Positions 1 through 64,000 of a stretch of 64,000 bases of DNA are shown piece after piece. This DNA is from Desulfolutivibrio sulfodismutans DSM 3696 (GTDB lineage: Bacteria > Desulfobacterota > Desulfovibrionia > Desulfovibrionales > Desulfovibrionaceae): the NCBI RefSeq assembly GCF_013376455.1, contig NZ_CP045504.1, forward strand, positions 2,377,001 to 2,441,000. The letters are read 5' to 3'. Below the pieces are notes generated by a model that did no database searches, was not told the origin of the DNA, and was given only the letters and a program-made list of their open reading frames with translations. Position numbers and translations under genes: made by a program. How positions within the stretch are numbered: position 1 is the stretch's first letter; each line of letters starts with the position of its first letter.

Positions 1-1
1 G

Positions 2-1276
2 GACGGCGCCCCCGGCCCCCTGGACCGGGAGGCCATGCTGCGGGTGGTGGACGCCATGGCCGCCAAGGGGCTGCGCGTCCTGGCCCTGGCCGAAAAGGCC
101 ATGCCCGGGGACGGCCGCCAGGTCGGACATGGGGATGTGGCCTCGGGGGGGGTATTTTTGGGATTCCAGGGCATGCTCGATCCGCCCCGGCCCGAGGCCG
201 TCGCCGCCGTGGCCGCCTTCCGGAAGGCCGGGGTGCGGGTGAAGATGATCACCGGCGACCATGCCGTGACCGCCGTGGCCGTGGGCAACATGCTGGGGCT
301 GGGCGTTGACGTGTGCCGGGACGATCCGGCCTGCAAGGCCCTCACCGGGGCGCAACTGGCGGCCATCGGCGACGAGGAGCTGATTGGGCGTGTGCAGGAG
401 ACCTCGGTCTTCGCCCGGGTGTCGCCGGAACAAAAACTGCGTCTGGTCATGGCCCTCCAGGCCCGGGGCGAGGTGGCGGCCATGACCGGCGACGGCGTCA
501 ACGACGCCCCGGCCCTCAAACAGGCCGACATCGGCGTGGCCATGGGCCGCTCCGGCACGGACGCGGCCAAAGAGGCGGCGGACATGGTGCTCACCGACGA
601 CAACTTCGCCACCATCGCCGCCGCCGTGGAGGAAGGCCGGGGGGTCTTCGACAACCTGATCAAGTTCATCGTCTGGACCCTGCCCACCAACCTGGGCGAG
701 GGGCTGGTGATCCTGGCCGCCTTCGTCTTCGGCACGGCCCTGCCCATCCTGCCGGTGCAGATCCTGTGGATCAACATGACCACGGCCGGAAGCCTGGGGC
801 TCATGCTGGCCTTCGAGCCCAGGGAGCCCGGAATCATGGATCGCCCGCCGCGCGCCCCGGACAGGCCTATCCTGGGGGCCTATCTGGCCGGGCGCATCCT
901 GTTGGTGGGGGTGGCGCTCCTGGTGGCCTCCTTCGGGCTGTTCGAATGGGAGCTGGCCCTGGGATCGAGCCCCGAGTCGGCGCGCACCGTGGCCGTCAAC
1001 GTGTTCGTCATGGCCGAGGCGGTCTACCTCTTTAACGCCAGATCGTTTTTCCGTTCACCCTTCGCCATCGGCTTTTTCAGCAATCCCTACGTGATCGGCG
1101 GGGTGGGGCTCATGGCGGCCCTGCAACTGCTCTACACCTACGCGCCGGTCATGAACGCGCTGTTCGGCAGCGCCCCCATCGGCCTTGGGGCATGGGGTAA
1201 AATCGCGGCGGCGTCTGTGGTGATTTTCTGCATCGTGGAGTTGGAAAAAAGACTGCGCCGGGACATAAGCATTTAA
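2..1276 (+). CDS. Cation-transporting P-type ATPase, C-terminal part (5' end outside window)
   Basis: The last 424 codons of an inner-membrane P-type ATPase; the reading frame is already open at the window edge, so the start lies upstream. Visible are the end of the nucleotide-binding domain, the phosphatase-domain motifs MITGDH and TGDGVNDAP (Mg-binding hinge), and then hydrophobic helices of the C-terminal transmembrane bundle. The sequence resembles type II (calcium/heavy alkali type) pumps. In place of the usual NLVTDGLPA-like motif in helix M6 it has NMTTAGSLG, so the transported ion cannot be assigned. The gene ends about 20 bases before a strong hairpin terminator. Family assignment is secure, substrate is not. 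Confidence 0.93.
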   Translation, partial: DGAPGPLDREAMLRVVDAMAAKGLRVLALAEKAMPGDGRQVGHGDVASGGVFLGFQGMLDPPRPEAVAAVAAFRKAGVRVKMITGDHAVTAVAVGNMLGLGVDVCRDDPACKALTGAQLAAIGDEELIGRVQETSVFARVSPEQKLRLVMALQARGEVAAMTGDGVNDAPALKQADIGVAMGRSGTDAAKEAADMVLTDDNFATIAAAVEEGRGVFDNLIKFIVWTLPTNLGEGLVILAAFVFGTALPILPVQILWINMTTAGSLGLMLAFEPREPGIMDRPPRAPDRPILGAYLAGRILLVGVALLVASFGLFEWELALGSSPESARTVAVNVFVMAEAVYLFNARSFFRSPFAIGFFSNPYVIGGVGLMAALQLLYTYAPVMNALFGSAPIGLGAWGKIAAASVVIFCIVELEKRLRRDISI

Positions 1277-1297
1277 TTTCCCCCGCATGGTGGACGC

Positions 1298-1334
1298 AAA
1301 TGCCCCGGGGAACAGCCGCCCCCGGGGCATTTTA
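1298..1334. terminator. Bidirectional intrinsic terminator
   Basis: A perfect 13-bp inverted repeat (AAATGCCCCGGGG at 1298-1310, its complement at 1320-1332) with a 9-base loop and A/T ends on both sides. It sits between the convergent ATPase and C10 peptidase genes and can stop transcription from both. Confidence 0.85.
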
Positions 1335-1355
1335 CGTCGTATGACCAGAAGTCGT

Positions 1356-3530
1356 CTATTGGCGGCCCGTGGAACTTCCGCCCTGATAGATCGTCGGAGA
1401 TGCTGTCGACACATCCCCCTTTACGGCATCCAAGGGGGACAACGTGGCGTAATCCGCCATGAACGTACCAGCAGCACCCGCATAAAAACCAAAACCAACC
1501 TTTCCAGTACTGTACGTCGAATCCGTCACCGAATAAAGCAATGTTTCGTTCATGTAAAATTTCAAACTAGAACCTGATGCGGTGACGCGAAGCACATTCC
1601 AGTCGTTTCCTTTTATGGCAGCTGATGTCAGCCAACCAGTATAAGAATTCCATGATCCATTGTCCATTCTGGAAACATTGAAATACCCATCAGTCGTAAA
1701 TCCAAAATAATATCCAGAATTAAACAACCCATCCTCATCAAGTGGCGTCGGCGTGGCCCTTAATAATATAACATTGGCCCATTCATCCACGACACTTCTT
1801 TTCATTCTCACAGAATAGTCAAAATTCTGGAAGTTGACACTTGTATATTGAAGAAGGTTGAACTTGTTCATGACAGGAGAAGAAACCGTAGCCGCTCCCG
1901 AGGAAATGCTCCACGGGCCGTTATACTGCGTCCAGTTGCCCAGAGTGCCGGTGAACTGCTCGTTGAATCCGCCGCTCGAACCGCCGCCAACGACCGTAGG
2001 GATGTCCAGGGGCATGAGATTTACGCCGCCGCCCGAACCGCTGCCGCTCCCAGTGAAATTTACGCCCCAGACGTTGCCGGTGGTGATGGTGTCGTTGGTT
2101 GATGTGCCCGTGGTCGCCGACTTGGAGGTGAAGGTGTATCCGGCCTTGGACACGCTTATGGTGTAGTTGGAGGCCGACGGAACTTTGCTCAGGGCGTAGA
2201 TGCCCTTGGCGTCGGTGGTGTCGGTGTAGGTTCCGCCGCCGGAACGAGTGGCGGTGACTGTCGCCCCGGCAATGGGCGTGCCCGTGGAATTCGTGACCCG
2301 GCCGCTGATGATTTCGCCGGTTCCGGTCTTGTAGACATTGTAGACGCACTTGTAGACGGAATTGAAGTTGTAATACGTGGTGTCGATGGTCGGCAGATTG
2401 TACCACAAATTGTTGCTGCCCGACCATCCCATGTTCAAATGATGGTACATGGTCGAGGAATCATACCCGTAGCCGTCGCCGACAATGGCATGGCCCCCGT
2501 CCCCCGTTATGCCGAAAAGCACCGGATACCCGGCGTCCAGGTTGGGATTGACCATGGCGTTGCGATTGGCGGTCGGCAGGTTGCTATAGTTATTGAGGCC
2601 CCTCATGGCGTTACTGTAGCCGAAGGTGTTCCTGAAGGCGCTGGCGGCATACAGCGTGTCTGTTCCAGATGCGTCGGAACAATAGTCCATGTTCACGGAC
2701 ACCCCCGCGTCGGCGGTCAGGGCGCCGATGGCCTGGCGCTGGGCCGTGGTGGTGGAGGCGCCGGGGGACAGCACCATATCCGACCAGGAATAGGCCCCGC
2801 CGCTGCCGTTGCCGCCACGCAAGGCCCGGGTGGCGGCGCTGCCGCAGACGGAGATGTCAAACGAGGCCGTGCCGACCCCTGTCGTGGGATGCTGGTGAAA
2901 CCGCATGAGCTGGGCCATGGCCGTGGCCACGCAGCCGCAGACATAGTTGTTCGGGGTGTAGATGTTGTAGGTGTTCACGCCGCCTGCGGTGTCCTGGTCC
3001 CAGGTGCTTTGCACGAGGGGGGCCACCCAGACATCGGAGATGCTGGCCGTGCCGGTCTCGACAGCGTTTTTCTGGGAGGCGGCCCGGGAAAGCGTGTCCC
3101 AACGAGCCTTGGCCGCGACCCCGGCTGTGAGTGCTTCCTGTTTTTTCAACTCCTCCTGGCGCACGAAGGCCACGCGCCCGGGAACGTCCTGCGACACCAG
3201 GGCACCGAGGGGAGTTTTCGGCGACGGGTCGTACACCCCGTCCGGGGAGAAACCGATGATCGGCTCCACCTCGTCGTCCGCCGGGACGATGACGAACCCT
3301 TTGGGATTGGTAGAGACGATGTAATAGGCAGCCTGCCCGTCCGGGCCATCATAGCGCGACACGGACATGGCCGTCTTTCCCATATCCGTTTTCATGGGCC
3401 CGGCTTCGAGAGACAACCATCCGGCCACCACCTGGCTGGCCTGCTCCGGGGTTGTCGGGCTGGCCAGCAGAAGCGCTGGAAAAAGACACAGCGCCACAAA
3501 AAAACATACCGCTCCACGGCCTCTCTTCAT
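1356..3530 (-). CDS. Secreted C10-family (streptopain-like) cysteine peptidase with C-terminal beta domains
   Basis: A 724-residue exported protein. The start chosen (ATG at 3530) is preceded by GGAGGGG at 6-base spacing and gives a clean signal peptide (about 1-24, basic then hydrophobic, ending LLASP). A propeptide-like region follows, then the C10 peptidase core with catalytic Cys200 in VCGCVATAMAQ and His347 in GGHAIVGDG. Around residues 435-510 lies a carboxypeptidase-regulatory-like beta domain (ISGRVTNSTGTPIAGATV). The last ~170 residues look like a laminin-G/concanavalin-type jelly roll and are absent from the neighbouring paralogue. Lower GC in this tail suggests separate origin. Known members are papain-fold proteases; the substrate here is unknown. 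It is the downstream member of a duplicated pair. Confidence 0.88.
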   Translation of the reverse strand: MKRGRGAVCFFVALCLFPALLLASPTTPEQASQVVAGWLSLEAGPMKTDMGKTAMSVSRYDGPDGQAAYYIVSTNPKGFVIVPADDEVEPIIGFSPDGVYDPSPKTPLGALVSQDVPGRVAFVRQEELKKQEALTAGVAAKARWDTLSRAASQKNAVETGTASISDVWVAPLVQSTWDQDTAGGVNTYNIYTPNNYVCGCVATAMAQLMRFHQHPTTGVGTASFDISVCGSAATRALRGGNGSGGAYSWSDMVLSPGASTTTAQRQAIGALTADAGVSVNMDYCSDASGTDTLYAASAFRNTFGYSNAMRGLNNYSNLPTANRNAMVNPNLDAGYPVLFGITGDGGHAIVGDGYGYDSSTMYHHLNMGWSGSNNLWYNLPTIDTTYYNFNSVYKCVYNVYKTGTGEIISGRVTNSTGTPIAGATVTATRSGGGTYTDTTDAKGIYALSKVPSASNYTISVSKAGYTFTSKSATTGTSTNDTITTGNVWGVNFTGSGSGSGGGVNLMPLDIPTVVGGGSSGGFNEQFTGTLGNWTQYNGPWSISSGAATVSSPVMNKFNLLQYTSVNFQNFDYSVRMKRSVVDEWANVILLRATPTPLDEDGLFNSGYYFGFTTDGYFNVSRMDNGSWNSYTGWLTSAAIKGNDWNVLRVTASGSSLKFYMNETLLYSVTDSTYSTGKVGFGFYAGAAGTFMADYATLSPLDAVKGDVSTASPTIYQGGSSTGRQ

Positions 3531-3977
3531 CGTTAACCCCTCCATGGTTTTAAATACGCCACTCCATGCAACATATGGAAATATCAACAGAGAATCTTGC
3601 CATACTTTCAAACGCCTCCTCCGCTGTATTTGCATGCCCTTTGCAAAACAGCATCACCGGACAGCGTTGTGAAAAACGCAAGACGGCCCACAACGAACCC
3701 CTGACAAGAACGCCTACAGGCCCCTCGCCAGGCAAACCCATTGCCGGACAACAAAAAAATCCACTAAAAAACAGATGATTATTTGACGACTATCAAGAAG
3801 AGAATATCAAATATTTCAACAGGCCACATCTGTCAATGGATGTGGTGAAAAATGCGCGGCCGCAGGTGAGTGCATAGGCATTCATCCATCTGAATTTCTT
3901 GCCACCCCCTCCTTAATCTTCTCATTTTGCGTAAATCTGGCAGAATGCTGCGGCACGTTTCCATACCCCCTGCGACT
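3531..3977. other. Intergenic region upstream of the distal C10 peptidase
   Basis: About 450 bases without a convincing gene. The first ~100 bases resemble the region upstream of the second C10 gene (5852-5950), including a shared CATGGAGGGG leader, so the upstream DNA was duplicated with the gene. The middle (3760-3830) is AT-rich and contains an FNR-like box at 3783-3796. No clear sigma-70 promoter pair could be fixed. Confidence 0.6.
3783..3796. promoter_or_regulatory. FNR/Crp-like binding site (TTGAC-N4-ATCAA)
   Basis: TTGACGACTATCAA matches the FNR consensus TTGAT-N4-ATCAA at 9 of 10 positions. It lies in the AT-rich stretch about 250 bases upstream of the distal C10 peptidase start. 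A second site of the same form lies at 6658-6671. Function is inferred only. Confidence 0.35.
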
Positions 3978-4268
3978 TCACCCCGCCGCATCCCCTCCCC
4001 GGCCGGCCACGGCCGCCAGGCCCTCACGATCCAGTATCTCGACCTCCCGGCCGGTTGACCGCACCACCCCCTGTCGGGACAAACGCCCCAAAACCCGGGA
4101 AACGGCCTCGGGCGTGGCCCCCACGATCTTGGCCAACTCCCGCTGGCTGATCCCCAGGGCCACCAGGCGCCGCCCATCCCGGTGCTCTTCCCGGGCATGC
4201 AGCAAAAAACCGGCGATGCGCCCGGGCAGGCCCCTAAGCGACAGGGATTCGATCATCTCCATGACCTC
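3978..4268 (-). pseudogene. Detached 3' fragment of the Crp/Fnr regulator gene (HTH domain only)
   Basis: Positions 4002-4268 align without gaps to 5958-6224 inside the full regulator, with about 7 differences in 267 bases by eye. Homology stops sharply at ~4268, where the sensor domain would begin, and at ~4002, where the frame runs on for a few codons to a new stop. The remaining frame encodes the winged-helix region (SQRELAKIVGATPEAVSR). An ATG at 4262 follows GGGAGGTC, so a 94-residue DNA-binding-only protein could be made; it may be silent debris or an expressed competitor of the full regulator. It sits immediately downstream of the second C10 gene, marking a duplication breakpoint. Confidence 0.8.
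4002..4268. repeat. Segmental duplication of 5958-6224
   Basis: Direct repeat of 267 bases, offset 1956 bp, no indels and about 97% identity by eye. The C10 genes that flank it are visibly more diverged than this. Confidence 0.85.
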
Positions 4269-4312
4269 CCGACCTGGGCTCCGCCAGCCGTCCGCCGTCT
4301 CCCCGCTTCGCG

Positions 4313-5851
4313 TTACTCGGACAGAAGCAGCAGATTCGATCCGGCATTGTCCCCCGAACCGCTGCTGGTTCCCGTGAAATCCACGCCCCAGACGTTGCCG
4401 GTGGTGATGCTGTAGTTGGTGGACGTGGCCGTGGTCGCCTGCTGGGAGGTAAACGTGTATCCGGCTTTGGCGACATTGATGGTGTAGGTCGAGGCGGACG
4501 GAACCTTGCTCAGGGCGTAGATGCCCTTGGCGTCGGTGGTGCCGGTGTATGTTCCGCCGCCGGTGCGGGTGGCGGTGACCGTGGCCCCGGCAATGGGCGT
4601 ACCCGAAGCATTCGTGACCCGGCCGCTGATGATTTCGCCGGTTCCCGTGACATAGACATTGTAGATGCACTTGTAGACGGAATTGAAGTTGTAATACGTG
4701 GTGTCGATGGTCGGCAGATTGTACCAGAGATCGTCGCTTCCGGCCCATCCCATATTCAGGTGATGGTATAACGTGGAGGAATCATAGCCATAGCCGTCGC
4801 CGACGATGGCATGCCCCCCGTCGCCGGTGATGCCGAAAAGCACCGGATATCCGGCGTCCAGGTTGGGATTGGACATGGCGTTGCGGTTGGTTGTCGGCAG
4901 GTTGGAACCGGAATTATATCCTGCCATGGCATTACTGTAGGAGAACGTGTTCCTGAGCGCGTTCGCGGCTTTCAGCGTGTCCGTCCCTGAACTTCCGGAA
5001 GTGTAGTCCATGTTCACGGACACGCCCGCGTCGGCGGTCAGGGCCCCGATGGCCTGGCGCTGGGCCGTGGTGGTCGAGGCGTCCGGGGACAGCACCATGT
5101 CCGACCAGGAATAGTCCCCGCCGCTGCCGTCTCCGCCGCGAAGCGCCCGCGTGGTCTCGACGGAATCGATGTAAATTGTATAAGAATCCGTTCCAACCCC
5201 GGTGGCGGGGTGCTGGTGAAACCGCATGAGTTGGGCCATGGCCGTGGCTACGCAGCCGCAGACATAGTTGTTCGGGGTGTAGATGTTGTAAGTGTTCACC
5301 CCGCCAGCCGTGCTTTGACTCCAGGTGCTTTCCAGCAGCGGCTCCACCCAGACGTCGGAGATGGTGGGGACACCGCCTTTCGCCGCGCCTTCCGTGGTTG
5401 CGGCGCCCAGAAACCTGGCCCATTTTCCCTGGGCCGTGGCCCCGGACGTGCTGGCTTCCTGATTTTTCGTCGCTTCCTGGCGCACGAAGGCCACGCGCCC
5501 GGGAACGTCCTGGGACACCAACGCCCCAAGGGGATTTTTGGGAGAAGGATCATACGCCCCGTCCGGGGAGAAACCGATGATCGGCTCCACCTCGTCGTCC
5601 GCCGGGACGATGACGAATCCTTTGGGATTGGTATAAACGATGTAATAGGCGGCCTGACCGTCCGCGCCGTCATAGCGCGACACGGACATGGCCGTCTTTC
5701 CCATGTCCGTGCGCAACGGGCTGTGGTCAAGCGTCAGCCATCCGGTCACCATCTGCCTGGCCTGCTCCGGTGTTGTCGGGCTGGCCAACAGAAGCGTCGG
5801 GAAAAGACACATGGCCACAAAAACGCATACCGCTTCACGGCGCCATTTCAT
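4313..5851 (-). CDS. Secreted C10-family cysteine peptidase (shorter paralogue)
   Basis: A 512-residue paralogue of the C10 peptidase at 1356-3530. The start at 5851 mirrors that of the paralogue (GGAGGGG, 6-base spacing); an ATG directly upstream is equally in frame. Signal peptide about 1-24, peptidase core with Cys200 (VCGCVATAMAQ) and His347 (GGHAIVGDG) at identical positions, then the same carboxypeptidase-regulatory-like beta domain. The protein stops at NLLLLSE just where its sister continues into a jelly-roll domain, and the stop lies only 45 bases from the regulator-fragment junction. It may therefore have lost its tail in the rearrangement. Substrate unknown; the protein is probably secreted. 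Confidence 0.88.
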   Translation of the reverse strand: MKWRREAVCVFVAMCLFPTLLLASPTTPEQARQMVTGWLTLDHSPLRTDMGKTAMSVSRYDGADGQAAYYIVYTNPKGFVIVPADDEVEPIIGFSPDGAYDPSPKNPLGALVSQDVPGRVAFVRQEATKNQEASTSGATAQGKWARFLGAATTEGAAKGGVPTISDVWVEPLLESTWSQSTAGGVNTYNIYTPNNYVCGCVATAMAQLMRFHQHPATGVGTDSYTIYIDSVETTRALRGGDGSGGDYSWSDMVLSPDASTTTAQRQAIGALTADAGVSVNMDYTSGSSGTDTLKAANALRNTFSYSNAMAGYNSGSNLPTTNRNAMSNPNLDAGYPVLFGITGDGGHAIVGDGYGYDSSTLYHHLNMGWAGSDDLWYNLPTIDTTYYNFNSVYKCIYNVYVTGTGEIISGRVTNASGTPIAGATVTATRTGGGTYTGTTDAKGIYALSKVPSASTYTINVAKAGYTFTSQQATTATSTNYSITTGNVWGVDFTGTSSGSGDNAGSNLLLLSE

Positions 5852-5951
5852 CATCAACCCCTCCATGGTTTCAAATACGACACGGTATACATCGTATGGC
5901 AATGTCTACGGATGATCGTCGCCATACGTTCATACATCCCGCCGCGTTATC

Positions 5952-6635
5952 TCACCTGCCGGCCACGGCCGCCAGGCCCTCGCGATCCAGTATCTCGATC
6001 TCCCGGCCGGTTGACCGCACCACCCCCTGCCGGGACAAACGCCCCAAAACCCGGGACACGGCCTCGGGCGTGGCCCCCACGATCTTGGCCAACTCCCGCT
6101 GGCTGATCCCCAGGGCCACCAGACGCCGCCCGTCCCGGTGCTCTTCCCGGGCATGCAGCAAAAAACCGGCGATGCGCCCGGGCAGGCCCCTAAGCGACAG
6201 GGATTCGATCATCTCCATGGCCTCCTTGAGCCGCTCCGACACCACCCGCAAAAAATGGAACAGGATGGACGGATCGCGCCGGGCCATATCTTCCAACACC
6301 TGTCCGGAAAAAAACACCAGGCGGCTGCGGGTGAGGGTCTCGGCGTGGGCCGGAAAAAGCGCCTCCCCGAAAAGCGCCCCCAGGCAGAAGGGCTCCCCGG
6401 GCCCAAACACGTACAGCGTCTGTTCCTTGCCGTCGTCCCCCAGTTTGAAAAGCTTCACCCGGCCCGTGAGCACCAGGAAAAACCCGCGTACGGCGTCGCG
6501 CTCCGAGGCCACCCGGGTTTTCGCGGCATAGGTTTTGGCCACGGCCCCCGTGGCCAGGGCCGTGAGCTGTTCGGACGGCAGCTCCCGGAAAAAATCCAGG
6601 GACTTGAGGGTCAAAAGCAGCGATGCATCCGTCAT
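5952..6635 (-). CDS. Crp/Fnr-family transcriptional regulator
   Basis: A 227-residue regulator with an N-terminal cyclic-nucleotide-binding-type beta roll (about 15-125), a long dimer helix and a C-terminal winged helix with recognition motif ISQRELAKIVGATPEAVSRVL. There is no N-terminal cysteine cluster, so it is not a classical Fe-S FNR; the effector is unknown (haem/NO sensors and cAMP-independent members look similar). ATG 6635 is chosen because the only in-frame upstream start is a TTG at 6671. An FNR-like palindrome at 6658-6671 lies just upstream, shared with the divergent selenoprotein/iron-sulfur genes, which suggests autoregulation and control of the divergent operon. Its 3' end is duplicated at 4002-4268. 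Confidence 0.88.
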   Translation of the reverse strand: MTDASLLLTLKSLDFFRELPSEQLTALATGAVAKTYAAKTRVASERDAVRGFFLVLTGRVKLFKLGDDGKEQTLYVFGPGEPFCLGALFGEALFPAHAETLTRSRLVFFSGQVLEDMARRDPSILFHFLRVVSERLKEAMEMIESLSLRGLPGRIAGFLLHAREEHRDGRRLVALGISQRELAKIVGATPEAVSRVLGRLSRQGVVRSTGREIEILDREGLAAVAGR

Positions 6636-6657
6636 GGTCGTAAAATGCCCTCTCACG

Positions 6658-6671
6658 TTGATCCCGGTCAA
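6658..6671. promoter_or_regulatory. FNR/Crp-like operator between divergent genes
   Basis: TTGATCCCGGTCAA fits TTGAY-N4-RTCAA and is 9/10 identical to the FNR consensus. It lies 22 bases before the regulator start and about 80 bases before the selenoprotein start, in the only gap between the divergent units. This is a natural site for the adjacent Crp/Fnr protein. Confidence 0.55.
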
Positions 6672-6751
6672 TGCCTTTCCCGCCTATGGGGATAGGAAGG
6701 GGTGGCCAGCACACATCCGGACCTTATTCTTTTATGCACAGGGGATTGCCC

Positions 6752-7105
6752 ATGTCCAGACCGCACGAAAACCAGGCCCCCGGCCACGCCCCGCAGTTTT
6801 GCGACGCCCGGGAAGCGGGCGACGGCCCCATACGCATCAGCCCACGCGCCGTAAAGGAACTGGAAAGCCTTTTTCCCGGCGACGAGACCCGCCATGTCCG
6901 GGTCATCGCCACCCCCGGCTGATTCGGCCCCAAGCTCGGCCTGGTTCTGGATGAACCGGCCCATACCGACCTCACGGTCCCCCACGGCCGCTTCCGGCTG
7001 TGCATCGACGCCCTGGTGTCCCGGGACATCGGCCGGGTGGACATCGGCCTGGACGTGACGGGCCATTTCCAACTCACCAGCCAGCACTTCGGATCGGGGT
7101 GCTGA
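6752..7105 (+). CDS. IscA/HesB-like selenoprotein (in-frame UGA read as selenocysteine)
   Basis: ATG 6752 is preceded by AGGGG at suitable spacing. The frame runs 56 codons to a TGA (6920-6922) and then continues without interruption for 60 more codons to TGA 7103-7105, giving 117 residues including Sec57. The part before the TGA has the HesB start IRISPRAVKEL; the TGA lies in VIATPG-U-FGPKLGLVLDE, exactly where IscA/HesB proteins have the first metal-binding Cys (GGCSG). The protein ends with FGSGC, resembling the family's C-terminal Cys pair. A SECIS-like hairpin follows the TGA. HesB-like selenoproteins are an established family. IscA-type proteins carry iron or Fe-S clusters, which suits the iron-sulfur protein gene downstream. 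A pseudogene is the alternative, but conservation on both sides of the TGA argues against it. Gene finders will split or miss it. Confidence 0.87.
6938..6961 (+). promoter_or_regulatory. Bacterial SECIS-like hairpin
   Basis: Starts 15 bases after the UGA. GGCC (6938-6941), bulged U (6942), GGUUC (6943-6947), loop UGGAU (6948-6952), GAACC (6953-6957), GGCC (6958-6961). All nine stem pairs are Watson-Crick. The bulged U and loop guanines are the features recognised by SelB in the E. coli fdhF element. Confidence 0.75.
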
Positions 7106-7186
7106 CGGCTCTCCCCCTTCCTGTCTCGCCGGGACGCCGCCAAGGCCCCGTGAGGACGCATCCTCAAACCGCATAAGGAAACCGAC

Positions 7187-8152
7187 GTGAAACGACGCGC
7201 CTTCTTGAAAACCCTCGGACTGGCCGCCGCAGCCACGGCCTCCGCCGCCGTGCCGGGGATGGCCGCTGAAAAACCGGTCGCCCAGGGGACGGTTTTGGCC
7301 ACCCTGTTCGACCTCTCCAAGTGTATCGGCTGCGGGGCCTGCGTCCAGGCCTGCCGCGAGGCCAACGCCGACCGCTATCCCGAGCCGAAAAAACCCTACC
7401 CGACCATGTATCCGGGCCGGGTCAAGGTGGAGGACTGGTCGGACAAGCGCGACGTGGACGACCGCCTGACCCCGTACAACTGGCTATTCATCCAGTCGGC
7501 CAGCGTGGACTACCAGGGAAAGGCCCAGGACATCCACATGCCCAGGCGCTGCATGCACTGCATAAAGCCCCCCTGCGCCAACCTGTGTCCCTGGGGCGCG
7601 GCCAGCAAGGCCCAAAACGGCTCCGTGCGCATCAACACGGACATCTGCCTGGGCGGGGCCAAGTGCAAGACCGTCTGCCCCTGGTCGGTCCCCCAGCGCC
7701 AGACCGGGGTCGGGCTCTACCTGGACCTTCTGCCATCCCTGGCCGGGAACGGGGTCATGTACAAGTGCGACCGCTGCTACGACCGCATGGCCGCAGGCGG
7801 CCTTCCGGCCTGCATCGAGGCCTGCCCCAACGAGGTCCAGAGCATCGGGCCCCGGCAGGAGATCGTGGAAAAGGCCCACGCCCTGGCCAAATCCATAGGC
7901 GGCTTCATCTACGGTGAGACGGAAAACGGCGGAACCGGCACCATCTACGTCTCCCCCGTGCCCTTCGAGCTCATCCAGGCCGCCTCGCCCCCGGGCCCCG
8001 GCCGCCCCACCCTTGCCCCCGTGACCGACGCCATGTCCTTTGAGACGTCGCTGGCGGCCGCCGCCGTGGTGGCCCCCCTCGCGGCCGTGGCCGGGGCGGT
8101 GTTGCGCGTCGCCAAACGCAATTCGGACGGAAAGGAGCACAAACATGGCTAG
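7187..8152 (+). CDS. Tat-exported 4Fe-4S dicluster protein (HybA/NrfC-like electron-transfer subunit)
   Basis: A 321-residue protein starting at GTG 7187 behind an AAGGA ribosome site. The N-terminus KRRAFLKTLG is a twin-arginine signal. Four cysteine motifs follow: CIGCGACVQAC, CMHCIKPPCANLC, a CLGGAKCKTVC variant and CDRCYDRM...CIEAC, sufficient for about four [4Fe-4S] clusters. A hydrophobic stretch near residues 285-305 would anchor the protein in the membrane on the periplasmic side. This is the pattern of electron-transfer subunits of periplasmic hydrogenases and related oxidoreductases. Its stop overlaps the start of the membrane subunit by 8 bases. No catalytic subunit is adjacent, so the electron donor is unknown. 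Confidence 0.88.
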   Translation: MKRRAFLKTLGLAAAATASAAVPGMAAEKPVAQGTVLATLFDLSKCIGCGACVQACREANADRYPEPKKPYPTMYPGRVKVEDWSDKRDVDDRLTPYNWLFIQSASVDYQGKAQDIHMPRRCMHCIKPPCANLCPWGAASKAQNGSVRINTDICLGGAKCKTVCPWSVPQRQTGVGLYLDLLPSLAGNGVMYKCDRCYDRMAAGGLPACIEACPNEVQSIGPRQEIVEKAHALAKSIGGFIYGETENGGTGTIYVSPVPFELIQAASPPGPGRPTLAPVTDAMSFETSLAAAAVVAPLAAVAGAVLRVAKRNSDGKEHKHG

Positions 8153-8612
8153 TTCCCCCATCGCCGCCTGGGAAAAAAAGGCCTTCGCGGTGACGGTCTT
8201 CGGGCTGGGGCTGACCGGCGTGGCCCAGATGCCCATCTTCAGCCGCTACTATATCGCCGACATCCCGGGCTTCGCCTGGCTGGGCAATTTTGTGTTCACG
8301 CACATGCTGCATTACGCCCTGGCGGCCGTGTTCCTGTATTTCGCCTTCCGCTTCGCCGCCATCTATGTCCTGGCCTGGCGGCGCGACCATCCCCTGACCG
8401 CCTCGGGCCTCGTCCGGGCGGTGCTGTATGCGGCGCTGATCGCGACCGGCGCGGTGCGCATGATGAAAAACCTGTCCGGGGTCTACCTGGGGGAATGGAC
8501 GGTGCTGGTGGTGGACTGGACCCACCTGCTCTTCGCCATGCTCCTTCTGGGCGCGGTGCTGTGGGCCAGGGGAGGCGGCAGGCGGGGCTATACGGCCATG
8601 TCGCGGCTGTAA
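8145..8612 (+). CDS. Small cytochrome-b-like integral membrane subunit
   Basis: A 155-residue protein beginning at ATG 8145 after GGAAAGGAG, overlapping the iron-sulfur gene by 8 bases. It has four predicted membrane helices (about residues 13-30, 45-75, 88-105 and 122-142) with histidines in or near helices two and four (HMLHYAL, DWTHLLF) that could bind haem. It probably passes electrons from the exported Fe-S protein to the quinone pool. The cytochrome-b assignment rests on topology and context rather than a diagnostic motif. Confidence 0.75.
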   Translation: MASSPIAAWEKKAFAVTVFGLGLTGVAQMPIFSRYYIADIPGFAWLGNFVFTHMLHYALAAVFLYFAFRFAAIYVLAWRRDHPLTASGLVRAVLYAALIATGAVRMMKNLSGVYLGEWTVLVVDWTHLLFAMLLLGAVLWARGGGRRGYTAMSRL

Positions 8613-8632
8613 GGAAACGGATGCCCGGGCCG

Positions 8633-9901
8633 TCAGTCCGCGCGCACCACGGGGATCTCGTCCCAGACCGTGGTGTAGCGCGGCGACCGGCGGCCCTGCT
8701 TCATGCGCCAGGGCCGGGCGAGGCCGCTGGCCGCAAAGGTCAGGGCGTCGCGGCCATGCCGGGCGTTGATGCCGTCCACGACGCACATGAGCGCCCGGGC
8801 GCGGGCCGTCTCCCGGGGGTTCTCCAGGAGGCTGCCGCGACAGTTTGCGGCCGGTTCGAGGCCAAAAAGCATGACCCCGGTTTTCTTGTAGCGGAAGCCC
8901 GGCCGGAAGATGCGGCCCAGGACCGCCTGCCCCAGCCGGATGATCTCCGGGGTGGCGGCCGTGGGCACGGCAAAGGCCGCCGTGTCGGACACGGCGTACT
9001 GGGGCTCCCCGGCGACAAACCGGTTGGTCTGCACGAAGACCAGGATATTCCCGGCCACGCACCCTTTGCCCCGCAGCCGCTCGGCGGCCCGGGCGGCATG
9101 GAAGGCCACGGCCTCGCGCATCTCCCCGGCATCCGTCACCGGGCGGCCGAAGGACCGCGAGGCCACCACGGACCTGGGCGGGGCCGGGGCCGCGTCCAGG
9201 TCCAGGCAGGACACCCCCTGAAGCTCAAGCAGGGTCTGCAGGCCGATCACGGTCATCCTGCGGCGCACCAGCTCCCGGGGCAGCCGGGAAAAGTCCAGGG
9301 CCGAACGCACCCCCAGGCCGCGCAGCCAGGCCCCATGGCGACGCCCGATCCCCCACACCTCCTCCACGTCTACGCCCCGAAGAACCCGCTCCAGGTCGGC
9401 ATGGCCGCACAGGTCCAAAACGCCGCCCAGGGCCGGGTCTTTTTTGGCCAGCCGGTTGGCGACCTTGGCCAGGGTCTTGGTGGGACCAAGCCCCACGGAC
9501 ACCGGGATGCCCGTAAAACGCCGCACCGTGTCCCGCATGCCCCGGGCCAGGGCCACGGCCTCCGGCAGGCCGGTCAGGTCCAGGAAGGCCTCGTCGATAG
9601 AATAGACCTCCATGGCCGGGGCGAACCGGGCCAGGGTGTCCATGACCCGGGCGGACATGTCGCCGTAGAGGGCGTAGTTGGAGGAAAAAACCGCCACCTC
9701 GTGGCGTTTCAAAAGCTCCGCGCATTGGTAGGCGGGCTGGCCCATGCCGATGCCCAGGGCCTTGGCCTCGGCCGAACGGGCCACGATGCAGCCGTCGTTG
9801 TTGGAAAGCACCACCACCGGCCGGTCGGCCAGGGCCGGGCTGAAGACCCGCTCGCAGGAGACGTAGAAGGCGTTGCAGTCGACCAGGGCGAAGGTGGGCA
9901 T
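8633..9901 (-). CDS. umuC: Y-family DNA polymerase V catalytic subunit UmuC
   Basis: A 422-residue translesion polymerase. The N-terminus [17 protein letters not shown] and [10 protein letters not shown] are typical UmuC palm/finger motifs, and [10 protein letters not shown] carries the catalytic Asp-Glu pair. The HhH/little-finger regions and the C-terminal UmuC extension are present, and the length equals E. coli UmuC. It lies 24 bases downstream of umuD in the same direction, forming the usual SOS-mutagenesis operon. Confidence 0.96.
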
Positions 9902-9925
9902 GGGGGCCTTTGGGGACAGACGGGG

Positions 9926-10375
9926 TTACGGACGGGACACGGCCTTGTGGATGATGTAGGTGACCACGCCCCAGATCTCGAAGCTCTGCTCCGGGGCGAC
10001 CTCCGTGGGGGCGAAGTCGGTGTTTTCCGGCACGAGCAACAGGCGGCCCTGGGACGCCTTCAGGCGTTTGACCGTGAGCTCGCCGTCCAGGGCGGCGATG
10101 ACGATGTTGCCGCTTGCGGCCGCAACGGCCCGGTCCACCACCAGGATGTCGCCCGGGGAGATGCCCGCGTCGGTCATGGAATGGCCGTGGACGCGCACGA
10201 AAAAGGTGGCCGCCGGATGCTTGACGAGGTGCTCGTTGAGGTCGAGCTTCTTGTCGATGTAATCCTCGGCCGGCGAGGGAAACCCGGCCGGAACCGAGGC
10301 CAGATACAGCGGCAGGGCGCAGGCCGAACGCTTCTCAAAGCCCAGGATTTCAAGGCCGGACAAAGTGGGGGTCAT
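9926..10375 (-). CDS. umuD: UmuD-like S24 peptidase, polymerase V accessory subunit
   Basis: A 149-residue protein with the S24/LexA-type dyad: Ser in GHSMTDAGI and Lys in ELTVKRLK. The likely self-cleavage site is the Ala-Gly in VPAGFPSPAED. ATG 10375 is preceded by AAGGA at slightly long spacing. RecA-stimulated cleavage of UmuD activates UmuC in known systems. No recognisable LexA box was found in the upstream 100 bases, which is not surprising because LexA sites vary between phyla. Confidence 0.93.
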   Translation of the reverse strand: MTPTLSGLEILGFEKRSACALPLYLASVPAGFPSPAEDYIDKKLDLNEHLVKHPAATFFVRVHGHSMTDAGISPGDILVVDRAVAAASGNIVIAALDGELTVKRLKASQGRLLLVPENTDFAPTEVAPEQSFEIWGVVTYIIHKAVSRP

Positions 10376-10860
10376 GGCTTTCGTTGTTCCTTCGCGGACA
10401 GGATCCGGGGGTTGGGAAAACGGGGCCGCCTGCCCGCACCCTGGCCGACTTCTCGGGATATCCCGCCCGCCCCGGGGCAGGGCCCGGACACCGCTCCAGC
10501 ATAAGGAACCGGACGCGGAAGGTCCACCCCCGCCCGTCACCCCCGCCTCGCCGACCCATCCCGGGAAGGAACCGCCCCATGCGGAATCGCCCGGGCTGGT
10601 CGGGCAAAAGCCAGCACCGGCCCGACAATCTGGACAGGCCCCGGGAAGTCGTATAGATAGTCGCAGCGGCGGATACGGCGTCGTGTTCTGCGTGTGTGCC
10701 CAAGATATCCGAAATATGGGCAACCGCCACGTCCACCGGCGACACGGAACACGCGGCAACGCCCCCTTGGAGGGGAAGGGCCAGCCCACGCCGCACGACA
10801 AACACGCTTCATCCGGGCAACAAACCAGTTGCGCCACTGACGCCTACGAGGGGAATGACG
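10376..10860. other. Intergenic region between umuD and the capsule cluster
   Basis: About 485 bases between divergent genes with no supported ORF. A possible but poor promoter for the plus-strand cluster is TGGACA (10631) with TATAGA (10652), spacer only 15. The frame upstream of 10861 is open but has no ribosome site or export-signal logic, so it is not counted as coding. Confidence 0.5.
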
Positions 10861-12063
10861 ATGCCTGGAAAGGCCTTGCCTACAAAATACGCCGCATGGG
10901 CCGTGGTGCTGATCTTCTCTCTGCTGGCCTCCGGCTGCGGACTCCCCGGCTCCGGACCTACCCGGGCCACCATCGACAAGTACCCGGAATCCGACAAAAA
11001 TACGACCGGCATCAGCATCGTCGAGGTCAACGCCTCGATTGCCCGCCAACTGCGGGACAGCCTGCAAAAAACCATGTTTTCCGCAGTGTTCTCCGGGAAT
11101 ACCCTGGGAAATTACAGCGTCGGCCCCGGCGATATCCTCGAAGTGACCGTGTGGGAAAGCCCGCCGGGAACGCTTTTCAACAACCCCGGATCTGAACTCG
11201 CGACCGCCCAGACGGCCATGGCCCCCATGCGCTTCCCGGAACAACAGGTCAACAGCGACGGGTCTATCTCCGTGCCCTTCGCCGGATATGTTCCCGTGCG
11301 CGGGCTGACCTTGCGGCAGATTGAAGAGGAAATTTACAGACGCCTGCAGGGCAAGGCCAACGACCCCCAGGTGCTGGTCCGTCTGGCCAAAAACACCACG
11401 TCCACGGTGACTGTCGTCGGCGAAGTGACCAACAGCATCATCGTGCCGCTGACTCCCAAACGCGAACGGATACTGGATATCCTGGCCACCGCCGGAGGCG
11501 TCAAGCAGCCGGTCAACAAGGTGATGATCCAGCTGACCCGCGCGGAGAAGGTCCACTCCATCCCCTTGAAGGCCATCATCTCCGACAACAAGGAAAATCT
11601 CGTATTGGAGCCCGGGGACATTCTCACGGCCCTTTACCAGCCCAACAGTTTTATCGCCCTGGGGGCCACGGGCAAAAACGCCGAGGTGGAATTCGAGGCC
11701 ACGGGGCTCACCCTGGCCCAGGCCCTGGCCCGTTCCGGCGGCGTCCAGGACGGCCGCGCCGACGCCCAGGGGGTGTTCATATTCCGGCTCGAGCCTATGG
11801 ACAGCCTCAAATGGCCCACGCCGCCGACCATTGTCACCCCGGAAAACACCGTCCCGGTCATTTACTCGGTCAACCTCCGGGATCCTGCGACGTTCTTCGC
11901 CGCCCAATCCTTCCCCATCAAAGACAAGGATGTGCTCTACGTCTCCAACGCGCCAGCGACCGAGATCATGAAATTCTTGAGCATCATTACGTCCGTCACC
12001 AGCCCGTCCCTGAACACTCTGGGCTATATCCGGTCCTTCACGGCAACCGGCGCCTGGAACTAG
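10861..12063 (+). CDS. Outer-membrane polysaccharide export lipoprotein (Wza/KpsD/BexD type)
   Basis: A 400-residue lipoprotein. ATG 10861 follows GAGGGG at 7 bases and gives a signal peptide with lipobox LASGC, making Cys26 the lipid-modified residue. Next comes the polysaccharide-export domain (VGPGDILEVTVWESPPG; SDGSISVPFAGYVPVRGLT) and then SLBB-type soluble ligand-binding repeats (VTVVGEVTNSIIVPL; FIALGATGKN). Size and order match BexD/WcbC proteins of group 2/3 capsule systems, which form the outer-membrane pore. It heads the polysaccharide cluster. The matching inner-membrane ABC exporter genes are not in this window. Confidence 0.92.
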   Translation: MPGKALPTKYAAWAVVLIFSLLASGCGLPGSGPTRATIDKYPESDKNTTGISIVEVNASIARQLRDSLQKTMFSAVFSGNTLGNYSVGPGDILEVTVWESPPGTLFNNPGSELATAQTAMAPMRFPEQQVNSDGSISVPFAGYVPVRGLTLRQIEEEIYRRLQGKANDPQVLVRLAKNTTSTVTVVGEVTNSIIVPLTPKRERILDILATAGGVKQPVNKVMIQLTRAEKVHSIPLKAIISDNKENLVLEPGDILTALYQPNSFIALGATGKNAEVEFEATGLTLAQALARSGGVQDGRADAQGVFIFRLEPMDSLKWPTPPTIVTPENTVPVIYSVNLRDPATFFAAQSFPIKDKDVLYVSNAPATEIMKFLSIITSVTSPSLNTLGYIRSFTATGAWN

Positions 12064-12116
12064 CGCCTTTGCGATTGCCGGTCTCGTTGCGGACGTGATG
12101 GGTACGCTTTGTTGAT

Positions 12117-13043
12117 ATGAAAAAAATCGTTTTGTCCCAAACGTGCCAGGGCTTGGTGCTCAAGCAGCTGCTCCTGTCGTCCGATGCGTTCAAGAAGGAT
12201 TTTGAGTGTACGTTCATTCCGAATTATGAAATCCAGGACGGCAAGCCGGGGCTGGCCCCCCCGACAGCCCTGCAGGAGGCGATCAAAACCTGCAACGTCC
12301 TCATCTATCACGACATTGCGCACTACGACTTTCCAACCCTCCTCCGCCAGATGCCGCCCGGCGGGGTGGCCATCAAAATTCCGTACATCACATCCACGAT
12401 CTACTGGCCCACCTACGAATATCAAAATCCCTTCTGGCTGTGCCCCAGGGGGACCACGGCGCTCATCCCCTGGCCCTGCACAGTGCTCAACGAGCTCATC
12501 GTGTCCCTGCGGGACAAGAAAAAAATCCTGGACGCATATCTGGAGACGGATATCCCGTCCTGCCTCGACATGGACCGTTCCTGCACTTCACAAATCGCGT
12601 ATTTGCACTCGGCCGAGGCCGGTTCCATTTTCAATATAGCCGAGTTCGTGGAAACACACTTCCGTGACACGCAGCTCTTCCACCTGATCAACCACCCGGC
12701 GCGGCCTGTCTTTCTTGAGTTGGCGAACGCCATTTTCACCCACCTCGACATGCCGCTTCTGAAAGACTTCCGCAGCGATCCCTTCGCCACGCATCAAATC
12801 CCCATCCATCCATCCATCATGCGGCATTACAACCTCTCCTGGTGCGATGAGACAACAGAATTCCAGCTTATGGACAAATCCTTCACCTTCAGCGAGTACG
12901 TCGCCCTTTATATCGATCTTTATATTGAAAAATTTCAGTACACCCGGTTCCCGTCCCTTCAGGACCAGAAAAAAAAACTCCCCGGGCTGCTGAAAAAGCT
13001 CACGGCTTTTTTCTCCCGGCGCCGCGACACGTCCGTCCCGTGA
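12117..13043 (+). CDS. wcbI: WcbI-like polysaccharide biosynthesis protein (putative acyl/acetyltransferase)
   Basis: A 308-residue cytoplasmic protein resembling WcbI of Burkholderia capsule clusters: an N-terminal Rossmann-like segment (IVLSQTCQGLVLKQLL), the conserved IYHDIAHYDFPTLL and the PSIMRHYNLSW region near the C-terminus. WcbI binds coenzyme A and is thought to acetylate capsule sugars. The gene has markedly lower GC than its neighbours and a weak ribosome site, consistent with separate acquisition. It lies 53 bases after the export lipoprotein gene in the same orientation. Confidence 0.8.
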   Translation: MKKIVLSQTCQGLVLKQLLLSSDAFKKDFECTFIPNYEIQDGKPGLAPPTALQEAIKTCNVLIYHDIAHYDFPTLLRQMPPGGVAIKIPYITSTIYWPTYEYQNPFWLCPRGTTALIPWPCTVLNELIVSLRDKKKILDAYLETDIPSCLDMDRSCTSQIAYLHSAEAGSIFNIAEFVETHFRDTQLFHLINHPARPVFLELANAIFTHLDMPLLKDFRSDPFATHQIPIHPSIMRHYNLSWCDETTEFQLMDKSFTFSEYVALYIDLYIEKFQYTRFPSLQDQKKKLPGLLKKLTAFFSRRRDTSVP

Positions 13044-13180
13044 ACGCTCCCTTGTGTTTCGCACCCCAAGCATACGCCGCCAATTTTTAAGAAAAAAAAT
13101 AAGCATTTTAACTTGTTGCTTTCAAACTTCGTGCGCCGCGCCTTCGAGGACACGACTCAGGAAGCCGTACCGTGGCCTCG

Positions 13181-13220
13181 GAGGGGCGCCACACGGGCCC
13201 TGTCGGCTGCTGCGCCCCTC
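13181..13220. repeat. Perfect 9-bp inverted repeat with inner dyad
   Basis: GAGGGGCGC (13181-13189) and its complement at 13212-13220 enclose a second near-palindrome around GGGCCC. It lies in the gap before the glycosyltransferase gene. With no T-tract it is not a standard terminator; it could fold in the leader RNA. Confidence 0.45.
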
Positions 13221-13318
13221 CGCCCCGCTTGCCCTGCTTTGCGCTCCGGATTACAATTCCAAGACGAAACTGGTTTTCCCCCGATTCGAACGCATATACA
13301 GAGGATAGACACGCCGCA

Positions 13319-14647
13319 ATGCTTCCTCGCACCAACCTTTCCAAACAGCACCCTGTCCCGGTGACTCTGGTTCCCCTGTCCCACGTGGCGCATGCTCCGG
13401 GAGATACGGTGTGGCGTTCCCTGGGGGAGACGCCGCGTCTGGAACTGCGACCGCCGGGCCGGACCCTGCCCGAGGGGTGGATTCATCTCCAAGGACGGCT
13501 CCTGCGGCGTAGCGGCGCCTGGACAGCCTTCCTGCATGCCGAGGCCGGGAAACGGGAACCCGTGCGCTTCGAACTGCCGGTCTCCCTTAAGGGCACCATC
13601 AACGAGGTGCTCTGCCTCCCGGGCGGCGTGACGCGGCTGGTCCTCGAGCCCATGCAGGGCGAGGGGGAGTTCACCCTCGGCGAATTCAGCTTCAAACCCG
13701 TGGGAGAGGTGGAGCGGGTACGGCGCATGTACCAGCGCATTGTCGCCATGTTTTACAAGTATCCCCGGGCCCGCCGCAAACGCGCCGGGCTGCATTCCAA
13801 AACGGCGATTCTGCGGCTTCAGGAGGCCTATCGCATTGCCGGTAGGCTGCGGACCCTCTCCCCGGTCATCCCGTACGACCGGTGGATCAGGGAGTTCGAC
13901 CTGCTGACGGAAAAGGACCGGGAGGCCATCCTTCGGGACACGGCGCGCCTGCGCCGCCCCCCCCGGTTCGTGGTCCATGTGCAGGGCGGCCATGCCCCTG
14001 CGGCCCGCCGGGCCACGCTGGCCTCCCTGCGCCGCCAGCTCTATCCGCACCATGAAATCCGCGACGCCGCGCCCGCCCTGGCGGGCGGGGACCGCCGGAC
14101 ATGGTTCGTCTTTCTGCCGCCCGGCGCGGCTCTGGCCCCCCACGCCCTGTACTGGATGGCCCGGACGGCCTTCGACGACACGCGGGTGCGCCTGATCTAC
14201 ACCGACCACGACATTCTCGACACGGGCGGGGCGCGCCGCGATCCGGCGTTTAAGCCCGACTGGTCCCCGGAGCTTTTGCGCTCGACCAACTACATCGGCC
14301 ACGCCGCGGCCATCCGGGGCGACCTCCTGGCCGCCCTGGGCCTTGATCCGGACGTCTTCGACATGCATGGCCTGCTGTTGCGGGCCGGGGAGCGGATTCC
14401 GCGCTACGCCGTGGCCCATGTGCCTGCCCCGCTGTTCCATCTGCCGCCCCCCGGCGATCCGGGCAACCCAAACGGCTCCAGCCCGTCCCAGGTGGCGGCC
14501 CACCTGGAACGCCTGCAGGTGGCGGCCCAGGTGGAACCCACGGCCAGGGGCCATTGCCGGGTCCGCTATCACCTGCCGCCAAAGCCCCCCGGGTGTCCAT
14601 CATCATCCCCACCCGCGACTGCCTGGCGGTGCTGCGGACCTGCCTGA
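13319..14647 (+). CDS. Two-domain glycosyltransferase, 5' part (frame lost at a C-tract)
   Basis: Starts at ATG 13319 behind AGAGGA. The frame encodes an N-terminal region and a first GT-A-like domain (YTDHDILDTGG, DPAFKPDWSPELL, NYIGHAAAIRGDLLA) typical of long GT2 proteins of O-antigen/capsule clusters. After RVRYHLPPKPP at the run of six C (14585-14590), this frame becomes nonsense and stops at 14647, while the -1 frame continues in good homology as RVSIIIPTRD. One missing C (seven instead of six) would restore a protein of about 710 residues. This may be a real inactivating or phase-variable deletion, ribosomal slippage on the C-run, or a sequencing error. Confidence 0.75.
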   Translation: MLPRTNLSKQHPVPVTLVPLSHVAHAPGDTVWRSLGETPRLELRPPGRTLPEGWIHLQGRLLRRSGAWTAFLHAEAGKREPVRFELPVSLKGTINEVLCLPGGVTRLVLEPMQGEGEFTLGEFSFKPVGEVERVRRMYQRIVAMFYKYPRARRKRAGLHSKTAILRLQEAYRIAGRLRTLSPVIPYDRWIREFDLLTEKDREAILRDTARLRRPPRFVVHVQGGHAPAARRATLASLRRQLYPHHEIRDAAPALAGGDRRTWFVFLPPGAALAPHALYWMARTAFDDTRVRLIYTDHDILDTGGARRDPAFKPDWSPELLRSTNYIGHAAAIRGDLLAALGLDPDVFDMHGLLLRAGERIPRYAVAHVPAPLFHLPPPGDPGNPNGSSPSQVAAHLERLQVAAQVEPTARGHCRVRYHLPPKPPGCPSSSPPATAWRCCGPA

Positions 14648-15450
14648 CCAGCCTGCTGGAGAAAACCGACTATCGCCGCTTCGAGATCCGCATCGTGGAC
14701 AATTCGAGCCGCGATCCCGAGACCCTGGACTACCTGGCACGCATAAACGGCCATCCCCAGGTCAAGGTGCTGCGCTACGATCTGCCGTTCAACTATTCGG
14801 CCATCAACAACCACGCCGCCGCCCACTGCACCGGGGACGCCCTGTGCCTGCTCAACAACGACACGGAGGTCATCGGCCCAGGCTGGCTTACGGAAATGCT
14901 CGGGCATCTGGTGCAACCCGGGGTGGGCGTGGTGGGGGCCAAGCTCTATTATACCGACGGCCGCATCCAACACGCCGGGGATGTCGTGGGTCCGGGGGGA
15001 TGCGCCAACCATCTGCACGCCTGCCTTGAAGGGGACGATCCCGGTTACTGCGACCGGGCCATCCTGGCCCAGGAACTCTCGGCGGTCACCGCCGCCTGCC
15101 TGCTCACCTGGAAGGACGTGTACGACCGCATGAAGGGCCTCGACGCCGTCAATCTGCCCGTGGCCTTCAACGACGTGGACTATTGCCTGCGCGTGCGCAA
15201 GGCCGGGTTGCGGGTGGTCTGGACCCCCTACGCCGAATTGTACCACCACGAATCCTACAGCCGGGGCGACGACAGCGCCTCTCCCGAGCGCAAGGCCCAG
15301 GCCCGCCGCGAGGTCCGCCACATGCGGGCCCACTGGAAACACGTCATGCGCCACGACCCCTTCTACAACCCCAATTGCAGTTATTCCCACCCGGACTTCT
15401 CCCTCAACATCGCCCCCCTGGTGCGCAAACCATGGCTCAACCGGCCATGA
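14554..15450 (+). CDS. Family 2 glycosyltransferase domain, 3' part of the frameshifted gene
   Basis: A complete GT2 (rhamnosyltransferase-like) catalytic domain: VSIIIPTRD, EIRIVDNSS, a LNNDTEV metal-binding region and the late motif VAFNDVDYCLRVRKAG. Its frame opens before the first part ends and a TTG at 14554 follows AGGGG, so independent translation is possible. Continuity of homology with the upstream frame suggests it is the second domain of one protein. It ends with TGA overlapping the ATG of the next glycosyltransferase (ATGA at 15447-15450). The sugar transferred cannot be told. Confidence 0.82.
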   Translation: MPGPLSPAAKAPRVSIIIPTRDCLAVLRTCLTSLLEKTDYRRFEIRIVDNSSRDPETLDYLARINGHPQVKVLRYDLPFNYSAINNHAAAHCTGDALCLLNNDTEVIGPGWLTEMLGHLVQPGVGVVGAKLYYTDGRIQHAGDVVGPGGCANHLHACLEGDDPGYCDRAILAQELSAVTAACLLTWKDVYDRMKGLDAVNLPVAFNDVDYCLRVRKAGLRVVWTPYAELYHHESYSRGDDSASPERKAQARREVRHMRAHWKHVMRHDPFYNPNCSYSHPDFSLNIAPLVRKPWLNRP

Positions 15451-16493
15451 CCGGGCATCCCGCGACGCCTCCGACCCGGGCCATTGTGGTGGAGGAATGC
15501 GACAACCCCTCTTCGGCCTATTTCCTCTTTCCGGCCCTGGCGCATCTGCCCTGCCCCGTCACCCGCCGCAGCTTCGCCGATCTCCCAGGTCCGGCCGAAC
15601 TGGATGGGGCCATGGTGGTGCTGGCCCGGTATGTCCCCGGGGGCTGGGTGCGCCTTCTGACTGCGGCGCGGCCCCGCCTGTCCCGGCTGGCGTTTTTCAT
15701 GGACGACGACCTGTTCGATACCGCCGCCTCCCGGGGCGCGCCCCTGCATTACCGGTTCAAGCTGTGGCGGCTGGCCGCCCGGCGGCGGGACTGGCTCTTG
15801 TCCCAGAAGGCGGAATTCTGGGTGTCCACCCCGGCCCTCATGGAGAAATACGCCGCCTGGGGGCCGCGCCTGGTCCTGCCCGCGCCCCTCCCGGCCGGGG
15901 CCGCATCCCCGGATGCGGACACGCGGCGGATTTTTTACCACGGCACGGCCTCCCACAACCCGGACATCCGCTGGCTTTTCCCGGTCATGGCCGAGGTCTT
16001 GGCCAAAAACCCCCGGCTGGCTCTGGAAATCGTGGGGAAGCGGGCCGTGGCCACGCTGTTCAAACCCCTGCCCCGGGTCACGGTGGTCCATCCCATGCCC
16101 TGGCCCGCCTACCGGATCTTCGCCGCCACGCCGGGACGCCACGTGGGCTTGGCCCCCCAGCTCGATTCGGCCTTCAACGCCGCCCGCTCCTATACCAAGT
16201 TCTGCGACATCACCCGCAGCGGGGCCGTGGGCGTCTACGCCGCAGGCTCGGCCTGCGCGGACGTGGTGGAGCACGAAAAAGACGGCCTGGTGGTTCCCAT
16301 GCAGCCTGCCGCCTGGGTTGCGGCCATCACCCGGCTGGCCGGGGACGACGGGCTGCGGGCGGCCATGTTGCAAAACGCCCAGGACAAGCTGGCGGAGCTG
16401 TCACGTAGGGCCGAGGCCTCCCACGCCCGCCTTTTCGCCGCGCCCCCGGGGACCCCGGAAGGCGCGCCTGACGCGGGGGCCACGGATGCCTGA
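15447..16493 (+). CDS. Glycosyltransferase (GT1/GT4-like)
   Basis: A 348-residue protein starting at the ATGA overlap with the preceding gene; an in-frame ATG at 15432 is the alternative. The N-terminal half has FFMDDDLFDTA and WVSTPALMEKYA. The C-terminal half has the GT-B features IFYHGTASHNPDIRWLFPVM and RSYTKFCDITRSGAVGVYA, followed by a glycosyltransferase-like tail. It probably adds a sugar to the capsule precursor in the cytoplasm. Donor and acceptor unknown. Its last codons overlap the start of kpsC. Confidence 0.75.
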   Translation: MTGHPATPPTRAIVVEECDNPSSAYFLFPALAHLPCPVTRRSFADLPGPAELDGAMVVLARYVPGGWVRLLTAARPRLSRLAFFMDDDLFDTAASRGAPLHYRFKLWRLAARRRDWLLSQKAEFWVSTPALMEKYAAWGPRLVLPAPLPAGAASPDADTRRIFYHGTASHNPDIRWLFPVMAEVLAKNPRLALEIVGKRAVATLFKPLPRVTVVHPMPWPAYRIFAATPGRHVGLAPQLDSAFNAARSYTKFCDITRSGAVGVYAAGSACADVVEHEKDGLVVPMQPAAWVAAITRLAGDDGLRAAMLQNAQDKLAELSRRAEASHARLFAAPPGTPEGAPDAGATDA

Positions 16494-18435
16494 GCGCGCC
16501 CGCCTGCCCCTGGCGACAGCCCCGGCCGCCCTGGCCCTGAGCCGGTTCGTGGCCACCATGCCCAATCTGCCCACGGTGCTTGGCGTGCCCCTGGTACGAG
16601 TGCGGTTTGGCCTGGGCGCGGTCCCCGGGGCCTGGGTACTGGCCTGGGGCCGCAAGGTCTCGGGGCTGGCCGCCGAACGCTTCGCGGCCCGGCGCGGCCT
16701 GCCGGTGTTGCATGTGGAAGACGGCTTCCTGCGCTCCGTTTCGCCGGGACGCGGCCACCCCCCCCTCTCCATCAGCCTCGACGACCAGGGCGTCTACTAC
16801 GACGCCCGCAATCCCTCCCGCCTGGAAACCCTGGCGACCCTTCCCTGCACCCCGGAGGAACTGGCCCGGGCGCAGCGCCTCGTCGAGTTGTGGCGGGCGG
16901 GCCGGGTCTCCAAATACAACCATGCCAGGGAATACGGGGGCGAGCTTCCCGAGCCTTTTGTCCTGGCCATCGACCAGACCTTCGGCGACGGCTCCATTGG
17001 CCACGGCCTGGCCGGACCCGGGAGTTTTTCCCGCATGCTTGAGGCGGCGCTGGCCGAACATCCGGACAAGACGGTGGTGCTCAAAGTCCATCCCGAGGTG
17101 GTCTCCGGCCGCAAAAAAGGGCATTTCGACCTGGACGCCCTGGCCCGCCTGGACCGGGTGCGGGTCTTTTCCGGGAACGTGCATCCGGTGGGCCTGCTTA
17201 AGCGGGCCGCCGCCGTCTACACGGTGACGTCCCAGGTGGGCTTCGAGGGCCTCATGTGGGGGCGTCCCGTGTCCACCTTCGGCATGCCCTTCTACGCCGG
17301 ATGGGGCCTGACCCGCGACGCCCTTGCCCCGCCCCCGCGCCGCCGCCCCATCCCCTTGTTGCAGTTGGTCCACGCCGCCCTGGTGGATTACCCGCGCTAT
17401 GTGGACCCTGAAACCGGGGAACCCTGCCCGCCGGAGCGGGTGCTCGAATGGATGGCCCTGCAACGCCGACAACGGGAACGCTTTCCCGCCGTGGTGCATG
17501 CCCAGGGCTTCACCCGGGAACAACGGCCCGGCGTCGTGCGGCTTTTTCAGGGCAGCCAGGTCCGTTTTTACCGGCCCGGCGCGCCCATGTCCCCGGACGC
17601 AGCCCTGGCGGTCCCGGAACACGCCGCGCCTTCAGATGCCCCGGAGACGACGCTGCGGGTGCGCGACGGCTTTTTCCCGGGCGCGGGGCTTGCGGACGGC
17701 CCCGAAGCCCCCCTGTGCGCCATGGTCGACGGTCCCGGCTCTCGCATTGAGGATATGCTGGCCACGGCCCGGTTTTCCGATGAAACCCTCGACCAGGCCC
17801 GGCGTCTGAGGGGATGGATCGTGGACCGGGGACTGACCTTCTGGCCGCAAGAAAGCGGGCAGTGGCAGCGTCCGGCCGCTGTCGGCCGAGTGGTGCTGGT
17901 GTTTGGAGAAGACCCGCACGTTGACGCAGACAGGCATTTTCTGAAAGCTGTGCGTGAAAAAGAATCAGCCGCCTATATTATTTACAAACCGCACCCTCAT
18001 ATATTAAAGGATCTTTGGTTGGGTATGCGCGCCAGACAGGGGAGCCCCTATTTCGACGAAATCGCGATTTCCGTATCCATGCATTCTCTCCTCACCCAGG
18101 TGAATGCCGTCCACGTCCGCACGTCGTGGGCGGGTATTGACGCGTTACTGCGCGGGAAGGACGTATTTTGTCATGGCGCTCCATTTTATGCCGGATGGGG
18201 ATTGACCACCGATTCCCCACCCGGAGTCTGCCGCCCCAGAAGACTTTCCCTGGACGAACTGCTCGCCGGTTTTTTTGGGCTTCACCCGGTTTACCTTCGT
18301 GGCGAAACAGGGCATTTTACTCAATTCGAACGTTTTTTTACAGAATATTCCACCGGACGTACGAAAAGGAACACGGCATTTCCTCGGAAACTCTTCACCC
18401 ACGTCGTGCGGCTGCTCAATCTTTCTCCCAGATGA
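16486..18435 (+). CDS. kpsC: KpsC-type capsule polysaccharide protein (beta-Kdo transferase)
   Basis: A 649-residue protein, close to the size of E. coli KpsC, starting at an ATG that overlaps the previous stop. Two homologous halves are visible, each with a KPHP/KVHPE motif and a following GAPFYAGWGLT or GMPFYAGWGLT block, as in KpsC, which carries two retaining beta-Kdo transferase modules and builds the Kdo linker on phosphatidylglycerol. WcbA of Burkholderia is the same family. From about 17930 to the end the GC content drops and codon use changes, although homology continues. The stop overlaps a 50-codon ORF. Confidence 0.9.
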   Translation: MPERARLPLATAPAALALSRFVATMPNLPTVLGVPLVRVRFGLGAVPGAWVLAWGRKVSGLAAERFAARRGLPVLHVEDGFLRSVSPGRGHPPLSISLDDQGVYYDARNPSRLETLATLPCTPEELARAQRLVELWRAGRVSKYNHAREYGGELPEPFVLAIDQTFGDGSIGHGLAGPGSFSRMLEAALAEHPDKTVVLKVHPEVVSGRKKGHFDLDALARLDRVRVFSGNVHPVGLLKRAAAVYTVTSQVGFEGLMWGRPVSTFGMPFYAGWGLTRDALAPPPRRRPIPLLQLVHAALVDYPRYVDPETGEPCPPERVLEWMALQRRQRERFPAVVHAQGFTREQRPGVVRLFQGSQVRFYRPGAPMSPDAALAVPEHAAPSDAPETTLRVRDGFFPGAGLADGPEAPLCAMVDGPGSRIEDMLATARFSDETLDQARRLRGWIVDRGLTFWPQESGQWQRPAAVGRVVLVFGEDPHVDADRHFLKAVREKESAAYIIYKPHPHILKDLWLGMRARQGSPYFDEIAISVSMHSLLTQVNAVHVRTSWAGIDALLRGKDVFCHGAPFYAGWGLTTDSPPGVCRPRRLSLDELLAGFFGLHPVYLRGETGHFTQFERFFTEYSTGRTKRNTAFPRKLFTHVVRLLNLSPR

Positions 18436-18584
18436 TCGTGGCGGACGGCATGTTTGTCCCCAGCGACTTCTCCGGGTTAGAAAATTTTTTTTGTTTTTTT
18501 CATATAAATGAGGATATTTTCCATTCTCTCGCTGAAAGGGTACATGCCAAATCGCTTCTGATGCGAAGAACAACAAAACAATGA
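18432..18584 (+). CDS. Small protein of unknown function between kpsC and the PKS gene
   Basis: A 50-codon ORF whose ATG overlaps the kpsC stop (ATGA at 18432) and whose TGA overlaps the PKS start (ATGA at 18581). Such overlaps on both sides suggest translational coupling through this frame. The product begins MIVADGMFVPSDF, has a short aromatic stretch (FFCFFHI) and a basic end (LLMRRTTKQ). The DNA is AT-rich compared with both neighbours. No family recognised. It may be a real small protein, or only serve to carry ribosomes to the PKS start, which has no good ribosome site of its own. Confidence 0.5.
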   Translation: MIVADGMFVPSDFSGLENFFCFFHINEDIFHSLAERVHAKSLLMRRTTKQ

Positions 18585-21500
18585 GCATAAAAAAAATCGC
18601 CATCATCGGCGCGGCCTGCCGTCTTCCTGGAGGAGTGGCGTCCCTGGACTCGTTGTGGGACGTACTCGCCTCCGGCCGCGATGCCGTGACCGAGATCCCT
18701 GCCGACCGATTCGACGTCCCGGGTTTTCTGCATCCCCTGCGCAACGCCCCTGGCCGCTCCTGCACCCTGGCCGCCGGCGTGCTGGACAATATCGGCGACT
18801 TCGACTTTTCTTTTTTCGGCATCTCGAAAAAGGAAGCCGAATACATGGACCCCCAGCAGCGGCTGCTTTTGGAGATGGCCTGGGAGGTTCTGGAAAACGC
18901 CCATGTCCCCCCCTCCAGCATCGCCGGAACGAACACCGCCGTATTCATCGGCTCCTCCTCCCTGGACGCCAGCATGCAGCGGGCCGACGACCCCTGCGTC
19001 ATCGGCCCCTATTCGATGATCGGCAACACCCTGGGTCTTCTGTCCAACCGCATTTCCTATCTCCTGGACATCCACGGGCCGAGCATGACCATCGACACGG
19101 CCTGCTCCGCCTCCCTGGTGGCCCTGCACCAGGCCTGCCAGACCCTGGTCACGGGCCAGGCCGGCATGGCCATCGTGGGCGGGGTGCACATGCTGTGCAG
19201 CCCCCTGCCCTTCGTGGGCTTCTCCAAGGCCCACATGCTGTCCAAGGACGGCCGCTGCAAAGTCTTCGGCAAGGACGCCAACGGCTACGTCCGGGCCGAG
19301 GGCGGCGGCCTGCTTTTGCTCAAGCCCCTGGACGCCGCCCTGGCGGACGGCGACCGCATCCATGCGGTGATCGCCAAGACCGGGATCAACACCGACGGCA
19401 AGACTATCGGCATCGCCTTTCCCAACAAAGCGGCGCAGATGTCCCTGTTGCATTCCCTGTACAGCGACCCGGAGCTCGACCTGCGCAACCTCTGCTACAT
19501 GGAGGCCCACGGCACCGGGACCGCCGCCGGCGATCCGGTGGAGGCCCATTCCATCGGCGAGGTGTTCACCGCCCTTAGGCCCTCGGCCCCTCCCCTGCTG
19601 GTAGGGTCCGTCAAAAGCAGCCTGGGACACCTGGAACCAGCCTCGGGCATCGCCGGACTGCTCAAGGCCATGCTCGTCCTCAAGCACCGCACCGCACCGC
19701 CCAGCCTGCACCTTGACGAACCCAATCCGGACATCGACTGCCAATCCCTGGGCATCTCCTTCGTGACCACGCCCACCCCCCTGCCCCGGACGCCGGGACC
19801 GGCCATGGTGGGGGTCAACTCCTTCGGCTTCGGAGGGGCCAACGCCCATGCCCTGCTGGAGGCCGCGCCGGACGCCGCCCCCGCCCCCCCCGGCCGCGAC
19901 GCCGCCCCCGGGCCGCTTCTGCTCTCCGCCCACAGCCAGGGCAGCCTGCGACGGCTGGCCGGGATGTACGCCGCGCGCCTGGAGGAGGCTGCCCCGGACG
20001 AACAGTGCGCTATCGTCGCCCAGGCCGCCCTGTGCCGGGACCATCTCAACCACCGCATGGTGATCGAGGACGCCGCCGTTTCCGGAGTCATAGGGGCCCT
20101 GCGCCTTGTCGCCGCAAGCGAAGAGGCCCCGGTCAAGGATCGCCGCGTGGTCAAAGGCGACATTTTGGGCGGCGTGATTCGCACGGCCTTTGTCTATTCC
20201 GGCAACGGGGGCAATTGGGCGGGCATGGGAAAGGCCCTTTTTTCCGCCGACCGGCATGCGGCCCGGGCCCTGGACGAGGTGGACGCCGCCATGGCCCCCC
20301 TTCTGGGCTGGTCCCCGAAGGAGCTGTTCCTGTCCAAGGACGCGGGCTGGGATGCGGCACGCATCGACGTGGTGCAACCCCTGCTTTTCGCCATCCAGGT
20401 CGGCTTGACCCAGTCCTTGCGGGCCAGGGGGGTCGCCCCGGACATGGTCTTCGGGCACAGCATCGGCGAGGTGGCCGCCGCCTGGGCCTGCGGCGCCCTG
20501 ACCATGGAACAGGCCAGCCGGGTCGTTGTGGAACGCAGCAGGCTGCAACGGGAATCCCACGGCCTGGGCGACATGGCCGTGGCCCAACTCGGCGAGAAAG
20601 ACGCCCAGGCCCTGCCGGAGGTCGTCGCGGGCGAACTCGAGATCGCGGCGGTCAACAGCGCCCGCTACGTGACCTTGACGGGTTCGGCCACGGCCCTGGA
20701 CTCGGTTCGGGCGGCCCTCAAAAAACGGCGGGCGGTCTTTCGCGGCCTGAAGCTGGGGCACCCCTTTCACAGCCAGGCCATGGAGGCCATCAAGGACCGG
20801 CTCCTGGCCGGGCTCTCCGGGGTGCAGCCAGAGGCCGGGGACGTGGCATTTTATTCCACGGTCCATGGCCGGGAATGCCCGGGCGGGAACCTTGGCGCGG
20901 ACTATTGGTGGACCAACCTGCGCAGGCCGGTTCGCTTTCGCGACGCCGCCCTGGCGGCCCTGGACGCCGGGGCTCGAATCTTTATCGAAATCGGCCCGGA
21001 CGCCCTGCTCCAGCCGTTTCTGAAAAACTGCTTCCTGGAACGCTCCGCCACCACCGTCTACCTGCCCTCCATCAAGCGCGACACCCACGACGGCCAGGTG
21101 GTGCACACCCTGTGGAAGCAGGTGCATGTCCACGGCGGGCGGGTGCATCTCCCGGCGATCTTTCCGTACAGGCCGTCCTTTGTGGATCTTCCCGCCTATC
21201 CCTTCGACCGGGAACCCTGCATGGCGGAAGCCACCCCGGAATGCCTGGATCTGTTCGGGGCCAAGCCTGCGGCGCATCCCCTGCTCGGCCGCCGTGTCCG
21301 GCGTGGCCTGCCCGTCTGGGAAAACACCCTGGACACGCATCTCGTGCCCTTTTTGGCGGACCATGTGGTGGGCAGCGAGGTGGTGCTGCCCGGGGCCGCC
21401 TACCTGGAGATGGCCCTGGCCGCCGCCCTGGAGGCCTACGGCCCGGGGGCCGTGGAGATGGAGAACGTCGAGTTGCGCCATCCCATGACCTTTATCCAGG

Positions 21501-24500
21501 GCAAAGGCCGCGTGGTGCGGTTCAGCTTAAGCGCCGAAGGCGGCGATTTCATCATCGAAAGCCGGGAACTCCTCCAGCCTGCGGGCATGGTGCAGCACGC
21601 CAGCGGCCGCATCGTTCCCCGGCTGCACAAGGCCTTTGCCCCCGCCACCCTCCCCCCTGCCCGGGGTGCGGAGGAAGACGTGGCCGGGCTCTATGCCAAG
21701 GCCGTGGACTCGGGCCTGCACTTCGGCCCGGCCTTTCGGCCCATGCGCCAGGTCTGGAGGGACGGGGATATGGCCATGGCCCGCCTGGCCCTTGAGCCGA
21801 AGGCCATCTTTCCCGGCGCCATCCTGCACCCGAGCCTCATCGACGGCGCTTTCCAGATGCTCTTGTCCCTGGTGTCCTGGCAGGACGGCAGCCTGGAGAC
21901 CTTCATCTATCTGCCCATCCGCGTCGGCCGTATGCAGATGCTCACGCCCGGCGTGGCCACCCATGCCGTGGCCGAGATGGCCCACCAAAGCAAACGCGCC
22001 CTGGCGGCCTCCTTCCAGCTTTTCGACGCCCAGGGCCGGGAACTGGCCCGGCTAAACGACTGCCGTTTCGCCCGGGTCCGGACCCGGGACAGCCTCCAGA
22101 GCCAGCAGCATGTCTATGCCACGGCCGTCGTGCCCTCCCGCCACCCCCTGGACGTCTCGGCCTCGGCCGTGCCCGCCCAGGCCGAAGTCGATGCCCTGGC
22201 CGCCCCGGGAATCGACGCCCTGGCCCGGAGCGAAGGTTCCCTGCGCCGCCGCCAGGAGGCCCTGCCCTTTTTCACGGCCCTGGTCCTTTCCCAGACCATG
22301 GAGGCCCTGCGCTCCCTGGCGGGCCGCCGCCGGGAATTCACCGTGGCCGAACTGGCCCGTCTGGGCGGCGTGCCGGAAGGGATGGAGCCGTATCTGGCCT
22401 ATGCCCTGCACTTCCTCGTACAGATGGACATGGCCACCGCCCGGGGGGAACACTTCCGACTGGCCGCAGAGGATCTGCCGCCCGCCGCTGAGCTGTGGCG
22501 CACGGCCCTGGCGGAATTTCCCGAGCATGTCGACGAACTGGCGCTTCTGGGGCAGATCGGCAAGGATCTTGGCGACATCCTGCGCGGCAGGCTGTTGGCG
22601 GCCCCGCTCCTGACCCTGCGCCCCGGCAGCGCCATGGAGAATCTTTTTTCCGCCTGCCCCCGCCACCAGGACGGTCACGCCGCAGCCGCCATCCTGCTCG
22701 ACGCCATCCTGAGCGCCACACCCCGGGGAAATGGCCTGCGCATCCTTGAGGCCGAGGCCGGACCCGGCGGACTGGCCCAGACGCTCATTCCCCGGCTGGC
22801 CCCGGGTGTGGCGGAGTATGTGCTGGCCGACCGCGATGAGCATTTCGTGGAGCAGCTTTCGGCCCGCTTCCTGGCCTCTCCCAACGTCCAGGCCTGCGTG
22901 TTCGCCCCGGACGACCCCGAGGCCTCCCTGCCGGAGGCCATGGCGGGAGGCGGTTTCGACCTGATCTTTTTCGGCCATGCCCTGTATCGTCTGACGGACG
23001 TCCCCCAGGCCTTGATCCGCCTGTACGACCTGCTGCGCCCGGGGGGCATGATCGTGGTCGTGGACACCCCGCCCCATCCCGTGGCCGATCTGCTGTTCGG
23101 GCTGGCCCCCGACTGGTGGCGGGAGGAATCCCGCAACGGCCGCCCCGTCTCGCACCTGATGGATAGCGCGGAATGGGCGCACTGCCTGGCGGCCGCCGGA
23201 TTTTTGCCCCCGCACCGCTACCTGGGCGGGGACGACAGCGACGTGCTGCTTCTGGCCGCCCGGAAAGCGCCGACACAGGCCGCGCAACACATTCGCCCCG
23301 CCCGCAAGCGGTGGATCTTTTTCGAAGACACGGCCAGCGCCCCCGAGGCCCGGATCGTGTCCGAGGCCCTTGGCGCAGCCCTGCGGGCCACCGGTTCCGA
23401 GCCCGTGCGGGTGACGTCCGGCCCGGCATTTCAGGGCACGCCGCAGGACGGCTTCACCCTTGATCCGGAATCCCGGGAGCACTGGAAAAAGCTGTTCCAG
23501 GCCATGGGAGAGACAGGGGCCAGCCTGGAAATCGTCCACCTTGCCGGGTTCGACATCCGCCAGGAACCGGACCCGGAGACCCTCGACGACATCCAAAACC
23601 GCCGCGTGGCCAGCGCCGTGGCCCTGGCCCGGGGATGGCGCAAGGCCAAGATTCCCGCCGGACTGTGCCTGGTGACCGGCGGCGCCCTGCCCCTGCCGGG
23701 GCAGACCTCGCGGCCCGTGCCGTCCCAGGGGGCCCTGGCGGGCCTTGGCCGGGTTTTGATCAACGAAATGCCCGGGCTTTCGCCCCGGCTGGTGGATCTG
23801 CACGCCGACCCCGACGGCGGACTTCCCCTCGATGCCGCCGTACGGGAGATCCTGTGCCCGGTCAGGGATCTGGTCGCGCCCGGCCAGGACGACAAGGAGG
23901 TGGCCGTCAACAGCCAGGGACGCTTCTGCCTGCGGCTGGCCCCCTTGGAAACGGCGGCCATGGCCGTCCCAGCAGCCACGCAGCCCCCCCAGGCCGTGAC
24001 CCTGGAGATGACCGAACAGGGACGGCTCGACGCTGCGACCTGGCGGCCCGCCGTGCCCCCCCGGCCCGGCAAGGGCCAGGTGCTCATCGCCAACAGGGCC
24101 GCCGGGGTCAACTACCGCGACATCATGTTCACCCTGGGCCGCATCCCCGAAGAGGCCCTGGAAAACGGCGCGTCCGGCCCCACCCTGGGCCTGGAATGCT
24201 CCGGAACCGTCCTGGCCGTAGGCCAGGACGTCACCGGGATGGCCCCGGGAGACGCGGTATGCTGCCTCAGCGGCAGGGCCTACGACTCCCATGTGCTGGC
24301 CGAGGCCACGGCCGTTTTCCCTCTGCCCCGGGGCATGACCCACACCGCCGCCGCCACCATCCCCGTGGCCCATTTCACGGCCTGGTACGCCCTGACCCAC
24401 CTGGCCAGGCTGGCCCCGGGCGAGCGGGTGCTCATCCACGGCGCGGCAGGCGGCGTGGGGCTGGCGGCCATCCAGATCGCCATACTGACGGGCGCGGAAA

Positions 24501-26227
24501 TCTTCGCCACGGCCGGCTCCCCGCAAAAACGCGCCCTGCTGTCCGGCCTTGGCGTGCCCCATGTGCTCGATTCGCGCAGCCTGGATTTCGAGGAACGCGT
24601 CCGGGAACTCACCGACGGCCAGGGCGTGGATGTGGTGCTCAACTCCATCTCCGGCGAGGCCCTGCAAAAGAGCCTGGGGCTGCTTCGCCCCCTGGGCCGG
24701 TTCCTGGAGCTTGGCAAGGTGGATTTCTACACCAATACCCCCCTGCGCATGCGCCTTTTGCGCAACAACATCAGCTTTTTCGGGATTGACGTGGACCAGG
24801 TGATGCAGGTCAATCCCCTGCTGTGCCGCCGCCTGTTCCTGGAGATGCTTGAACATTTCGAGAAAAAAGGCTTGTGGCCCCTGCCCCACTCCGTCACACC
24901 CCGGGCGGCCATAGCCGAGGCCTTCCGCCGCATGCAGCAGTCACGCCACATGGGCAAGCTGGTGGTGGCCATCGACGAGCTGGCCGCAGGCGTCCGGCCA
25001 TTGCCGCCCGCCGAACTCGGCCCCCTGGAAGCGAACGCCTGCTATCTGGTCACCGGAGGACTCGGCGGACTCGGATTGGCCGTGTGCGACCGGCTGGCTG
25101 CTCTGGGGGGCAAACACCTGGTGGTTGTCGGCCGCAGCGGCGCCGTTGCGGACGCCCAAAAGGCCGCCGTATCGCGCCTGGAGGCCGCAGGCGTCCGGAT
25201 GACGGTGGTCAAGGCGGACGTGGCCGACGCCGACAGCCTGGCCGACGCCCTTAAGGCCGCCCTGTCCGGCCTGCCTCCCTTGCGGGGCGTGGTGCATTGC
25301 GCCGGGGTGCTGCGCGACGCCACCATCGCCAACCTCACCTCGGCCGACATCCGCGCCGTACTGCGGGCCAAGGCCCTTGGCGGCTACAACCTGCACCGTC
25401 TGACCAGGGACATCCCCCTGGACTTTTTCATCATGTTTTCCTCGGCCACCACGGTCCTGGGCAATCCCGGCCAGGGAAACTACGTGGCCGCCAACACCAT
25501 GCTCGAAAATCTGGCCGCCTACCGGCGCAGCCTGGGCCTCCCTGCCGTGACCTTCGGATGGGGCCCCATCTCCGACGTGGGCATGCTCACCAGCCGCCCC
25601 GAGGTGTTGCAGTCCCTCAAAACCCTCACCGGGGCCCAGGAACTGCGGGCCGAAACAGCCATGGACCACATGGCCAAATACGCCCGCCACGACCAAAGTT
25701 CGCTGCACGTCTTCCGGGTGAGCTTCAAAAAGCTGTCCCGGCTGCCGTACGTCGCCTCCCCCATGTACCGCTACGTCATCTCCGAGGGCTCCTCGGAACA
25801 GGCCGCCCTGGAGCAGGTAGACATCCGCGAGGTACTGCGGGGGCTTTCGCCCAAGGACGCCGTGGTGCATCTGGCCACGCTTTTATCCCAACATTTCGCC
25901 CGCATCCTGCGGGTGCCGGTCTCGAAGATCCGCCACGACAAACCCATGGGCGAACTCGGCATGGACTCCCTCATGTATGTGGAGCTGGGCCTGGCCACTG
26001 AGGAGGCCTTCGGGGTTGACATCTCGTCGCTTAGCCTGGACAAGACGGCAAGCATCCTCACCCTGGCGGAGATGATCCACCGCCAGTTCGAACAACCGGC
26101 CGGTTCCAAAGAGGCGCAGGCCGAGGCCGTTTCCCGGCTTCTCCGGGACGTTCACGGCGTCAGCATATCTGCGGGAGACGCCAGACGGCTGCTGGAAGGC
26201 GAGGCTTCCCACTCCCGGCCCAACTGA
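18581..26227 (+). CDS. Highly reducing type I polyketide synthase (KS-AT-DH-MT-ER-KR-ACP), WcbR-like
   Basis: A single 2548-residue module. KS about 1-430 with Cys175 (DTACSASL), His310 (EAHGTGT) and His350. AT about 535-850 with Ser627 in GHSIGE and an HPFH specificity motif that favours malonyl units. DH about 900-1170 with His928 in DHVVGSEVVLP and the HPSLIDGAFQ aspartate. A methyltransferase-like domain about 1380-1530 whose SAM loop is LEAEAGPGG rather than LEIGAGTGG, so possibly inactive. ER about 1805-2130 (HGAAGGVGLAAIQIA). KR about 2150-2340 (TGGLGGLGLA; GNYVAAN). ACP with phosphopantetheine Ser2463 (LGMDSLMYVEL). There is no thioesterase. The domain set would make a saturated chain. 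It is followed after three bases by an alpha-oxoamine synthase that could release it, and it is flanked by capsule genes as in Burkholderia wcbR. Confidence 0.93.
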   Translation: MSIKKIAIIGAACRLPGGVASLDSLWDVLASGRDAVTEIPADRFDVPGFLHPLRNAPGRSCTLAAGVLDNIGDFDFSFFGISKKEAEYMDPQQRLLLEMAWEVLENAHVPPSSIAGTNTAVFIGSSSLDASMQRADDPCVIGPYSMIGNTLGLLSNRISYLLDIHGPSMTIDTACSASLVALHQACQTLVTGQAGMAIVGGVHMLCSPLPFVGFSKAHMLSKDGRCKVFGKDANGYVRAEGGGLLLLKPLDAALADGDRIHAVIAKTGINTDGKTIGIAFPNKAAQMSLLHSLYSDPELDLRNLCYMEAHGTGTAAGDPVEAHSIGEVFTALRPSAPPLLVGSVKSSLGHLEPASGIAGLLKAMLVLKHRTAPPSLHLDEPNPDIDCQSLGISFVTTPTPLPRTPGPAMVGVNSFGFGGANAHALLEAAPDAAPAPPGRDAAPGPLLLSAHSQGSLRRLAGMYAARLEEAAPDEQCAIVAQAALCRDHLNHRMVIEDAAVSGVIGALRLVAASEEAPVKDRRVVKGDILGGVIRTAFVYSGNGGNWAGMGKALFSADRHAARALDEVDAAMAPLLGWSPKELFLSKDAGWDAARIDVVQPLLFAIQVGLTQSLRARGVAPDMVFGHSIGEVAAAWACGALTMEQASRVVVERSRLQRESHGLGDMAVAQLGEKDAQALPEVVAGELEIAAVNSARYVTLTGSATALDSVRAALKKRRAVFRGLKLGHPFHSQAMEAIKDRLLAGLSGVQPEAGDVAFYSTVHGRECPGGNLGADYWWTNLRRPVRFRDAALAALDAGARIFIEIGPDALLQPFLKNCFLERSATTVYLPSIKRDTHDGQVVHTLWKQVHVHGGRVHLPAIFPYRPSFVDLPAYPFDREPCMAEATPECLDLFGAKPAAHPLLGRRVRRGLPVWENTLDTHLVPFLADHVVGSEVVLPGAAYLEMALAAALEAYGPGAVEMENVELRHPMTFIQGKGRVVRFSLSAEGGDFIIESRELLQPAGMVQHASGRIVPRLHKAFAPATLPPARGAEEDVAGLYAKAVDSGLHFGPAFRPMRQVWRDGDMAMARLALEPKAIFPGAILHPSLIDGAFQMLLSLVSWQDGSLETFIYLPIRVGRMQMLTPGVATHAVAEMAHQSKRALAASFQLFDAQGRELARLNDCRFARVRTRDSLQSQQHVYATAVVPSRHPLDVSASAVPAQAEVDALAAPGIDALARSEGSLRRRQEALPFFTALVLSQTMEALRSLAGRRREFTVAELARLGGVPEGMEPYLAYALHFLVQMDMATARGEHFRLAAEDLPPAAELWRTALAEFPEHVDELALLGQIGKDLGDILRGRLLAAPLLTLRPGSAMENLFSACPRHQDGHAAAAILLDAILSATPRGNGLRILEAEAGPGGLAQTLIPRLAPGVAEYVLADRDEHFVEQLSARFLASPNVQACVFAPDDPEASLPEAMAGGGFDLIFFGHALYRLTDVPQALIRLYDLLRPGGMIVVVDTPPHPVADLLFGLAPDWWREESRNGRPVSHLMDSAEWAHCLAAAGFLPPHRYLGGDDSDVLLLAARKAPTQAAQHIRPARKRWIFFEDTASAPEARIVSEALGAALRATGSEPVRVTSGPAFQGTPQDGFTLDPESREHWKKLFQAMGETGASLEIVHLAGFDIRQEPDPETLDDIQNRRVASAVALARGWRKAKIPAGLCLVTGGALPLPGQTSRPVPSQGALAGLGRVLINEMPGLSPRLVDLHADPDGGLPLDAAVREILCPVRDLVAPGQDDKEVAVNSQGRFCLRLAPLETAAMAVPAATQPPQAVTLEMTEQGRLDAATWRPAVPPRPGKGQVLIANRAAGVNYRDIMFTLGRIPEEALENGASGPTLGLECSGTVLAVGQDVTGMAPGDAVCCLSGRAYDSHVLAEATAVFPLPRGMTHTAAATIPVAHFTAWYALTHLARLAPGERVLIHGAAGGVGLAAIQIAILTGAEIFATAGSPQKRALLSGLGVPHVLDSRSLDFEERVRELTDGQGVDVVLNSISGEALQKSLGLLRPLGRFLELGKVDFYTNTPLRMRLLRNNISFFGIDVDQVMQVNPLLCRRLFLEMLEHFEKKGLWPLPHSVTPRAAIAEAFRRMQQSRHMGKLVVAIDELAAGVRPLPPAELGPLEANACYLVTGGLGGLGLAVCDRLAALGGKHLVVVGRSGAVADAQKAAVSRLEAAGVRMTVVKADVADADSLADALKAALSGLPPLRGVVHCAGVLRDATIANLTSADIRAVLRAKALGGYNLHRLTRDIPLDFFIMFSSATTVLGNPGQGNYVAANTMLENLAAYRRSLGLPAVTFGWGPISDVGMLTSRPEVLQSLKTLTGAQELRAETAMDHMAKYARHDQSSLHVFRVSFKKLSRLPYVASPMYRYVISEGSSEQAALEQVDIREVLRGLSPKDAVVHLATLLSQHFARILRVPVSKIRHDKPMGELGMDSLMYVELGLATEEAFGVDISSLSLDKTASILTLAEMIHRQFEQPAGSKEAQAEAVSRLLRDVHGVSISAGDARRLLEGEASHSRPN

Positions 26228-26230
26228 TCC

Positions 26231-27646
26231 ATGGAAGATGGCATGACATTCGACGATAACAGATCCCCCGGCCTGGCCGAAAAGGACCGGCTGTCCCTGA
26301 TTCAGAAGATGCGCGAAAAGCTCGCCCAGCGTGAGCCCGGCCGCGCCACGGGACACGCTCCCGCGCCTTCCGGGACCGAGGACTCGGCCTGCGATTTCAG
26401 CCAGTTCGCGGATGTGAAAAAAATCGCCATTCACAAAGCCGTGGCCAAGCAATGGGGCATCGATTCCCTGTATTTCCTGTGCCACGAGGGCGTGGCCCGG
26501 GACACCACGGTCATCGGCGGCAAGACCTGCCTCAATTTCTCCACTTACGACTACCTGGGCATAAACGGCTCCGAAGCCCTCAACGCCGCCGCCAGGGCCG
26601 CCCTGGAAAAATACGGCAGCAGTTCCTCGGGCAGCCGTCCCACCTCCGGGGAGCGCCCCCCCCACCGCGAACTCGAACGGGCCCTGGCCGATCTGCACGG
26701 CGCACAGGACTGCGTGGTCTTTGTCAGCGGACACGCCACCAACGTCTGGACCATCTACCAACTGTTCAAAAAACGCGACGTGGTGTTCTACGACAGCCTT
26801 TCCCACAACTCCATCATCCAGGGGGCTCAGATCTCCGGGGCCGTGCGCCTGCCCTTTTCGCACAACGACCTGGACGCCCTGGAGGAACTCCTGGCTGCGG
26901 AGCGCCATCGCTACCACCGGGCCCTGATCGTCACCGAGGGGCTTTTTAGCATGGACGGGGACATCCCCGACCTGCCCCGTCTGGCGGAGCTCAAAAAGAA
27001 ATACGGCTGCTTCCTGATGGTGGACGAGGCCCATGCGCTGGGGGTTTTGGGCCCCACGGGCCGGGGTCTTGCCGAACATTACGGCATGGACCCGGGCGTG
27101 GTGGACATCTGGATGGGCACCTTGAGCAAGACCCTGTGCGGTTGCGGCGGCTATGTGGCGGGCCGGGCCGAGCTTGTGGAATGCCTGAAATATCTGGCCC
27201 CCGGCTTTCTCTACAGCGTGGGCATGTCTCCCCCCCTGGCCGCCGCCAGCCGCGAGGCCGTGGCCGTGATGCTCCGCGAGCCCGAACGGGTGCGCAGGCT
27301 TCAGGAGACCAGCCGTTTTTTCCTGGACTACGCCAGGCAAAAGGGGCTGGACACCGGCCGGGCCCAGGGATACGCGGTCGTCCCCATCATGGTCGGCGGT
27401 TCCGTGGAAACGGCCATGCTGGCCGCCCGGCTCTTCCACCAGGGGGTGTACGTCATCCCCATCATCTTCCCGGTGGTGGAGGAGAAGGCCGCCAGGCTGC
27501 GTTTTTTTCTCTCCTGCTCCCACACCAAGGCCCAGGTTCGCCAGGCTCTCGACCTGGTGGCCAAGGAACTGCCCCTGGTGCGCCAGACGGCTGCGGCCAT
27601 GGCCGAGGACAGGGACAATGACGCCGGGCTGGACGGCCAGGACTAG
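26231..27646 (+). CDS. PLP-dependent alpha-oxoamine synthase (AONS/SPT family), WcbT-like
   Basis: A 471-residue fold-type I enzyme. The core has the AONS/KBL/serine palmitoyltransferase pattern: NFSTYDYLG, SSGSRPTSG, VDEAHALGVLGPTGRG and the PLP lysine Lys300 in GTLSKTLCGCGGY. An N-terminal extension of about 75 residues carries no clear domain. Family members join an acyl thioester with an amino acid and lose CO2. The gene lies 3 bases after a PKS without thioesterase, so the likely acyl donor is the chain on the PKS carrier protein. The amino acid used (serine, alanine or glycine) cannot be read from the sequence. An ATG at 26243 is an alternative start. Confidence 0.9.
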   Translation: MEDGMTFDDNRSPGLAEKDRLSLIQKMREKLAQREPGRATGHAPAPSGTEDSACDFSQFADVKKIAIHKAVAKQWGIDSLYFLCHEGVARDTTVIGGKTCLNFSTYDYLGINGSEALNAAARAALEKYGSSSSGSRPTSGERPPHRELERALADLHGAQDCVVFVSGHATNVWTIYQLFKKRDVVFYDSLSHNSIIQGAQISGAVRLPFSHNDLDALEELLAAERHRYHRALIVTEGLFSMDGDIPDLPRLAELKKKYGCFLMVDEAHALGVLGPTGRGLAEHYGMDPGVVDIWMGTLSKTLCGCGGYVAGRAELVECLKYLAPGFLYSVGMSPPLAAASREAVAVMLREPERVRRLQETSRFFLDYARQKGLDTGRAQGYAVVPIMVGGSVETAMLAARLFHQGVYVIPIIFPVVEEKAARLRFFLSCSHTKAQVRQALDLVAKELPLVRQTAAAMAEDRDNDAGLDGQD

Positions 27647-28895
27647 CCACCCCGTGGATGGAATCCGAGCAACCGATCCGCACAGTCGATCCTTCCTGTT
27701 TCTGCAAGGTCCGCAAAGCCGTTTTTTTCGCCGCTTGGGCCTGGCCATCCGGGACACGGGGGCACGCATCCTCAAGGTGAACATCTGCGGCGGGGACGTG
27801 TTCCACTGGCCAAGGCCTTGCACCTGCCTGTATCGGGGCTCCCGGGGCGACTGGCCCCAATGGGTCGCCGAGGCCATGGATCGCCACGCCGTGACCGACA
27901 TCCTGCTTATGGGCGACAAACGGCCCATGAACCGCGACGCCATCTGCATCGCCCGGTCCCGGGGCATTGCCGTGCATGTGCTGGAAGAAGGCTACCTGCG
28001 CCCCAATCACATCACCCTGGAACGCGACGGGGTCAACACCCGCTCCCGGCTCCCCGCCACCCCCGAGGCGGTGCGGCGCGAGGCCGGGTTGCTCCCGGAC
28101 CCGCCTGCCTACCCTAACGTCCCGGACAGCATGAAGATCCGGGTCAGGGACACCATCCGCCACCATGTGGGGAACTTTCTTTTGTGGGGGCTTTTCCCGC
28201 GCTACCGCACCCACCGCCCCTACACCATCGGCTGGGAGCTCACGGGGTGGCTGCCGCGCTATGCCACCCGCCGCAGACGTCAGGCCCGGGCCCTGGCCGC
28301 CCAAACGGCCCTTTTGGACTCCGGACGGCCCTATTTTCTTTTCCCGCTCCAACTCGACGCCGACATCCAGGTGCGTTCCTATTCCCATTTCGGGGTGCGC
28401 GACTCCATCATGCAGGTGTTGTCGTCCTTTGCCGCCAGCGCGCCCAGGGACATGACGCTCGTGGTGAAAAACCATCCCCTGGACAACGGACTGATCAACC
28501 TGGACCGTTTCGTGAACAGCTTCGCCCGGGCCACGGGCATCCGGGACCGGGTGGTCTTTCTCGACGGCGGGCAGGGCCGTCTGCTCATGGAGCGTGACCA
28601 GTGCCTCGGGGTGGCCCTGGTCAACAGCACCATGGGCCTGGAGGCCCTGGCCCTGGACCGTCCGGTCTTTTCCCTGGGCCGCGCGCCCTACGCCATGCCC
28701 GGCCTGGCCGCCACCCAGACGGATTCGACCCTGGATGAGTTCTGGACCGACCCGCACCATCCCGATCCCCGGCTTTTGCGCGATTTCGTCAAGATTTTGC
28801 TGCACAAGGCCCTGGTTCTGGGCAACTTCTACACCGATTGGGGCATCGAGCTGGCGGTGGAGGGTTCCTTGCGCCGTCTGGGGCTTGTCGCCTAA
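27618..28895 (+). CDS. kpsS: KpsS-like capsule polysaccharide protein (Kdo transferase family), WcbO-like
   Basis: A 425-residue protein overlapping the alpha-oxoamine synthase gene by 29 bases. Features of the KpsS/KpsC superfamily: FLQGPQSRFFRRLG near the start, VLEEGYLRPNHITLE, FPLQLDADIQVR, KNHPLDNG and NSTMGLEALALDRPVF. KpsS adds the first Kdo to the lipid acceptor in E. coli capsule assembly. Its position directly behind the lipid-forming enzymes suits a step where sugar meets lipid. Confidence 0.85.
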   Translation: MTPGWTARTSHPVDGIRATDPHSRSFLFLQGPQSRFFRRLGLAIRDTGARILKVNICGGDVFHWPRPCTCLYRGSRGDWPQWVAEAMDRHAVTDILLMGDKRPMNRDAICIARSRGIAVHVLEEGYLRPNHITLERDGVNTRSRLPATPEAVRREAGLLPDPPAYPNVPDSMKIRVRDTIRHHVGNFLLWGLFPRYRTHRPYTIGWELTGWLPRYATRRRRQARALAAQTALLDSGRPYFLFPLQLDADIQVRSYSHFGVRDSIMQVLSSFAASAPRDMTLVVKNHPLDNGLINLDRFVNSFARATGIRDRVVFLDGGQGRLLMERDQCLGVALVNSTMGLEALALDRPVFSLGRAPYAMPGLAATQTDSTLDEFWTDPHHPDPRLLRDFVKILLHKALVLGNFYTDWGIELAVEGSLRRLGLVA

Positions 28896-29002
28896 GATTG
28901 CGCGGCGAACGGCCATCGATTTCCGGACGCCCCTTCGCCGGAGTCCTGCGCCCGGCGCCTTCGCATGGTTCGCTTCGGGCCGATCAACCGGGAGGAACGC
29001 CC

Positions 29003-29629
29003 ATGCCCCTTTCCCTGCGCCAGGCAGACCCCGAAGACGCCTCGGCCATAGCCCGCATCATCCGGGAGGTTTCGGCGGGAGTGGCCGATTTCCTGTTGCA
29101 CCGGGTCTCCCTGGCGGTTTCCGTCAATCGCCTGCTGGCCACCCTGGTCATGGAACCGGGCAACCCCTTCAGCTACGAGAATGCCCTGCTCCTTGAGCAC
29201 GACGGCCGATTGGCGGGGCTGCTTTTGGCCTATCCTTGGAACCGGCACGGCTATCCCGATATTTTGCAGCGACTGGTGGCGCATAAGCGCCTGGAGATGC
29301 TCGACGGCATGTTGCGCACGGCCGACGCCCAGAGCCTGTATATCAACACCCTGTGGGTGGACGAGGCGCTTCGGGGTACGGGCACGGCCGGGGATCTCCT
29401 GGAATGCGCCACGCTTATGGCAAAGGACAACGGCCTGCCCCGGATCAGCCTGCATGTGTGGAACGACAATGCCCGGGCCATGCGCTTCTACCTGCGCCAC
29501 GGATTTACGGTCGCCAGGCACTACGACGTGCCCCGGTACCGCCAGTTGCAACACGACGGAGGCTTTTCGCACATGACCCTGGTTTTGGCCCCCGAAACCA
29601 CATCACAACACCCGGCGGGCCGCCCATGA
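29003..29629 (+). CDS. GNAT-family N-acyltransferase
   Basis: A 208-residue protein with ATG 29003 after GGGAGGA. It shows the GNAT fold: LRQADPEDASAIARII at the start, the acetyl-CoA loop region LWVDEALRGTGTAGDLL and the C-terminal HVWNDNARAMRFYLRHGF. Its position in the lipid/capsule unit suggests an amino group as acceptor, possibly the amine created by the oxoamine synthase, but this is inference. The stop overlaps the next start (ATGA at 29626). Confidence 0.85.
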   Translation: MPLSLRQADPEDASAIARIIREVSAGVADFLLHRVSLAVSVNRLLATLVMEPGNPFSYENALLLEHDGRLAGLLLAYPWNRHGYPDILQRLVAHKRLEMLDGMLRTADAQSLYINTLWVDEALRGTGTAGDLLECATLMAKDNGLPRISLHVWNDNARAMRFYLRHGFTVARHYDVPRYRQLQHDGGFSHMTLVLAPETTSQHPAGRP

Positions 29630-30447
29630 CCGCGCCTGCCCGGCGTCCGCGCCACATCCTGCTCACCGGGGCCACGGGGGGCATCGGCCAGGCCCTGGCC
29701 TTGGAATTCGCCGCGCCGGGAGTGCGCTTAAGTCTCACCGGCCGCAACCAGGAGACCCTGTCGGCCCTGGCCCAGCGGTGCCGGGAGGCCGGGGCCGAGG
29801 TCGTCGCTAAGTCCCTGGACGTGCGCCGGATCGAGGCCCTGCACGACTGGATCTGCGCCATGGACGACGCCTGCCCCGTGGACGTGGTCATCGCCAACGC
29901 CGGGGTGTCGAGCTCCATCGGCCCGCGTGGCGAGGCCGAACCCGTGGAGGATGTGCGCCGCCTGTTTGCGGTCAACGCCGAGGCCGCCGCCGTAACGCTC
30001 TCCGCCCTGGCCGAGCGCATGCGCCTGCGCCGCCAGGGGCGGCTGGCCGTGGTGGCCTCCCTGGGAGGCTGGTGCGGCATGCCCTCCTCCCCGGCCTACA
30101 GCGCCAGCAAGGCCGCCGCCCGGATCTACGGCGACTCCCTGCGGGCCTGGCTTGCCCCCTACGGGGTGCGGGTCAGCGTGATCTCGCCGGGATTCGTGGA
30201 TTCGCCCATGAGCCGACGCTACATGGGCGACAAACCCCTGGCCTGGGACGCAGCCAGAGCCGCCCGGCGCATCCGGCGGGGGATGGAGCGGGGAAGCCCG
30301 GTCATCGCCTTCCCGGCCCTGCTGGCCCTGGGCATCAGCCTCCTGAACCTGCTTCCGGCCCGCCTAGGGGACGCCATCCTACGCAAATTTTTCGCCTTCA
30401 CCGTGATTCCGGATGCCGAATCCCCGCGCGGCAGGGACGCTCCATGA
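29626..30447 (+). CDS. Short-chain dehydrogenase/reductase, WcbP-like
   Basis: A 273-residue classical SDR: TGATGGIGQAL for NAD(P) binding, NAG in IANAGVSSS, and the catalytic Ser and YSASK motif. The C-terminal tail (LLALGISLLNLLPARLGDAIL) is hydrophobic and may bind membrane, as in 3-ketosphinganine reductases. It could reduce the ketone formed by the upstream oxoamine synthase. Start and stop overlap both neighbours by ATGA. Confidence 0.88.
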   Translation: MTAPARRPRHILLTGATGGIGQALALEFAAPGVRLSLTGRNQETLSALAQRCREAGAEVVAKSLDVRRIEALHDWICAMDDACPVDVVIANAGVSSSIGPRGEAEPVEDVRRLFAVNAEAAAVTLSALAERMRLRRQGRLAVVASLGGWCGMPSSPAYSASKAAARIYGDSLRAWLAPYGVRVSVISPGFVDSPMSRRYMGDKPLAWDAARAARRIRRGMERGSPVIAFPALLALGISLLNLLPARLGDAILRKFFAFTVIPDAESPRGRDAP

Positions 30448-31976
30448 TCCTCGGCCTCATGGGGCTGCTGGCCGCCGTGGCCGCGAGCCTTCTGGTCCAC
30501 CGCGTGGACGCCGTGGCCCATCGGAGCAAGCCCCTGGACGCGGTCATCGACGGCCCGGTGATCATTGTGTCGGGCATGGGCTATCTGGGATTTTTGGCCG
30601 TCTCGGGACGTCCGGCGTTCAGCCTGATCCTTATGGCCGGTGGCACGGTGCTGTTGTCCGTGGTCAACCGCCTCAAGCACCGGCTGTTTCGCGAGCCCAT
30701 CGTCTTTCTCGACGCCGCCCTGACCTTGCAGGTCATGCGCCATCCCGGATTTTACGTGCCCTATCTGTTTCCCGCCCCGGTGCTTGCGGCCGGGGCCGTG
30801 GCCGCCGTCGTGATGGCCGTTTTGTGGGGTGTCGAGCCTCCCGTGGATTTTTCCGCGCGACTGGCGGCGGTCCTGGGGATCGCGGCGGGGCTGGCCGTCT
30901 GCGCCCTTTTGGCCACGCTGTTTTTTCCAGCCAGGCGGGACGCGGCCCTTAGGCTGCTCAAACGGTATCCGCCGAGCCTTTCCGCCAACGCGGATTTTTC
31001 CCGATACGGCCTGTTGTGTTCCTTTTTCCTGCACGGCCTGTGGCATGTCCACCAGCGCGGCCAGGGAGGCAATCCGGGCATCCCGCGTTTCCAGGCCACG
31101 CCTGCGGCCGTCCCGGCCGCGACCGCGAACCTGCCGCATCTGGTCCTGATCCAGGCCGAATCCTTCTTCGACGTGCGCCGCCACATGCCGGACGCCCCGG
31201 CCGAGCTCCTGCCGCACTACGACCGGCTGCGGGCCGAAGGCACGGGCGGACTGTTCCAGGTCCAGACCCACGGGGCCTATACCATGCGCACGGAATTTTC
31301 CGTACTCACGGGCCTTGCGCTGGAAACTCTTGGAACTGACGCCTTCAATCCCTATTTCACGGCCAGCCGCCACCGGGTGGACTCCCTGGCCTGGCGGCTG
31401 CGCGCCCTGGGCTACCGCACGGCCTGCATCCACCCCTTCTTCCTCAGCTTCTTCCAACGAAACCGGGTGCTGCCCAACCTCGGCTTCGAGACCCTGTACG
31501 GCCAGGAGTTCTTCCCCGGGGACTCCCGCTGCGGCCCCTTCGTCAGCGACGCGGCCCTGTCCCGGTTTGTCCTGGACTGGCTGGCGGCCAGCCGGGAACC
31601 GGCCTTCGTCTTCGTCATCACCATGGAGGCCCACGGCCCCTGGAAGCCCGGGCGCCTGGCCCATGAGCCCGGGGCAAAGGACGTGGCGGACAGGCCTATG
31701 GACATCTATCTGCACCACCTGCGCCATACCGACGCCATGTTCGGAACCATGGCCGACGGCCTGTGCGGCCTGGACCGCCCGGCGGCCCTGTGCGCCTACG
31801 GCGACCATGTGGGCTGCCTGCCCGCCCTGCACCAGCCCAGGGACATGGGCTACGCCGCCACGGATTGGGTGTTGTGGCCCACGCCCATGGCCGGGGCCGG
31901 CTCGACGCGGTCCCTGCGGCCCGAGGAGATCGGGGGGGTGATGTGGGATGTGGCCCTGGGCAAAGGGCGACGGTAG
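30444..31976 (+). CDS. Membrane protein with sulfatase/phosphoethanolamine-transferase-like domain, WcbQ-like
   Basis: A 510-residue protein with about five hydrophobic helices in the first 200 residues followed by an alkaline-phosphatase-superfamily domain facing the periplasm. Visible features are LVLIQAESFFDVR for the first metal site, THGAYTMRTEFSVLTGL with the probable nucleophile Thr, CIHPFFLSFFQRN, FVITMEAHGPW and CAYGDHVGCLP. Related enzymes (LtaS, OpgB, EptA) move phosphoglycerol or phosphoethanolamine from phospholipids. It may decorate or process the lipid-linked polysaccharide. It is the last gene of the cluster and ends 11 bases from the convergent transglutaminase gene. Confidence 0.85.
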   Translation: MILGLMGLLAAVAASLLVHRVDAVAHRSKPLDAVIDGPVIIVSGMGYLGFLAVSGRPAFSLILMAGGTVLLSVVNRLKHRLFREPIVFLDAALTLQVMRHPGFYVPYLFPAPVLAAGAVAAVVMAVLWGVEPPVDFSARLAAVLGIAAGLAVCALLATLFFPARRDAALRLLKRYPPSLSANADFSRYGLLCSFFLHGLWHVHQRGQGGNPGIPRFQATPAAVPAATANLPHLVLIQAESFFDVRRHMPDAPAELLPHYDRLRAEGTGGLFQVQTHGAYTMRTEFSVLTGLALETLGTDAFNPYFTASRHRVDSLAWRLRALGYRTACIHPFFLSFFQRNRVLPNLGFETLYGQEFFPGDSRCGPFVSDAALSRFVLDWLAASREPAFVFVITMEAHGPWKPGRLAHEPGAKDVADRPMDIYLHHLRHTDAMFGTMADGLCGLDRPAALCAYGDHVGCLPALHQPRDMGYAATDWVLWPTPMAGAGSTRSLRPEEIGGVMWDVALGKGRR

Positions 31977-31987
31977 GCCGCGCCGGT

Positions 31988-32839
31988 TCAGGCCTCGGTT
32001 TCCAGGCGGATGCGGTGGGACAGCGAGGCGGCGACCCCGGCGCCCCGGAAGGTTCCGGACAGGGGCATGCACAGTTCAGGATGGTGGGCTGCGGCCAGGG
32101 CCAGATGCGCGTCGGCCGCAGCCAGCCCCAAGGTGGGATCGTAGCCGCGCCACCCGGCCCCGGGCAGATAGGCCTCGGGCCAGGCATGCAGATCACGATC
32201 CTTTTGGTCCGCATCCCCGGCCTGATAGCCGGACACGAACCGGGCCGGCAGCCCTGCCTGCCGACAGACTTCCAGAAAGACCAGGGTCACGTCCCGGCAG
32301 GCCCCGCGCGAAAGCGCAAGCGTCCGGGCCGGTTCCCATACCCCCGGCGCCTCGCGCACCTCCACCCGCACGTTACGGTACAGCCAGTCCGTCAGGCAGT
32401 TGAGAAAGTCCACGGGAAGCCCCCCGCAGGCCGCCGCAAGCTCCATGCCCAGGCCACCGCAGGCCGGGCAGCCCTGTGCCGCCAGATACGGCCCAAGGGC
32501 CTCCCGTTCGTGTTCGGACAACTGCACCGGCAGATGCGCGGCCGCAGGGTCCAGCAGATAGTCGAAGGGATTGGCGCGAAGCGTCCGGGCCTCGAACCGG
32601 GTGCAGACCGTCAGGGACTCGTGCAGGCCGTCGAACCACAGCCGGGTGGCGGGATTGCCGCTGGCGTCGAGGATGTCGCACCGCCCGGCTGGCGGCGGGG
32701 AGACCTCCAGGGAAAAAAAACCGAGGCGCTGGGAGGCGCTGTCCAGGGGCGCAAGCCGCACCAGGTGCGGCTCGAGAAAGACCGGGCGGCTGTAGCGGTA
32801 GCTGGTTTCGTGCTCGCCCCTAAACAGCACCGGCCTCAT
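31988..32839 (-). CDS. Transglutaminase-like cysteine protease of the Anbu operon
   Basis: A 283-residue protein starting at ATG 32839, overlapping the Anbu gene by 20 bases. An N-terminal beta domain (HETSYRYSRPVFLEPHLVRL) precedes the transglutaminase core with Cys in SRGACRDVTLVF, His in RDLHAWPEAY and Asp in GYDPTLG. The last 30 residues form a short C-terminal tail (CMPLSGTFRGAG). Proteins of this kind regularly accompany Anbu, alpha-E and the ATP-grasp-like protein. The substrate is unknown. Confidence 0.9.
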   Translation of the reverse strand: MRPVLFRGEHETSYRYSRPVFLEPHLVRLAPLDSASQRLGFFSLEVSPPPAGRCDILDASGNPATRLWFDGLHESLTVCTRFEARTLRANPFDYLLDPAAAHLPVQLSEHEREALGPYLAAQGCPACGGLGMELAAACGGLPVDFLNCLTDWLYRNVRVEVREAPGVWEPARTLALSRGACRDVTLVFLEVCRQAGLPARFVSGYQAGDADQKDRDLHAWPEAYLPGAGWRGYDPTLGLAAADAHLALAAAHHPELCMPLSGTFRGAGVAASLSHRIRLETEA

Positions 32840-33596
32840 CCTCCAGCTTGCTGGAAACAAGCTTGCGGGTCGTGGGAGACAGCTCGGCCGCGATGGCCTC
32901 GATCCATTCCGAGGGCAGGGCCCGCACGCTCTCGCGCAGCCGCTCTTGCCACCAGGTGGAGATGTGGGCCAGGTCGGACTGCTCGAAGCGGTGCTCCACC
33001 AGGACGAAGGAGCCCTTGGAATAGACCACCACGTCCAGGGGGAAGTCCACCCCGGCGGCGCTGATGCGGGTGGAGTCGAAGGCCAGGCAGCCCACCTTGA
33101 GGGCGAAGTGGATGGAGTCGGCATATTTGAGGGTGCGGTCCAGCACGGGCTTGCCGTAGCCGGTCTCGCCGATGATGTGGTACGGCGTGCCCGCGTTGAT
33201 CTCCACCCAGTTGCCCTGGGGATAGACGAGGTACAGCTTGTGGGTGGCGTCGCCCGAGAGCTGGCCGCCCATGATCACATGGATGTTGAACTGAAGGCCG
33301 GACTCGTCGAGAAAGTCCTTGTCCTCCCTGGCCACCCGCCGGATGACGTCGGCGAAGATGTTCACGGCCTTGTACAGCTTGTTGGGCGGCGGGCAGGTCT
33401 CCAGGGCCTCCTCGAAGTAGGTGACCACCTTGTCGCGCACCGAGCGCAGGCCCGAGGTCATGAAAAAGAGCACCCCGCCGTCGATCTCGTAGGTGCTGAG
33501 CTTCTGGCCCGTGGTCATCTCGTTGCCCGCCACGATGCGGGTGTCGGAGATGCCCACCAGGCCCTCTTCCACGGTAATGCCAAGGCAAAAGGTCAT
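32820..33596 (-). CDS. Anbu, bacterial proteasome-homologue peptidase
   Basis: A 258-residue Ntn-hydrolase of the proteasome superfamily. The mature nucleophile would be Thr2 in MTFCLGITVEEGLVGISDTRI-type sequence after Met removal, with the conserved Asp of SDTRIV and a Lys/Gly-Ser-rich core (VVYSKGSFVLVEHRF). Anbu forms open helical rings in other bacteria and its substrates are unknown. Its ATG overlaps the alpha-E stop (33593-33596). Confidence 0.92.
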   Translation of the reverse strand: MTFCLGITVEEGLVGISDTRIVAGNEMTTGQKLSTYEIDGGVLFFMTSGLRSVRDKVVTYFEEALETCPPPNKLYKAVNIFADVIRRVAREDKDFLDESGLQFNIHVIMGGQLSGDATHKLYLVYPQGNWVEINAGTPYHIIGETGYGKPVLDRTLKYADSIHFALKVGCLAFDSTRISAAGVDFPLDVVVYSKGSFVLVEHRFEQSDLAHISTWWQERLRESVRALPSEWIEAIAAELSPTTRKLVSSKLEDEAGAV

Positions 33597-34570
33597 TGGT
33601 CCACCTGTTGGAGGGGCGTGGGGTCGTGGTATCCGAAAAACTCCCGCCCGAGCTGCGTGTCGATGGTGTTCATGCGGGTCTGCAGGCGATCCGTGAACTG
33701 GTGCAGACCTTGCTCGAAAACGTCCTCGATGGTCAAGTAGGACAGATCCGAACACAATTGCCCCAACAGCCGCTCGCTGCCGCGCGAAAAATGCCCCACC
33801 CGGGTGCCGGTGATGTCGTGCAGGGCGCGCTGGGCGCTGCCCAGGCCGTAGATGATGGAGCGCGGGAAGTCGTGGTCGAAAAGCAAAAACTCCGCCACCC
33901 TGGCCGGAGAGATGCGGCCCCGGAGGCGACGGTAGGCGTTGAGCGCGCTGGTGGCCCGCAAAAGCGCCGACCAGTGGATGGAGTCGAAGCTCTGGGGCGC
34001 GCCGCTTAAGCCCGGCAAGAGCAGGTGGCAGTTGACGTCGAGAATGCGCGAGGTCTTGTCGCAACGCTCCAGTTGCCGCCCCAGGCGCGAGAAGTGCCAG
34101 GCCTCGTCGTGGATCATGGCGTCCCGGGAGATGCCCTCCAGGATGAAATCGCGGACCTTGATCTCCTGGCAGAACTCCGAGGGGTTGTCCACGACGGCCA
34201 GCGGATTTTTGGCCGCGTCATGCACCAGGTGGTAGTAGATGTTGATCTGCTCCCACATCTCGTAGGGAATGACCTCGCGGATGGCCCGGGCGTTTTCCCG
34301 GGCGGCCCACAGGCAGGAGGCGATGGAGTTGGCGTAGCCCCGTTCGAAGCACAGAAAGGTGGTCACGGTGGCCGCGTCGTAGGCCCCGTACCGCTCCTCG
34401 AAAAGGGTATGGTCGCCGCTGGCGATGACCAGGGGCCGCCATTCCCCGGCGCCGGCCCCGGGCAGATCCAGGGTCAGGTGCCAGTTGACCTCCACGAACC
34501 GGGCCAGATTCCCGGCCCGTTCCAGATACCGGCTCATCCAATAGACGGCGTTGGCCACGCGCGCGAGCAT
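33593..34570 (-). CDS. Alpha-E domain protein of the Anbu operon
   Basis: A 325-residue, helix-rich protein. It begins MLARVANAVYWMSRYLERA, the hallmark of the alpha-E family, and carries the HLLLPGLSGAP and RRLRGRISPARVAEFLL segments. In some homologues this domain is fused to the circularly permuted ATP-grasp protein encoded directly upstream here (17-base gap), which implies physical or functional partnership. Such pairs are suspected to make a peptide-like modification. Confidence 0.9.
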   Translation of the reverse strand: MLARVANAVYWMSRYLERAGNLARFVEVNWHLTLDLPGAGAGEWRPLVIASGDHTLFEERYGAYDAATVTTFLCFERGYANSIASCLWAARENARAIREVIPYEMWEQINIYYHLVHDAAKNPLAVVDNPSEFCQEIKVRDFILEGISRDAMIHDEAWHFSRLGRQLERCDKTSRILDVNCHLLLPGLSGAPQSFDSIHWSALLRATSALNAYRRLRGRISPARVAEFLLFDHDFPRSIIYGLGSAQRALHDITGTRVGHFSRGSERLLGQLCSDLSYLTIEDVFEQGLHQFTDRLQTRMNTIDTQLGREFFGYHDPTPLQQVDQ

Positions 34571-34587
34571 GGATCACCTTTCCTCGG

Positions 34588-36021
34588 TTAGTGTTTGAGC
34601 ACCCAGGTGTCCTTGCTGCCCCCGCCCTGGGAGGAATTGACCACCAGCGACCCTTTTTTCAGGGCCACCCGGGTCAGCCCCCCGGGGATGACCTGTACGT
34701 CGCCGCCATGCAGGATGTAGGGCCGAAGGTCCACATGGCGGCCCTCGAAGTGGTCCCCCACGATAACCGGAGCCCGGGAGAGCATGAGCGCGGGCTGGGC
34801 GATGTAATTCCTGGGCCGGTCCTGGATGCGCCGTGTGAACTCCTCGCGCTCGGCCCGGGTCGAGCCGGGGCCGACGAGCATGCCGTAGCCCCCGGATTCG
34901 TTGGCGGCCTTGACCACCATGGTCTCCAGATTGTCCAGGACGAAGGCCCGGTCGGCGTCGCGCCAGCACAGGTAGGTGGGCACGTTGGGCAGAAACGGCG
35001 TCTCGCCCAGATAGTAGCGGATGATCTCCGGGACGAAGGCGTAGACCACCTTGTCGTCGGCCACGCCGGTTCCCGGGGCGTTGGCCAGGCAGACGTTTCC
35101 GGCCCGGTAGGCGGACATGATCCCCGGCACCCCGAGCAGGGACTCGGGCCGGAACGCCAGGGGATCCAAAAAGTCGTCGTTCAAGCGGCGGTAGATGACG
35201 TCCACCTTTTTGAGGCCCTTGGTGGTGCGCATGTAGACGAAGTCGTTTTCCACGATCAGGTCGTGGTTCTGCACCAGCTCAATGCCGGTCTGAAGCGCCA
35301 GGAACGAATGCTCGAAATAGGCCGAGTTGTAGATGCCGGGGGTGAGAAGCGCCACGCAGGGCTGGGCCACGGGGTGCGGCGCCATGCGCAAAAGCATGTC
35401 CAAAAGCCTGGCCGGATAGTCGTCCACGGGCCGCACCCGCGAGGCGGCGAAGACCTCGGGCAGGGTGCGCTTCATGAGCCGCCGGTTGGCCAGCACGTAG
35501 GACACCCCCGAGGGACAGCGCAGATTGTCCTCCAGGACGTAAAAGACGCCCTTTTCATCGCGCACCAGGTCCGTGCCCGTGACGTGGCACCAGATGCCCC
35601 GGGGCGGGTTGATACCCATGCAGGCGGGCAGAAAGCCCTCGGCGGTCTCGATGATCTCGCGCGGGATGACCCCGTCGCGCAGGATCTTCTGGTCGTGGTA
35701 GATGTCGTCGAGAAACAGGTTCAGGGCGAAGATGCGCTGCTTGAGCCCGATCTCGACCTTGTCCCAGTCTTTCGCCGACACCACGCGCGGCACCACGTCG
35801 AAGGGAAAGATCTTCTCCGTGCCCTGCTCATGGCCGTAGACCGTAAACGTGATCCCCAGGTCGTAGAGGGCCTTTTCGGCCTTCTGCTGGCGGCGCGACA
35901 GCTCGCCCTCGGGCAGGGACTCGATTTTTTCCACCAATAGCCGCGTGCCGTCCCGGGCTACGCCGGGGGCGGCGAACATTTCGTCGTGGAACGGACCCAG
36001 GTCGTATCCGGTGAACTTCAT
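34588..36021 (-). CDS. Circularly permuted ATP-grasp family protein of the Anbu operon
   Basis: A 477-residue protein starting at ATG 36021 (MKFTGYDLGPFHDEMF). Conserved blocks: HVTGTDLVRDEKGVFYVLEDN, PSGVSYVLANR, YRRLNDDFLDPLAF and VVKAANESGGYGML for the nucleotide-binding loops. These resemble ATP-grasp ligases of glutathionylspermidine synthase type and suggest ATP-driven amide-bond formation. It is the first gene of the four-gene Anbu operon. Confidence 0.9.
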   Translation of the reverse strand: MKFTGYDLGPFHDEMFAAPGVARDGTRLLVEKIESLPEGELSRRQQKAEKALYDLGITFTVYGHEQGTEKIFPFDVVPRVVSAKDWDKVEIGLKQRIFALNLFLDDIYHDQKILRDGVIPREIIETAEGFLPACMGINPPRGIWCHVTGTDLVRDEKGVFYVLEDNLRCPSGVSYVLANRRLMKRTLPEVFAASRVRPVDDYPARLLDMLLRMAPHPVAQPCVALLTPGIYNSAYFEHSFLALQTGIELVQNHDLIVENDFVYMRTTKGLKKVDVIYRRLNDDFLDPLAFRPESLLGVPGIMSAYRAGNVCLANAPGTGVADDKVVYAFVPEIIRYYLGETPFLPNVPTYLCWRDADRAFVLDNLETMVVKAANESGGYGMLVGPGSTRAEREEFTRRIQDRPRNYIAQPALMLSRAPVIVGDHFEGRHVDLRPYILHGGDVQVIPGGLTRVALKKGSLVVNSSQGGGSKDTWVLKH

Positions 36022-36449
36022 GCACGCCCCGCTTTGCACAATATTGTTATTTTCCGGCAATATGCCCCCGGCCCCCGGCCCCTGTCAACACGCGCCACGG
36101 CTCATGATACGTAAAATTTATCAATTTTGTTAAAATACAGCCTTTTCCAGCCAGACCAAACCCAGGTCCGGCGACCGTCAGTGCCCCCCTTTGGCCGGGC
36201 GGCTTGTCAAGCGCGACAGGGCGGGGGTATTTCAGGCGTCATGCCAGACCATATGCACAGGAGACGCACCACCGAACGCCCCGGGCGGCCGCCTGGGCAG
36301 ACCGCCCGCCAGAGGGCGAACCGCACCTTTTCGCCCTCCCCGGCCCGTCCGACGCGCCTGCCCCCCGGATCGTCCCGGACAGCCCGCTCAGGCCCCTCGA
36401 CCCGGCCAGTCCGGCCAGCCAGGGTCGCAACCGGCGGCGGGCGTCGCCC
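36022..36449. other. Intergenic region between the Anbu operon and the flavoprotein gene
   Basis: About 430 bases between divergent genes. The AT-rich part (36100-36140) holds a candidate minus-strand promoter. The rest is GC-rich; the flavoprotein frame is open through it back to 36204, but the product would be a disordered Pro/Arg-rich leader, so it is not counted as coding. Confidence 0.5.
36104..36133 (-). promoter_or_regulatory. Possible sigma-70 promoter for the Anbu operon
   Basis: On the minus strand TTAACA (36133-36128) and TATCAT (36109-36104) are separated by 18 bases in an AT-rich island about 80 bases upstream of the first operon gene. Confidence 0.35.
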
Positions 36450-37871
36450 ATGACCCCCAGGCTCTCCCTGCCGCCCCCGGCCGACGTGCTGGTGCTCGGC
36501 GCCGGGCTGGCCGGACTGGCCGCCGCCCGGGCCGCCCTGGAGGCCGCGCCCGGGAGCGTCGTGACGGTTGCCGCGCCGCAGGGCGGCCCCTCGGGATCGT
36601 CGTTCGCCAACATGCACGACCGCCTGGGCCTGCATGCCCCGGCCACGAGCGGGGAACGCCAGGACTTTTGCCGCGAGGCCCTGGCCCTGGGCCGCCCCGG
36701 GATGGTTGACGAAGGGCTTGTCAAAATTCTGGCGGAGGAGGCCCTGGAGCGCCGCCAGGAACTGGAGGCCCTGGGCGTGGCCTTCGTGCGCGACGATACC
36801 GGCGCACCGCGTCTTTTCCCGGCCTGCTTCAGCCCCCAGTCCCGGAGGGCTGCGGTTTTTGGCGACCTGGCCCATGCCTACCGGGTCATGGCCGACCGGG
36901 TGGCGTCCCTGGGCGGACGGCTGGCCCCGGGACTGACCGCCGTGTCGCTTTTGCAGGAATCGCCCGGGGCCCGGGTGTTGGGGGCGCTGTGCGAGGACGC
37001 CGCCGAGGGACTTGCCGTTTTGCCCGCCCGGGCCGTGGTGGCCGCCATGGGCGGCCCGGCCTCGCTTTTTCTCCACAACCAGGCGGGCCAGGGCGGCACA
37101 GGAACCGGGCACGGCATCCTGGCCGCAGCCGGGGCGGCCCTGGCCAACACGGCCTATCTGCAATGGATGTGGGCCCGGCTGCCGAGCCGGGCCTTCTGGC
37201 CGGTGTGGAGCCTTTTTGGCGACGCAGCTTTCCTCCTGAACCGCCAGGGACACCCCGTGCCCCTCCCCGACACGGTGCGGGCCGCCTCACTGTCCCGGGC
37301 CGACCACTGCCCCCTGGGCCACGGCCTGGCCGACGCCGCCCTGGACCGCTTTGTCCTGGACCATGCCGACACGTTGGGTGTGGCCGACATCCAGGCGTCG
37401 GCCCCTGGCGGGGGCACGGAACGCTTCCAGGCGGCGCTTCTGGCCCATGCCGGAAACGGCGGGGCCATCATCGACGCGGATGGCCGCACCACGGTCCCCG
37501 GGCTGTTCGCCGCCGGGGAATGCGCCACGGGCATGCATGGGGCCAACCGCCTGGGCGGGGCCATGGTGGCGGCCTGTCTGGTCTTCGGCGCCCGGGCCGG
37601 GAGGGCGGCGGCTACGACGCCGGACCACCTCCCGGACCTCACCCGGAGTCTTGTGGCACAGCGTGTGCATGAATATCATCGCAACCCGCGCCAGCGTGAG
37701 GCCGCGCGATGTTTTCTGGCCCACGCCCTGCAACGGCACGGACTTCCCCGGGATGATCGCCACGGACTGGATCTCTTGAAACCCCTGGCTGATCGCAGGC
37801 GGACCATCTCGGACATCCTGGCCGTGCGCATGATCGATTCGGCGCTTATTTTCGCCCAGGGTCGCTCCTGA
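36450..37871 (+). CDS. FAD-binding oxidoreductase of the L-aspartate oxidase/fumarate reductase flavoprotein family
   Basis: A 473-residue flavoprotein. ATG 36450 places the FAD Rossmann motif VLVLGAGLAGLAAARAAL at residue 12. SGSSFANMHDRLG may correspond to the FAD-contacting region, AVVAAMGGPASLF to the second strand, and the C-terminal GLFAAGECATGMHGANRLGG is the family signature. The NadB/SdhA substrate-binding residues are not all evident, and the protein is shorter than SdhA, so the substrate is open. The ribosome site at 36450 is poor; in-frame starts upstream exist. Confidence 0.8.
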   Translation: MTPRLSLPPPADVLVLGAGLAGLAAARAALEAAPGSVVTVAAPQGGPSGSSFANMHDRLGLHAPATSGERQDFCREALALGRPGMVDEGLVKILAEEALERRQELEALGVAFVRDDTGAPRLFPACFSPQSRRAAVFGDLAHAYRVMADRVASLGGRLAPGLTAVSLLQESPGARVLGALCEDAAEGLAVLPARAVVAAMGGPASLFLHNQAGQGGTGTGHGILAAAGAALANTAYLQWMWARLPSRAFWPVWSLFGDAAFLLNRQGHPVPLPDTVRAASLSRADHCPLGHGLADAALDRFVLDHADTLGVADIQASAPGGGTERFQAALLAHAGNGGAIIDADGRTTVPGLFAAGECATGMHGANRLGGAMVAACLVFGARAGRAAATTPDHLPDLTRSLVAQRVHEYHRNPRQREAARCFLAHALQRHGLPRDDRHGLDLLKPLADRRRTISDILAVRMIDSALIFAQGRS

Positions 37872-37974
37872 TTTTTCCCGATGTGGGCGCAATATGCCTG
37901 CACAGGGTAAAGATTGCCCGACTTCTGCCGATAATGTTAGGAAACCGAACGATCAAGTTAAGGACGCAGACACC

Positions 37975-38721
37975 ATGGCCACCACCTCGACAGCCGCTCA
38001 TCCATTGGAACAACAGGATATTGACGGTGAGGCTTGTGCTGCCGGAAAAGGCCTGTTATGTGAGACGAAAACCCGGCAATTTGGTCGCCCCATGAACGAT
38101 CTCACGGTTCTGCCGCTTCGCAAGCAATACTACGCCCCCAGCAAGGACACCTGGGTGCTGGCCATCCTGGACGCCCTTTCCCTGGACAGCAATCTCTCCC
38201 AACGCGATCTGGGCCGCCGCCTGGGCATCAGCGGCGCGGTGATCAACCAACGCCTGCGTGAGCTGCAAAACCGCAGCCTGCTGCGTTTCGAGGTCCGCAA
38301 CGGCAAAAGCTACCGCTATATCCTCACCCCCGAGGGGGAAAGTCTGCGCGAGGAGATGGTTTCCCGGTGCACCAGCGAGGCCATCCACATCTACACGGCG
38401 CTCAAACGCCACTGTCGGGAGCGCCTGGAATGGCTTCGGGCCAGGAACATCATAAAGATCGCCATGTTCGGGGCTTCCGAAACCTGCGAGGTGGTCATTT
38501 CGGCCTTAAGCGACATGCCGTTTAAGGTCATGGCCCTGGTGGACAACGACGTGGCGAAGCACGGCACGGTTTTTCACGGCTATGTCGTCTCGTCGCCCAG
38601 AATATTGGAGTTGGTGGACTGCCAGGCCGTGTTGATTACCTCTTTTGGCCGACAATCCGAGATTCGTGAACAGCTAGCGCCCTTGTGCCGCACAAGAGGG
38701 GTGGAGATCGTGAGCCTATGA
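37975..38721 (+). CDS. Winged-helix regulator with Rossmann-like sensor domain
   Basis: A 248-residue protein. ATG 37975 follows AAGGAC; an internal ATG at 38092 is the alternative. The centre carries a MarR-like winged helix (NLSQRDLGRRLGISGAVINQRL, wing RNGKSYRYILTPEG). The C-terminal 85 residues form a small nucleotide-binding domain (IKIAMFGASETCEVVISAL, MALVDNDVAKHGTVFHGY) like those of PglD or CoA-binding proteins. It probably senses a nucleotide, sugar nucleotide or cofactor and regulates the adjoining NeuB-type gene, whose ATG overlaps its stop. Confidence 0.78.
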   Translation: MATTSTAAHPLEQQDIDGEACAAGKGLLCETKTRQFGRPMNDLTVLPLRKQYYAPSKDTWVLAILDALSLDSNLSQRDLGRRLGISGAVINQRLRELQNRSLLRFEVRNGKSYRYILTPEGESLREEMVSRCTSEAIHIYTALKRHCRERLEWLRARNIIKIAMFGASETCEVVISALSDMPFKVMALVDNDVAKHGTVFHGYVVSSPRILELVDCQAVLITSFGRQSEIREQLAPLCRTRGVEIVSL

Positions 38722-39809
38722 ACACCGTAAAAGGCATCCGCATCGCTTCCGGACGACACATCGGCCCCGGGGAACCATGCTTTATCGTGGCCGAAATCGG
38801 CAACAACCATCAAGGGGATCTGAGCATCGCCCGGGACATGGTCTACGCCGCCGCCGCGGCCGGGGCGGACGCGGTGAAGTTTCAAAAGCGCGACATGGAC
38901 TGCCTGTTCACCCGGGCAGGCAAGGAAGCCCCCTACGGCGGCAAACACAGCTTCGGCCCCACCTACGGCGAACATCGCCTGGCCCTGGAACTGGGCATTG
39001 AGGCCATGGCCGAACTCAAGGCCCTGTCCGAAAAGCTCGGTCTGGTCTTTTTCGCCTCGGCCTGGGATCTGGTCAGCGCCCGGGAGATGCTGGACCTGGG
39101 CATGGAAATTTTCAAGGTCTGCTCGGCGGATCTGGTCAACATCCCCCTGCTGCGGCTGGTGGGCGAGGCCGAGGTGCCGGTGATCATGTCCACGGGCATG
39201 AGCGACTGGCAGGACGTGGACGTGGCCGTGGCCGAGATGCGCCGCTACCATGAACGCATGGTGCTCCTGCATTGCAACAGTTCCTATCCCTGCCCCGACG
39301 AACTTGTGGGGCTCCCGGTCATGAACGCCATGGCCAAACGCTACAGCCTGCCCGTGGGCTATTCCGGCCACGAGACCGGCCTGGGGCCGAGCATCGCCGC
39401 CGTGGCCATGGGGGCCTGCGTGGTGGAGCGCCACTTCACCCTGGACCGCTCCCAGCGCGGCACCGACCATCAGGCGTCGCTCGAACCCGGCCATTTCGCG
39501 GGCCTGTGCGCCATGATCCGGGAGACCGAGGCGGCCTTGCGCCTGCGCAAAAAGCAGGTCTGCCCCACCGAACGGTCATCGGCCGCCAAGCTGCGCAAAA
39601 GCATCGTGTTCGCCCGCGACCTTCCGGCCGGACATGTCCTGTCCCAGGCCGACATCACGGTCAAATGCCCGGGAACGGGCATCTCGCCGGTGCAGTGGGA
39701 CGAGGTGCTGGGGAGCCGCCTGACGCGCAGCGTCCTGTGCGAGGAGCTTGTGGACTGGGACGCCCTGGCCGTGGACCAGCCGTCCGCGACCATGTCCGGG
39801 CGCTCGTAA
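38718..39809 (+). CDS. neuB: NeuB-family nonulosonic acid (sialic-acid-like) synthase
   Basis: A 363-residue enzyme: N-terminal TIM barrel with VAEIGNNHQGDLSIA, DAVKFQKRD, SAWDLVSAREM, IMSTGMSDW, LHCNSSYPCP and GYSGHETGLG, and a C-terminal SAF (antifreeze-like) domain (SIVFARDLPAGHVLSQADI). The reaction in the family is condensation of phosphoenolpyruvate with a hexosamine to give a nine-carbon acid. The exact product (sialic, legionaminic or pseudaminic acid) is not decided by sequence alone, and no CMP-transferase gene is adjacent. Confidence 0.88.
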   Translation: MNTVKGIRIASGRHIGPGEPCFIVAEIGNNHQGDLSIARDMVYAAAAAGADAVKFQKRDMDCLFTRAGKEAPYGGKHSFGPTYGEHRLALELGIEAMAELKALSEKLGLVFFASAWDLVSAREMLDLGMEIFKVCSADLVNIPLLRLVGEAEVPVIMSTGMSDWQDVDVAVAEMRRYHERMVLLHCNSSYPCPDELVGLPVMNAMAKRYSLPVGYSGHETGLGPSIAAVAMGACVVERHFTLDRSQRGTDHQASLEPGHFAGLCAMIRETEAALRLRKKQVCPTERSSAAKLRKSIVFARDLPAGHVLSQADITVKCPGTGISPVQWDEVLGSRLTRSVLCEELVDWDALAVDQPSATMSGRS

Positions 39810-39880
39810 CCCGGGGCGACGCTCGGGGACGGCCCCGTCAGGCCAGCCGTCCCGGCCATGGCGCCGCCAGGGGAGAAGGC

Positions 39881-40834
39881 ATGCGCATCGTGATGATCGC
39901 CGAGAACGATCCGGCCGGGGTGGGGTCGCTTTTGCGAAGCGCGCTGACCCGGCATACGGACCATGTCTGTCGGCTGGTCACCACCCAGACGCGCTACACC
40001 CACAACTGGGAAAAAGACCTGCATGTGCCCCTGCTCGACGCGGCAGGCCTGGACGAACTGGCCACGGTCCTTGAGACGGCCGACGTCTTCCATTTCCACA
40101 TGCTGGCCGACGAGCACATGCCCCTGGGGCCGCTCACGGCCGCCCCGTTCATGACCAACAAGGCCATCGTCCACCACCACCACGGCCACCACGTCTTCCG
40201 GGCTCATCCGGAACTCTTCCAGAAGAAATACCGCGACCTGGGGCGAAAAAACCTGCTGGTCTGCACCCCGGACCTGCTTCTCAAGCTGCCCGGGGCCCGC
40301 CTGCAGCCCAATCTCGTGCCCCAGAACGATCCCCGATACCTGCCGCATCCGCGCCCGTCCGACGGCCGGGTGCGGCTTGGGCACTCCCCCACCCGCAAGG
40401 ACTTGAAAAACACCGACGAGCTTTTGGCGGTCCACGCCCGGCTGGCCAGGGAGCTGCCCCTGGACCTGGACCTCATCGACGACGTCCCCCATGTGGAATG
40501 CCTGGCCCGCAAACAGGCCTGCGACATCGTCTTCGACCACATGCAGGGCTACTACGGCATGTCCTCGCTGGAGGCCCTGTCCCAGGGCATGCCGACCATC
40601 GCCGGGCTCGACGACTGGAACACGGCGACCATCCGGGAATTCTTCGGCGTGGACGAGCTCCCCTGGGTGGCGGCCCGCACGGCCGACGATCTGGAAGCCC
40701 GCCTGCGCGAACTGGTCGCCTCTCCGGACGAACGACGCCGCATCGGTCGGGCCTCCCGGACCTTCATGGAGACGGTCTGGAGCGAGGAGCGCCTCACAGC
40801 CGCCCTGTGCGATTTCTACGCCGCCTTGCGCTGA
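39881..40834 (+). CDS. Glycosyltransferase (GT4-like)
   Basis: A 317-residue protein with ATG 39881 after GGGGAGAAGG. The C-terminal half has the GT-B pattern: FDHMQGYYGMSSLEALSQGMPTIAG for nucleotide-sugar binding and RRIGRASRTFMETVWSEE at the end. The N-terminal half contains a striking HHHHGHHVF stretch. It follows the NeuB-type gene and probably uses sugar donors for surface glycans. Confidence 0.8.
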   Translation: MRIVMIAENDPAGVGSLLRSALTRHTDHVCRLVTTQTRYTHNWEKDLHVPLLDAAGLDELATVLETADVFHFHMLADEHMPLGPLTAAPFMTNKAIVHHHHGHHVFRAHPELFQKKYRDLGRKNLLVCTPDLLLKLPGARLQPNLVPQNDPRYLPHPRPSDGRVRLGHSPTRKDLKNTDELLAVHARLARELPLDLDLIDDVPHVECLARKQACDIVFDHMQGYYGMSSLEALSQGMPTIAGLDDWNTATIREFFGVDELPWVAARTADDLEARLRELVASPDERRRIGRASRTFMETVWSEERLTAALCDFYAALR

Positions 40835-40838
40835 TCGC

Positions 40839-40876
40839 GCCTCGCCCCGCCCCGGCGCCTCCTTCTTTTTTCTCAA
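40839..40876 (+). terminator. Possible weak terminator after the glycosyltransferase
   Basis: GCGCC and GGCGC form a 5-bp stem with a 12-base loop, followed by a T-rich stretch (CTTCTTTTTTC). Short stem, so only tentative. Confidence 0.3.
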
Positions 40877-40985
40877 ACACGCCCTGCCAGCCGGAACATC
40901 CCGCAAGCCCGGGCGCGCACCATGTCCGGGCGACTCCGGTCGGCGCGGTCGCCGGTCCTATCCGAAGTCCATGCCGGAGTCCCGG

Positions 40986-41014
40986 TTGACAGGCCCGGGG
41001 TCCGGGATTATCTC
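40986..41014 (+). promoter_or_regulatory. Sigma-70 promoter of the arsR operon
   Basis: Perfect -35 TTGACA (40986-40991), 17-base spacer and a weak -10 TATCTC (41009-41014). Transcription would start close to the palindrome at 41023-41038, the usual geometry for ArsR repression. Confidence 0.5.
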
Positions 41015-41022
41015 ACAACTGT

Positions 41023-41038
41023 TTGGCGACTTCGCCAA
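41023..41038. promoter_or_regulatory. ArsR operator 1
   Basis: Perfect palindrome TTGGCGA-CT-TCGCCAA directly upstream of the arsR ribosome site. The same motif recurs at 41378-41395, which supports a specific protein site. Confidence 0.65.
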
Positions 41039-41048
41039 GGAGCTGCCC

Positions 41049-41360
41049 ATGCACGAACTGCCCACCACACCACGGCCGACCACGGAAATGTTTGCCGAGC
41101 GGGCCCGGGTCATCAAGGCCCTGGCGCATCCCTCGCGGCTTCTGATTGTGGACGAACTGTCGAGGGGCGAGCGGTGCGTGTGCGAACTGACCGAGCTTGT
41201 GGGCCACGACATCTCCACGGTTTCCAAGCACCTGGCGGTGCTCAAGCGGGTCGGCATCGTGGCCGACGAAAAACGCGGCCTTCAGGTCTATTACCGCCTC
41301 AAGACGCCATGTGTGCTGAATTTTTTTGCATGCATCGAGAACGTGCTCCGGGACCGGTAA
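41049..41360 (+). CDS. arsR: ArsR/SmtB-family metalloid-responsive repressor
   Basis: A 103-residue winged-helix repressor with ATG 41049 after AAGGAG. It contains ERCVCELTEL, matching the ELCVCDL As(III)-binding motif of ArsR, with Cys43 and Cys45, and the recognition helix VSKHLAVLKRVG. Binding of arsenite or a similar soft metal or thiol species would release the repressor from the TTGGCGA palindromes before and after its own gene. It heads an operon with a permease and redox proteins. Confidence 0.9.
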   Translation: MHELPTTPRPTTEMFAERARVIKALAHPSRLLIVDELSRGERCVCELTELVGHDISTVSKHLAVLKRVGIVADEKRGLQVYYRLKTPCVLNFFACIENVLRDR

Positions 41361-41377
41361 AAAATTTTTCGCCACTT

Positions 41378-41395
41378 CTTGGCGAAATCGCCAAG
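41378..41395. promoter_or_regulatory. ArsR operator 2
   Basis: Perfect palindrome CTTGGCGA-AA-TCGCCAAG, 18 bases after the arsR stop. It overlaps a second dyad TTTCGCCA-CTTCT-TGGCGAAA at 41367-41387, so three half-sites are arranged in series. Confidence 0.6.
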
Positions 41396-41470
41396 TACTG
41401 GCCCCCCTGGGGACACGCCAGGGCCGACCACGGGGGGGCAGGCGGGATGGTCGGACGGCGCGAGGGGTTC

Positions 41471-41605
41471 ATGGACAAACAGTCCATATCGGACATCCTG
41501 GACAGTCTTCTCCAGGAAGAAACATCCAACTGCTGGCGGAGTCCGTTGCGAACGTGGTGCGACAATGAACAAATGCGATGCCAAGACCTGCGCCTGTGCC
41601 GATGA
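41471..41605 (+). CDS. Possible 44-codon ORF before the permease gene
   Basis: ATG 41471 is preceded by GAGGGG and opens a frame encoding an amphipathic helix (DKQSISDILDSLLQEE) followed by a Cys/Arg-rich tail. It overlaps the permease start at 41565 in another frame. No family recognised. It may be a small coupled peptide or the remains of the original permease N-terminus. Confidence 0.3.
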   Translation: MDKQSISDILDSLLQEETSNCWRSPLRTWCDNEQMRCQDLRLCR

Positions 41606-42662
41606 GGCGAAACCCATGGAAGAAATCCGTCCGCAAAATAACGCGCGTCTCCTGAAGTACCTGGCGGCGCTCGTGCCGTCGCTGGTCCTGTGGTGGCTGG
41701 TGTACGGCCAGTTGGCCGCCGTGGCCCGGCATCTGACCCAGGACGTGTTCGGCCTGGCCGCTGGCAGCCACGCCGCCGAGGCCGTGGAATTTTTCCTCTA
41801 CGACACCCCCAAGGTGCTCATGCTCCTGACCCTGGTGGTTTTCGGCGTGGGCATCCTGCGTTCCTTTTTCACGCCGGAGCGCACGCGGCGGGTTTTGGCC
41901 GGGAGGCGGGAGTCGGCCGGAAACGTGATGGCCGCCCTGTTGGGCATTGTCACGCCGTTTTGCTCCTGCTCGGCCGTGCCGCTTTTTATCGGCTTCGTCA
42001 CCGCCGGGGTGCCGCTTGGGGTCACCTTTTCCTTCCTGATCGCCGCCCCCATGGTCAACGAGATCGCCCTGGTCTTGCTCTACGGCCTCCTGGGATGGAA
42101 GGTCGCGGCGCTGTATCTGGCCACCGGGCTGTCCATCGCCATGGTCGCCGGGTGGGTGATCGGAAAACTGAACCTCGAAAACCAGATCGAGGACTGGGTT
42201 AGGGAGATGCGCTCGGACCCGAACCAGATTCCGGACACGCGGATGCCCTTTGCCGAACGGATCGCGGCCGGGCTTGCGGCGGTCAGGGACATCGTGGGCA
42301 AGGTCTGGGTGTATGTGGTCCTGGGCATCGCCGTGGGGGCGGGCATCCACGGCTACGTGCCGGAAGGGTTCATGGCCCAGATCATGGGCAAGGGGGCCTG
42401 GTGGTCCGTGCCCGTGGCGGTCCTTATCGGCATCCCCATGTATTCCAACGCGGCGGGCATCGTACCCGTGGTGGAGGCGCTGTTGGGCAAGGGCGCGGCC
42501 CTGGGCACGGTTCTGGCCTTCATGATGGCGGTCATCGCCCTGTCGCTGCCGGAGATGGTCATCCTGCGCAAGGTCTTGAAACCCCGGCTCATCGCCGCCT
42601 TCGCGGGGGTCGTCGGCCTGGGCATCCTTTTCGTGGGCTATCTGTTCAACCTGCTCGTCTAA
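41565..42662 (+). CDS. Putative permease of the ArsP/COG0701 family
   Basis: A 365-residue inner-membrane protein with about eight helices in two halves. The N-terminus has CDAKTCACADE, a possible metal-binding tail. Conserved family motifs are TPFCSCSAVPLFIGF in the first half and GIPMYSNAAGIVPVVEALL in the second. Members include the methylarsenite exporter ArsP and unnamed thiol-linked transporters. With an ArsR carrying an arsenic-type cysteine motif, export of a metalloid is plausible. ATG 41616 is an alternative start. Confidence 0.85.
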   Translation: MNKCDAKTCACADEAKPMEEIRPQNNARLLKYLAALVPSLVLWWLVYGQLAAVARHLTQDVFGLAAGSHAAEAVEFFLYDTPKVLMLLTLVVFGVGILRSFFTPERTRRVLAGRRESAGNVMAALLGIVTPFCSCSAVPLFIGFVTAGVPLGVTFSFLIAAPMVNEIALVLLYGLLGWKVAALYLATGLSIAMVAGWVIGKLNLENQIEDWVREMRSDPNQIPDTRMPFAERIAAGLAAVRDIVGKVWVYVVLGIAVGAGIHGYVPEGFMAQIMGKGAWWSVPVAVLIGIPMYSNAAGIVPVVEALLGKGAALGTVLAFMMAVIALSLPEMVILRKVLKPRLIAAFAGVVGLGILFVGYLFNLLV

Positions 42663-42676
42663 AAAGGAGATATCGT

Positions 42677-42913
42677 ATGGACATCAAGGTGCTGGGGCCC
42701 GGCTGTCCCAAATGCAAGGACGCAGAAAAGCTGGCCCTGGACGCGGTGCGGGAATCCGGCGTGGAGGCCAATGTGGAGAAGGTTTCGGATCTGAAGGACA
42801 TCATGAGTTACGGGGTGTTTTCCACCCCGGCCGTGGTCATCGACGGCGTGGTCAAATCCGTGGGCAAGGTTCCCTCGAAGAAGGAGTTTTTGTCCTGGAT
42901 CAAACCGGCGTAA
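42677..42913 (+). CDS. Small thioredoxin-like redox protein (TM0996/MTH895 type)
   Basis: A 78-residue protein with ATG 42677 after AAGGAG. Active-site CPKC lies in VLGPGCPKCKDAE, and the cis-proline motif is FSTPAVVIDG. Such single-domain thioredoxin-like proteins often sit with COG0701 permeases. It may deliver electrons or thiols to the permease substrate, or to the CcdA-like protein encoded next. Confidence 0.9.
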   Translation: MDIKVLGPGCPKCKDAEKLALDAVRESGVEANVEKVSDLKDIMSYGVFSTPAVVIDGVVKSVGKVPSKKEFLSWIKPA

Positions 42914-43022
42914 CGCCCGGGACCGCCCAGGCCGCGTGGACCGGAAGGGGCCTGCGGCCAGGAAGGCCGCCCCCCGGGCCGCCCCGAAAAGGCCGGTGGA
43001 TGCCGCCTCTGCAAGGATGGCC

Positions 43023-43727
43023 ATGGACCAGTTCTTTCTGACCGTAAACCAGTGGATGACCAGCGGCACGGCCATCGCCGCCCTGGGCTGTTTCCTCTGG
43101 GGCATGCTCAGCGTGCTGCTCAGCCCCTGCCATCTGGCCTCCATCCCGCTCATCGTGGGCTACGTCGGCGGCCAGGACGAATCGCTGAAGGGCTGCAGCG
43201 CGGCGCTTTGCGCGGTCCTTTTCACGCTGGGGCTTTTCATCACCATCGCCCTGGTGGGCGTGGCATGCGCCCTTCTGGGCCGGATGCTGGGCGATGTCGG
43301 CTCCTGGTGGACGATCCTCATCGGGCTGGTCCTGGTCTGGGTCTCCCTGGATATGCTCGGGGTGGCCCGCTGCTCCATGTCCGGCAGCCTCATGGGGAAA
43401 ATCCGCCTGCAAGGACTCTCGGGGGCCTTTGTCCTGGGGCTTGGATACGGGATGTTATCCGGCTCCTGCACCTTCGGCTTCATCGCCCCCATCCTGGCGG
43501 TCATCACCATCCAGGACCGGCTGGCCACGGGCTTGCTTTTCATCCTGCTTTTCGGCATCGGGCACTGTCTGCCCATCGTGGCGGCCGGAAGCTCCACGGC
43601 CTGGGTCAGGCGCATGCTGGCCAAAAGCTCCTTCCACAAGGCCAGCGGGCGGTTCCGGAAACTGGCCGGGGGCATGATCGCCCTTCTGGGCCTCTCCTTC
43701 ATCGCCAGACCCTTTCTCGAATCGTGA
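43023..43727 (+). CDS. CcdA/DsbD-like thiol-disulfide electron carrier, membrane protein
   Basis: A 234-residue membrane protein with six predicted helices. Cysteines in LSPCHLASIP and LSGSCTFGFIAP occupy the positions of the CcdA redox pair that moves electrons across the membrane. ATG 43023 is preferred because AAGG lies 7 bases upstream; ATG 43017 is possible. It would carry reducing power outward for an exported redox partner such as the following rhodanese. Confidence 0.87.
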   Translation: MDQFFLTVNQWMTSGTAIAALGCFLWGMLSVLLSPCHLASIPLIVGYVGGQDESLKGCSAALCAVLFTLGLFITIALVGVACALLGRMLGDVGSWWTILIGLVLVWVSLDMLGVARCSMSGSLMGKIRLQGLSGAFVLGLGYGMLSGSCTFGFIAPILAVITIQDRLATGLLFILLFGIGHCLPIVAAGSSTAWVRRMLAKSSFHKASGRFRKLAGGMIALLGLSFIARPFLES

Positions 43728-43735
43728 GGGACAGG

Positions 43736-44212
43736 ATGCTCGTGATACGCAAAACGCTCATGCAGTCGTTTTTTTTGGTGGCCATGGCCGTGGTGGCCGG
43801 GCTGGCCGTCAACGCCCTGCGCCCGGACGGGCTGCCCCTGGCCGGGGCCGCGCCAAGCGCCGTCACCCTGCCTGCGGACAAAACGGACATCGCCCTCAAG
43901 GACGCGGTGGTGCTGTCCCTGTCCAAGCGGGCGGTCTTTTTGGATGCCAGAACCGGCTTTGAATTCGCCGACGGCCATATCCAGGGTGCGGTGAGCGTCC
44001 CGGTGGACGATTTCGAGCGCATCTTCCCCGGCATCGAGAAAGACCTCGCCGGAAAGGATGCGGTCATCGCCTATTGCGACGGGGAACACTGCCCCTTAAG
44101 CGGCGAACTGGCCGGAAAGCTTGCGGCGCGCGGCGTGAAAAACGTCTACGTCCTGAAAAACGGCTGGACCCTGTGGAACAACGAGGGGCTTCCGGTGGAG
44201 AAGGGACAGTGA
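43736..44212 (+). CDS. Exported rhodanese-domain protein
   Basis: A 158-residue protein with an N-terminal signal/anchor (about 8-27) and one rhodanese domain (FLDARTGFEFADGHIQGAVSV). The active-site loop YCDGEHCPLSGELA contains Cys in the catalytic position. It probably handles sulfane sulfur or similar thiol chemistry in the periplasm. RBS GAGGGACAGG; the stop overlaps the next gene (GTGA). Confidence 0.87.
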   Translation: MLVIRKTLMQSFFLVAMAVVAGLAVNALRPDGLPLAGAAPSAVTLPADKTDIALKDAVVLSLSKRAVFLDARTGFEFADGHIQGAVSVPVDDFERIFPGIEKDLAGKDAVIAYCDGEHCPLSGELAGKLAARGVKNVYVLKNGWTLWNNEGLPVEKGQ

Positions 44213-44679
44213 GACGGGACGCGCCGTCCCGGCCCCCGGCCAGGGCGGAAGTCTGGCTCTTTACGGCCCTGCGGCTTTTTCTGGCCGGGCTTTTTGCCTA
44301 CGCCAGCCTGGACAAGATCGCCCACCCGGACCAGTTCGCGGCCATCCTCCGCGATTACCGGCTGCTGCCCCAGGCGGCCGTCCCCTTCACGGCCGTGGTC
44401 CTGCCCTGGCTGGAGGCGGTGCTGGCCCTGGCGTTGGCCCTGGGGAAATGGCGCGAGGGCGCGCTTTTTCTGTCCGCCGCCCTGCTGGCCGTCTTCTGGG
44501 CCTCCCTGGCGGTCAACATGTCCCGGGGCCTGGACGTCAGTTGCGGCTGTTTCTCCACGGCCAAGGACAGCGGCGGCAACATGGCCTGGTATCTCGTCCG
44601 CGACGGCTTTTTCGTCCTGGCCGGGCTGGCCGCCTGGCATCTGGGGGTGTGGCGGAGGAGGCGGCCCCCGGGCGGCTGA
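44209..44679 (+). CDS. MauE/DoxX-like membrane protein
   Basis: A 156-residue protein starting at a GTG that overlaps the rhodanese stop. Four membrane helices and the conserved segment DVSCGCFSTAKDSGG, typical of the MauE branch of DoxX-like proteins, which support disulfide formation or thiol redox balance in the periplasm. Last gene of the ArsR-headed redox operon. Confidence 0.82.
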   Translation: MRRDAPSRPPARAEVWLFTALRLFLAGLFAYASLDKIAHPDQFAAILRDYRLLPQAAVPFTAVVLPWLEAVLALALALGKWREGALFLSAALLAVFWASLAVNMSRGLDVSCGCFSTAKDSGGNMAWYLVRDGFFVLAGLAAWHLGVWRRRRPPGG

Positions 44680-44838
44680 ACCGGCGCGATGCCGCATCCG
44701 CCTTTTTCCCTCTGCCCACGGCTTGTCTTTTCCTCCCGCGCGTGATCTTTTTCTGGCCGCGTCGCCCGCATACCCGCCTCCAGATGTACAACATCATATG
44801 CCCGGCGACGTCCCGGGACACGACGAAGGACGGACGCC

Positions 44839-45213
44839 ATGCAAAAAATCCTCCTGATCTGCCTGGCCGGGGCCTGCGGCACCCTGGCCAGATACTGGCT
44901 CTCGGGCGCGGTCTACGGCCTGATGGGCCGGGATTTCCCCTGGGGCACCAGCGCCGTGAACATCCTGGGCTGCTTCCTCTTCGGCCTGGTCTGGGTGATG
45001 TCCGAAGAACGCGGCATCCTCCCTCCCCAGTTCCGCCTCATCGCCCTGGTGGGATTTATGGGGGCCTTCACCACCTTTTCCACGTTCATCTTCGAAAGCG
45101 CCGAACTGGCCCGGACCTCGGAATGGCTCAGGCTCGGCCTGAACATGCTCGGGCAAAACATCGTGGGATTTGCGGCCTGCATCCTGGGCATGGCCCTGGG
45201 CCGAATCATTTAG
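44839..45213 (+). CDS. crcB: Fluoride exporter CrcB/Fluc
   Basis: A 124-residue four-helix protein: GACGTLARYWLSG, GTSAVNILGCFLFGL and FMGAFTTFSTF are the signature elements of Fluc channels, which work as dual-topology dimers to expel fluoride. No fluoride riboswitch was recognised in the 160 bases upstream. A DUF190 gene follows 16 bases later, a common pairing. Confidence 0.95.
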   Translation: MQKILLICLAGACGTLARYWLSGAVYGLMGRDFPWGTSAVNILGCFLFGLVWVMSEERGILPPQFRLIALVGFMGAFTTFSTFIFESAELARTSEWLRLGLNMLGQNIVGFAACILGMALGRII

Positions 45214-45229
45214 GACAAGGAGGAGCGCC

Positions 45230-45583
45230 ATGTCGACCATGGTTCCCGTGCAGCTGTTGCGCGTTTATTGCGGCGAGGCCACGCGGCATGACGGCATGCC
45301 CCTGTACGAGGCCCTGCTGAAAGCGGCCCGCGCCCACGGCATGGCCGGGGCCACGGTGATGCGGGGGTTCATGGGCTTTGGGGCCGACAGCCTGCTGCAC
45401 ACGGCCAGGATTCTGCGGCTCTCCGAAGATCTGCCGGTGATCGTGGAGATCGTGGACAGCCCGGAGCGCATGGCCGATTTCCTGCCCGTGGCCCAGGCCA
45501 TGGTCACCAAGGGAACGCTGGTCCTGGAAGAGGCCAGGGGCGCCATATGCCCGCCGCCGCTCCGCCCGGACGGGGAGGATTGA
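45230..45583 (+). CDS. DUF190 family protein (CrcB-associated)
   Basis: A 117-residue PII-like small protein starting at ATG 45230 behind AAGGAGGAG. It carries RVYCGEATRHDGMPLYEALL, AGATVMRGFMGFG and LPVIVEIVDSPERM. DUF190 proteins resemble PII trimers and often accompany crcB; they may sense a nucleotide and modulate fluoride export. Role not proven. Confidence 0.9.
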   Translation: MSTMVPVQLLRVYCGEATRHDGMPLYEALLKAARAHGMAGATVMRGFMGFGADSLLHTARILRLSEDLPVIVEIVDSPERMADFLPVAQAMVTKGTLVLEEARGAICPPPLRPDGED

Positions 45584-45669
45584 GGCTCGCGGAGACGAAA
45601 CGCGGCGTGCGCCCGGGCGAAGGTCCGGGCACTTGGTCCGCAACATCAGCCATGACGCGGAGGGGATGC

Positions 45670-48387
<2,718 letters not shown>

Positions 48388-48457
48388 GACCCGGGTGGCC
48401 CGCGGCGCGACAGGGAGACTTCCCCGGGCGTCGCGGCCAGACGCGCCTACGGCCCGG

Positions 48458-49462
48458 TCAAAACGCCAGGACGAAGGAGCCGTAGATCATGTCGCCCGAC
48501 AGGCGGTTTTTGGCCGCCACATCGTGCAGCCACTTGGCGAAAAGCGTCACGTGGGCGCTGCCCAGGGTGGCGGTGTAGGTCACGGCCGGGCCGATGCCCG
48601 CCGCCTGGGACATGTAGGCCCCGAGCTTGGCCCCGGAACCCGTGTCCGGCGTGGTCTGGGCGTAGAGATACCCCACCCCGCCCAGGGCCAGGCGCTCGTT
48701 GACGTGGTAGGCCGCCGTCCAGTCGAGGTGGAGTTCGTGGCCGCTTTGGTACTGGGTGGCTTCGTTTTCCGTGCTCATCATATACCCGGCGTTGAACGAC
48801 ACCTCGTATCCCTTGGGCGAAAGCCAGGTGAAGGCCGCGTTGGCGTCGAAGGTCACGTAGTTCATGCCCAGGTTGGTCAGCACGTTGGGGTTGTAGTAGC
48901 CCGTGGGCAGAAAAACCAGGGGCGAAAGCACGATATGGCATTCGCCCAGGTTCCAGGCCATGATCAAGGGCATGAGGATGATGTCCGACAGCCCGCCCCG
49001 GTTGCCGCCCCCGGCCTTCTGGATGTGCCCTTCCCGGAACTGCTTGGTCTTGTACGAACCCGTCAGGAAGTCGGCGGCCATGCTGCCCTGGACGCCCAGG
49101 TCGACGATCATGGGGATGCCCACGCCAAGGCCCATGAGGCCCCCGATGGCCGGGACGTCGGTCAGATAGGTGAGCTTGGTCAGATTCATGTACATCCGGG
49201 TGTCCAGATCCCCATAGACCCGGCCGCCCTTGATGGCGCCGCTCAAATGCGCCGACTGGAACATGAAGTCGTTGCGCAGGTAGAGTCCCGCCGCCGGGAC
49301 GTATCCCATCAGGAAATCGCCGTAGGCCCCCTGGATGTAGTGGCTCGCGCCGCCCTCCATGGCCCGGGCGGAGAGCGGGCAGGCGGCCAGAAAAAACAGG
49401 ATAAACATCGCCTGGAGCAAGGCCGGGCGGCGGTGAACGTACGTCCTGACGGTGCCGGTCAT
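48458..49462 (-). CDS. Outer-membrane beta-barrel protein (MetA-pathway/SphA-like transporter)
   Basis: A 334-residue exported protein; ATG 49462 (or 49465) follows GGGAG. After a signal peptide ending ARAM, the sequence has the repeated amphipathic strands of phenol_MetA_deg-type outer-membrane proteins (HYIQGAYGDFLMGYVPAAGLY; LSPLVFLPTGYYNP; NAGYMMSTENEATQY) and ends in Phe (SFVLAF), as beta barrels do. Such proteins are found with genes for breakdown of hydrophobic compounds. It follows the amidohydrolase in the same direction. Confidence 0.85.
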   Translation of the reverse strand: MTGTVRTYVHRRPALLQAMFILFFLAACPLSARAMEGGASHYIQGAYGDFLMGYVPAAGLYLRNDFMFQSAHLSGAIKGGRVYGDLDTRMYMNLTKLTYLTDVPAIGGLMGLGVGIPMIVDLGVQGSMAADFLTGSYKTKQFREGHIQKAGGGNRGGLSDIILMPLIMAWNLGECHIVLSPLVFLPTGYYNPNVLTNLGMNYVTFDANAAFTWLSPKGYEVSFNAGYMMSTENEATQYQSGHELHLDWTAAYHVNERLALGGVGYLYAQTTPDTGSGAKLGAYMSQAAGIGPAVTYTATLGSAHVTLFAKWLHDVAAKNRLSGDMIYGSFVLAF

Positions 49463-49568
49463 CATGCATCTCCCTCGCGCCGTGCGGCGCGGTCCATGCC
49501 GGGACGTGTTTTCGAAGCCGCCTCCCCGGTCCCGGCCGGGGAGGGAAGCGCCGTGCGGTTTTTCTGGT

Positions 49569-51287
49569 CTATTGGGCCTGATACGCCACGTTGCCGCCGA
49601 CAATGGTCGCCACTACACCGGTATCCTTGATACGCTCCGGCGGCAACGTGAAGATGTCCCCGGACAGCACCGTCATGTCTGCGAATTTGCCGACCTCGAT
49701 GCTTCCCTTGACATGGGCCTCGCCCATGGAAGCCGCCGCCCAGATGGTCCACATCCGCAAGGCGTCCTCCACGCTGACAGCCTGCTCGGGCTGGAATTCC
49801 CCCATGTCCGAGGTGCGGGTGACGGCTGCGGCCATGGCCTTGATGGGGCTGATGTTGCCCAGGTAGATCCCGGTCATGTCCGTGCTGGCGGCGGGTTCGA
49901 GCCCGGCGTCGATCATGCTCTTGAACCTGAACCCCGAGGCGGCCAGATCCTGCGGCATGTTCTCGAAGTCCGCCCGCACCAGGGCCAGAAGCCAGATGGG
50001 CTGGACGGCGATGCGCAGTCCCTGGGCCTTCAAGGCCTTGGCCCGGGCAAGCTGCGCGTCCTTGAGCTGGAACATGCCGAAATGCTCGATGCGGACCAGG
50101 GGCGGCCTGTTTTTGGACCCGAGAACCTTTTCGTAGGCGGCCATCCCCATGGCGGTAGCCTCGTCCCCGGAGCAGTGCAGCATGGGGATGGCCCCGTTCG
50201 CCGCGGCGATGCCTGCAAAGCGGTCCAGCCCGACCTGATCCGTGACCAGGGTGCCGCGCCCGCCGGGCGCGTCGTTTGCGTCGTGGCCCAGGTAGTGTTC
50301 GCACATGTAGCCGCTGCGGGCGTCGTTTTCCCCGTCCACCCAGTCTTTGATGGCCGCGAAACGGTACCAGTCCGGGTCGGTCCCGGGGGGCATGGCGAAG
50401 GCGTCCAGGCTTTCCGGCATGTCGGCGCTGTTGGACGAGGTCCAGACCGACACGGTGTACCGGATGGTCGGCCTTTTCCCGGCGGCGGCCGTCTTTTGCA
50501 GCACGGGCAGGGCGGCGGCCGGGGTGATGGCCATGAGGGAGGTGAATCCGTAACGGTTCCAAAGTTCCTGGATGCCCGTGGCGTAGGCCCGGGTCAGTTC
50601 CTCAAGGCTGGGATTGGTGGGGATGTCGGCCTGGGAGTCGAGAACCACGCCGGTGGGTTCCCCCGCGTCGTCGAGCACGACAGTGGCCCCGTGGGGCATC
50701 TTCCGCATGCCCCGGGTGATGCCCAAAACGCGGACGGCCGCACTGTTGATGACCACCTGATGCGCGCCGTTGGCCAGGACCACGGGGTTGTCCGGGGCGG
50801 CCTTGTCCAGTTCCGCCCTGGTGGGCAGGCGTTTTTCCGCGAACTTGTTTTCCGTGGCCGAAACGCAGGCCACGTAGATCCACTCCCCTTTTTTGGTCCT
50901 GGCGGCCCAGGCGGCGATGTTTTCCAGGGCCTTGGCCACCGAGGGCGTGCCCGGATAGCGGCAGTCCACCCAGTTTTCCGAAAGGTAGATGGTCTCCATG
51001 GGGTGACAGTGGGCGTCGATGAACCCCGGCGTAACCAGCTTGCCGCCCAGGTCCACGATCTTGACGCCCGGCCCGGCCAGGGCCAGCACCTCGGCTTCCG
51101 AACCCACGGCGGTGAACCGGCCGCCGGTCACGGCCACGGCCCCGGCCGTGGGCCGGGCGGGGTCGAGGGTGACGATTTTGGCGTTGCGGAAGATGACGTC
51201 CGGCGGCGTCCCCGCATAGGCGGACGGGACGCAGCAGACAAGCAGGACGGTCAGGATGGGGACAAGAAGGCGCGGGCATTTTTTCAT
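49569..51287 (-). CDS. Exported amidohydrolase (YtcJ/NfdA-like metal-dependent hydrolase)
   Basis: A 572-residue protein starting at ATG 51287, with a signal peptide ending SAYAG. The metal-binding motif DAHCHP (as in FIDAHCHPMETI) follows the usual N-terminal beta strand VDLGGKLVTPG. Further elements are MLHCSGDEATAMGM, RIEHFGMFQ and SDMTGIYLGNISPIKAMAAAV near the C-terminus. The family hydrolyses amides, formamides or cyclic amides; location would be the periplasm. It lies between a choloylglycine-hydrolase-type enzyme and an outer-membrane protein, suggesting a joint catabolic pathway. Confidence 0.88.
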   Translation of the reverse strand: MKKCPRLLVPILTVLLVCCVPSAYAGTPPDVIFRNAKIVTLDPARPTAGAVAVTGGRFTAVGSEAEVLALAGPGVKIVDLGGKLVTPGFIDAHCHPMETIYLSENWVDCRYPGTPSVAKALENIAAWAARTKKGEWIYVACVSATENKFAEKRLPTRAELDKAAPDNPVVLANGAHQVVINSAAVRVLGITRGMRKMPHGATVVLDDAGEPTGVVLDSQADIPTNPSLEELTRAYATGIQELWNRYGFTSLMAITPAAALPVLQKTAAAGKRPTIRYTVSVWTSSNSADMPESLDAFAMPPGTDPDWYRFAAIKDWVDGENDARSGYMCEHYLGHDANDAPGGRGTLVTDQVGLDRFAGIAAANGAIPMLHCSGDEATAMGMAAYEKVLGSKNRPPLVRIEHFGMFQLKDAQLARAKALKAQGLRIAVQPIWLLALVRADFENMPQDLAASGFRFKSMIDAGLEPAASTDMTGIYLGNISPIKAMAAAVTRTSDMGEFQPEQAVSVEDALRMWTIWAAASMGEAHVKGSIEVGKFADMTVLSGDIFTLPPERIKDTGVVATIVGGNVAYQAQ

Positions 51288-51364
51288 TTCGGTTCCGTCT
51301 GGCGGAGTGTTTGCCTTGGGGGGGCGGCGGACGCGCTGCGTCCGCCGCCGCATGTCTGACGCCC

Positions 51365-52468
51365 CTATTTGGCCACGGCCTTGACCTCGGGATAATCCAC
51401 GGGCGTGACCACGGGGAAGGTCAGGATGGACTTGGCCCCGGCCAGGGCCTTGCCGATGTCCACGTAATGCCAGTTTTTGTTGTCGTAGGTCCGGAAGTAG
51501 TAGCGCAGCCGTACCGTATCCACGGCCACCGCCCATTGGGTCAATTCCAGGATTTCGCCGCTGGCGTCCTCCTGGCGCACGCTGCCCAGGGGGATGTCCA
51601 CGTTGTCGATGACGGTCATGGCCAGGTTCAGGCCCGCGTCCAGGCCCTTGGCCGGGATGGCGGACTGGGTCAGGGCCACCATGCGTAGGAAGCGGTTGGG
51701 CGGGGTGAAGTCGCCGGGCAACCCCAGCATGCCCGAACCCTGGCCGAACTGGTGTACGGTGAAGCCGCCGAGCTTGCGCATGGGCACGTTGACGGCGGTG
51801 AGGTTCACGTAGTTGGAAAGGTACGTCAGCATCCAGGGCAGAGGCGGGGCGTTGGTCAAAACGCCAAGCGGGTTGTCGTGGACGTTGAGGACGCCGTCCA
51901 CATATTCGATGACCAGACTGGCGCCCGTGGCGTCATGCACGGTGAAGTGCAGGGGCAGGGGCCCGATATCCACGCCCTGGGAGGCCTCGGGGCCCTGGCA
52001 GACGCGGACGTTTTGGATGCCGTCCCTGACCTCGGCCACGGTGGCGAAATTGGAAAGCAGCCAGTTGGGCAGGTCGTACTGGGCGATGGTCTGGCCGGCC
52101 TTGGCCGGGTCGTACGGCTGGTATCCGGCGTATCCCACGAAGACCAGTTCACCGACGATCAGGCCCTTTTCGTTGACGCCGTCCACGATGCTCGGCAGGC
52201 CGTGGGAGTTCATGCCCCCGAAGCCGTATTTGGCCGTCCACTTGAGGCCGCCCAGGGTGGCGTCGGGCAGGGTTCCCTGCAGAACCGTCCCGGCCGGAAT
52301 GACGGAGATGCTGGATTCCGTGGGATAGGCGTATTCCATGGTCCGGGCGTAGAAGACCGCGCCTTCGGCGGTTTTCATCCGGATGCTGGTGCAGGCCGTG
52401 GCGTGATCTGCGGCGACCGCAGCCACGCACAGGGCGCAGACGGCGGCGACAATGATTTTCAAGCGCAT
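51365..52468 (-). CDS. Periplasmic choloylglycine hydrolase/penicillin V acylase family enzyme
   Basis: A 367-residue Ntn hydrolase. ATG 52468 follows GGAGGA. The signal peptide ends HATA, so cleavage leaves Cys26 (CTSIRMK) at the mature N-terminus as nucleophile, without the propeptide seen in some relatives. Supporting motifs: YARTMEY with Arg, GMNSHGL, DGVNEKGL, FTVHDATGASLVIEYVDG and VLTNAPPLPWML. Gram-negative members cleave penicillin V and acyl-homoserine lactones; bile-salt hydrolases are related. Which amide is split here is unknown. Confidence 0.9.
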   Translation of the reverse strand: MRLKIIVAAVCALCVAAVAADHATACTSIRMKTAEGAVFYARTMEYAYPTESSISVIPAGTVLQGTLPDATLGGLKWTAKYGFGGMNSHGLPSIVDGVNEKGLIVGELVFVGYAGYQPYDPAKAGQTIAQYDLPNWLLSNFATVAEVRDGIQNVRVCQGPEASQGVDIGPLPLHFTVHDATGASLVIEYVDGVLNVHDNPLGVLTNAPPLPWMLTYLSNYVNLTAVNVPMRKLGGFTVHQFGQGSGMLGLPGDFTPPNRFLRMVALTQSAIPAKGLDAGLNLAMTVIDNVDIPLGSVRQEDASGEILELTQWAVAVDTVRLRYYFRTYDNKNWHYVDIGKALAGAKSILTFPVVTPVDYPEVKAVAK

Positions 52469-52621
52469 GGGTTCCTCCGCGATGGTTGAAGTGGTCATCG
52501 GCCGCTGCCTCTTTCGAGGGCCGGTTCGCTTTCGCGCGACGCGTCCGCAAAAAAGACTTCCATTCTCCTCATAGAGCATTTCCTTCGACACATTCAATAC
52601 GTAAACGGCGAGGGCGATGCG

Positions 52622-53491
52622 CTAAAACAACTTGGGGATGATCGGGGTGATCGACAGGCGGAAGGTCCATTCCGTGCCGACCATGTTCCGGGGCCGGATG
52701 ACGGAATAGTCGGCCTCGACGGCGATTTTTACGGGGAGTTCGCCCAGCATCACCAGCTTGGCCACGCCAAGGCCTATGGGCAGGGTTACGGCATCCTCAC
52801 TCTTTTTCTGCAACCAGTCGATGAGAATGTTGGGAGACATGCCCACCTGCCAAGTCGGGGCTGGGGAATACCACAGGAAGTACTGGGCCTTGGTCAGGCT
52901 GACGCCGGAGCGATCCGGATCGCCGCCGATGGACCACCACTGCTGCGGGAAAATGCCCGCCACCCATTTGTCGTCCATGTACACGGCGGCCAAAGCCCCG
53001 CCGAGCTGCCATTTGCCCGCTCCCAGGTGTTTGTCCGTGGCCGTGGGGAACACGGCCGTGGGGCCCACGCCCCACAGAAACTTCGAATTGCTCACAGGGG
53101 TCAGCATAGCCATGAATTCGGCGTCGCCCAGGCCGGCAACGTTTTTCACCGTATGGGGACCGGCCGCGTAGGGACTGCTGTACACAGGCAGCACGGGCCG
53201 GGTGATCAGGCGCAGATCGCTGGAAAGGTCGAAGGTCATGACCGGCTGGAAATTCCAGTTGAACTGGAGGTGCGGCTCCCGAAAAAGGCGGCCCTTGGGC
53301 GACTGTTGCAGGTTGAAGTTGAACTGGTTGGTGATCATCCACAACTTGCCCACGGGGTTGCTTGATTCCTGGGTCATGGACTGCATGTCGGCCTTTTTCC
53401 CGCTGTCGTCTGCGGCCGTCGCCGCAGCCGCCGCCCCGGCCAGCAGGACGAACACCGCCGCCAACGCCATGATCCCTGTGAGAAACCGCAT
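52622..53491 (-). CDS. Outer-membrane beta-barrel transporter-like protein
   Basis: A 289-residue protein with ATG 53491 behind GAGGAGGC. The signal peptide (about 1-28, AAAAATAA) is followed by a beta-barrel pattern (NFNLQQSPKGRLFREPHLQFNW; WGVGPTAVFPTATDKHLGAG; ITPIIPKLF with terminal Phe). It resembles predicted outer-membrane transporters associated with degradation pathways. First gene of the minus-strand amide-hydrolase unit and divergent from the NtrC-type regulator. Confidence 0.82.
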   Translation of the reverse strand: MRFLTGIMALAAVFVLLAGAAAAATAADDSGKKADMQSMTQESSNPVGKLWMITNQFNFNLQQSPKGRLFREPHLQFNWNFQPVMTFDLSSDLRLITRPVLPVYSSPYAAGPHTVKNVAGLGDAEFMAMLTPVSNSKFLWGVGPTAVFPTATDKHLGAGKWQLGGALAAVYMDDKWVAGIFPQQWWSIGGDPDRSGVSLTKAQYFLWYSPAPTWQVGMSPNILIDWLQKKSEDAVTLPIGLGVAKLVMLGELPVKIAVEADYSVIRPRNMVGTEWTFRLSITPIIPKLF

Positions 53492-53867
53492 CGTGCCTCC
53501 TCGACGGTTGAAGGTGAATGGCCAGCCCACGCCGCAACGCATCCCCGACCTTGATCCGGGCGGCCAGACCGAAGCCGGGCCCTGCCCCCCCCGGCGAACG
53601 GCCGCACCCCCCTATTCCAAAATCATGCCTTACCAATATGCATCATTATTTCAGCATGTTAAAATATTGCAGAGCCTCCATGGCGGGCCTGATCCCCATT
53701 GGGGCATTCTTTCTGTCCATTCAGACTGGACAATTGTCTGCAACATTCCTGCAATTCTCTGCAAGTACGACTTTTCACTGCCCCGGGCTGTCCAATCCGA
53801 CTAGACGCCCCCTGCAGAAACGTCTATTTTGGATGGACGGAAACGAGTGTCTTCAAAAAGGAACCAC
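53492..53867. other. Divergent control region upstream of the amide-hydrolase unit and NtrC-type gene
   Basis: About 375 bases, AT-rich in 53620-53790. Holds three tandem CTGCAA repeats at 53733-53764, a GACAATTGTC palindrome (53729-53738) and a CAGAC...GTCTG dyad (53722-53740). No sigma-54 (GG-N10-GC) match was found on either strand. Confidence 0.55.
53733..53764. repeat. Three tandem ATT-N-TCTGCAA repeats at helical spacing
   Basis: CTGCAA occurs at 53738, 53749 and 53759, i.e. 11 and 10 bases apart, each preceded by ATT-like bases. One site per helical turn on the same face is typical of a cooperatively bound activator or repressor. Confidence 0.55.
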
Positions 53868-55310
53868 ATGGCCCGCGTACTTGTCGTTGACGACGACCCG
53901 ATCTTCCAGTCCCAGATGGACATTTTTCTCACCCGCCTGGGGCACCAGGCCATGGCCGCCAAAAACCTGGCCGAGGGGCTGGCCCTGGCCGAGAAACAGG
54001 TGGCTGACGTGGTGTTCCTGGATGTCTATCTGCCCGACGCCTTCGGCCTCGACGGCATCGGCCGCTTCCGGGCCCTGGCCACCGAACCGGAGGTCATCGT
54101 CATCACCGCCCAGGGCGATCCGGACAGCGCCGAGCGGGCCATCCACAACGGGGCCTGGTATTACCTGGAAAAACCGGTGGTGCTGGGAACCATCCGGCTG
54201 ACCCTGGAGCGGTGCCTGGATTCCCGCGACAAGCTGCGCGAGGCCGGGCAGCGGCTGGTACTGGAACGGGACGACATCGTGGGATCGAGCCCGGCCCTCA
54301 AACAGAGCCTGTTTCTGCTCGGGCAGGCGGCGCGAGGCCGGGAAAACGTGTGCATCACCGGGGAGACGGGCACGGGCAAGGAGCTTTTCGCCCGGGCCCT
54401 GCACGACAACAGCCCCCGCCGGGACCGGCCCTTGGTGGTGGTGGACTGCACCAACATCCCCTCCTCCCTGGCCGAGTCCATCCTGTTCGGGCACATCCGG
54501 GGGGCCTTCACCGACGCCCGCCAGGACCGCGAAGGCCTCATCGCCCTGGCCGACGGAGGGACGCTTTTTCTCGACGAGGTGGGGGACATGCCGGGCGAAC
54601 TGCAACGGACCCTGTTGCGGGTGATCCAGGAGAAGCGATATCGGCCCCTGGGGGCGAAACATGAGCGGGCCAGCGACTTCCGGGTGGTGGCGGTGACCAA
54701 CCGGGACATCCGGGGCATGGTCAAAAGCGGCGCTTTCCGGGAAGATCTGTATTACCGACTGGCCCAGCGGCACATCCACCTGCCGCCGCTTCGGCTGCGC
54801 GGCGACGACGTGCGGCTTTTGGCCGGGCATTACGTGGCCAGGATCTGTTCGGACCAGGGCCAGGACGTCAAGGGCCTGTCCACGGAATATCTGGAGAACC
54901 TGTCCAGCCTCGACTGGCCGGGCAACGTGCGCCAACTGGTCTCGACCATCGGCGTGTCCATCGCCAACGCAGGCGATGCCCCGATCCTGGTCCCGCACCA
55001 TCTCCCCCCGGACCATAAGGCCCGGTATCTGCGCCAGCGCCAGCGGGAGTCCCTGGCGACGCGGCCCGTGCGCCCGGAGACCAGCCCCGCCCCCGGCCTT
55101 GCGGACAGTCAGGAACTGCCCACGCTACGCCAGTTTCGCGAGACGGCCTGGGAATACCTGGAAGCGGACTACGTGGCCCGCCTCTGGGCGGCCTCGGGCG
55201 GCCAGGTGGCCGAGGCCATGCGCCTGGCCGACATTTCCCGGGCCAGGCTCTACCAGTTGCTCAAAAAATTCCCCCCGCCCGGACGCACGGGCAGGACCGT
55301 CACGGACTAG
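53868..55310 (+). CDS. NtrC-type response regulator with altered sigma-54 contact loop
   Basis: A 480-residue protein with ATG 53868 after AAAAAGGA. Receiver domain 1-120 with phospho-acceptor Asp52 (VFLDVYLPD); AAA+ domain about 138-370 with Walker A GETGTGKE (164-171) and Walker B TLFLDEVGD; C-terminal Fis-like HTH (VAEAMRLADISRARLYQLL). The GAFTGA loop that contacts sigma-54 reads GAFTDA (211-216), so its mode of activation may differ. It is divergent from the amide-hydrolase unit and convergent, with an 11-base overlap, with a hybrid kinase gene that is its likely partner. Confidence 0.9.
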   Translation: MARVLVVDDDPIFQSQMDIFLTRLGHQAMAAKNLAEGLALAEKQVADVVFLDVYLPDAFGLDGIGRFRALATEPEVIVITAQGDPDSAERAIHNGAWYYLEKPVVLGTIRLTLERCLDSRDKLREAGQRLVLERDDIVGSSPALKQSLFLLGQAARGRENVCITGETGTGKELFARALHDNSPRRDRPLVVVDCTNIPSSLAESILFGHIRGAFTDARQDREGLIALADGGTLFLDEVGDMPGELQRTLLRVIQEKRYRPLGAKHERASDFRVVAVTNRDIRGMVKSGAFREDLYYRLAQRHIHLPPLRLRGDDVRLLAGHYVARICSDQGQDVKGLSTEYLENLSSLDWPGNVRQLVSTIGVSIANAGDAPILVPHHLPPDHKARYLRQRQRESLATRPVRPETSPAPGLADSQELPTLRQFRETAWEYLEADYVARLWAASGGQVAEAMRLADISRARLYQLLKKFPPPGRTGRTVTD

Positions 55311-57534
55311 GGGCCGCTGGAGCAGGTCGTCCCCGGCCTTTCAGCTCCTCCAAAAAGGCCTCCAGCCCTTTCTCCAGTTCCACGGCCAGTCGGCGGGCCT
55401 CACCGGCATCGCCCTCCCGAATCGCGACCTCGACATCCTGGACCAACCCGGCCAGACCGGTCGATCCGAAGCTGAGAAACGTCGGCCGCAACGTGTGGAC
55501 CCGGCGAGGCAAATCCCCCAGACCGTCTGCGGCGATGTCGTTCTGCAGGGCCGCGCGTTCCGTGACAAACACCTGTTCCACCACCCCGCACAGGGTCTCC
55601 AGATCCTCCTGGCGTCCCCCCATGAATTCCAGGGCGCAGGCCCAGTCGATGATCGTGCGCACCTGCCGGGAGGCCGCCCTGGCGACGGGAGGAAGGGTCG
55701 CCGGGCCCACGTCGGCCGGAGGGATGAGCCCGGACGGCGCAAAGCGGACCAGAACCCGATGCAGATCGGCGAGGCGCAGCGGTTTGACCAGATAGTCGTC
55801 CATGCCCGCCGCCAGACAGCGTTCCCGGTCGCCGGGCAGGGCGGCGGCCGTCAGGGCCACGATGGGCGGATGCGCTCCGGAAACGGCCCGGATGCGGCGA
55901 GTGGCCGAAAGTCCGTCCATGCCGGGCATGCCGATGTCCATGAGCACCAGATCAAAGGCGTTTGCGGCCACGGCCGAAACCGCCGCCTCGCCGTCTGCAG
56001 CTTCGTCCACATGGTGCCCGGCCTTTTGCAGCCGGGTAGAGATGACCAACCGGTTGGGCTCGAAATCGTCCACCACCAGCACCCGCATCCTGGGTACAGA
56101 GGCCAGTTCCGCCATAACGCTCCCGGCGGGAGACCCCTCCGGTTGCGCCTCGGCCATATCCAGTACCCGGCAGGGCATGTCCAGGCAAAAGCGCGACCCT
56201 TCCCCGGCCACGCTCGACACCGTCAGTTCCCCGCCCATGAGCCGGGCCAGTTGGCGGCTGATGGTCAGGCCCAGGCCCGTACCGCCCCTTTGCGCCCCCT
56301 CGGCGGTCTGGCTGAAATTCTCGAAAACGCGCTCCAGCATGTCGGGAGGGATGCCGCAGCCCGTGTCGGCCACGCACAGGGTCAGCCGGGCCGGGCCGGG
56401 ATGGGCGGGCGTCACCCGGATGTCCACGTCGATACGTCCGCTGGACGTGAACTTGAGGGCATTGCCCACCAGATTAAGGACGATCTGCCGCAGCCTGATG
56501 GCGTCGGCCTCGATCCGGACATCCTCCGGAGCCACGCGCACGGCGAAGCCCAGGCCCTGGGCCTGGGCCATGCGGGCGAAGGGCGCCAGCACCGCGTCCA
56601 GGGCAGGGGCCAGGGCGAAGGGTTCGGGGCTGACGGTCAGCTTGCCCGCCTCCAGGCGGGAGAGGTCCAGGATGTCGTTGATGAGGGTCAGAAGGCTCTG
56701 GGCGGAAAAGGCGGCGACATCAAGGAACTCGCGCCGTTCCGTGTCGGACGGGGTATCCCGGGAGAGTTCGAGCATGCCCATAAGGCCGTTTAAGGGCGTG
56801 CGCAGCTCATGGCTCATGTGGGCCAGAAACCTGCCTTTGGCCCGGCTGGCCTCCTCGGCGGCCTCTTTGGCGTCGGCCAGTTCGCCCCGGTAGCGTTCGC
56901 CGTAGAGCACCACCACGCCGAGCACATGGATCAGCATATAGATGTTGCACGAAAGCAGAAAAAGGGCGCTTACGACGCCGGAGGTGAAAAAATTGTTGGT
57001 GTCGTAGGCAAAAGGGGCGGCCAGGGCGAAAAAGAGATTGAGCACCGTCTCCACGGCGTACAGCCCGGCCACCACCCGCTGGGGCCGCCCGTAGCGCCAC
57101 CTCCCCCCCTGGGCGGCCAGCTCCCACCAGATGAGCGCCGGAATCAGGGACAAAAACAGGCGGATCACCAGGGATCGGACGGCCAGGGAGGGTTCGACGA
57201 AGGCGAACCAGGCCAGGATCGGGGCCAGGACGAGGGGGGCGGCGGCGGCCAGGGTCCACAACGGGGTGCGGCCCATGAACAGGCGCACCCCGCTATAGAT
57301 CATGGCGTAGCCGAACACGAAGAACATGTTGGCCACGAGGATGGTGTAGACCGGGGGAATGGCGTCGCGCAGGGCCAGAAGCAGGCAGCCCACGGTGATG
57401 GCCGCCGAGCTGATGCCCCAGGCCAGGGGACTTTTGTCCCCAAACCGGAAACGGTAGAGGCTGAAAAACACGACCGTGGACACGGCCATGGTCACGGCCC
57501 CCACCAGGACCAAGGTGCGGATGTCGAGGACCAT
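55300..57534 (-). CDS. Hybrid sensor histidine kinase with seven-helix sensor, receiver and Hpt domains
   Basis: A 744-residue membrane kinase. About seven hydrophobic helices (5-210) form the sensor. These are followed by HisKA with His242 (AHMSHELRTPLNG), HATPase with N, G1 and G2 boxes (NLVGNALKF, DTGCGIP, GGTGLGL), a receiver (VLMDIGMPGMDG) and an Hpt-like end containing RRVHTLRP. It therefore contains a full phosphorelay that could pass phosphate to the convergent NtrC-type regulator. ATG 57534 begins just before the first helix; its ribosome site is weak. Confidence 0.9.
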   Translation of the reverse strand: MVLDIRTLVLVGAVTMAVSTVVFFSLYRFRFGDKSPLAWGISSAAITVGCLLLALRDAIPPVYTILVANMFFVFGYAMIYSGVRLFMGRTPLWTLAAAAPLVLAPILAWFAFVEPSLAVRSLVIRLFLSLIPALIWWELAAQGGRWRYGRPQRVVAGLYAVETVLNLFFALAAPFAYDTNNFFTSGVVSALFLLSCNIYMLIHVLGVVVLYGERYRGELADAKEAAEEASRAKGRFLAHMSHELRTPLNGLMGMLELSRDTPSDTERREFLDVAAFSAQSLLTLINDILDLSRLEAGKLTVSPEPFALAPALDAVLAPFARMAQAQGLGFAVRVAPEDVRIEADAIRLRQIVLNLVGNALKFTSSGRIDVDIRVTPAHPGPARLTLCVADTGCGIPPDMLERVFENFSQTAEGAQRGGTGLGLTISRQLARLMGGELTVSSVAGEGSRFCLDMPCRVLDMAEAQPEGSPAGSVMAELASVPRMRVLVVDDFEPNRLVISTRLQKAGHHVDEAADGEAAVSAVAANAFDLVLMDIGMPGMDGLSATRRIRAVSGAHPPIVALTAAALPGDRERCLAAGMDDYLVKPLRLADLHRVLVRFAPSGLIPPADVGPATLPPVARAASRQVRTIIDWACALEFMGGRQEDLETLCGVVEQVFVTERAALQNDIAADGLGDLPRRVHTLRPTFLSFGSTGLAGLVQDVEVAIREGDAGEARRLAVELEKGLEAFLEELKGRGRPAPAAPSP

Positions 57535-58020
57535 CACTTGGCGCTGCACCTCGCTGAAAAAGGGGAACCGCCGTTGCGGGAAGGACGACGAAGAGATCAA
57601 GACGCCGCCATCCATACGGACGCGGCGCACGGAACCGGGCAGAAGGCGCCGCCAGGCCGCCCACCCCCCAAGCCCTCTATCGTTTTGTCCTTTCGAGGTA
57701 AAGCGCCTTCCCCTTTTGCATGCCGCAACCCCGCGAAGGGACGCCGTTTCCGGGCAGCTTTCCCGAAGAGTTCGACGGATGGCGTCGCTTCGCCCTGCCG
57801 CCGATGTGGCCGCCCTTTCGGACCGGCGGGCATTGTCCAGGTTGACGCTCGGAAAACAGCGGGGTATCAGGACATGGTGGAATTTTTCCATAACTTAGCG
57901 AAGGGTGCGTCTCGCGTCTTCCCTGGTTTCTGCCGCCAGCCACGTGCCCTGCGATCCGCACCTCCAACCGGGGCGTCGTCCCCGCACTGCCTTCCCACGG
58001 CAGCCAGGAGAGCCCGACGC
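57535..58020. other. Intergenic region between the two hybrid kinase genes
   Basis: About 485 bases between divergent kinase genes with no supported ORF. A good plus-strand promoter lies at 57842-57870; nothing else is recognised. Confidence 0.5.
57842..57870 (+). promoter_or_regulatory. Sigma-70 promoter for the periplasmic-sensor kinase
   Basis: TTGACG (57842-57847), exactly 17 bases, TATCAG (57865-57870), about 150 bases upstream of the kinase start. Confidence 0.45.
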
Positions 58021-61000
58021 ATGCCTCGCCACTTTGTTCGCGCCGTTTTGCTCATGCTTTCGTTCGTGCTCGCCTGTTCAGCCCTCCAGCCCCCGGCCGC
58101 CCGGGCCGACCACCTCCCCGCCACGTCCGACGACGCCGCAACGCCGCCCCGGGTGCTGCGCTCCGCCAGCGAACTGGACTATCCGCCGTTCGCCATCGTC
58201 ACCCCGGACGGCCGGGCCGACGGATTTTCCGTAGAGCTCTTGCGGGCCGTGGCATCGGCCATGAACATGGACGTGACCTTCACCGTGGCCCCCTGGCACG
58301 TCATCAAGCAGGCCCTGGCCGACGGCGAGTTGGACGTGCTGCCCCTGATGTCCTCCTCCCCGGAGCGGGCCGAACTCTTCGACTTCACCGCCCCCTACCT
58401 GCGCATGCAGGGCGCCATCTTCGTGCGCCGGGGGGAAACCTCCATCCGCAGCGAGGCCGATCTGGCCGGGAAGAACGTCCTGGTCATGCGCGGGGACACG
58501 GCCCATGAATACGCAGTCCGAAAACACCTGACGGACAGGCTCATCCTGACCGACTCCTTCGAGGAGGCCATGCGGCTTCTGTCCCAGGGCAAACACGATG
58601 CGGTCATCGTGCAGCAGGTGGTGGGGCTTCAGATCATCCGCACGCTTGGGCTCAAAAACCTGGTGGACGTCAGCGCCAGTCACGAGGAGAGCCTCAAGGT
58701 TTCCCGGAAGCCTTTGTCCGAGTTCGAACAGAAATTCTGCTTCGCCGTGAAAAAAGGCGACACCGCACTTCTGGCCGCCCTCAACGAGGGGCTGGCCGTG
58801 GTCTTTTCCAATGGCGTCTACGAGGCCCTGTACGCCAAATGGTTCGGCCCCATCCTGCCCGGCCGCCCCCTGGACGTGCATTCCCTGCTCATGATCCTGG
58901 TTCCGGCCCTTCTCGTCCTGTCCGCCCTATGGCTGTGGTACCTGCGCCGCGAAGTGGCCCGCAAGACGCGACGCCTGTCGAATGAGGTCGAAGAGCGCCG
59001 CCGGGCCGAGGCCCAGATCACGGAGAAGGAGGCCTTCATCCGCTCCATCATGGACAATCTGCCCATCGGCATCGCCGTCAACTCCATCGATCCCGAGGTG
59101 ACCTTCACCTATGTAAACGACAATTTCTTGAGGTTCTACCGCACCACACGCCAGGCCTTAAGCTCCCCGAACGCCTTTTGGGAGGCCGTCTATGAAGACC
59201 CCGGCTTCCGGGAAGAAACCCGGAAACGGGTGCTCGCCGACTGCGCCTCGCAGGATCCTGCCCGCATGTACTGGGCCGACATCCCCATCACCCGGGCCGG
59301 AGAGAAGACCACCTACATCACCGCCCGCAACATTCCCATCGCCGACAAGAGCCTCATCATCTCCACGGTATGGGACGTCACGGAGCAAAAAAGGGCCGAA
59401 GCCGCCCTGACTGCCGCCAACCGGCGTCTTGAGGCCCTGTGGAGCATCTCCTCCCTGGCCAACGCCGATTACCAGACCATCTGCACCCGGGCCCTCGACG
59501 AAATCGTGGGCATGACCGAAAGCGCCCTGGGCTTTTACGGCCTGGTGGACGAGGCCGAAACCGTGGTGACCATCCAGTCCTGGATCGGAGAGGCCATTGA
59601 GGGCTGCACCGTCACGGACACCCCCCTGCACTTCCCCCTGTCCGAGGCCGGGCTGTGGGCCGAGGCCGTACGCCGTCGCGAGCCGCTGGTGGTCAACGAC
59701 TACGCCGCGCCGCACCCGGGCAAGAGGGGATGTCCCGCAGGCCACGTCTCCCTGTCCAGGCTGATGGTGGTTCCCCTGTCGTCAAAGGGCAAGATCGTGG
59801 CCGTGACCGCCGTGGCCAACCGCGACACCGACTACGGCCCCCAGGACGTAAGCCAGATCATGGCCTTCATGACCAGCATCCAGGCCATCCTGTCCCGCAT
59901 CACGGCCGAGGAGTCCCTGCGCGAAAGCGAGGAACGCTACCGCTGCCTGTTCGAGCAGTCCCTGGACGCCATCGCCATCCAACAGGGCATCCCCCCGGCC
60001 TTCTCCTGGGTCAATCCGGCCTTCTGCGAGCTTTTCGGCTATACGCCCGAGGAAATCTACGCCCTTACCCCCGGGCAGATGTGGTCGCTGGTGCATCCCG
60101 AGGACCGGGACATGGTGCGGCAAAGCCTCCTGGAACGCCTGTCCGGCAAGGCGGACGAGGTGCGCTACGCCTTCCGCATCCTGCGCAAGGACGGCGAGGT
60201 CCGCTGGGTGGAGGTCACCGGACGCAGGATGGACCGCGACGGCCATCCCCTGAACATGTCCATCTACCGCGACACCACCGAACGCAAGCAGAGTGAGGAG
60301 GCCCTGATCCTGGCCAAGGACCAGGCCGAGGCCGCCAACCGCGCCAAATCGGAATTTCTGGCCAACATGAGCCACGAGATCAGAACCCCCTTAAACGGCG
60401 TCCTGGGCATGCTCCAACTCCTGACGACCACCTCGCCCACCCCGGAACAGGGGGAATACCTCCAGGCAGCCACGACCTCGGCCCAACGCCTGACCCGCCT
60501 TCTCTCCGACATCCTCGACCTGTCCCGCATCGAGGCGGGCCGAATGCGCATCGAGGAGGCGCCGTTTTCTCTTTTGGCCATCAAGGAATCCATTCTGGAG
60601 CTTTTCGGCCTGACCGCCAGGGACAAGGGGCTGGATCTGGATTTCCTCATCGCCGACGACACGCCGCCGATCCTTGTCGGCGACGAGGCCCGGCTGCGCC
60701 AGATCCTGTTCAACCTTATCGGCAACGCCCTCAAGTTCACCGAGCACGGCCGGGTCCACGCCGAGGCGTCCCTGCTGCCCGAAAGCCGCGACGGCCGCGT
60801 GCGGCTGCTTTTCACCGTCCAGGACACGGGCATCGGCATCGCCGACGAGCTGTTGGAACACATCTTCGAGCCCTTCAGCCAGGGCGAAACCTCGTATGTG
60901 CGGCGCTACCAGGGGGCGGGCCTGGGCCTGTCCATCGTGCGGCGGCTGCTCACGCTCCTGGAGGGGGAACTGACCATCGACAACAGCGGCCAGGGGGTGT

Positions 61001-61482
61001 CCGGCACCACCATCCACTTCTCCCTGCCCTTCCGGCTGCCTCAGGAGGCCGTGCTTCCGAGCCAGGCCCCCGCCGCCCGGCCGCGCCGCAGCGACAGGCC
61101 CTTGCGGGTGCTTCTGGCCGAGGACGACGAGGTCAGCATGCAACTGGCCCGACTCCTGCTGGAGAAGGCCGGGCACACCGTGGACACGGCCCCGGATGGG
61201 CAGCAGGCCTTGGATCTCCTGAAAAAAGGCGACTACGACCTGATCCTCATGGACATCCAGATGCCGGTGTTAAACGGCCTGGAGGCGACCCGCATGATCC
61301 GGCAATCCCCGGACTTCGCCCACGTCTCGGGCATCCCCATCATCGCCATGACCGCCTATGCCATGGACGGCGACAGGGAAAAATTCCTGTCGGCCGGGAT
61401 CGACGCCTACGTGTCCAAGCCCGTGGACATGGGAGAGCTGGCCATGGCGGTCACCCGGGCCATAAAGGCCGCGCCCGAGTGA
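58021..61482 (+). CDS. Hybrid sensor histidine kinase with periplasmic solute-binding sensor (BvgS-like)
   Basis: A 1153-residue kinase. Signal peptide about 1-28; periplasmic SBP_bac_3 domain about 45-280 (SELDYPPFAIVTPDGRADGF; GELDVLPLMSSSPERAE); one membrane helix about 292-315; PAS (IMDNLPIGIAVNSIDPEV); GAF domain (LWSISSLANADYQTICTRAL); second PAS with PAC (FCELFGYTPEEIYAL); HisKA with His785 (ANMSHEIRTPLNG); HATPase (NLIGNALKF, GAGLGLS); receiver with Asp1078 (LILMDIQMPVLNG). It probably reads a small periplasmic ligand such as an amino acid. No output regulator adjoins it on the same strand. AGGAGAG precedes ATG 58021. Confidence 0.92.
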   Translation: MPRHFVRAVLLMLSFVLACSALQPPAARADHLPATSDDAATPPRVLRSASELDYPPFAIVTPDGRADGFSVELLRAVASAMNMDVTFTVAPWHVIKQALADGELDVLPLMSSSPERAELFDFTAPYLRMQGAIFVRRGETSIRSEADLAGKNVLVMRGDTAHEYAVRKHLTDRLILTDSFEEAMRLLSQGKHDAVIVQQVVGLQIIRTLGLKNLVDVSASHEESLKVSRKPLSEFEQKFCFAVKKGDTALLAALNEGLAVVFSNGVYEALYAKWFGPILPGRPLDVHSLLMILVPALLVLSALWLWYLRREVARKTRRLSNEVEERRRAEAQITEKEAFIRSIMDNLPIGIAVNSIDPEVTFTYVNDNFLRFYRTTRQALSSPNAFWEAVYEDPGFREETRKRVLADCASQDPARMYWADIPITRAGEKTTYITARNIPIADKSLIISTVWDVTEQKRAEAALTAANRRLEALWSISSLANADYQTICTRALDEIVGMTESALGFYGLVDEAETVVTIQSWIGEAIEGCTVTDTPLHFPLSEAGLWAEAVRRREPLVVNDYAAPHPGKRGCPAGHVSLSRLMVVPLSSKGKIVAVTAVANRDTDYGPQDVSQIMAFMTSIQAILSRITAEESLRESEERYRCLFEQSLDAIAIQQGIPPAFSWVNPAFCELFGYTPEEIYALTPGQMWSLVHPEDRDMVRQSLLERLSGKADEVRYAFRILRKDGEVRWVEVTGRRMDRDGHPLNMSIYRDTTERKQSEEALILAKDQAEAANRAKSEFLANMSHEIRTPLNGVLGMLQLLTTTSPTPEQGEYLQAATTSAQRLTRLLSDILDLSRIEAGRMRIEEAPFSLLAIKESILELFGLTARDKGLDLDFLIADDTPPILVGDEARLRQILFNLIGNALKFTEHGRVHAEASLLPESRDGRVRLLFTVQDTGIGIADELLEHIFEPFSQGETSYVRRYQGAGLGLSIVRRLLTLLEGELTIDNSGQGVSGTTIHFSLPFRLPQEAVLPSQAPAARPRRSDRPLRVLLAEDDEVSMQLARLLLEKAGHTVDTAPDGQQALDLLKKGDYDLILMDIQMPVLNGLEATRMIRQSPDFAHVSGIPIIAMTAYAMDGDREKFLSAGIDAYVSKPVDMGELAMAVTRAIKAAPE

Positions 61483-61616
61483 TCTGGGTCCGGACGCCGC
61501 GTCGCCTCCTGTGATGGTGCGAGGCCGACGAGACGGACCATTGGCCGGTCGTTACAAGCATGATGTATACTTCGCGGGGTTGCCCAACACCAAAACGCCA
61601 TACCCGGGAGACCGCC

Positions 61617-62147
61617 ATGCAACAGGACGGCGACGCCACGCCGCCGCTTCGCAAGGACTGGAAGTATCGGCTGGGACTGGGGCTTTTCATCTACAGCCTC
61701 GTCCCCATCTGCACCATCGAACTGGTGGCCCTTTTGCCCCTGGACACGGCCGAAATCGTCACCCTCGGGGCGGTGTACGTGGCTTCCGGGGAACTGGCCT
61801 TCCTGGCCGCCGTGGCCCTTTTGGGCAAACCCTTCATCCAGGCCGTGAAAGACAAGATCAAGGGCTTTTTCTTCTCCAAAAAGCCCCTTTCGCCGCAAAA
61901 ACCCATCGGAAAATTCCGCCACGGCCTGGGCGTCGCCCTACTGCTGGGCAGCCTGGCCCCCTACTACGCCGCCATCGGGATGCTCCTTTTCGCCACACCG
62001 GGGGACTCCGACGCCAGGACGCTCTTGTATCTGTTGCTTGCCGGTGAGGCGCTTTTCGTGGTGAGCCTGTTCGTCCTGGGCCCAGAATTCTGGGCCCGCC
62101 TCACGCGCCTGTTCGAATGGCCGGGCAAAGAACGGCCGACGGAGTAA
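61617..62147 (+). CDS. Four-helix membrane protein with transporter-suffix-type domain
   Basis: A 176-residue protein with ATG 61617 after GGGAG. Four membrane helices, with conserved YRLGLGLFIYSLVPICTIEL, GAVYVASGELAFLAAVALLG and KIKGFFFSKKP. It resembles the small domain found attached to, or next to, secondary transporters. Function unknown. A TATACT box (61566-61571) lies 46 bases upstream, but without a convincing -35. Confidence 0.72.
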   Translation: MQQDGDATPPLRKDWKYRLGLGLFIYSLVPICTIELVALLPLDTAEIVTLGAVYVASGELAFLAAVALLGKPFIQAVKDKIKGFFFSKKPLSPQKPIGKFRHGLGVALLLGSLAPYYAAIGMLLFATPGDSDARTLLYLLLAGEALFVVSLFVLGPEFWARLTRLFEWPGKERPTE

Positions 62148-62289
62148 GACCCCGGCTCTGAGGCCGAGGCGACCTGTCCACGCCATTTCGCAGCCAGGGA
62201 AACCGGGGGGCCATGGGCCACGCCAGCAGCCGACAACCTCGAAACGCGGTTCGGCGCACACGACGACCGGGCCGGAAGGACGCACCATC

Positions 62290-63453
62290 ATGGGCAAGAC
62301 CGTACTGCTTCTCGGGACCGGGGCCATGGGCAGCCTGGCCGCCCAGACCGTTTCCGCCTTCGACGAGGTGGAGGCACTGATCCTGGCCAGCCTGGATGCG
62401 GCCGAGGCCGAGAAGGCGGCCGTCACATGCCGGGGCTCGGCCACGGCCGTGGCCATCGACGTGACCGACCAGGAGCGCCTCGTGCAGCTCATGCGCCGGG
62501 CCGACGTGGTGCTCAACTGCGTGGGCCCCTTTTTCCGCTTCGGCCTGCCCATCCTTGAGGCGGCCATTACGGCCGGGGTGGATTATCTGGACATCTGCGA
62601 CGACCCCGAGCCGACCAAAAAGATGCTCGACCTGGACGCCACGGCCCGGCAGGCGGGCACAACCGCCATCATCGGCATGGGCGCAAGCCCGGGCCTCAAC
62701 AACCTGCTCGGGGCCATGGTCCGCGCCAACCTGGACGAGACCGACCTGCTGGTGGCCGGATGGAACATCGAGGAGAAGACCGGCGACGCCCTGGTCTTTT
62801 CCGCCGCCGTGATCCACTGGATGGAGCAGTGCTCGGGTACGATCCTGGAGTGCCGCGACGGCGCGCTGGTGGACGGCCGTCCCCTGGAAGACCTGGTCAT
62901 CGACTATCCCGGCCGGGGCAAACGGACCATCTACACCGTGGGCCATCCCGAGCCCGTCTCGTTCCATTATTCCTGGCCCGAGGTCCGGCGCACCCACTGC
63001 GGCATGGTCATGCCCTCGGCCTGGATCGGCATGTTCCGCTCCTACCGCGACGCCATCGACGCCGGAAAGATGACCCTGGAGGAGGCCGGGCGGGATCTGG
63101 TCAAAAACGCCGCCGAGGCGGGGTTCCTCAGCGCCCTGCTGACGCATCTGTCGCGGCTGGTGGACGGGCCGAGGCTGCCGCTGTTCTTCGTCCTGGGCCA
63201 GGGCGCGCGCCACGGCAAACCCGCCACCGTGGCCGCGTCGCTTCGGGCCACGCCGCCGGACATGGCCTCCATGACCGGCATCCCCCTGGCCCTGGGGGCC
63301 ATCATGCACCTGCGCGGCCAGACCAGCGGGACGGGGGTCATGGCCCCGGAGCGGGCCTTTGCGCCGAAAGATTTTTTCGAACTCTTCGCCCCCTACTGCA
63401 CCCTGCCCCGGCCCTGCCCGGCGGACAGGCTGGTGGAGCTGGTCCGGGCATAG
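62290..63453 (+). CDS. Saccharopine dehydrogenase-like NAD(P)-binding protein
   Basis: A 387-residue protein with ATG 62290 after GGAAGGA. N-terminal Rossmann fold (VLLLGTGAMGSLAAQTV), the NCVGPFFRFGLPILEAAI motif and GASPGLNNLLGAMV are characteristic of the saccharopine dehydrogenase/carboxynorspermidine synthase superfamily. The C-terminal half forms the catalytic domain. Many members are not lysine enzymes, so the substrate is left open. It stands alone in its orientation context. Confidence 0.85.
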   Translation: MGKTVLLLGTGAMGSLAAQTVSAFDEVEALILASLDAAEAEKAAVTCRGSATAVAIDVTDQERLVQLMRRADVVLNCVGPFFRFGLPILEAAITAGVDYLDICDDPEPTKKMLDLDATARQAGTTAIIGMGASPGLNNLLGAMVRANLDETDLLVAGWNIEEKTGDALVFSAAVIHWMEQCSGTILECRDGALVDGRPLEDLVIDYPGRGKRTIYTVGHPEPVSFHYSWPEVRRTHCGMVMPSAWIGMFRSYRDAIDAGKMTLEEAGRDLVKNAAEAGFLSALLTHLSRLVDGPRLPLFFVLGQGARHGKPATVAASLRATPPDMASMTGIPLALGAIMHLRGQTSGTGVMAPERAFAPKDFFELFAPYCTLPRPCPADRLVELVRA

Positions 63454-63559
63454 GACCAAAACGCCGAACCAGCCTTGTTTTTTTCCCATGAGCGGGGCAT
63501 GGATACGATGTGGAGAGAAAGGATTGCGGCTGTATCGACAAAGGAGCACAGGAGCGCCC

Positions 63560-64000
63560 ATGACCGCACGGCCCGACATCCGATGCGCGCCTTGCCCGGG
63601 GCGGCCGCCCTTTCCGGTCGCCACGCCCTCGGACGGTTTCATGACGCCACAAGTCGCCCCGCGTCTCTCCCCTTTCGCGCCCTGGACCATGCGGATCGTC
63701 CTGCTCCTGGCCCTCGGGCTGCTCGGCTGGGCCACCTTCGGCGTGGTCGGCCCGGCCCTGGCCGCCGCCAAAACCATCGCCACGGATTCGGGACCGGTCC
63801 TGCGCCGCTCCGACGGGGTCTACCAGGGCATCCCCTATGCCGCACCGCCCGTGGGGGCCTTGCGCTGGCGGCCGCCGCAACCGGCCCGCCCCTGGACCGG
63901 GCCCCTGGCCTGCGACGCCCCCGGCCCCCAGTGCCCCCAGAATGACGCCGACGGAGACACGGCCGAGGACTGCCTGACGCTTGGCGTGCGCACCCCGGCC
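63560..64000 (+). CDS. Type B carboxylesterase, N-terminal part (3' end outside window)
   Basis: The visible 147 codons contain GVYQGIPYAAPPVGALRWRPP and EDCLTLGVRTP, the N-terminal signatures of type B carboxylesterases (Cys of the first disulfide in EDCL). A membrane segment/signal (RIVLLLALGLLGWATFGVVG) starts at residue 44. The best ribosome site (AGGAG, 5 bases) belongs to ATG 63560, giving a 43-residue leader before the signal; ATG 63689 would start directly at the signal and is an equally reasonable choice. The catalytic Ser lies beyond the window. Confidence 0.85.
   Translation, partial: MTARPDIRCAPCPGRPPFPVATPSDGFMTPQVAPRLSPFAPWTMRIVLLLALGLLGWATFGVVGPALAAAKTIATDSGPVLRRSDGVYQGIPYAAPPVGALRWRPPQPARPWTGPLACDAPGPQCPQNDADGDTAEDCLTLGVRTPA

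Follow-up and report, generated by a model that had tools for sequence, protein, structure and literature searches.

Does the frame at 6752-7105, interrupted by an in-frame TGA, belong to a functional selenoprotein gene, and what might a selenocysteine-containing relative of IscA do beside an FNR-type regulator and a Tat-signal Fe-S protein? The frame lies in a stretch of 64,000 nucleotides that was analysed as a whole (the window; C1:2377001-2441000 of a 4.44-Mb genome). Judged from sequence comparisons, it is a functional selenoprotein gene with a probability of roughly 0.9, and the UGA at 6920-6922 almost certainly encodes selenocysteine (Sec). Three features are central to this reading.

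6752..7105, + strand: predicted HesB/IscA-like selenoprotein gene (HesB-Sec), 117 aa, U57, C-terminal ...GSGC
6920..6922, + strand: in-frame UGA, predicted to be read as selenocysteine, aligned to Cys35 of E. coli IscA
6938..6961, + strand: putative SECIS hairpin; core of stem 6943-6947/6953-6957 and loop UGGAU 6948-6952; bulged U at 6942

The TGA at 6920-6922 is the sole interruption of a frame that closes with a terminal TGA at 7103-7105 and is preceded by a Shine-Dalgarno-like AGGGG at 6740-6744 (by eye). The read-through product (excerpt: ...ATPGUFGPKLGLVLDEP...QHFGSGC) has homology on both sides of U57. NCBIfam model NF038090 (IscA_HesB_Se) matches residues 28-111 (E=1.5e-8, 34.8 bits), and BLASTP with the second Sec copy of the same genome covers residues 27-104 (E=2e-12), with U57 inside the span. 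A hidden frame across the TGA, as the preliminary description had proposed together with a search of the full product against IscA/HesB proteins, is thereby borne out. As to its expectation that annotation would truncate the product to 56 residues, the listed open reading frame ends at 6922; it comprises 83 aa from an ATG further upstream at 6671, and 56 aa if 6752 is taken as the start. The claim that the TGA replaces the first metal-ligand Cys also stands. A profile that included the genome's own paralogues (A2) matched E. coli IscA (1s98) at E=1e-5, and its conserved Cys coincides with U57 and with the Cys of TSGCSG in 1s98, residue 35 when counted along the printed alignment; Pfam PF01521 gave no match with the window protein alone. 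The UxGP motif occurs as UFGP, its Sec replacing the first ligand Cys. The three-cysteine motif C-Xn-CGC is absent from the window protein, its ligand set being reduced to U57 and C117. A single-sequence AlphaFold2 model of the protein had a mean pLDDT of 34.2, too low for use.

Missing selenocysteine machinery, or random stop codons at the site in close relatives, had been named at the outset as grounds for rejecting a selenoprotein, and neither was found. The genome encodes tRNA-Sec (selC; 84.2 bits, ARAGORN anticodon tca), SelA (602.9 bits), SelB (372.8 bits; two matches ~1.6 kb apart) and SelD (339.3 bits), and selD itself has an in-frame TGA. The genome has a further HesB locus (L001), a tandem of a Cys copy (1088-1432) and a Sec copy (1498-1818), which score 121.2 and 123.1 bits, respectively, against NF038090. 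The L001 Sec copy resembles the window gene in its UGA at the equivalent site and its identical hairpin core, while the pair differs from the window gene in lying above the NF038090 cut-off, in its Cys-rich tail and in its separate locus; the window protein is 31% identical to the Sec copy and 27% to the Cys copy. Adjacent Cys and Sec copies of HesB were also seen at 15 of the 26 loci L023-L048, and G195 has two Cys copies and one Sec copy. The smallest number of Sec/Cys changes on the best tree is 15, with 9 forced by supported branches.

The codon at the Sec site was read in 59 rows, a set made up of the window, L001, 29 of 30 family-search loci (L020-L048) and 20 regions chosen from the search listing, and thus not a random draw. 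It is TGA in 28 rows, TGC in 25, TGT in 5 and AGC in one, with TAA or TAG in none of the 59. Seven loci with TAG or TAA were considered as candidates for random stops at the site and rejected: the stop sits just 5' of the start codon in L210, L211 and L212, and the profile-matched stretch is free of TAA and TAG in L033, L035, L037 and L046. All seven have Sec (TGA) or Cys at the site; the check covers these seven of the matches with such codons. In L174 (815-1081, - strand), a HesB-like copy adjoining a Sec copy has Ser (AGC) at the site.

The 9-bp hairpin that the preliminary description had placed 15 bases past the TGA, with a bulged U and GG in the loop, is indeed present at 6938-6961, with the fold ((((.(((((.....))))))))). 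Taken by itself, its folding energy does not reach significance (z -1.70 and -0.98; 12 and 33 of 200 shuffles fold equally well). Since relatives are gapless from the UGA onward, the hairpin could be tested at codon level. The five-pair upper stem and the UGGA loop are intact in 28/28 UGA rows vs. 1/30 Cys rows (Fisher 2e-15, with rows that are not independent), and among rows coding L[AV]LDE only, the core is complete in 27/27 Sec vs. 1/20 Cys rows. Other families of the phylum gave 14/14 complete TGA rows vs. 0/4 Cys rows (18 rows read at 20 loci picked from the phylum-search listing; the pattern missed L212, L226 and L228, which were read separately). The tree set held a few repeated genes (47 TGA rows); once its rows were made distinct by 150 nt and the window excluded, the core was complete in 46/46 TGA vs. 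1/34 TGC/TGT rows, and the AGC row was incomplete. Phylogenetically independent pairs numbered 8 in favour, 0 against and 1 tie (p=0.008), on a tree with few columns and many unresolved forks. The sole Cys row with a complete core, L176 (TGT), adjoins a Sec copy; it is perhaps a recent Sec-to-Cys change in which the hairpin is a remnant.

For the stem to form, codon 65 must end in U, and GCT or GTT is found there in 27/28 Sec rows vs. 5/30 Cys rows; the background in 32 mechanically called window ORFs is 7.5% of Ala codons for GCT and 11.4% of Val codons for GTT. Pair 26-36 is C-G where an Ala codon goes with GAG and U-A where Val GTT goes with GAA, the window clade being of the U-A kind. For pair 27-35, U-A is the rule; the exceptions are L171 and L227, which have C-G and, in place of the Glu codon, one for Gly. 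Across 46 Sec rows, the combinations (pair 26-36, pair 27-35) are CG,UA in 36, UA,UA in 8, CG,CG in 1 and UA,CG in 1. Over the 28 Sec rows of alignment A3, 75.0% of cells pair, compared with 68.0% in shuffled versions (0/500 as high) and 17-41% in slid versions, and changes on both sides of a pair occupy 22 cells, compared with 8.5 after shuffling (0/500 as high), with 17 in the lower stem and 5 in the upper. Further pair types in A3 showed no excess over shuffles (332/500 as high). Of the 112 cells that the lower four pairs occupy over the 28 Sec rows, only 49 are paired; in all three same-genus members the lower stem (6938-6941/6958-6961) is complete. The bulged U, at position 23, is the middle base of a Leu or Met codon; it reads T in 58/58 rows, Sec and Cys alike, and is therefore uninformative. 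Comparison of Sec and Cys rows shows, at the level of sequence, joint selection on the UGA and the SECIS, and the covariation set provides a clean, family-specific SECIS signature. SelB acting on the hairpin at 6938-6961 (core 6943-6957) would deliver Sec-tRNA-Sec to UGA 6920-6922. As a separate observation on L171 and L227, the Glu-to-Gly change lies two codons past the loop Leu and comes with a U-to-C change across the stem, so that the RNA pair is kept and the protein residue lost.

HesB-like matches were obtained in 180 of the 199 family genomes searched. The window type was recognised in all three genomes of its own genus that were searched, at 65-69% identity. A single further genus has it (G027), at 34-36% identity and with UGA, hairpin and neighbourhood alike. 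A clade-profile search of 395 phylum genomes, a draw that does not contain G027, gave matches at 1e-8 in 126, and among the matches listed the best score outside the genus was 64.6 bits vs. 179-203 for the three own-genus genes. Tree support is 98/90 for the three same-genus rows and 89/88 for the four clade members, on long branches. With curated cut-offs of 85 bits for NF038090 and 66.35 bits for TIGR01911, the window protein falls below both (34.8 and 13.4 bits), as do the other three members (35-51.5 and 16.3-29 bits). Annotation by the tested Pfam and NCBIfam models alone would therefore leave the clade unnamed. Three of the four members have an N-terminal extension, and G027 can start shortly before the domain. 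The C-terminal end is GSGC in the same-genus members and GAGC in G027, a single terminal Cys where the paralogues of the genome have a Cys-rich tail. A tblastn search of plasmid sequences gave no match at E<=1e-5.

Divergence of this degree (31% and 27% identity to the genome's own paralogues) might be taken to mean that the gene is a decaying HesB pseudogene with a stop codon that arose by chance. We consider this barely credible, given that the UGA and an intact hairpin core are kept in 4/4 clade members and that the frame is conserved with no second internal stop. Three close pairs gave dN/dS of 0.37-0.44 on the 3' side of the UGA and 0.19-0.81 on the 5' side, values that rest on three short genes and are only moderately below 1.

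The functional selenoprotein gene thus favoured has as its neighbours a divergent regulator and two downstream genes.

5952..6671, - strand: divergent Crp/Fnr-family regulator, likely ATG start at 6635
6658..6671, no strand assigned: FNR-type palindrome TTGATCCCGGTCAA (TTGAT-N4-GTCAA) in the divergent promoter
7187..8152, + strand: HybA/HmcB-like protein with several 4Fe-4S domains, GTG start, twin-arginine MKRRAFLK by eye
8145..8612, + strand: 155-aa membrane protein, overlapping the Fe-S gene by 8 bases

The HesB-Sec and Fe-S genes lie on the same strand with an 81-base gap, and no + strand terminator was found between HesB-Sec and the downstream genes; from gene order, the two very probably share an operon. 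Because HesB-Sec is first in this apparent operon, 81 bases ahead of the next gene, its UGA could in principle be regulatory, with inefficient Sec insertion mainly tuning translation of the downstream Fe-S and cytochrome genes to selenium supply. We give this only a slim chance, as the coding sequence past the UGA is conserved to the final residue (GSGC, or GAGC in G027), and continue with a selenoprotein that is itself the functional product.

The FNR-type palindrome is present in the promoters of 4/4 clade members, the second half being ATCAA in G027, and such sites number 22 genome-wide vs. 2 for the reversed pattern. HcpR sites of Desulfovibrio are described as CRP-like TTGTGA, with TTGACC-type sites in other deltaproteobacteria (PMC545781). 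HcpR was considered for the regulator and was not assigned, because the window site, TTGAT-N4-GTCAA, is FNR-type. The window also holds a tandem segmental duplication (1356-6225) with two long - strand ORFs, secreted-peptidase-like by eye (1356-3635 and 4313-5902), that share ungapped blocks 83-86% identical at a spacing of 2321. The 3' portion of the Crp/Fnr gene region (5935-6225) recurs as a 95% copy at 3979-4269; a truncated regulator tail was thus apparently included in the duplication. A second FNR-type palindrome, TTGACGACTATCAA, lies near this tail at 3783-3796.

The Fe-S partner matches NF045715 (E=1.7e-39, 135.7 bits; cut-off 420) and NF008134 (HybA; E=8.2e-39, 133.5 bits; cut-off 263). 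It resembles HmcB/HybA-type proteins in its twin-arginine start (by eye) and 4Fe-4S domains, while scoring under both cut-offs. The 155-aa membrane protein itself had no Pfam or NCBIfam match and is cytochrome b561-like by way of a longer homologue in L069 (Ni_hydr_CYTB, 56 bits). At E<=1e-60, the Fe-S partner has matches in 112 of the 198 family genomes; the named genomes are mostly Desulfobacterota, often with the membrane protein adjacent (by eye). Regulator, HesB-Sec and Fe-S gene stand together in 4/4 clade members (the regulator by eye outside the window). Among the best 30 family loci read, a HesB gene adjoins the Fe-S partner in 4, which are the loci with the highest-scoring Fe-S proteins (637-693 bits; next 536), and at 29 loci from genome contigs none was found beside it, with 4 of the 29 contigs ending <600 bases upstream. 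A general link between HesB-Sec and the Fe-S partner was rejected on these counts: a need of the partner for HesB is not the general rule. Probably, HesB-Sec joined a pre-existing module in one lineage.

What would the protein do in this setting? The product is best described as a 117-residue A-type (IscA/HesB) protein with Sec for the first of three canonical cysteines. Most likely, from family and gene order, an iron or an Fe-S cluster would be held by U57 and the C-terminal C117, and the protein would help to load clusters into the neighbouring Tat-signal multi-4Fe-4S protein, or to preserve them, while this neighbour is still a cytoplasmic precursor; the HesB-Sec gene would be controlled by the divergent FNR-type regulator. 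Such a carrier role for the neighbouring Fe-S protein is put forward tentatively, at somewhat less than even odds: with the CGC pair of IscA reduced to one Cys, a plain cluster-carrier reading is weakened. The same two-residue ligand set led us to set only a little below it a selenol redox switch or reductase, in which a U57-C117 selenenylsulfide would sense or repair oxidative or nitrosative damage and the FNR-type site would regulate. U57 and C117 are the sole ligand-set residues left in all four clade members, the FNR-type palindrome recurs in every promoter of the clade and is enriched in the genome, and a review judges most uncharacterised selenoproteins to be probably redox proteins (PMC13188914). 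Against a switch, the A-type homology and the Fe-S partner favour clusters, and no CxxU or UxxC motif occurs in the 117-residue window protein. A more elaborate form of the carrier reading, which we regard as speculative and rather unlikely as a whole, is a selenium-dependent factor dedicated to assembling or repairing a single exported respiratory Fe-S protein: one thiolate would have been shed, the selenolate and the C-terminal Cys would hold a labile cluster, the genes of factor and client would be transcribed together under a regulator of FNR type that possibly senses NO or redox state, and maturation of the client would depend on selenium. Being tied to a single client-like Fe-S protein and a single regulator, the clade offers a concrete, testable partner.

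HesB-like selenoproteins are a kind long known, including in Desulfovibrio. Eleven were counted in one survey, with D. vulgaris and D. desulfuricans on its list (PMC1794560); the family is tabulated as TIGR01911 with the motif UxGP (PMC13188914), and a member was found in Methanococcus maripaludis by mutagenesis and 75Se labelling, its function being called not clear there (PMC11097638). Among the titles listed in searches of open-licence papers, none concerned a HesB selenoprotein next to an HmcB/HybA-type protein. The window protein shares with the NF038090/TIGR01911 proteins a Sec at the first ligand site, UxGP, the SECIS core and A-type homology over the UGA; it differs in its scores under the cut-offs, its N-terminal extension and its single terminal SGC, without the CGC or the Cys-rich tail of its own paralogues, and its gene adjoins an Fe-S protein gene rather than standing in a Cys/Sec tandem. 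What is new is a divergent clade, found in four genomes, with scores under the cut-offs and one of the two C-terminal ligand cysteines retained, whose genes are flanked by an FNR-type regulator on one side and a Tat-signal Fe-S protein on the other. The A-type carriers IscA, SufA and ErpA (E. coli IscA, PDB 1s98 and 1r94) resemble the window protein through the profile match (E=1e-5) and the alignment of U57 with Cys35. Cys35, Cys99 and Cys101 of E. coli IscA form the CXnCGCG motif; the paper that describes them cites an earlier view of Cys35 as idle, and argues, on the basis of coevolution and of the structure from T. elongatus, for a contribution of the first Cys to cluster binding (PMC5471300). 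Compared with E. coli IscA, the window protein has Sec for Cys35, and the Cys99/Cys101 pair is down to one terminal Cys.
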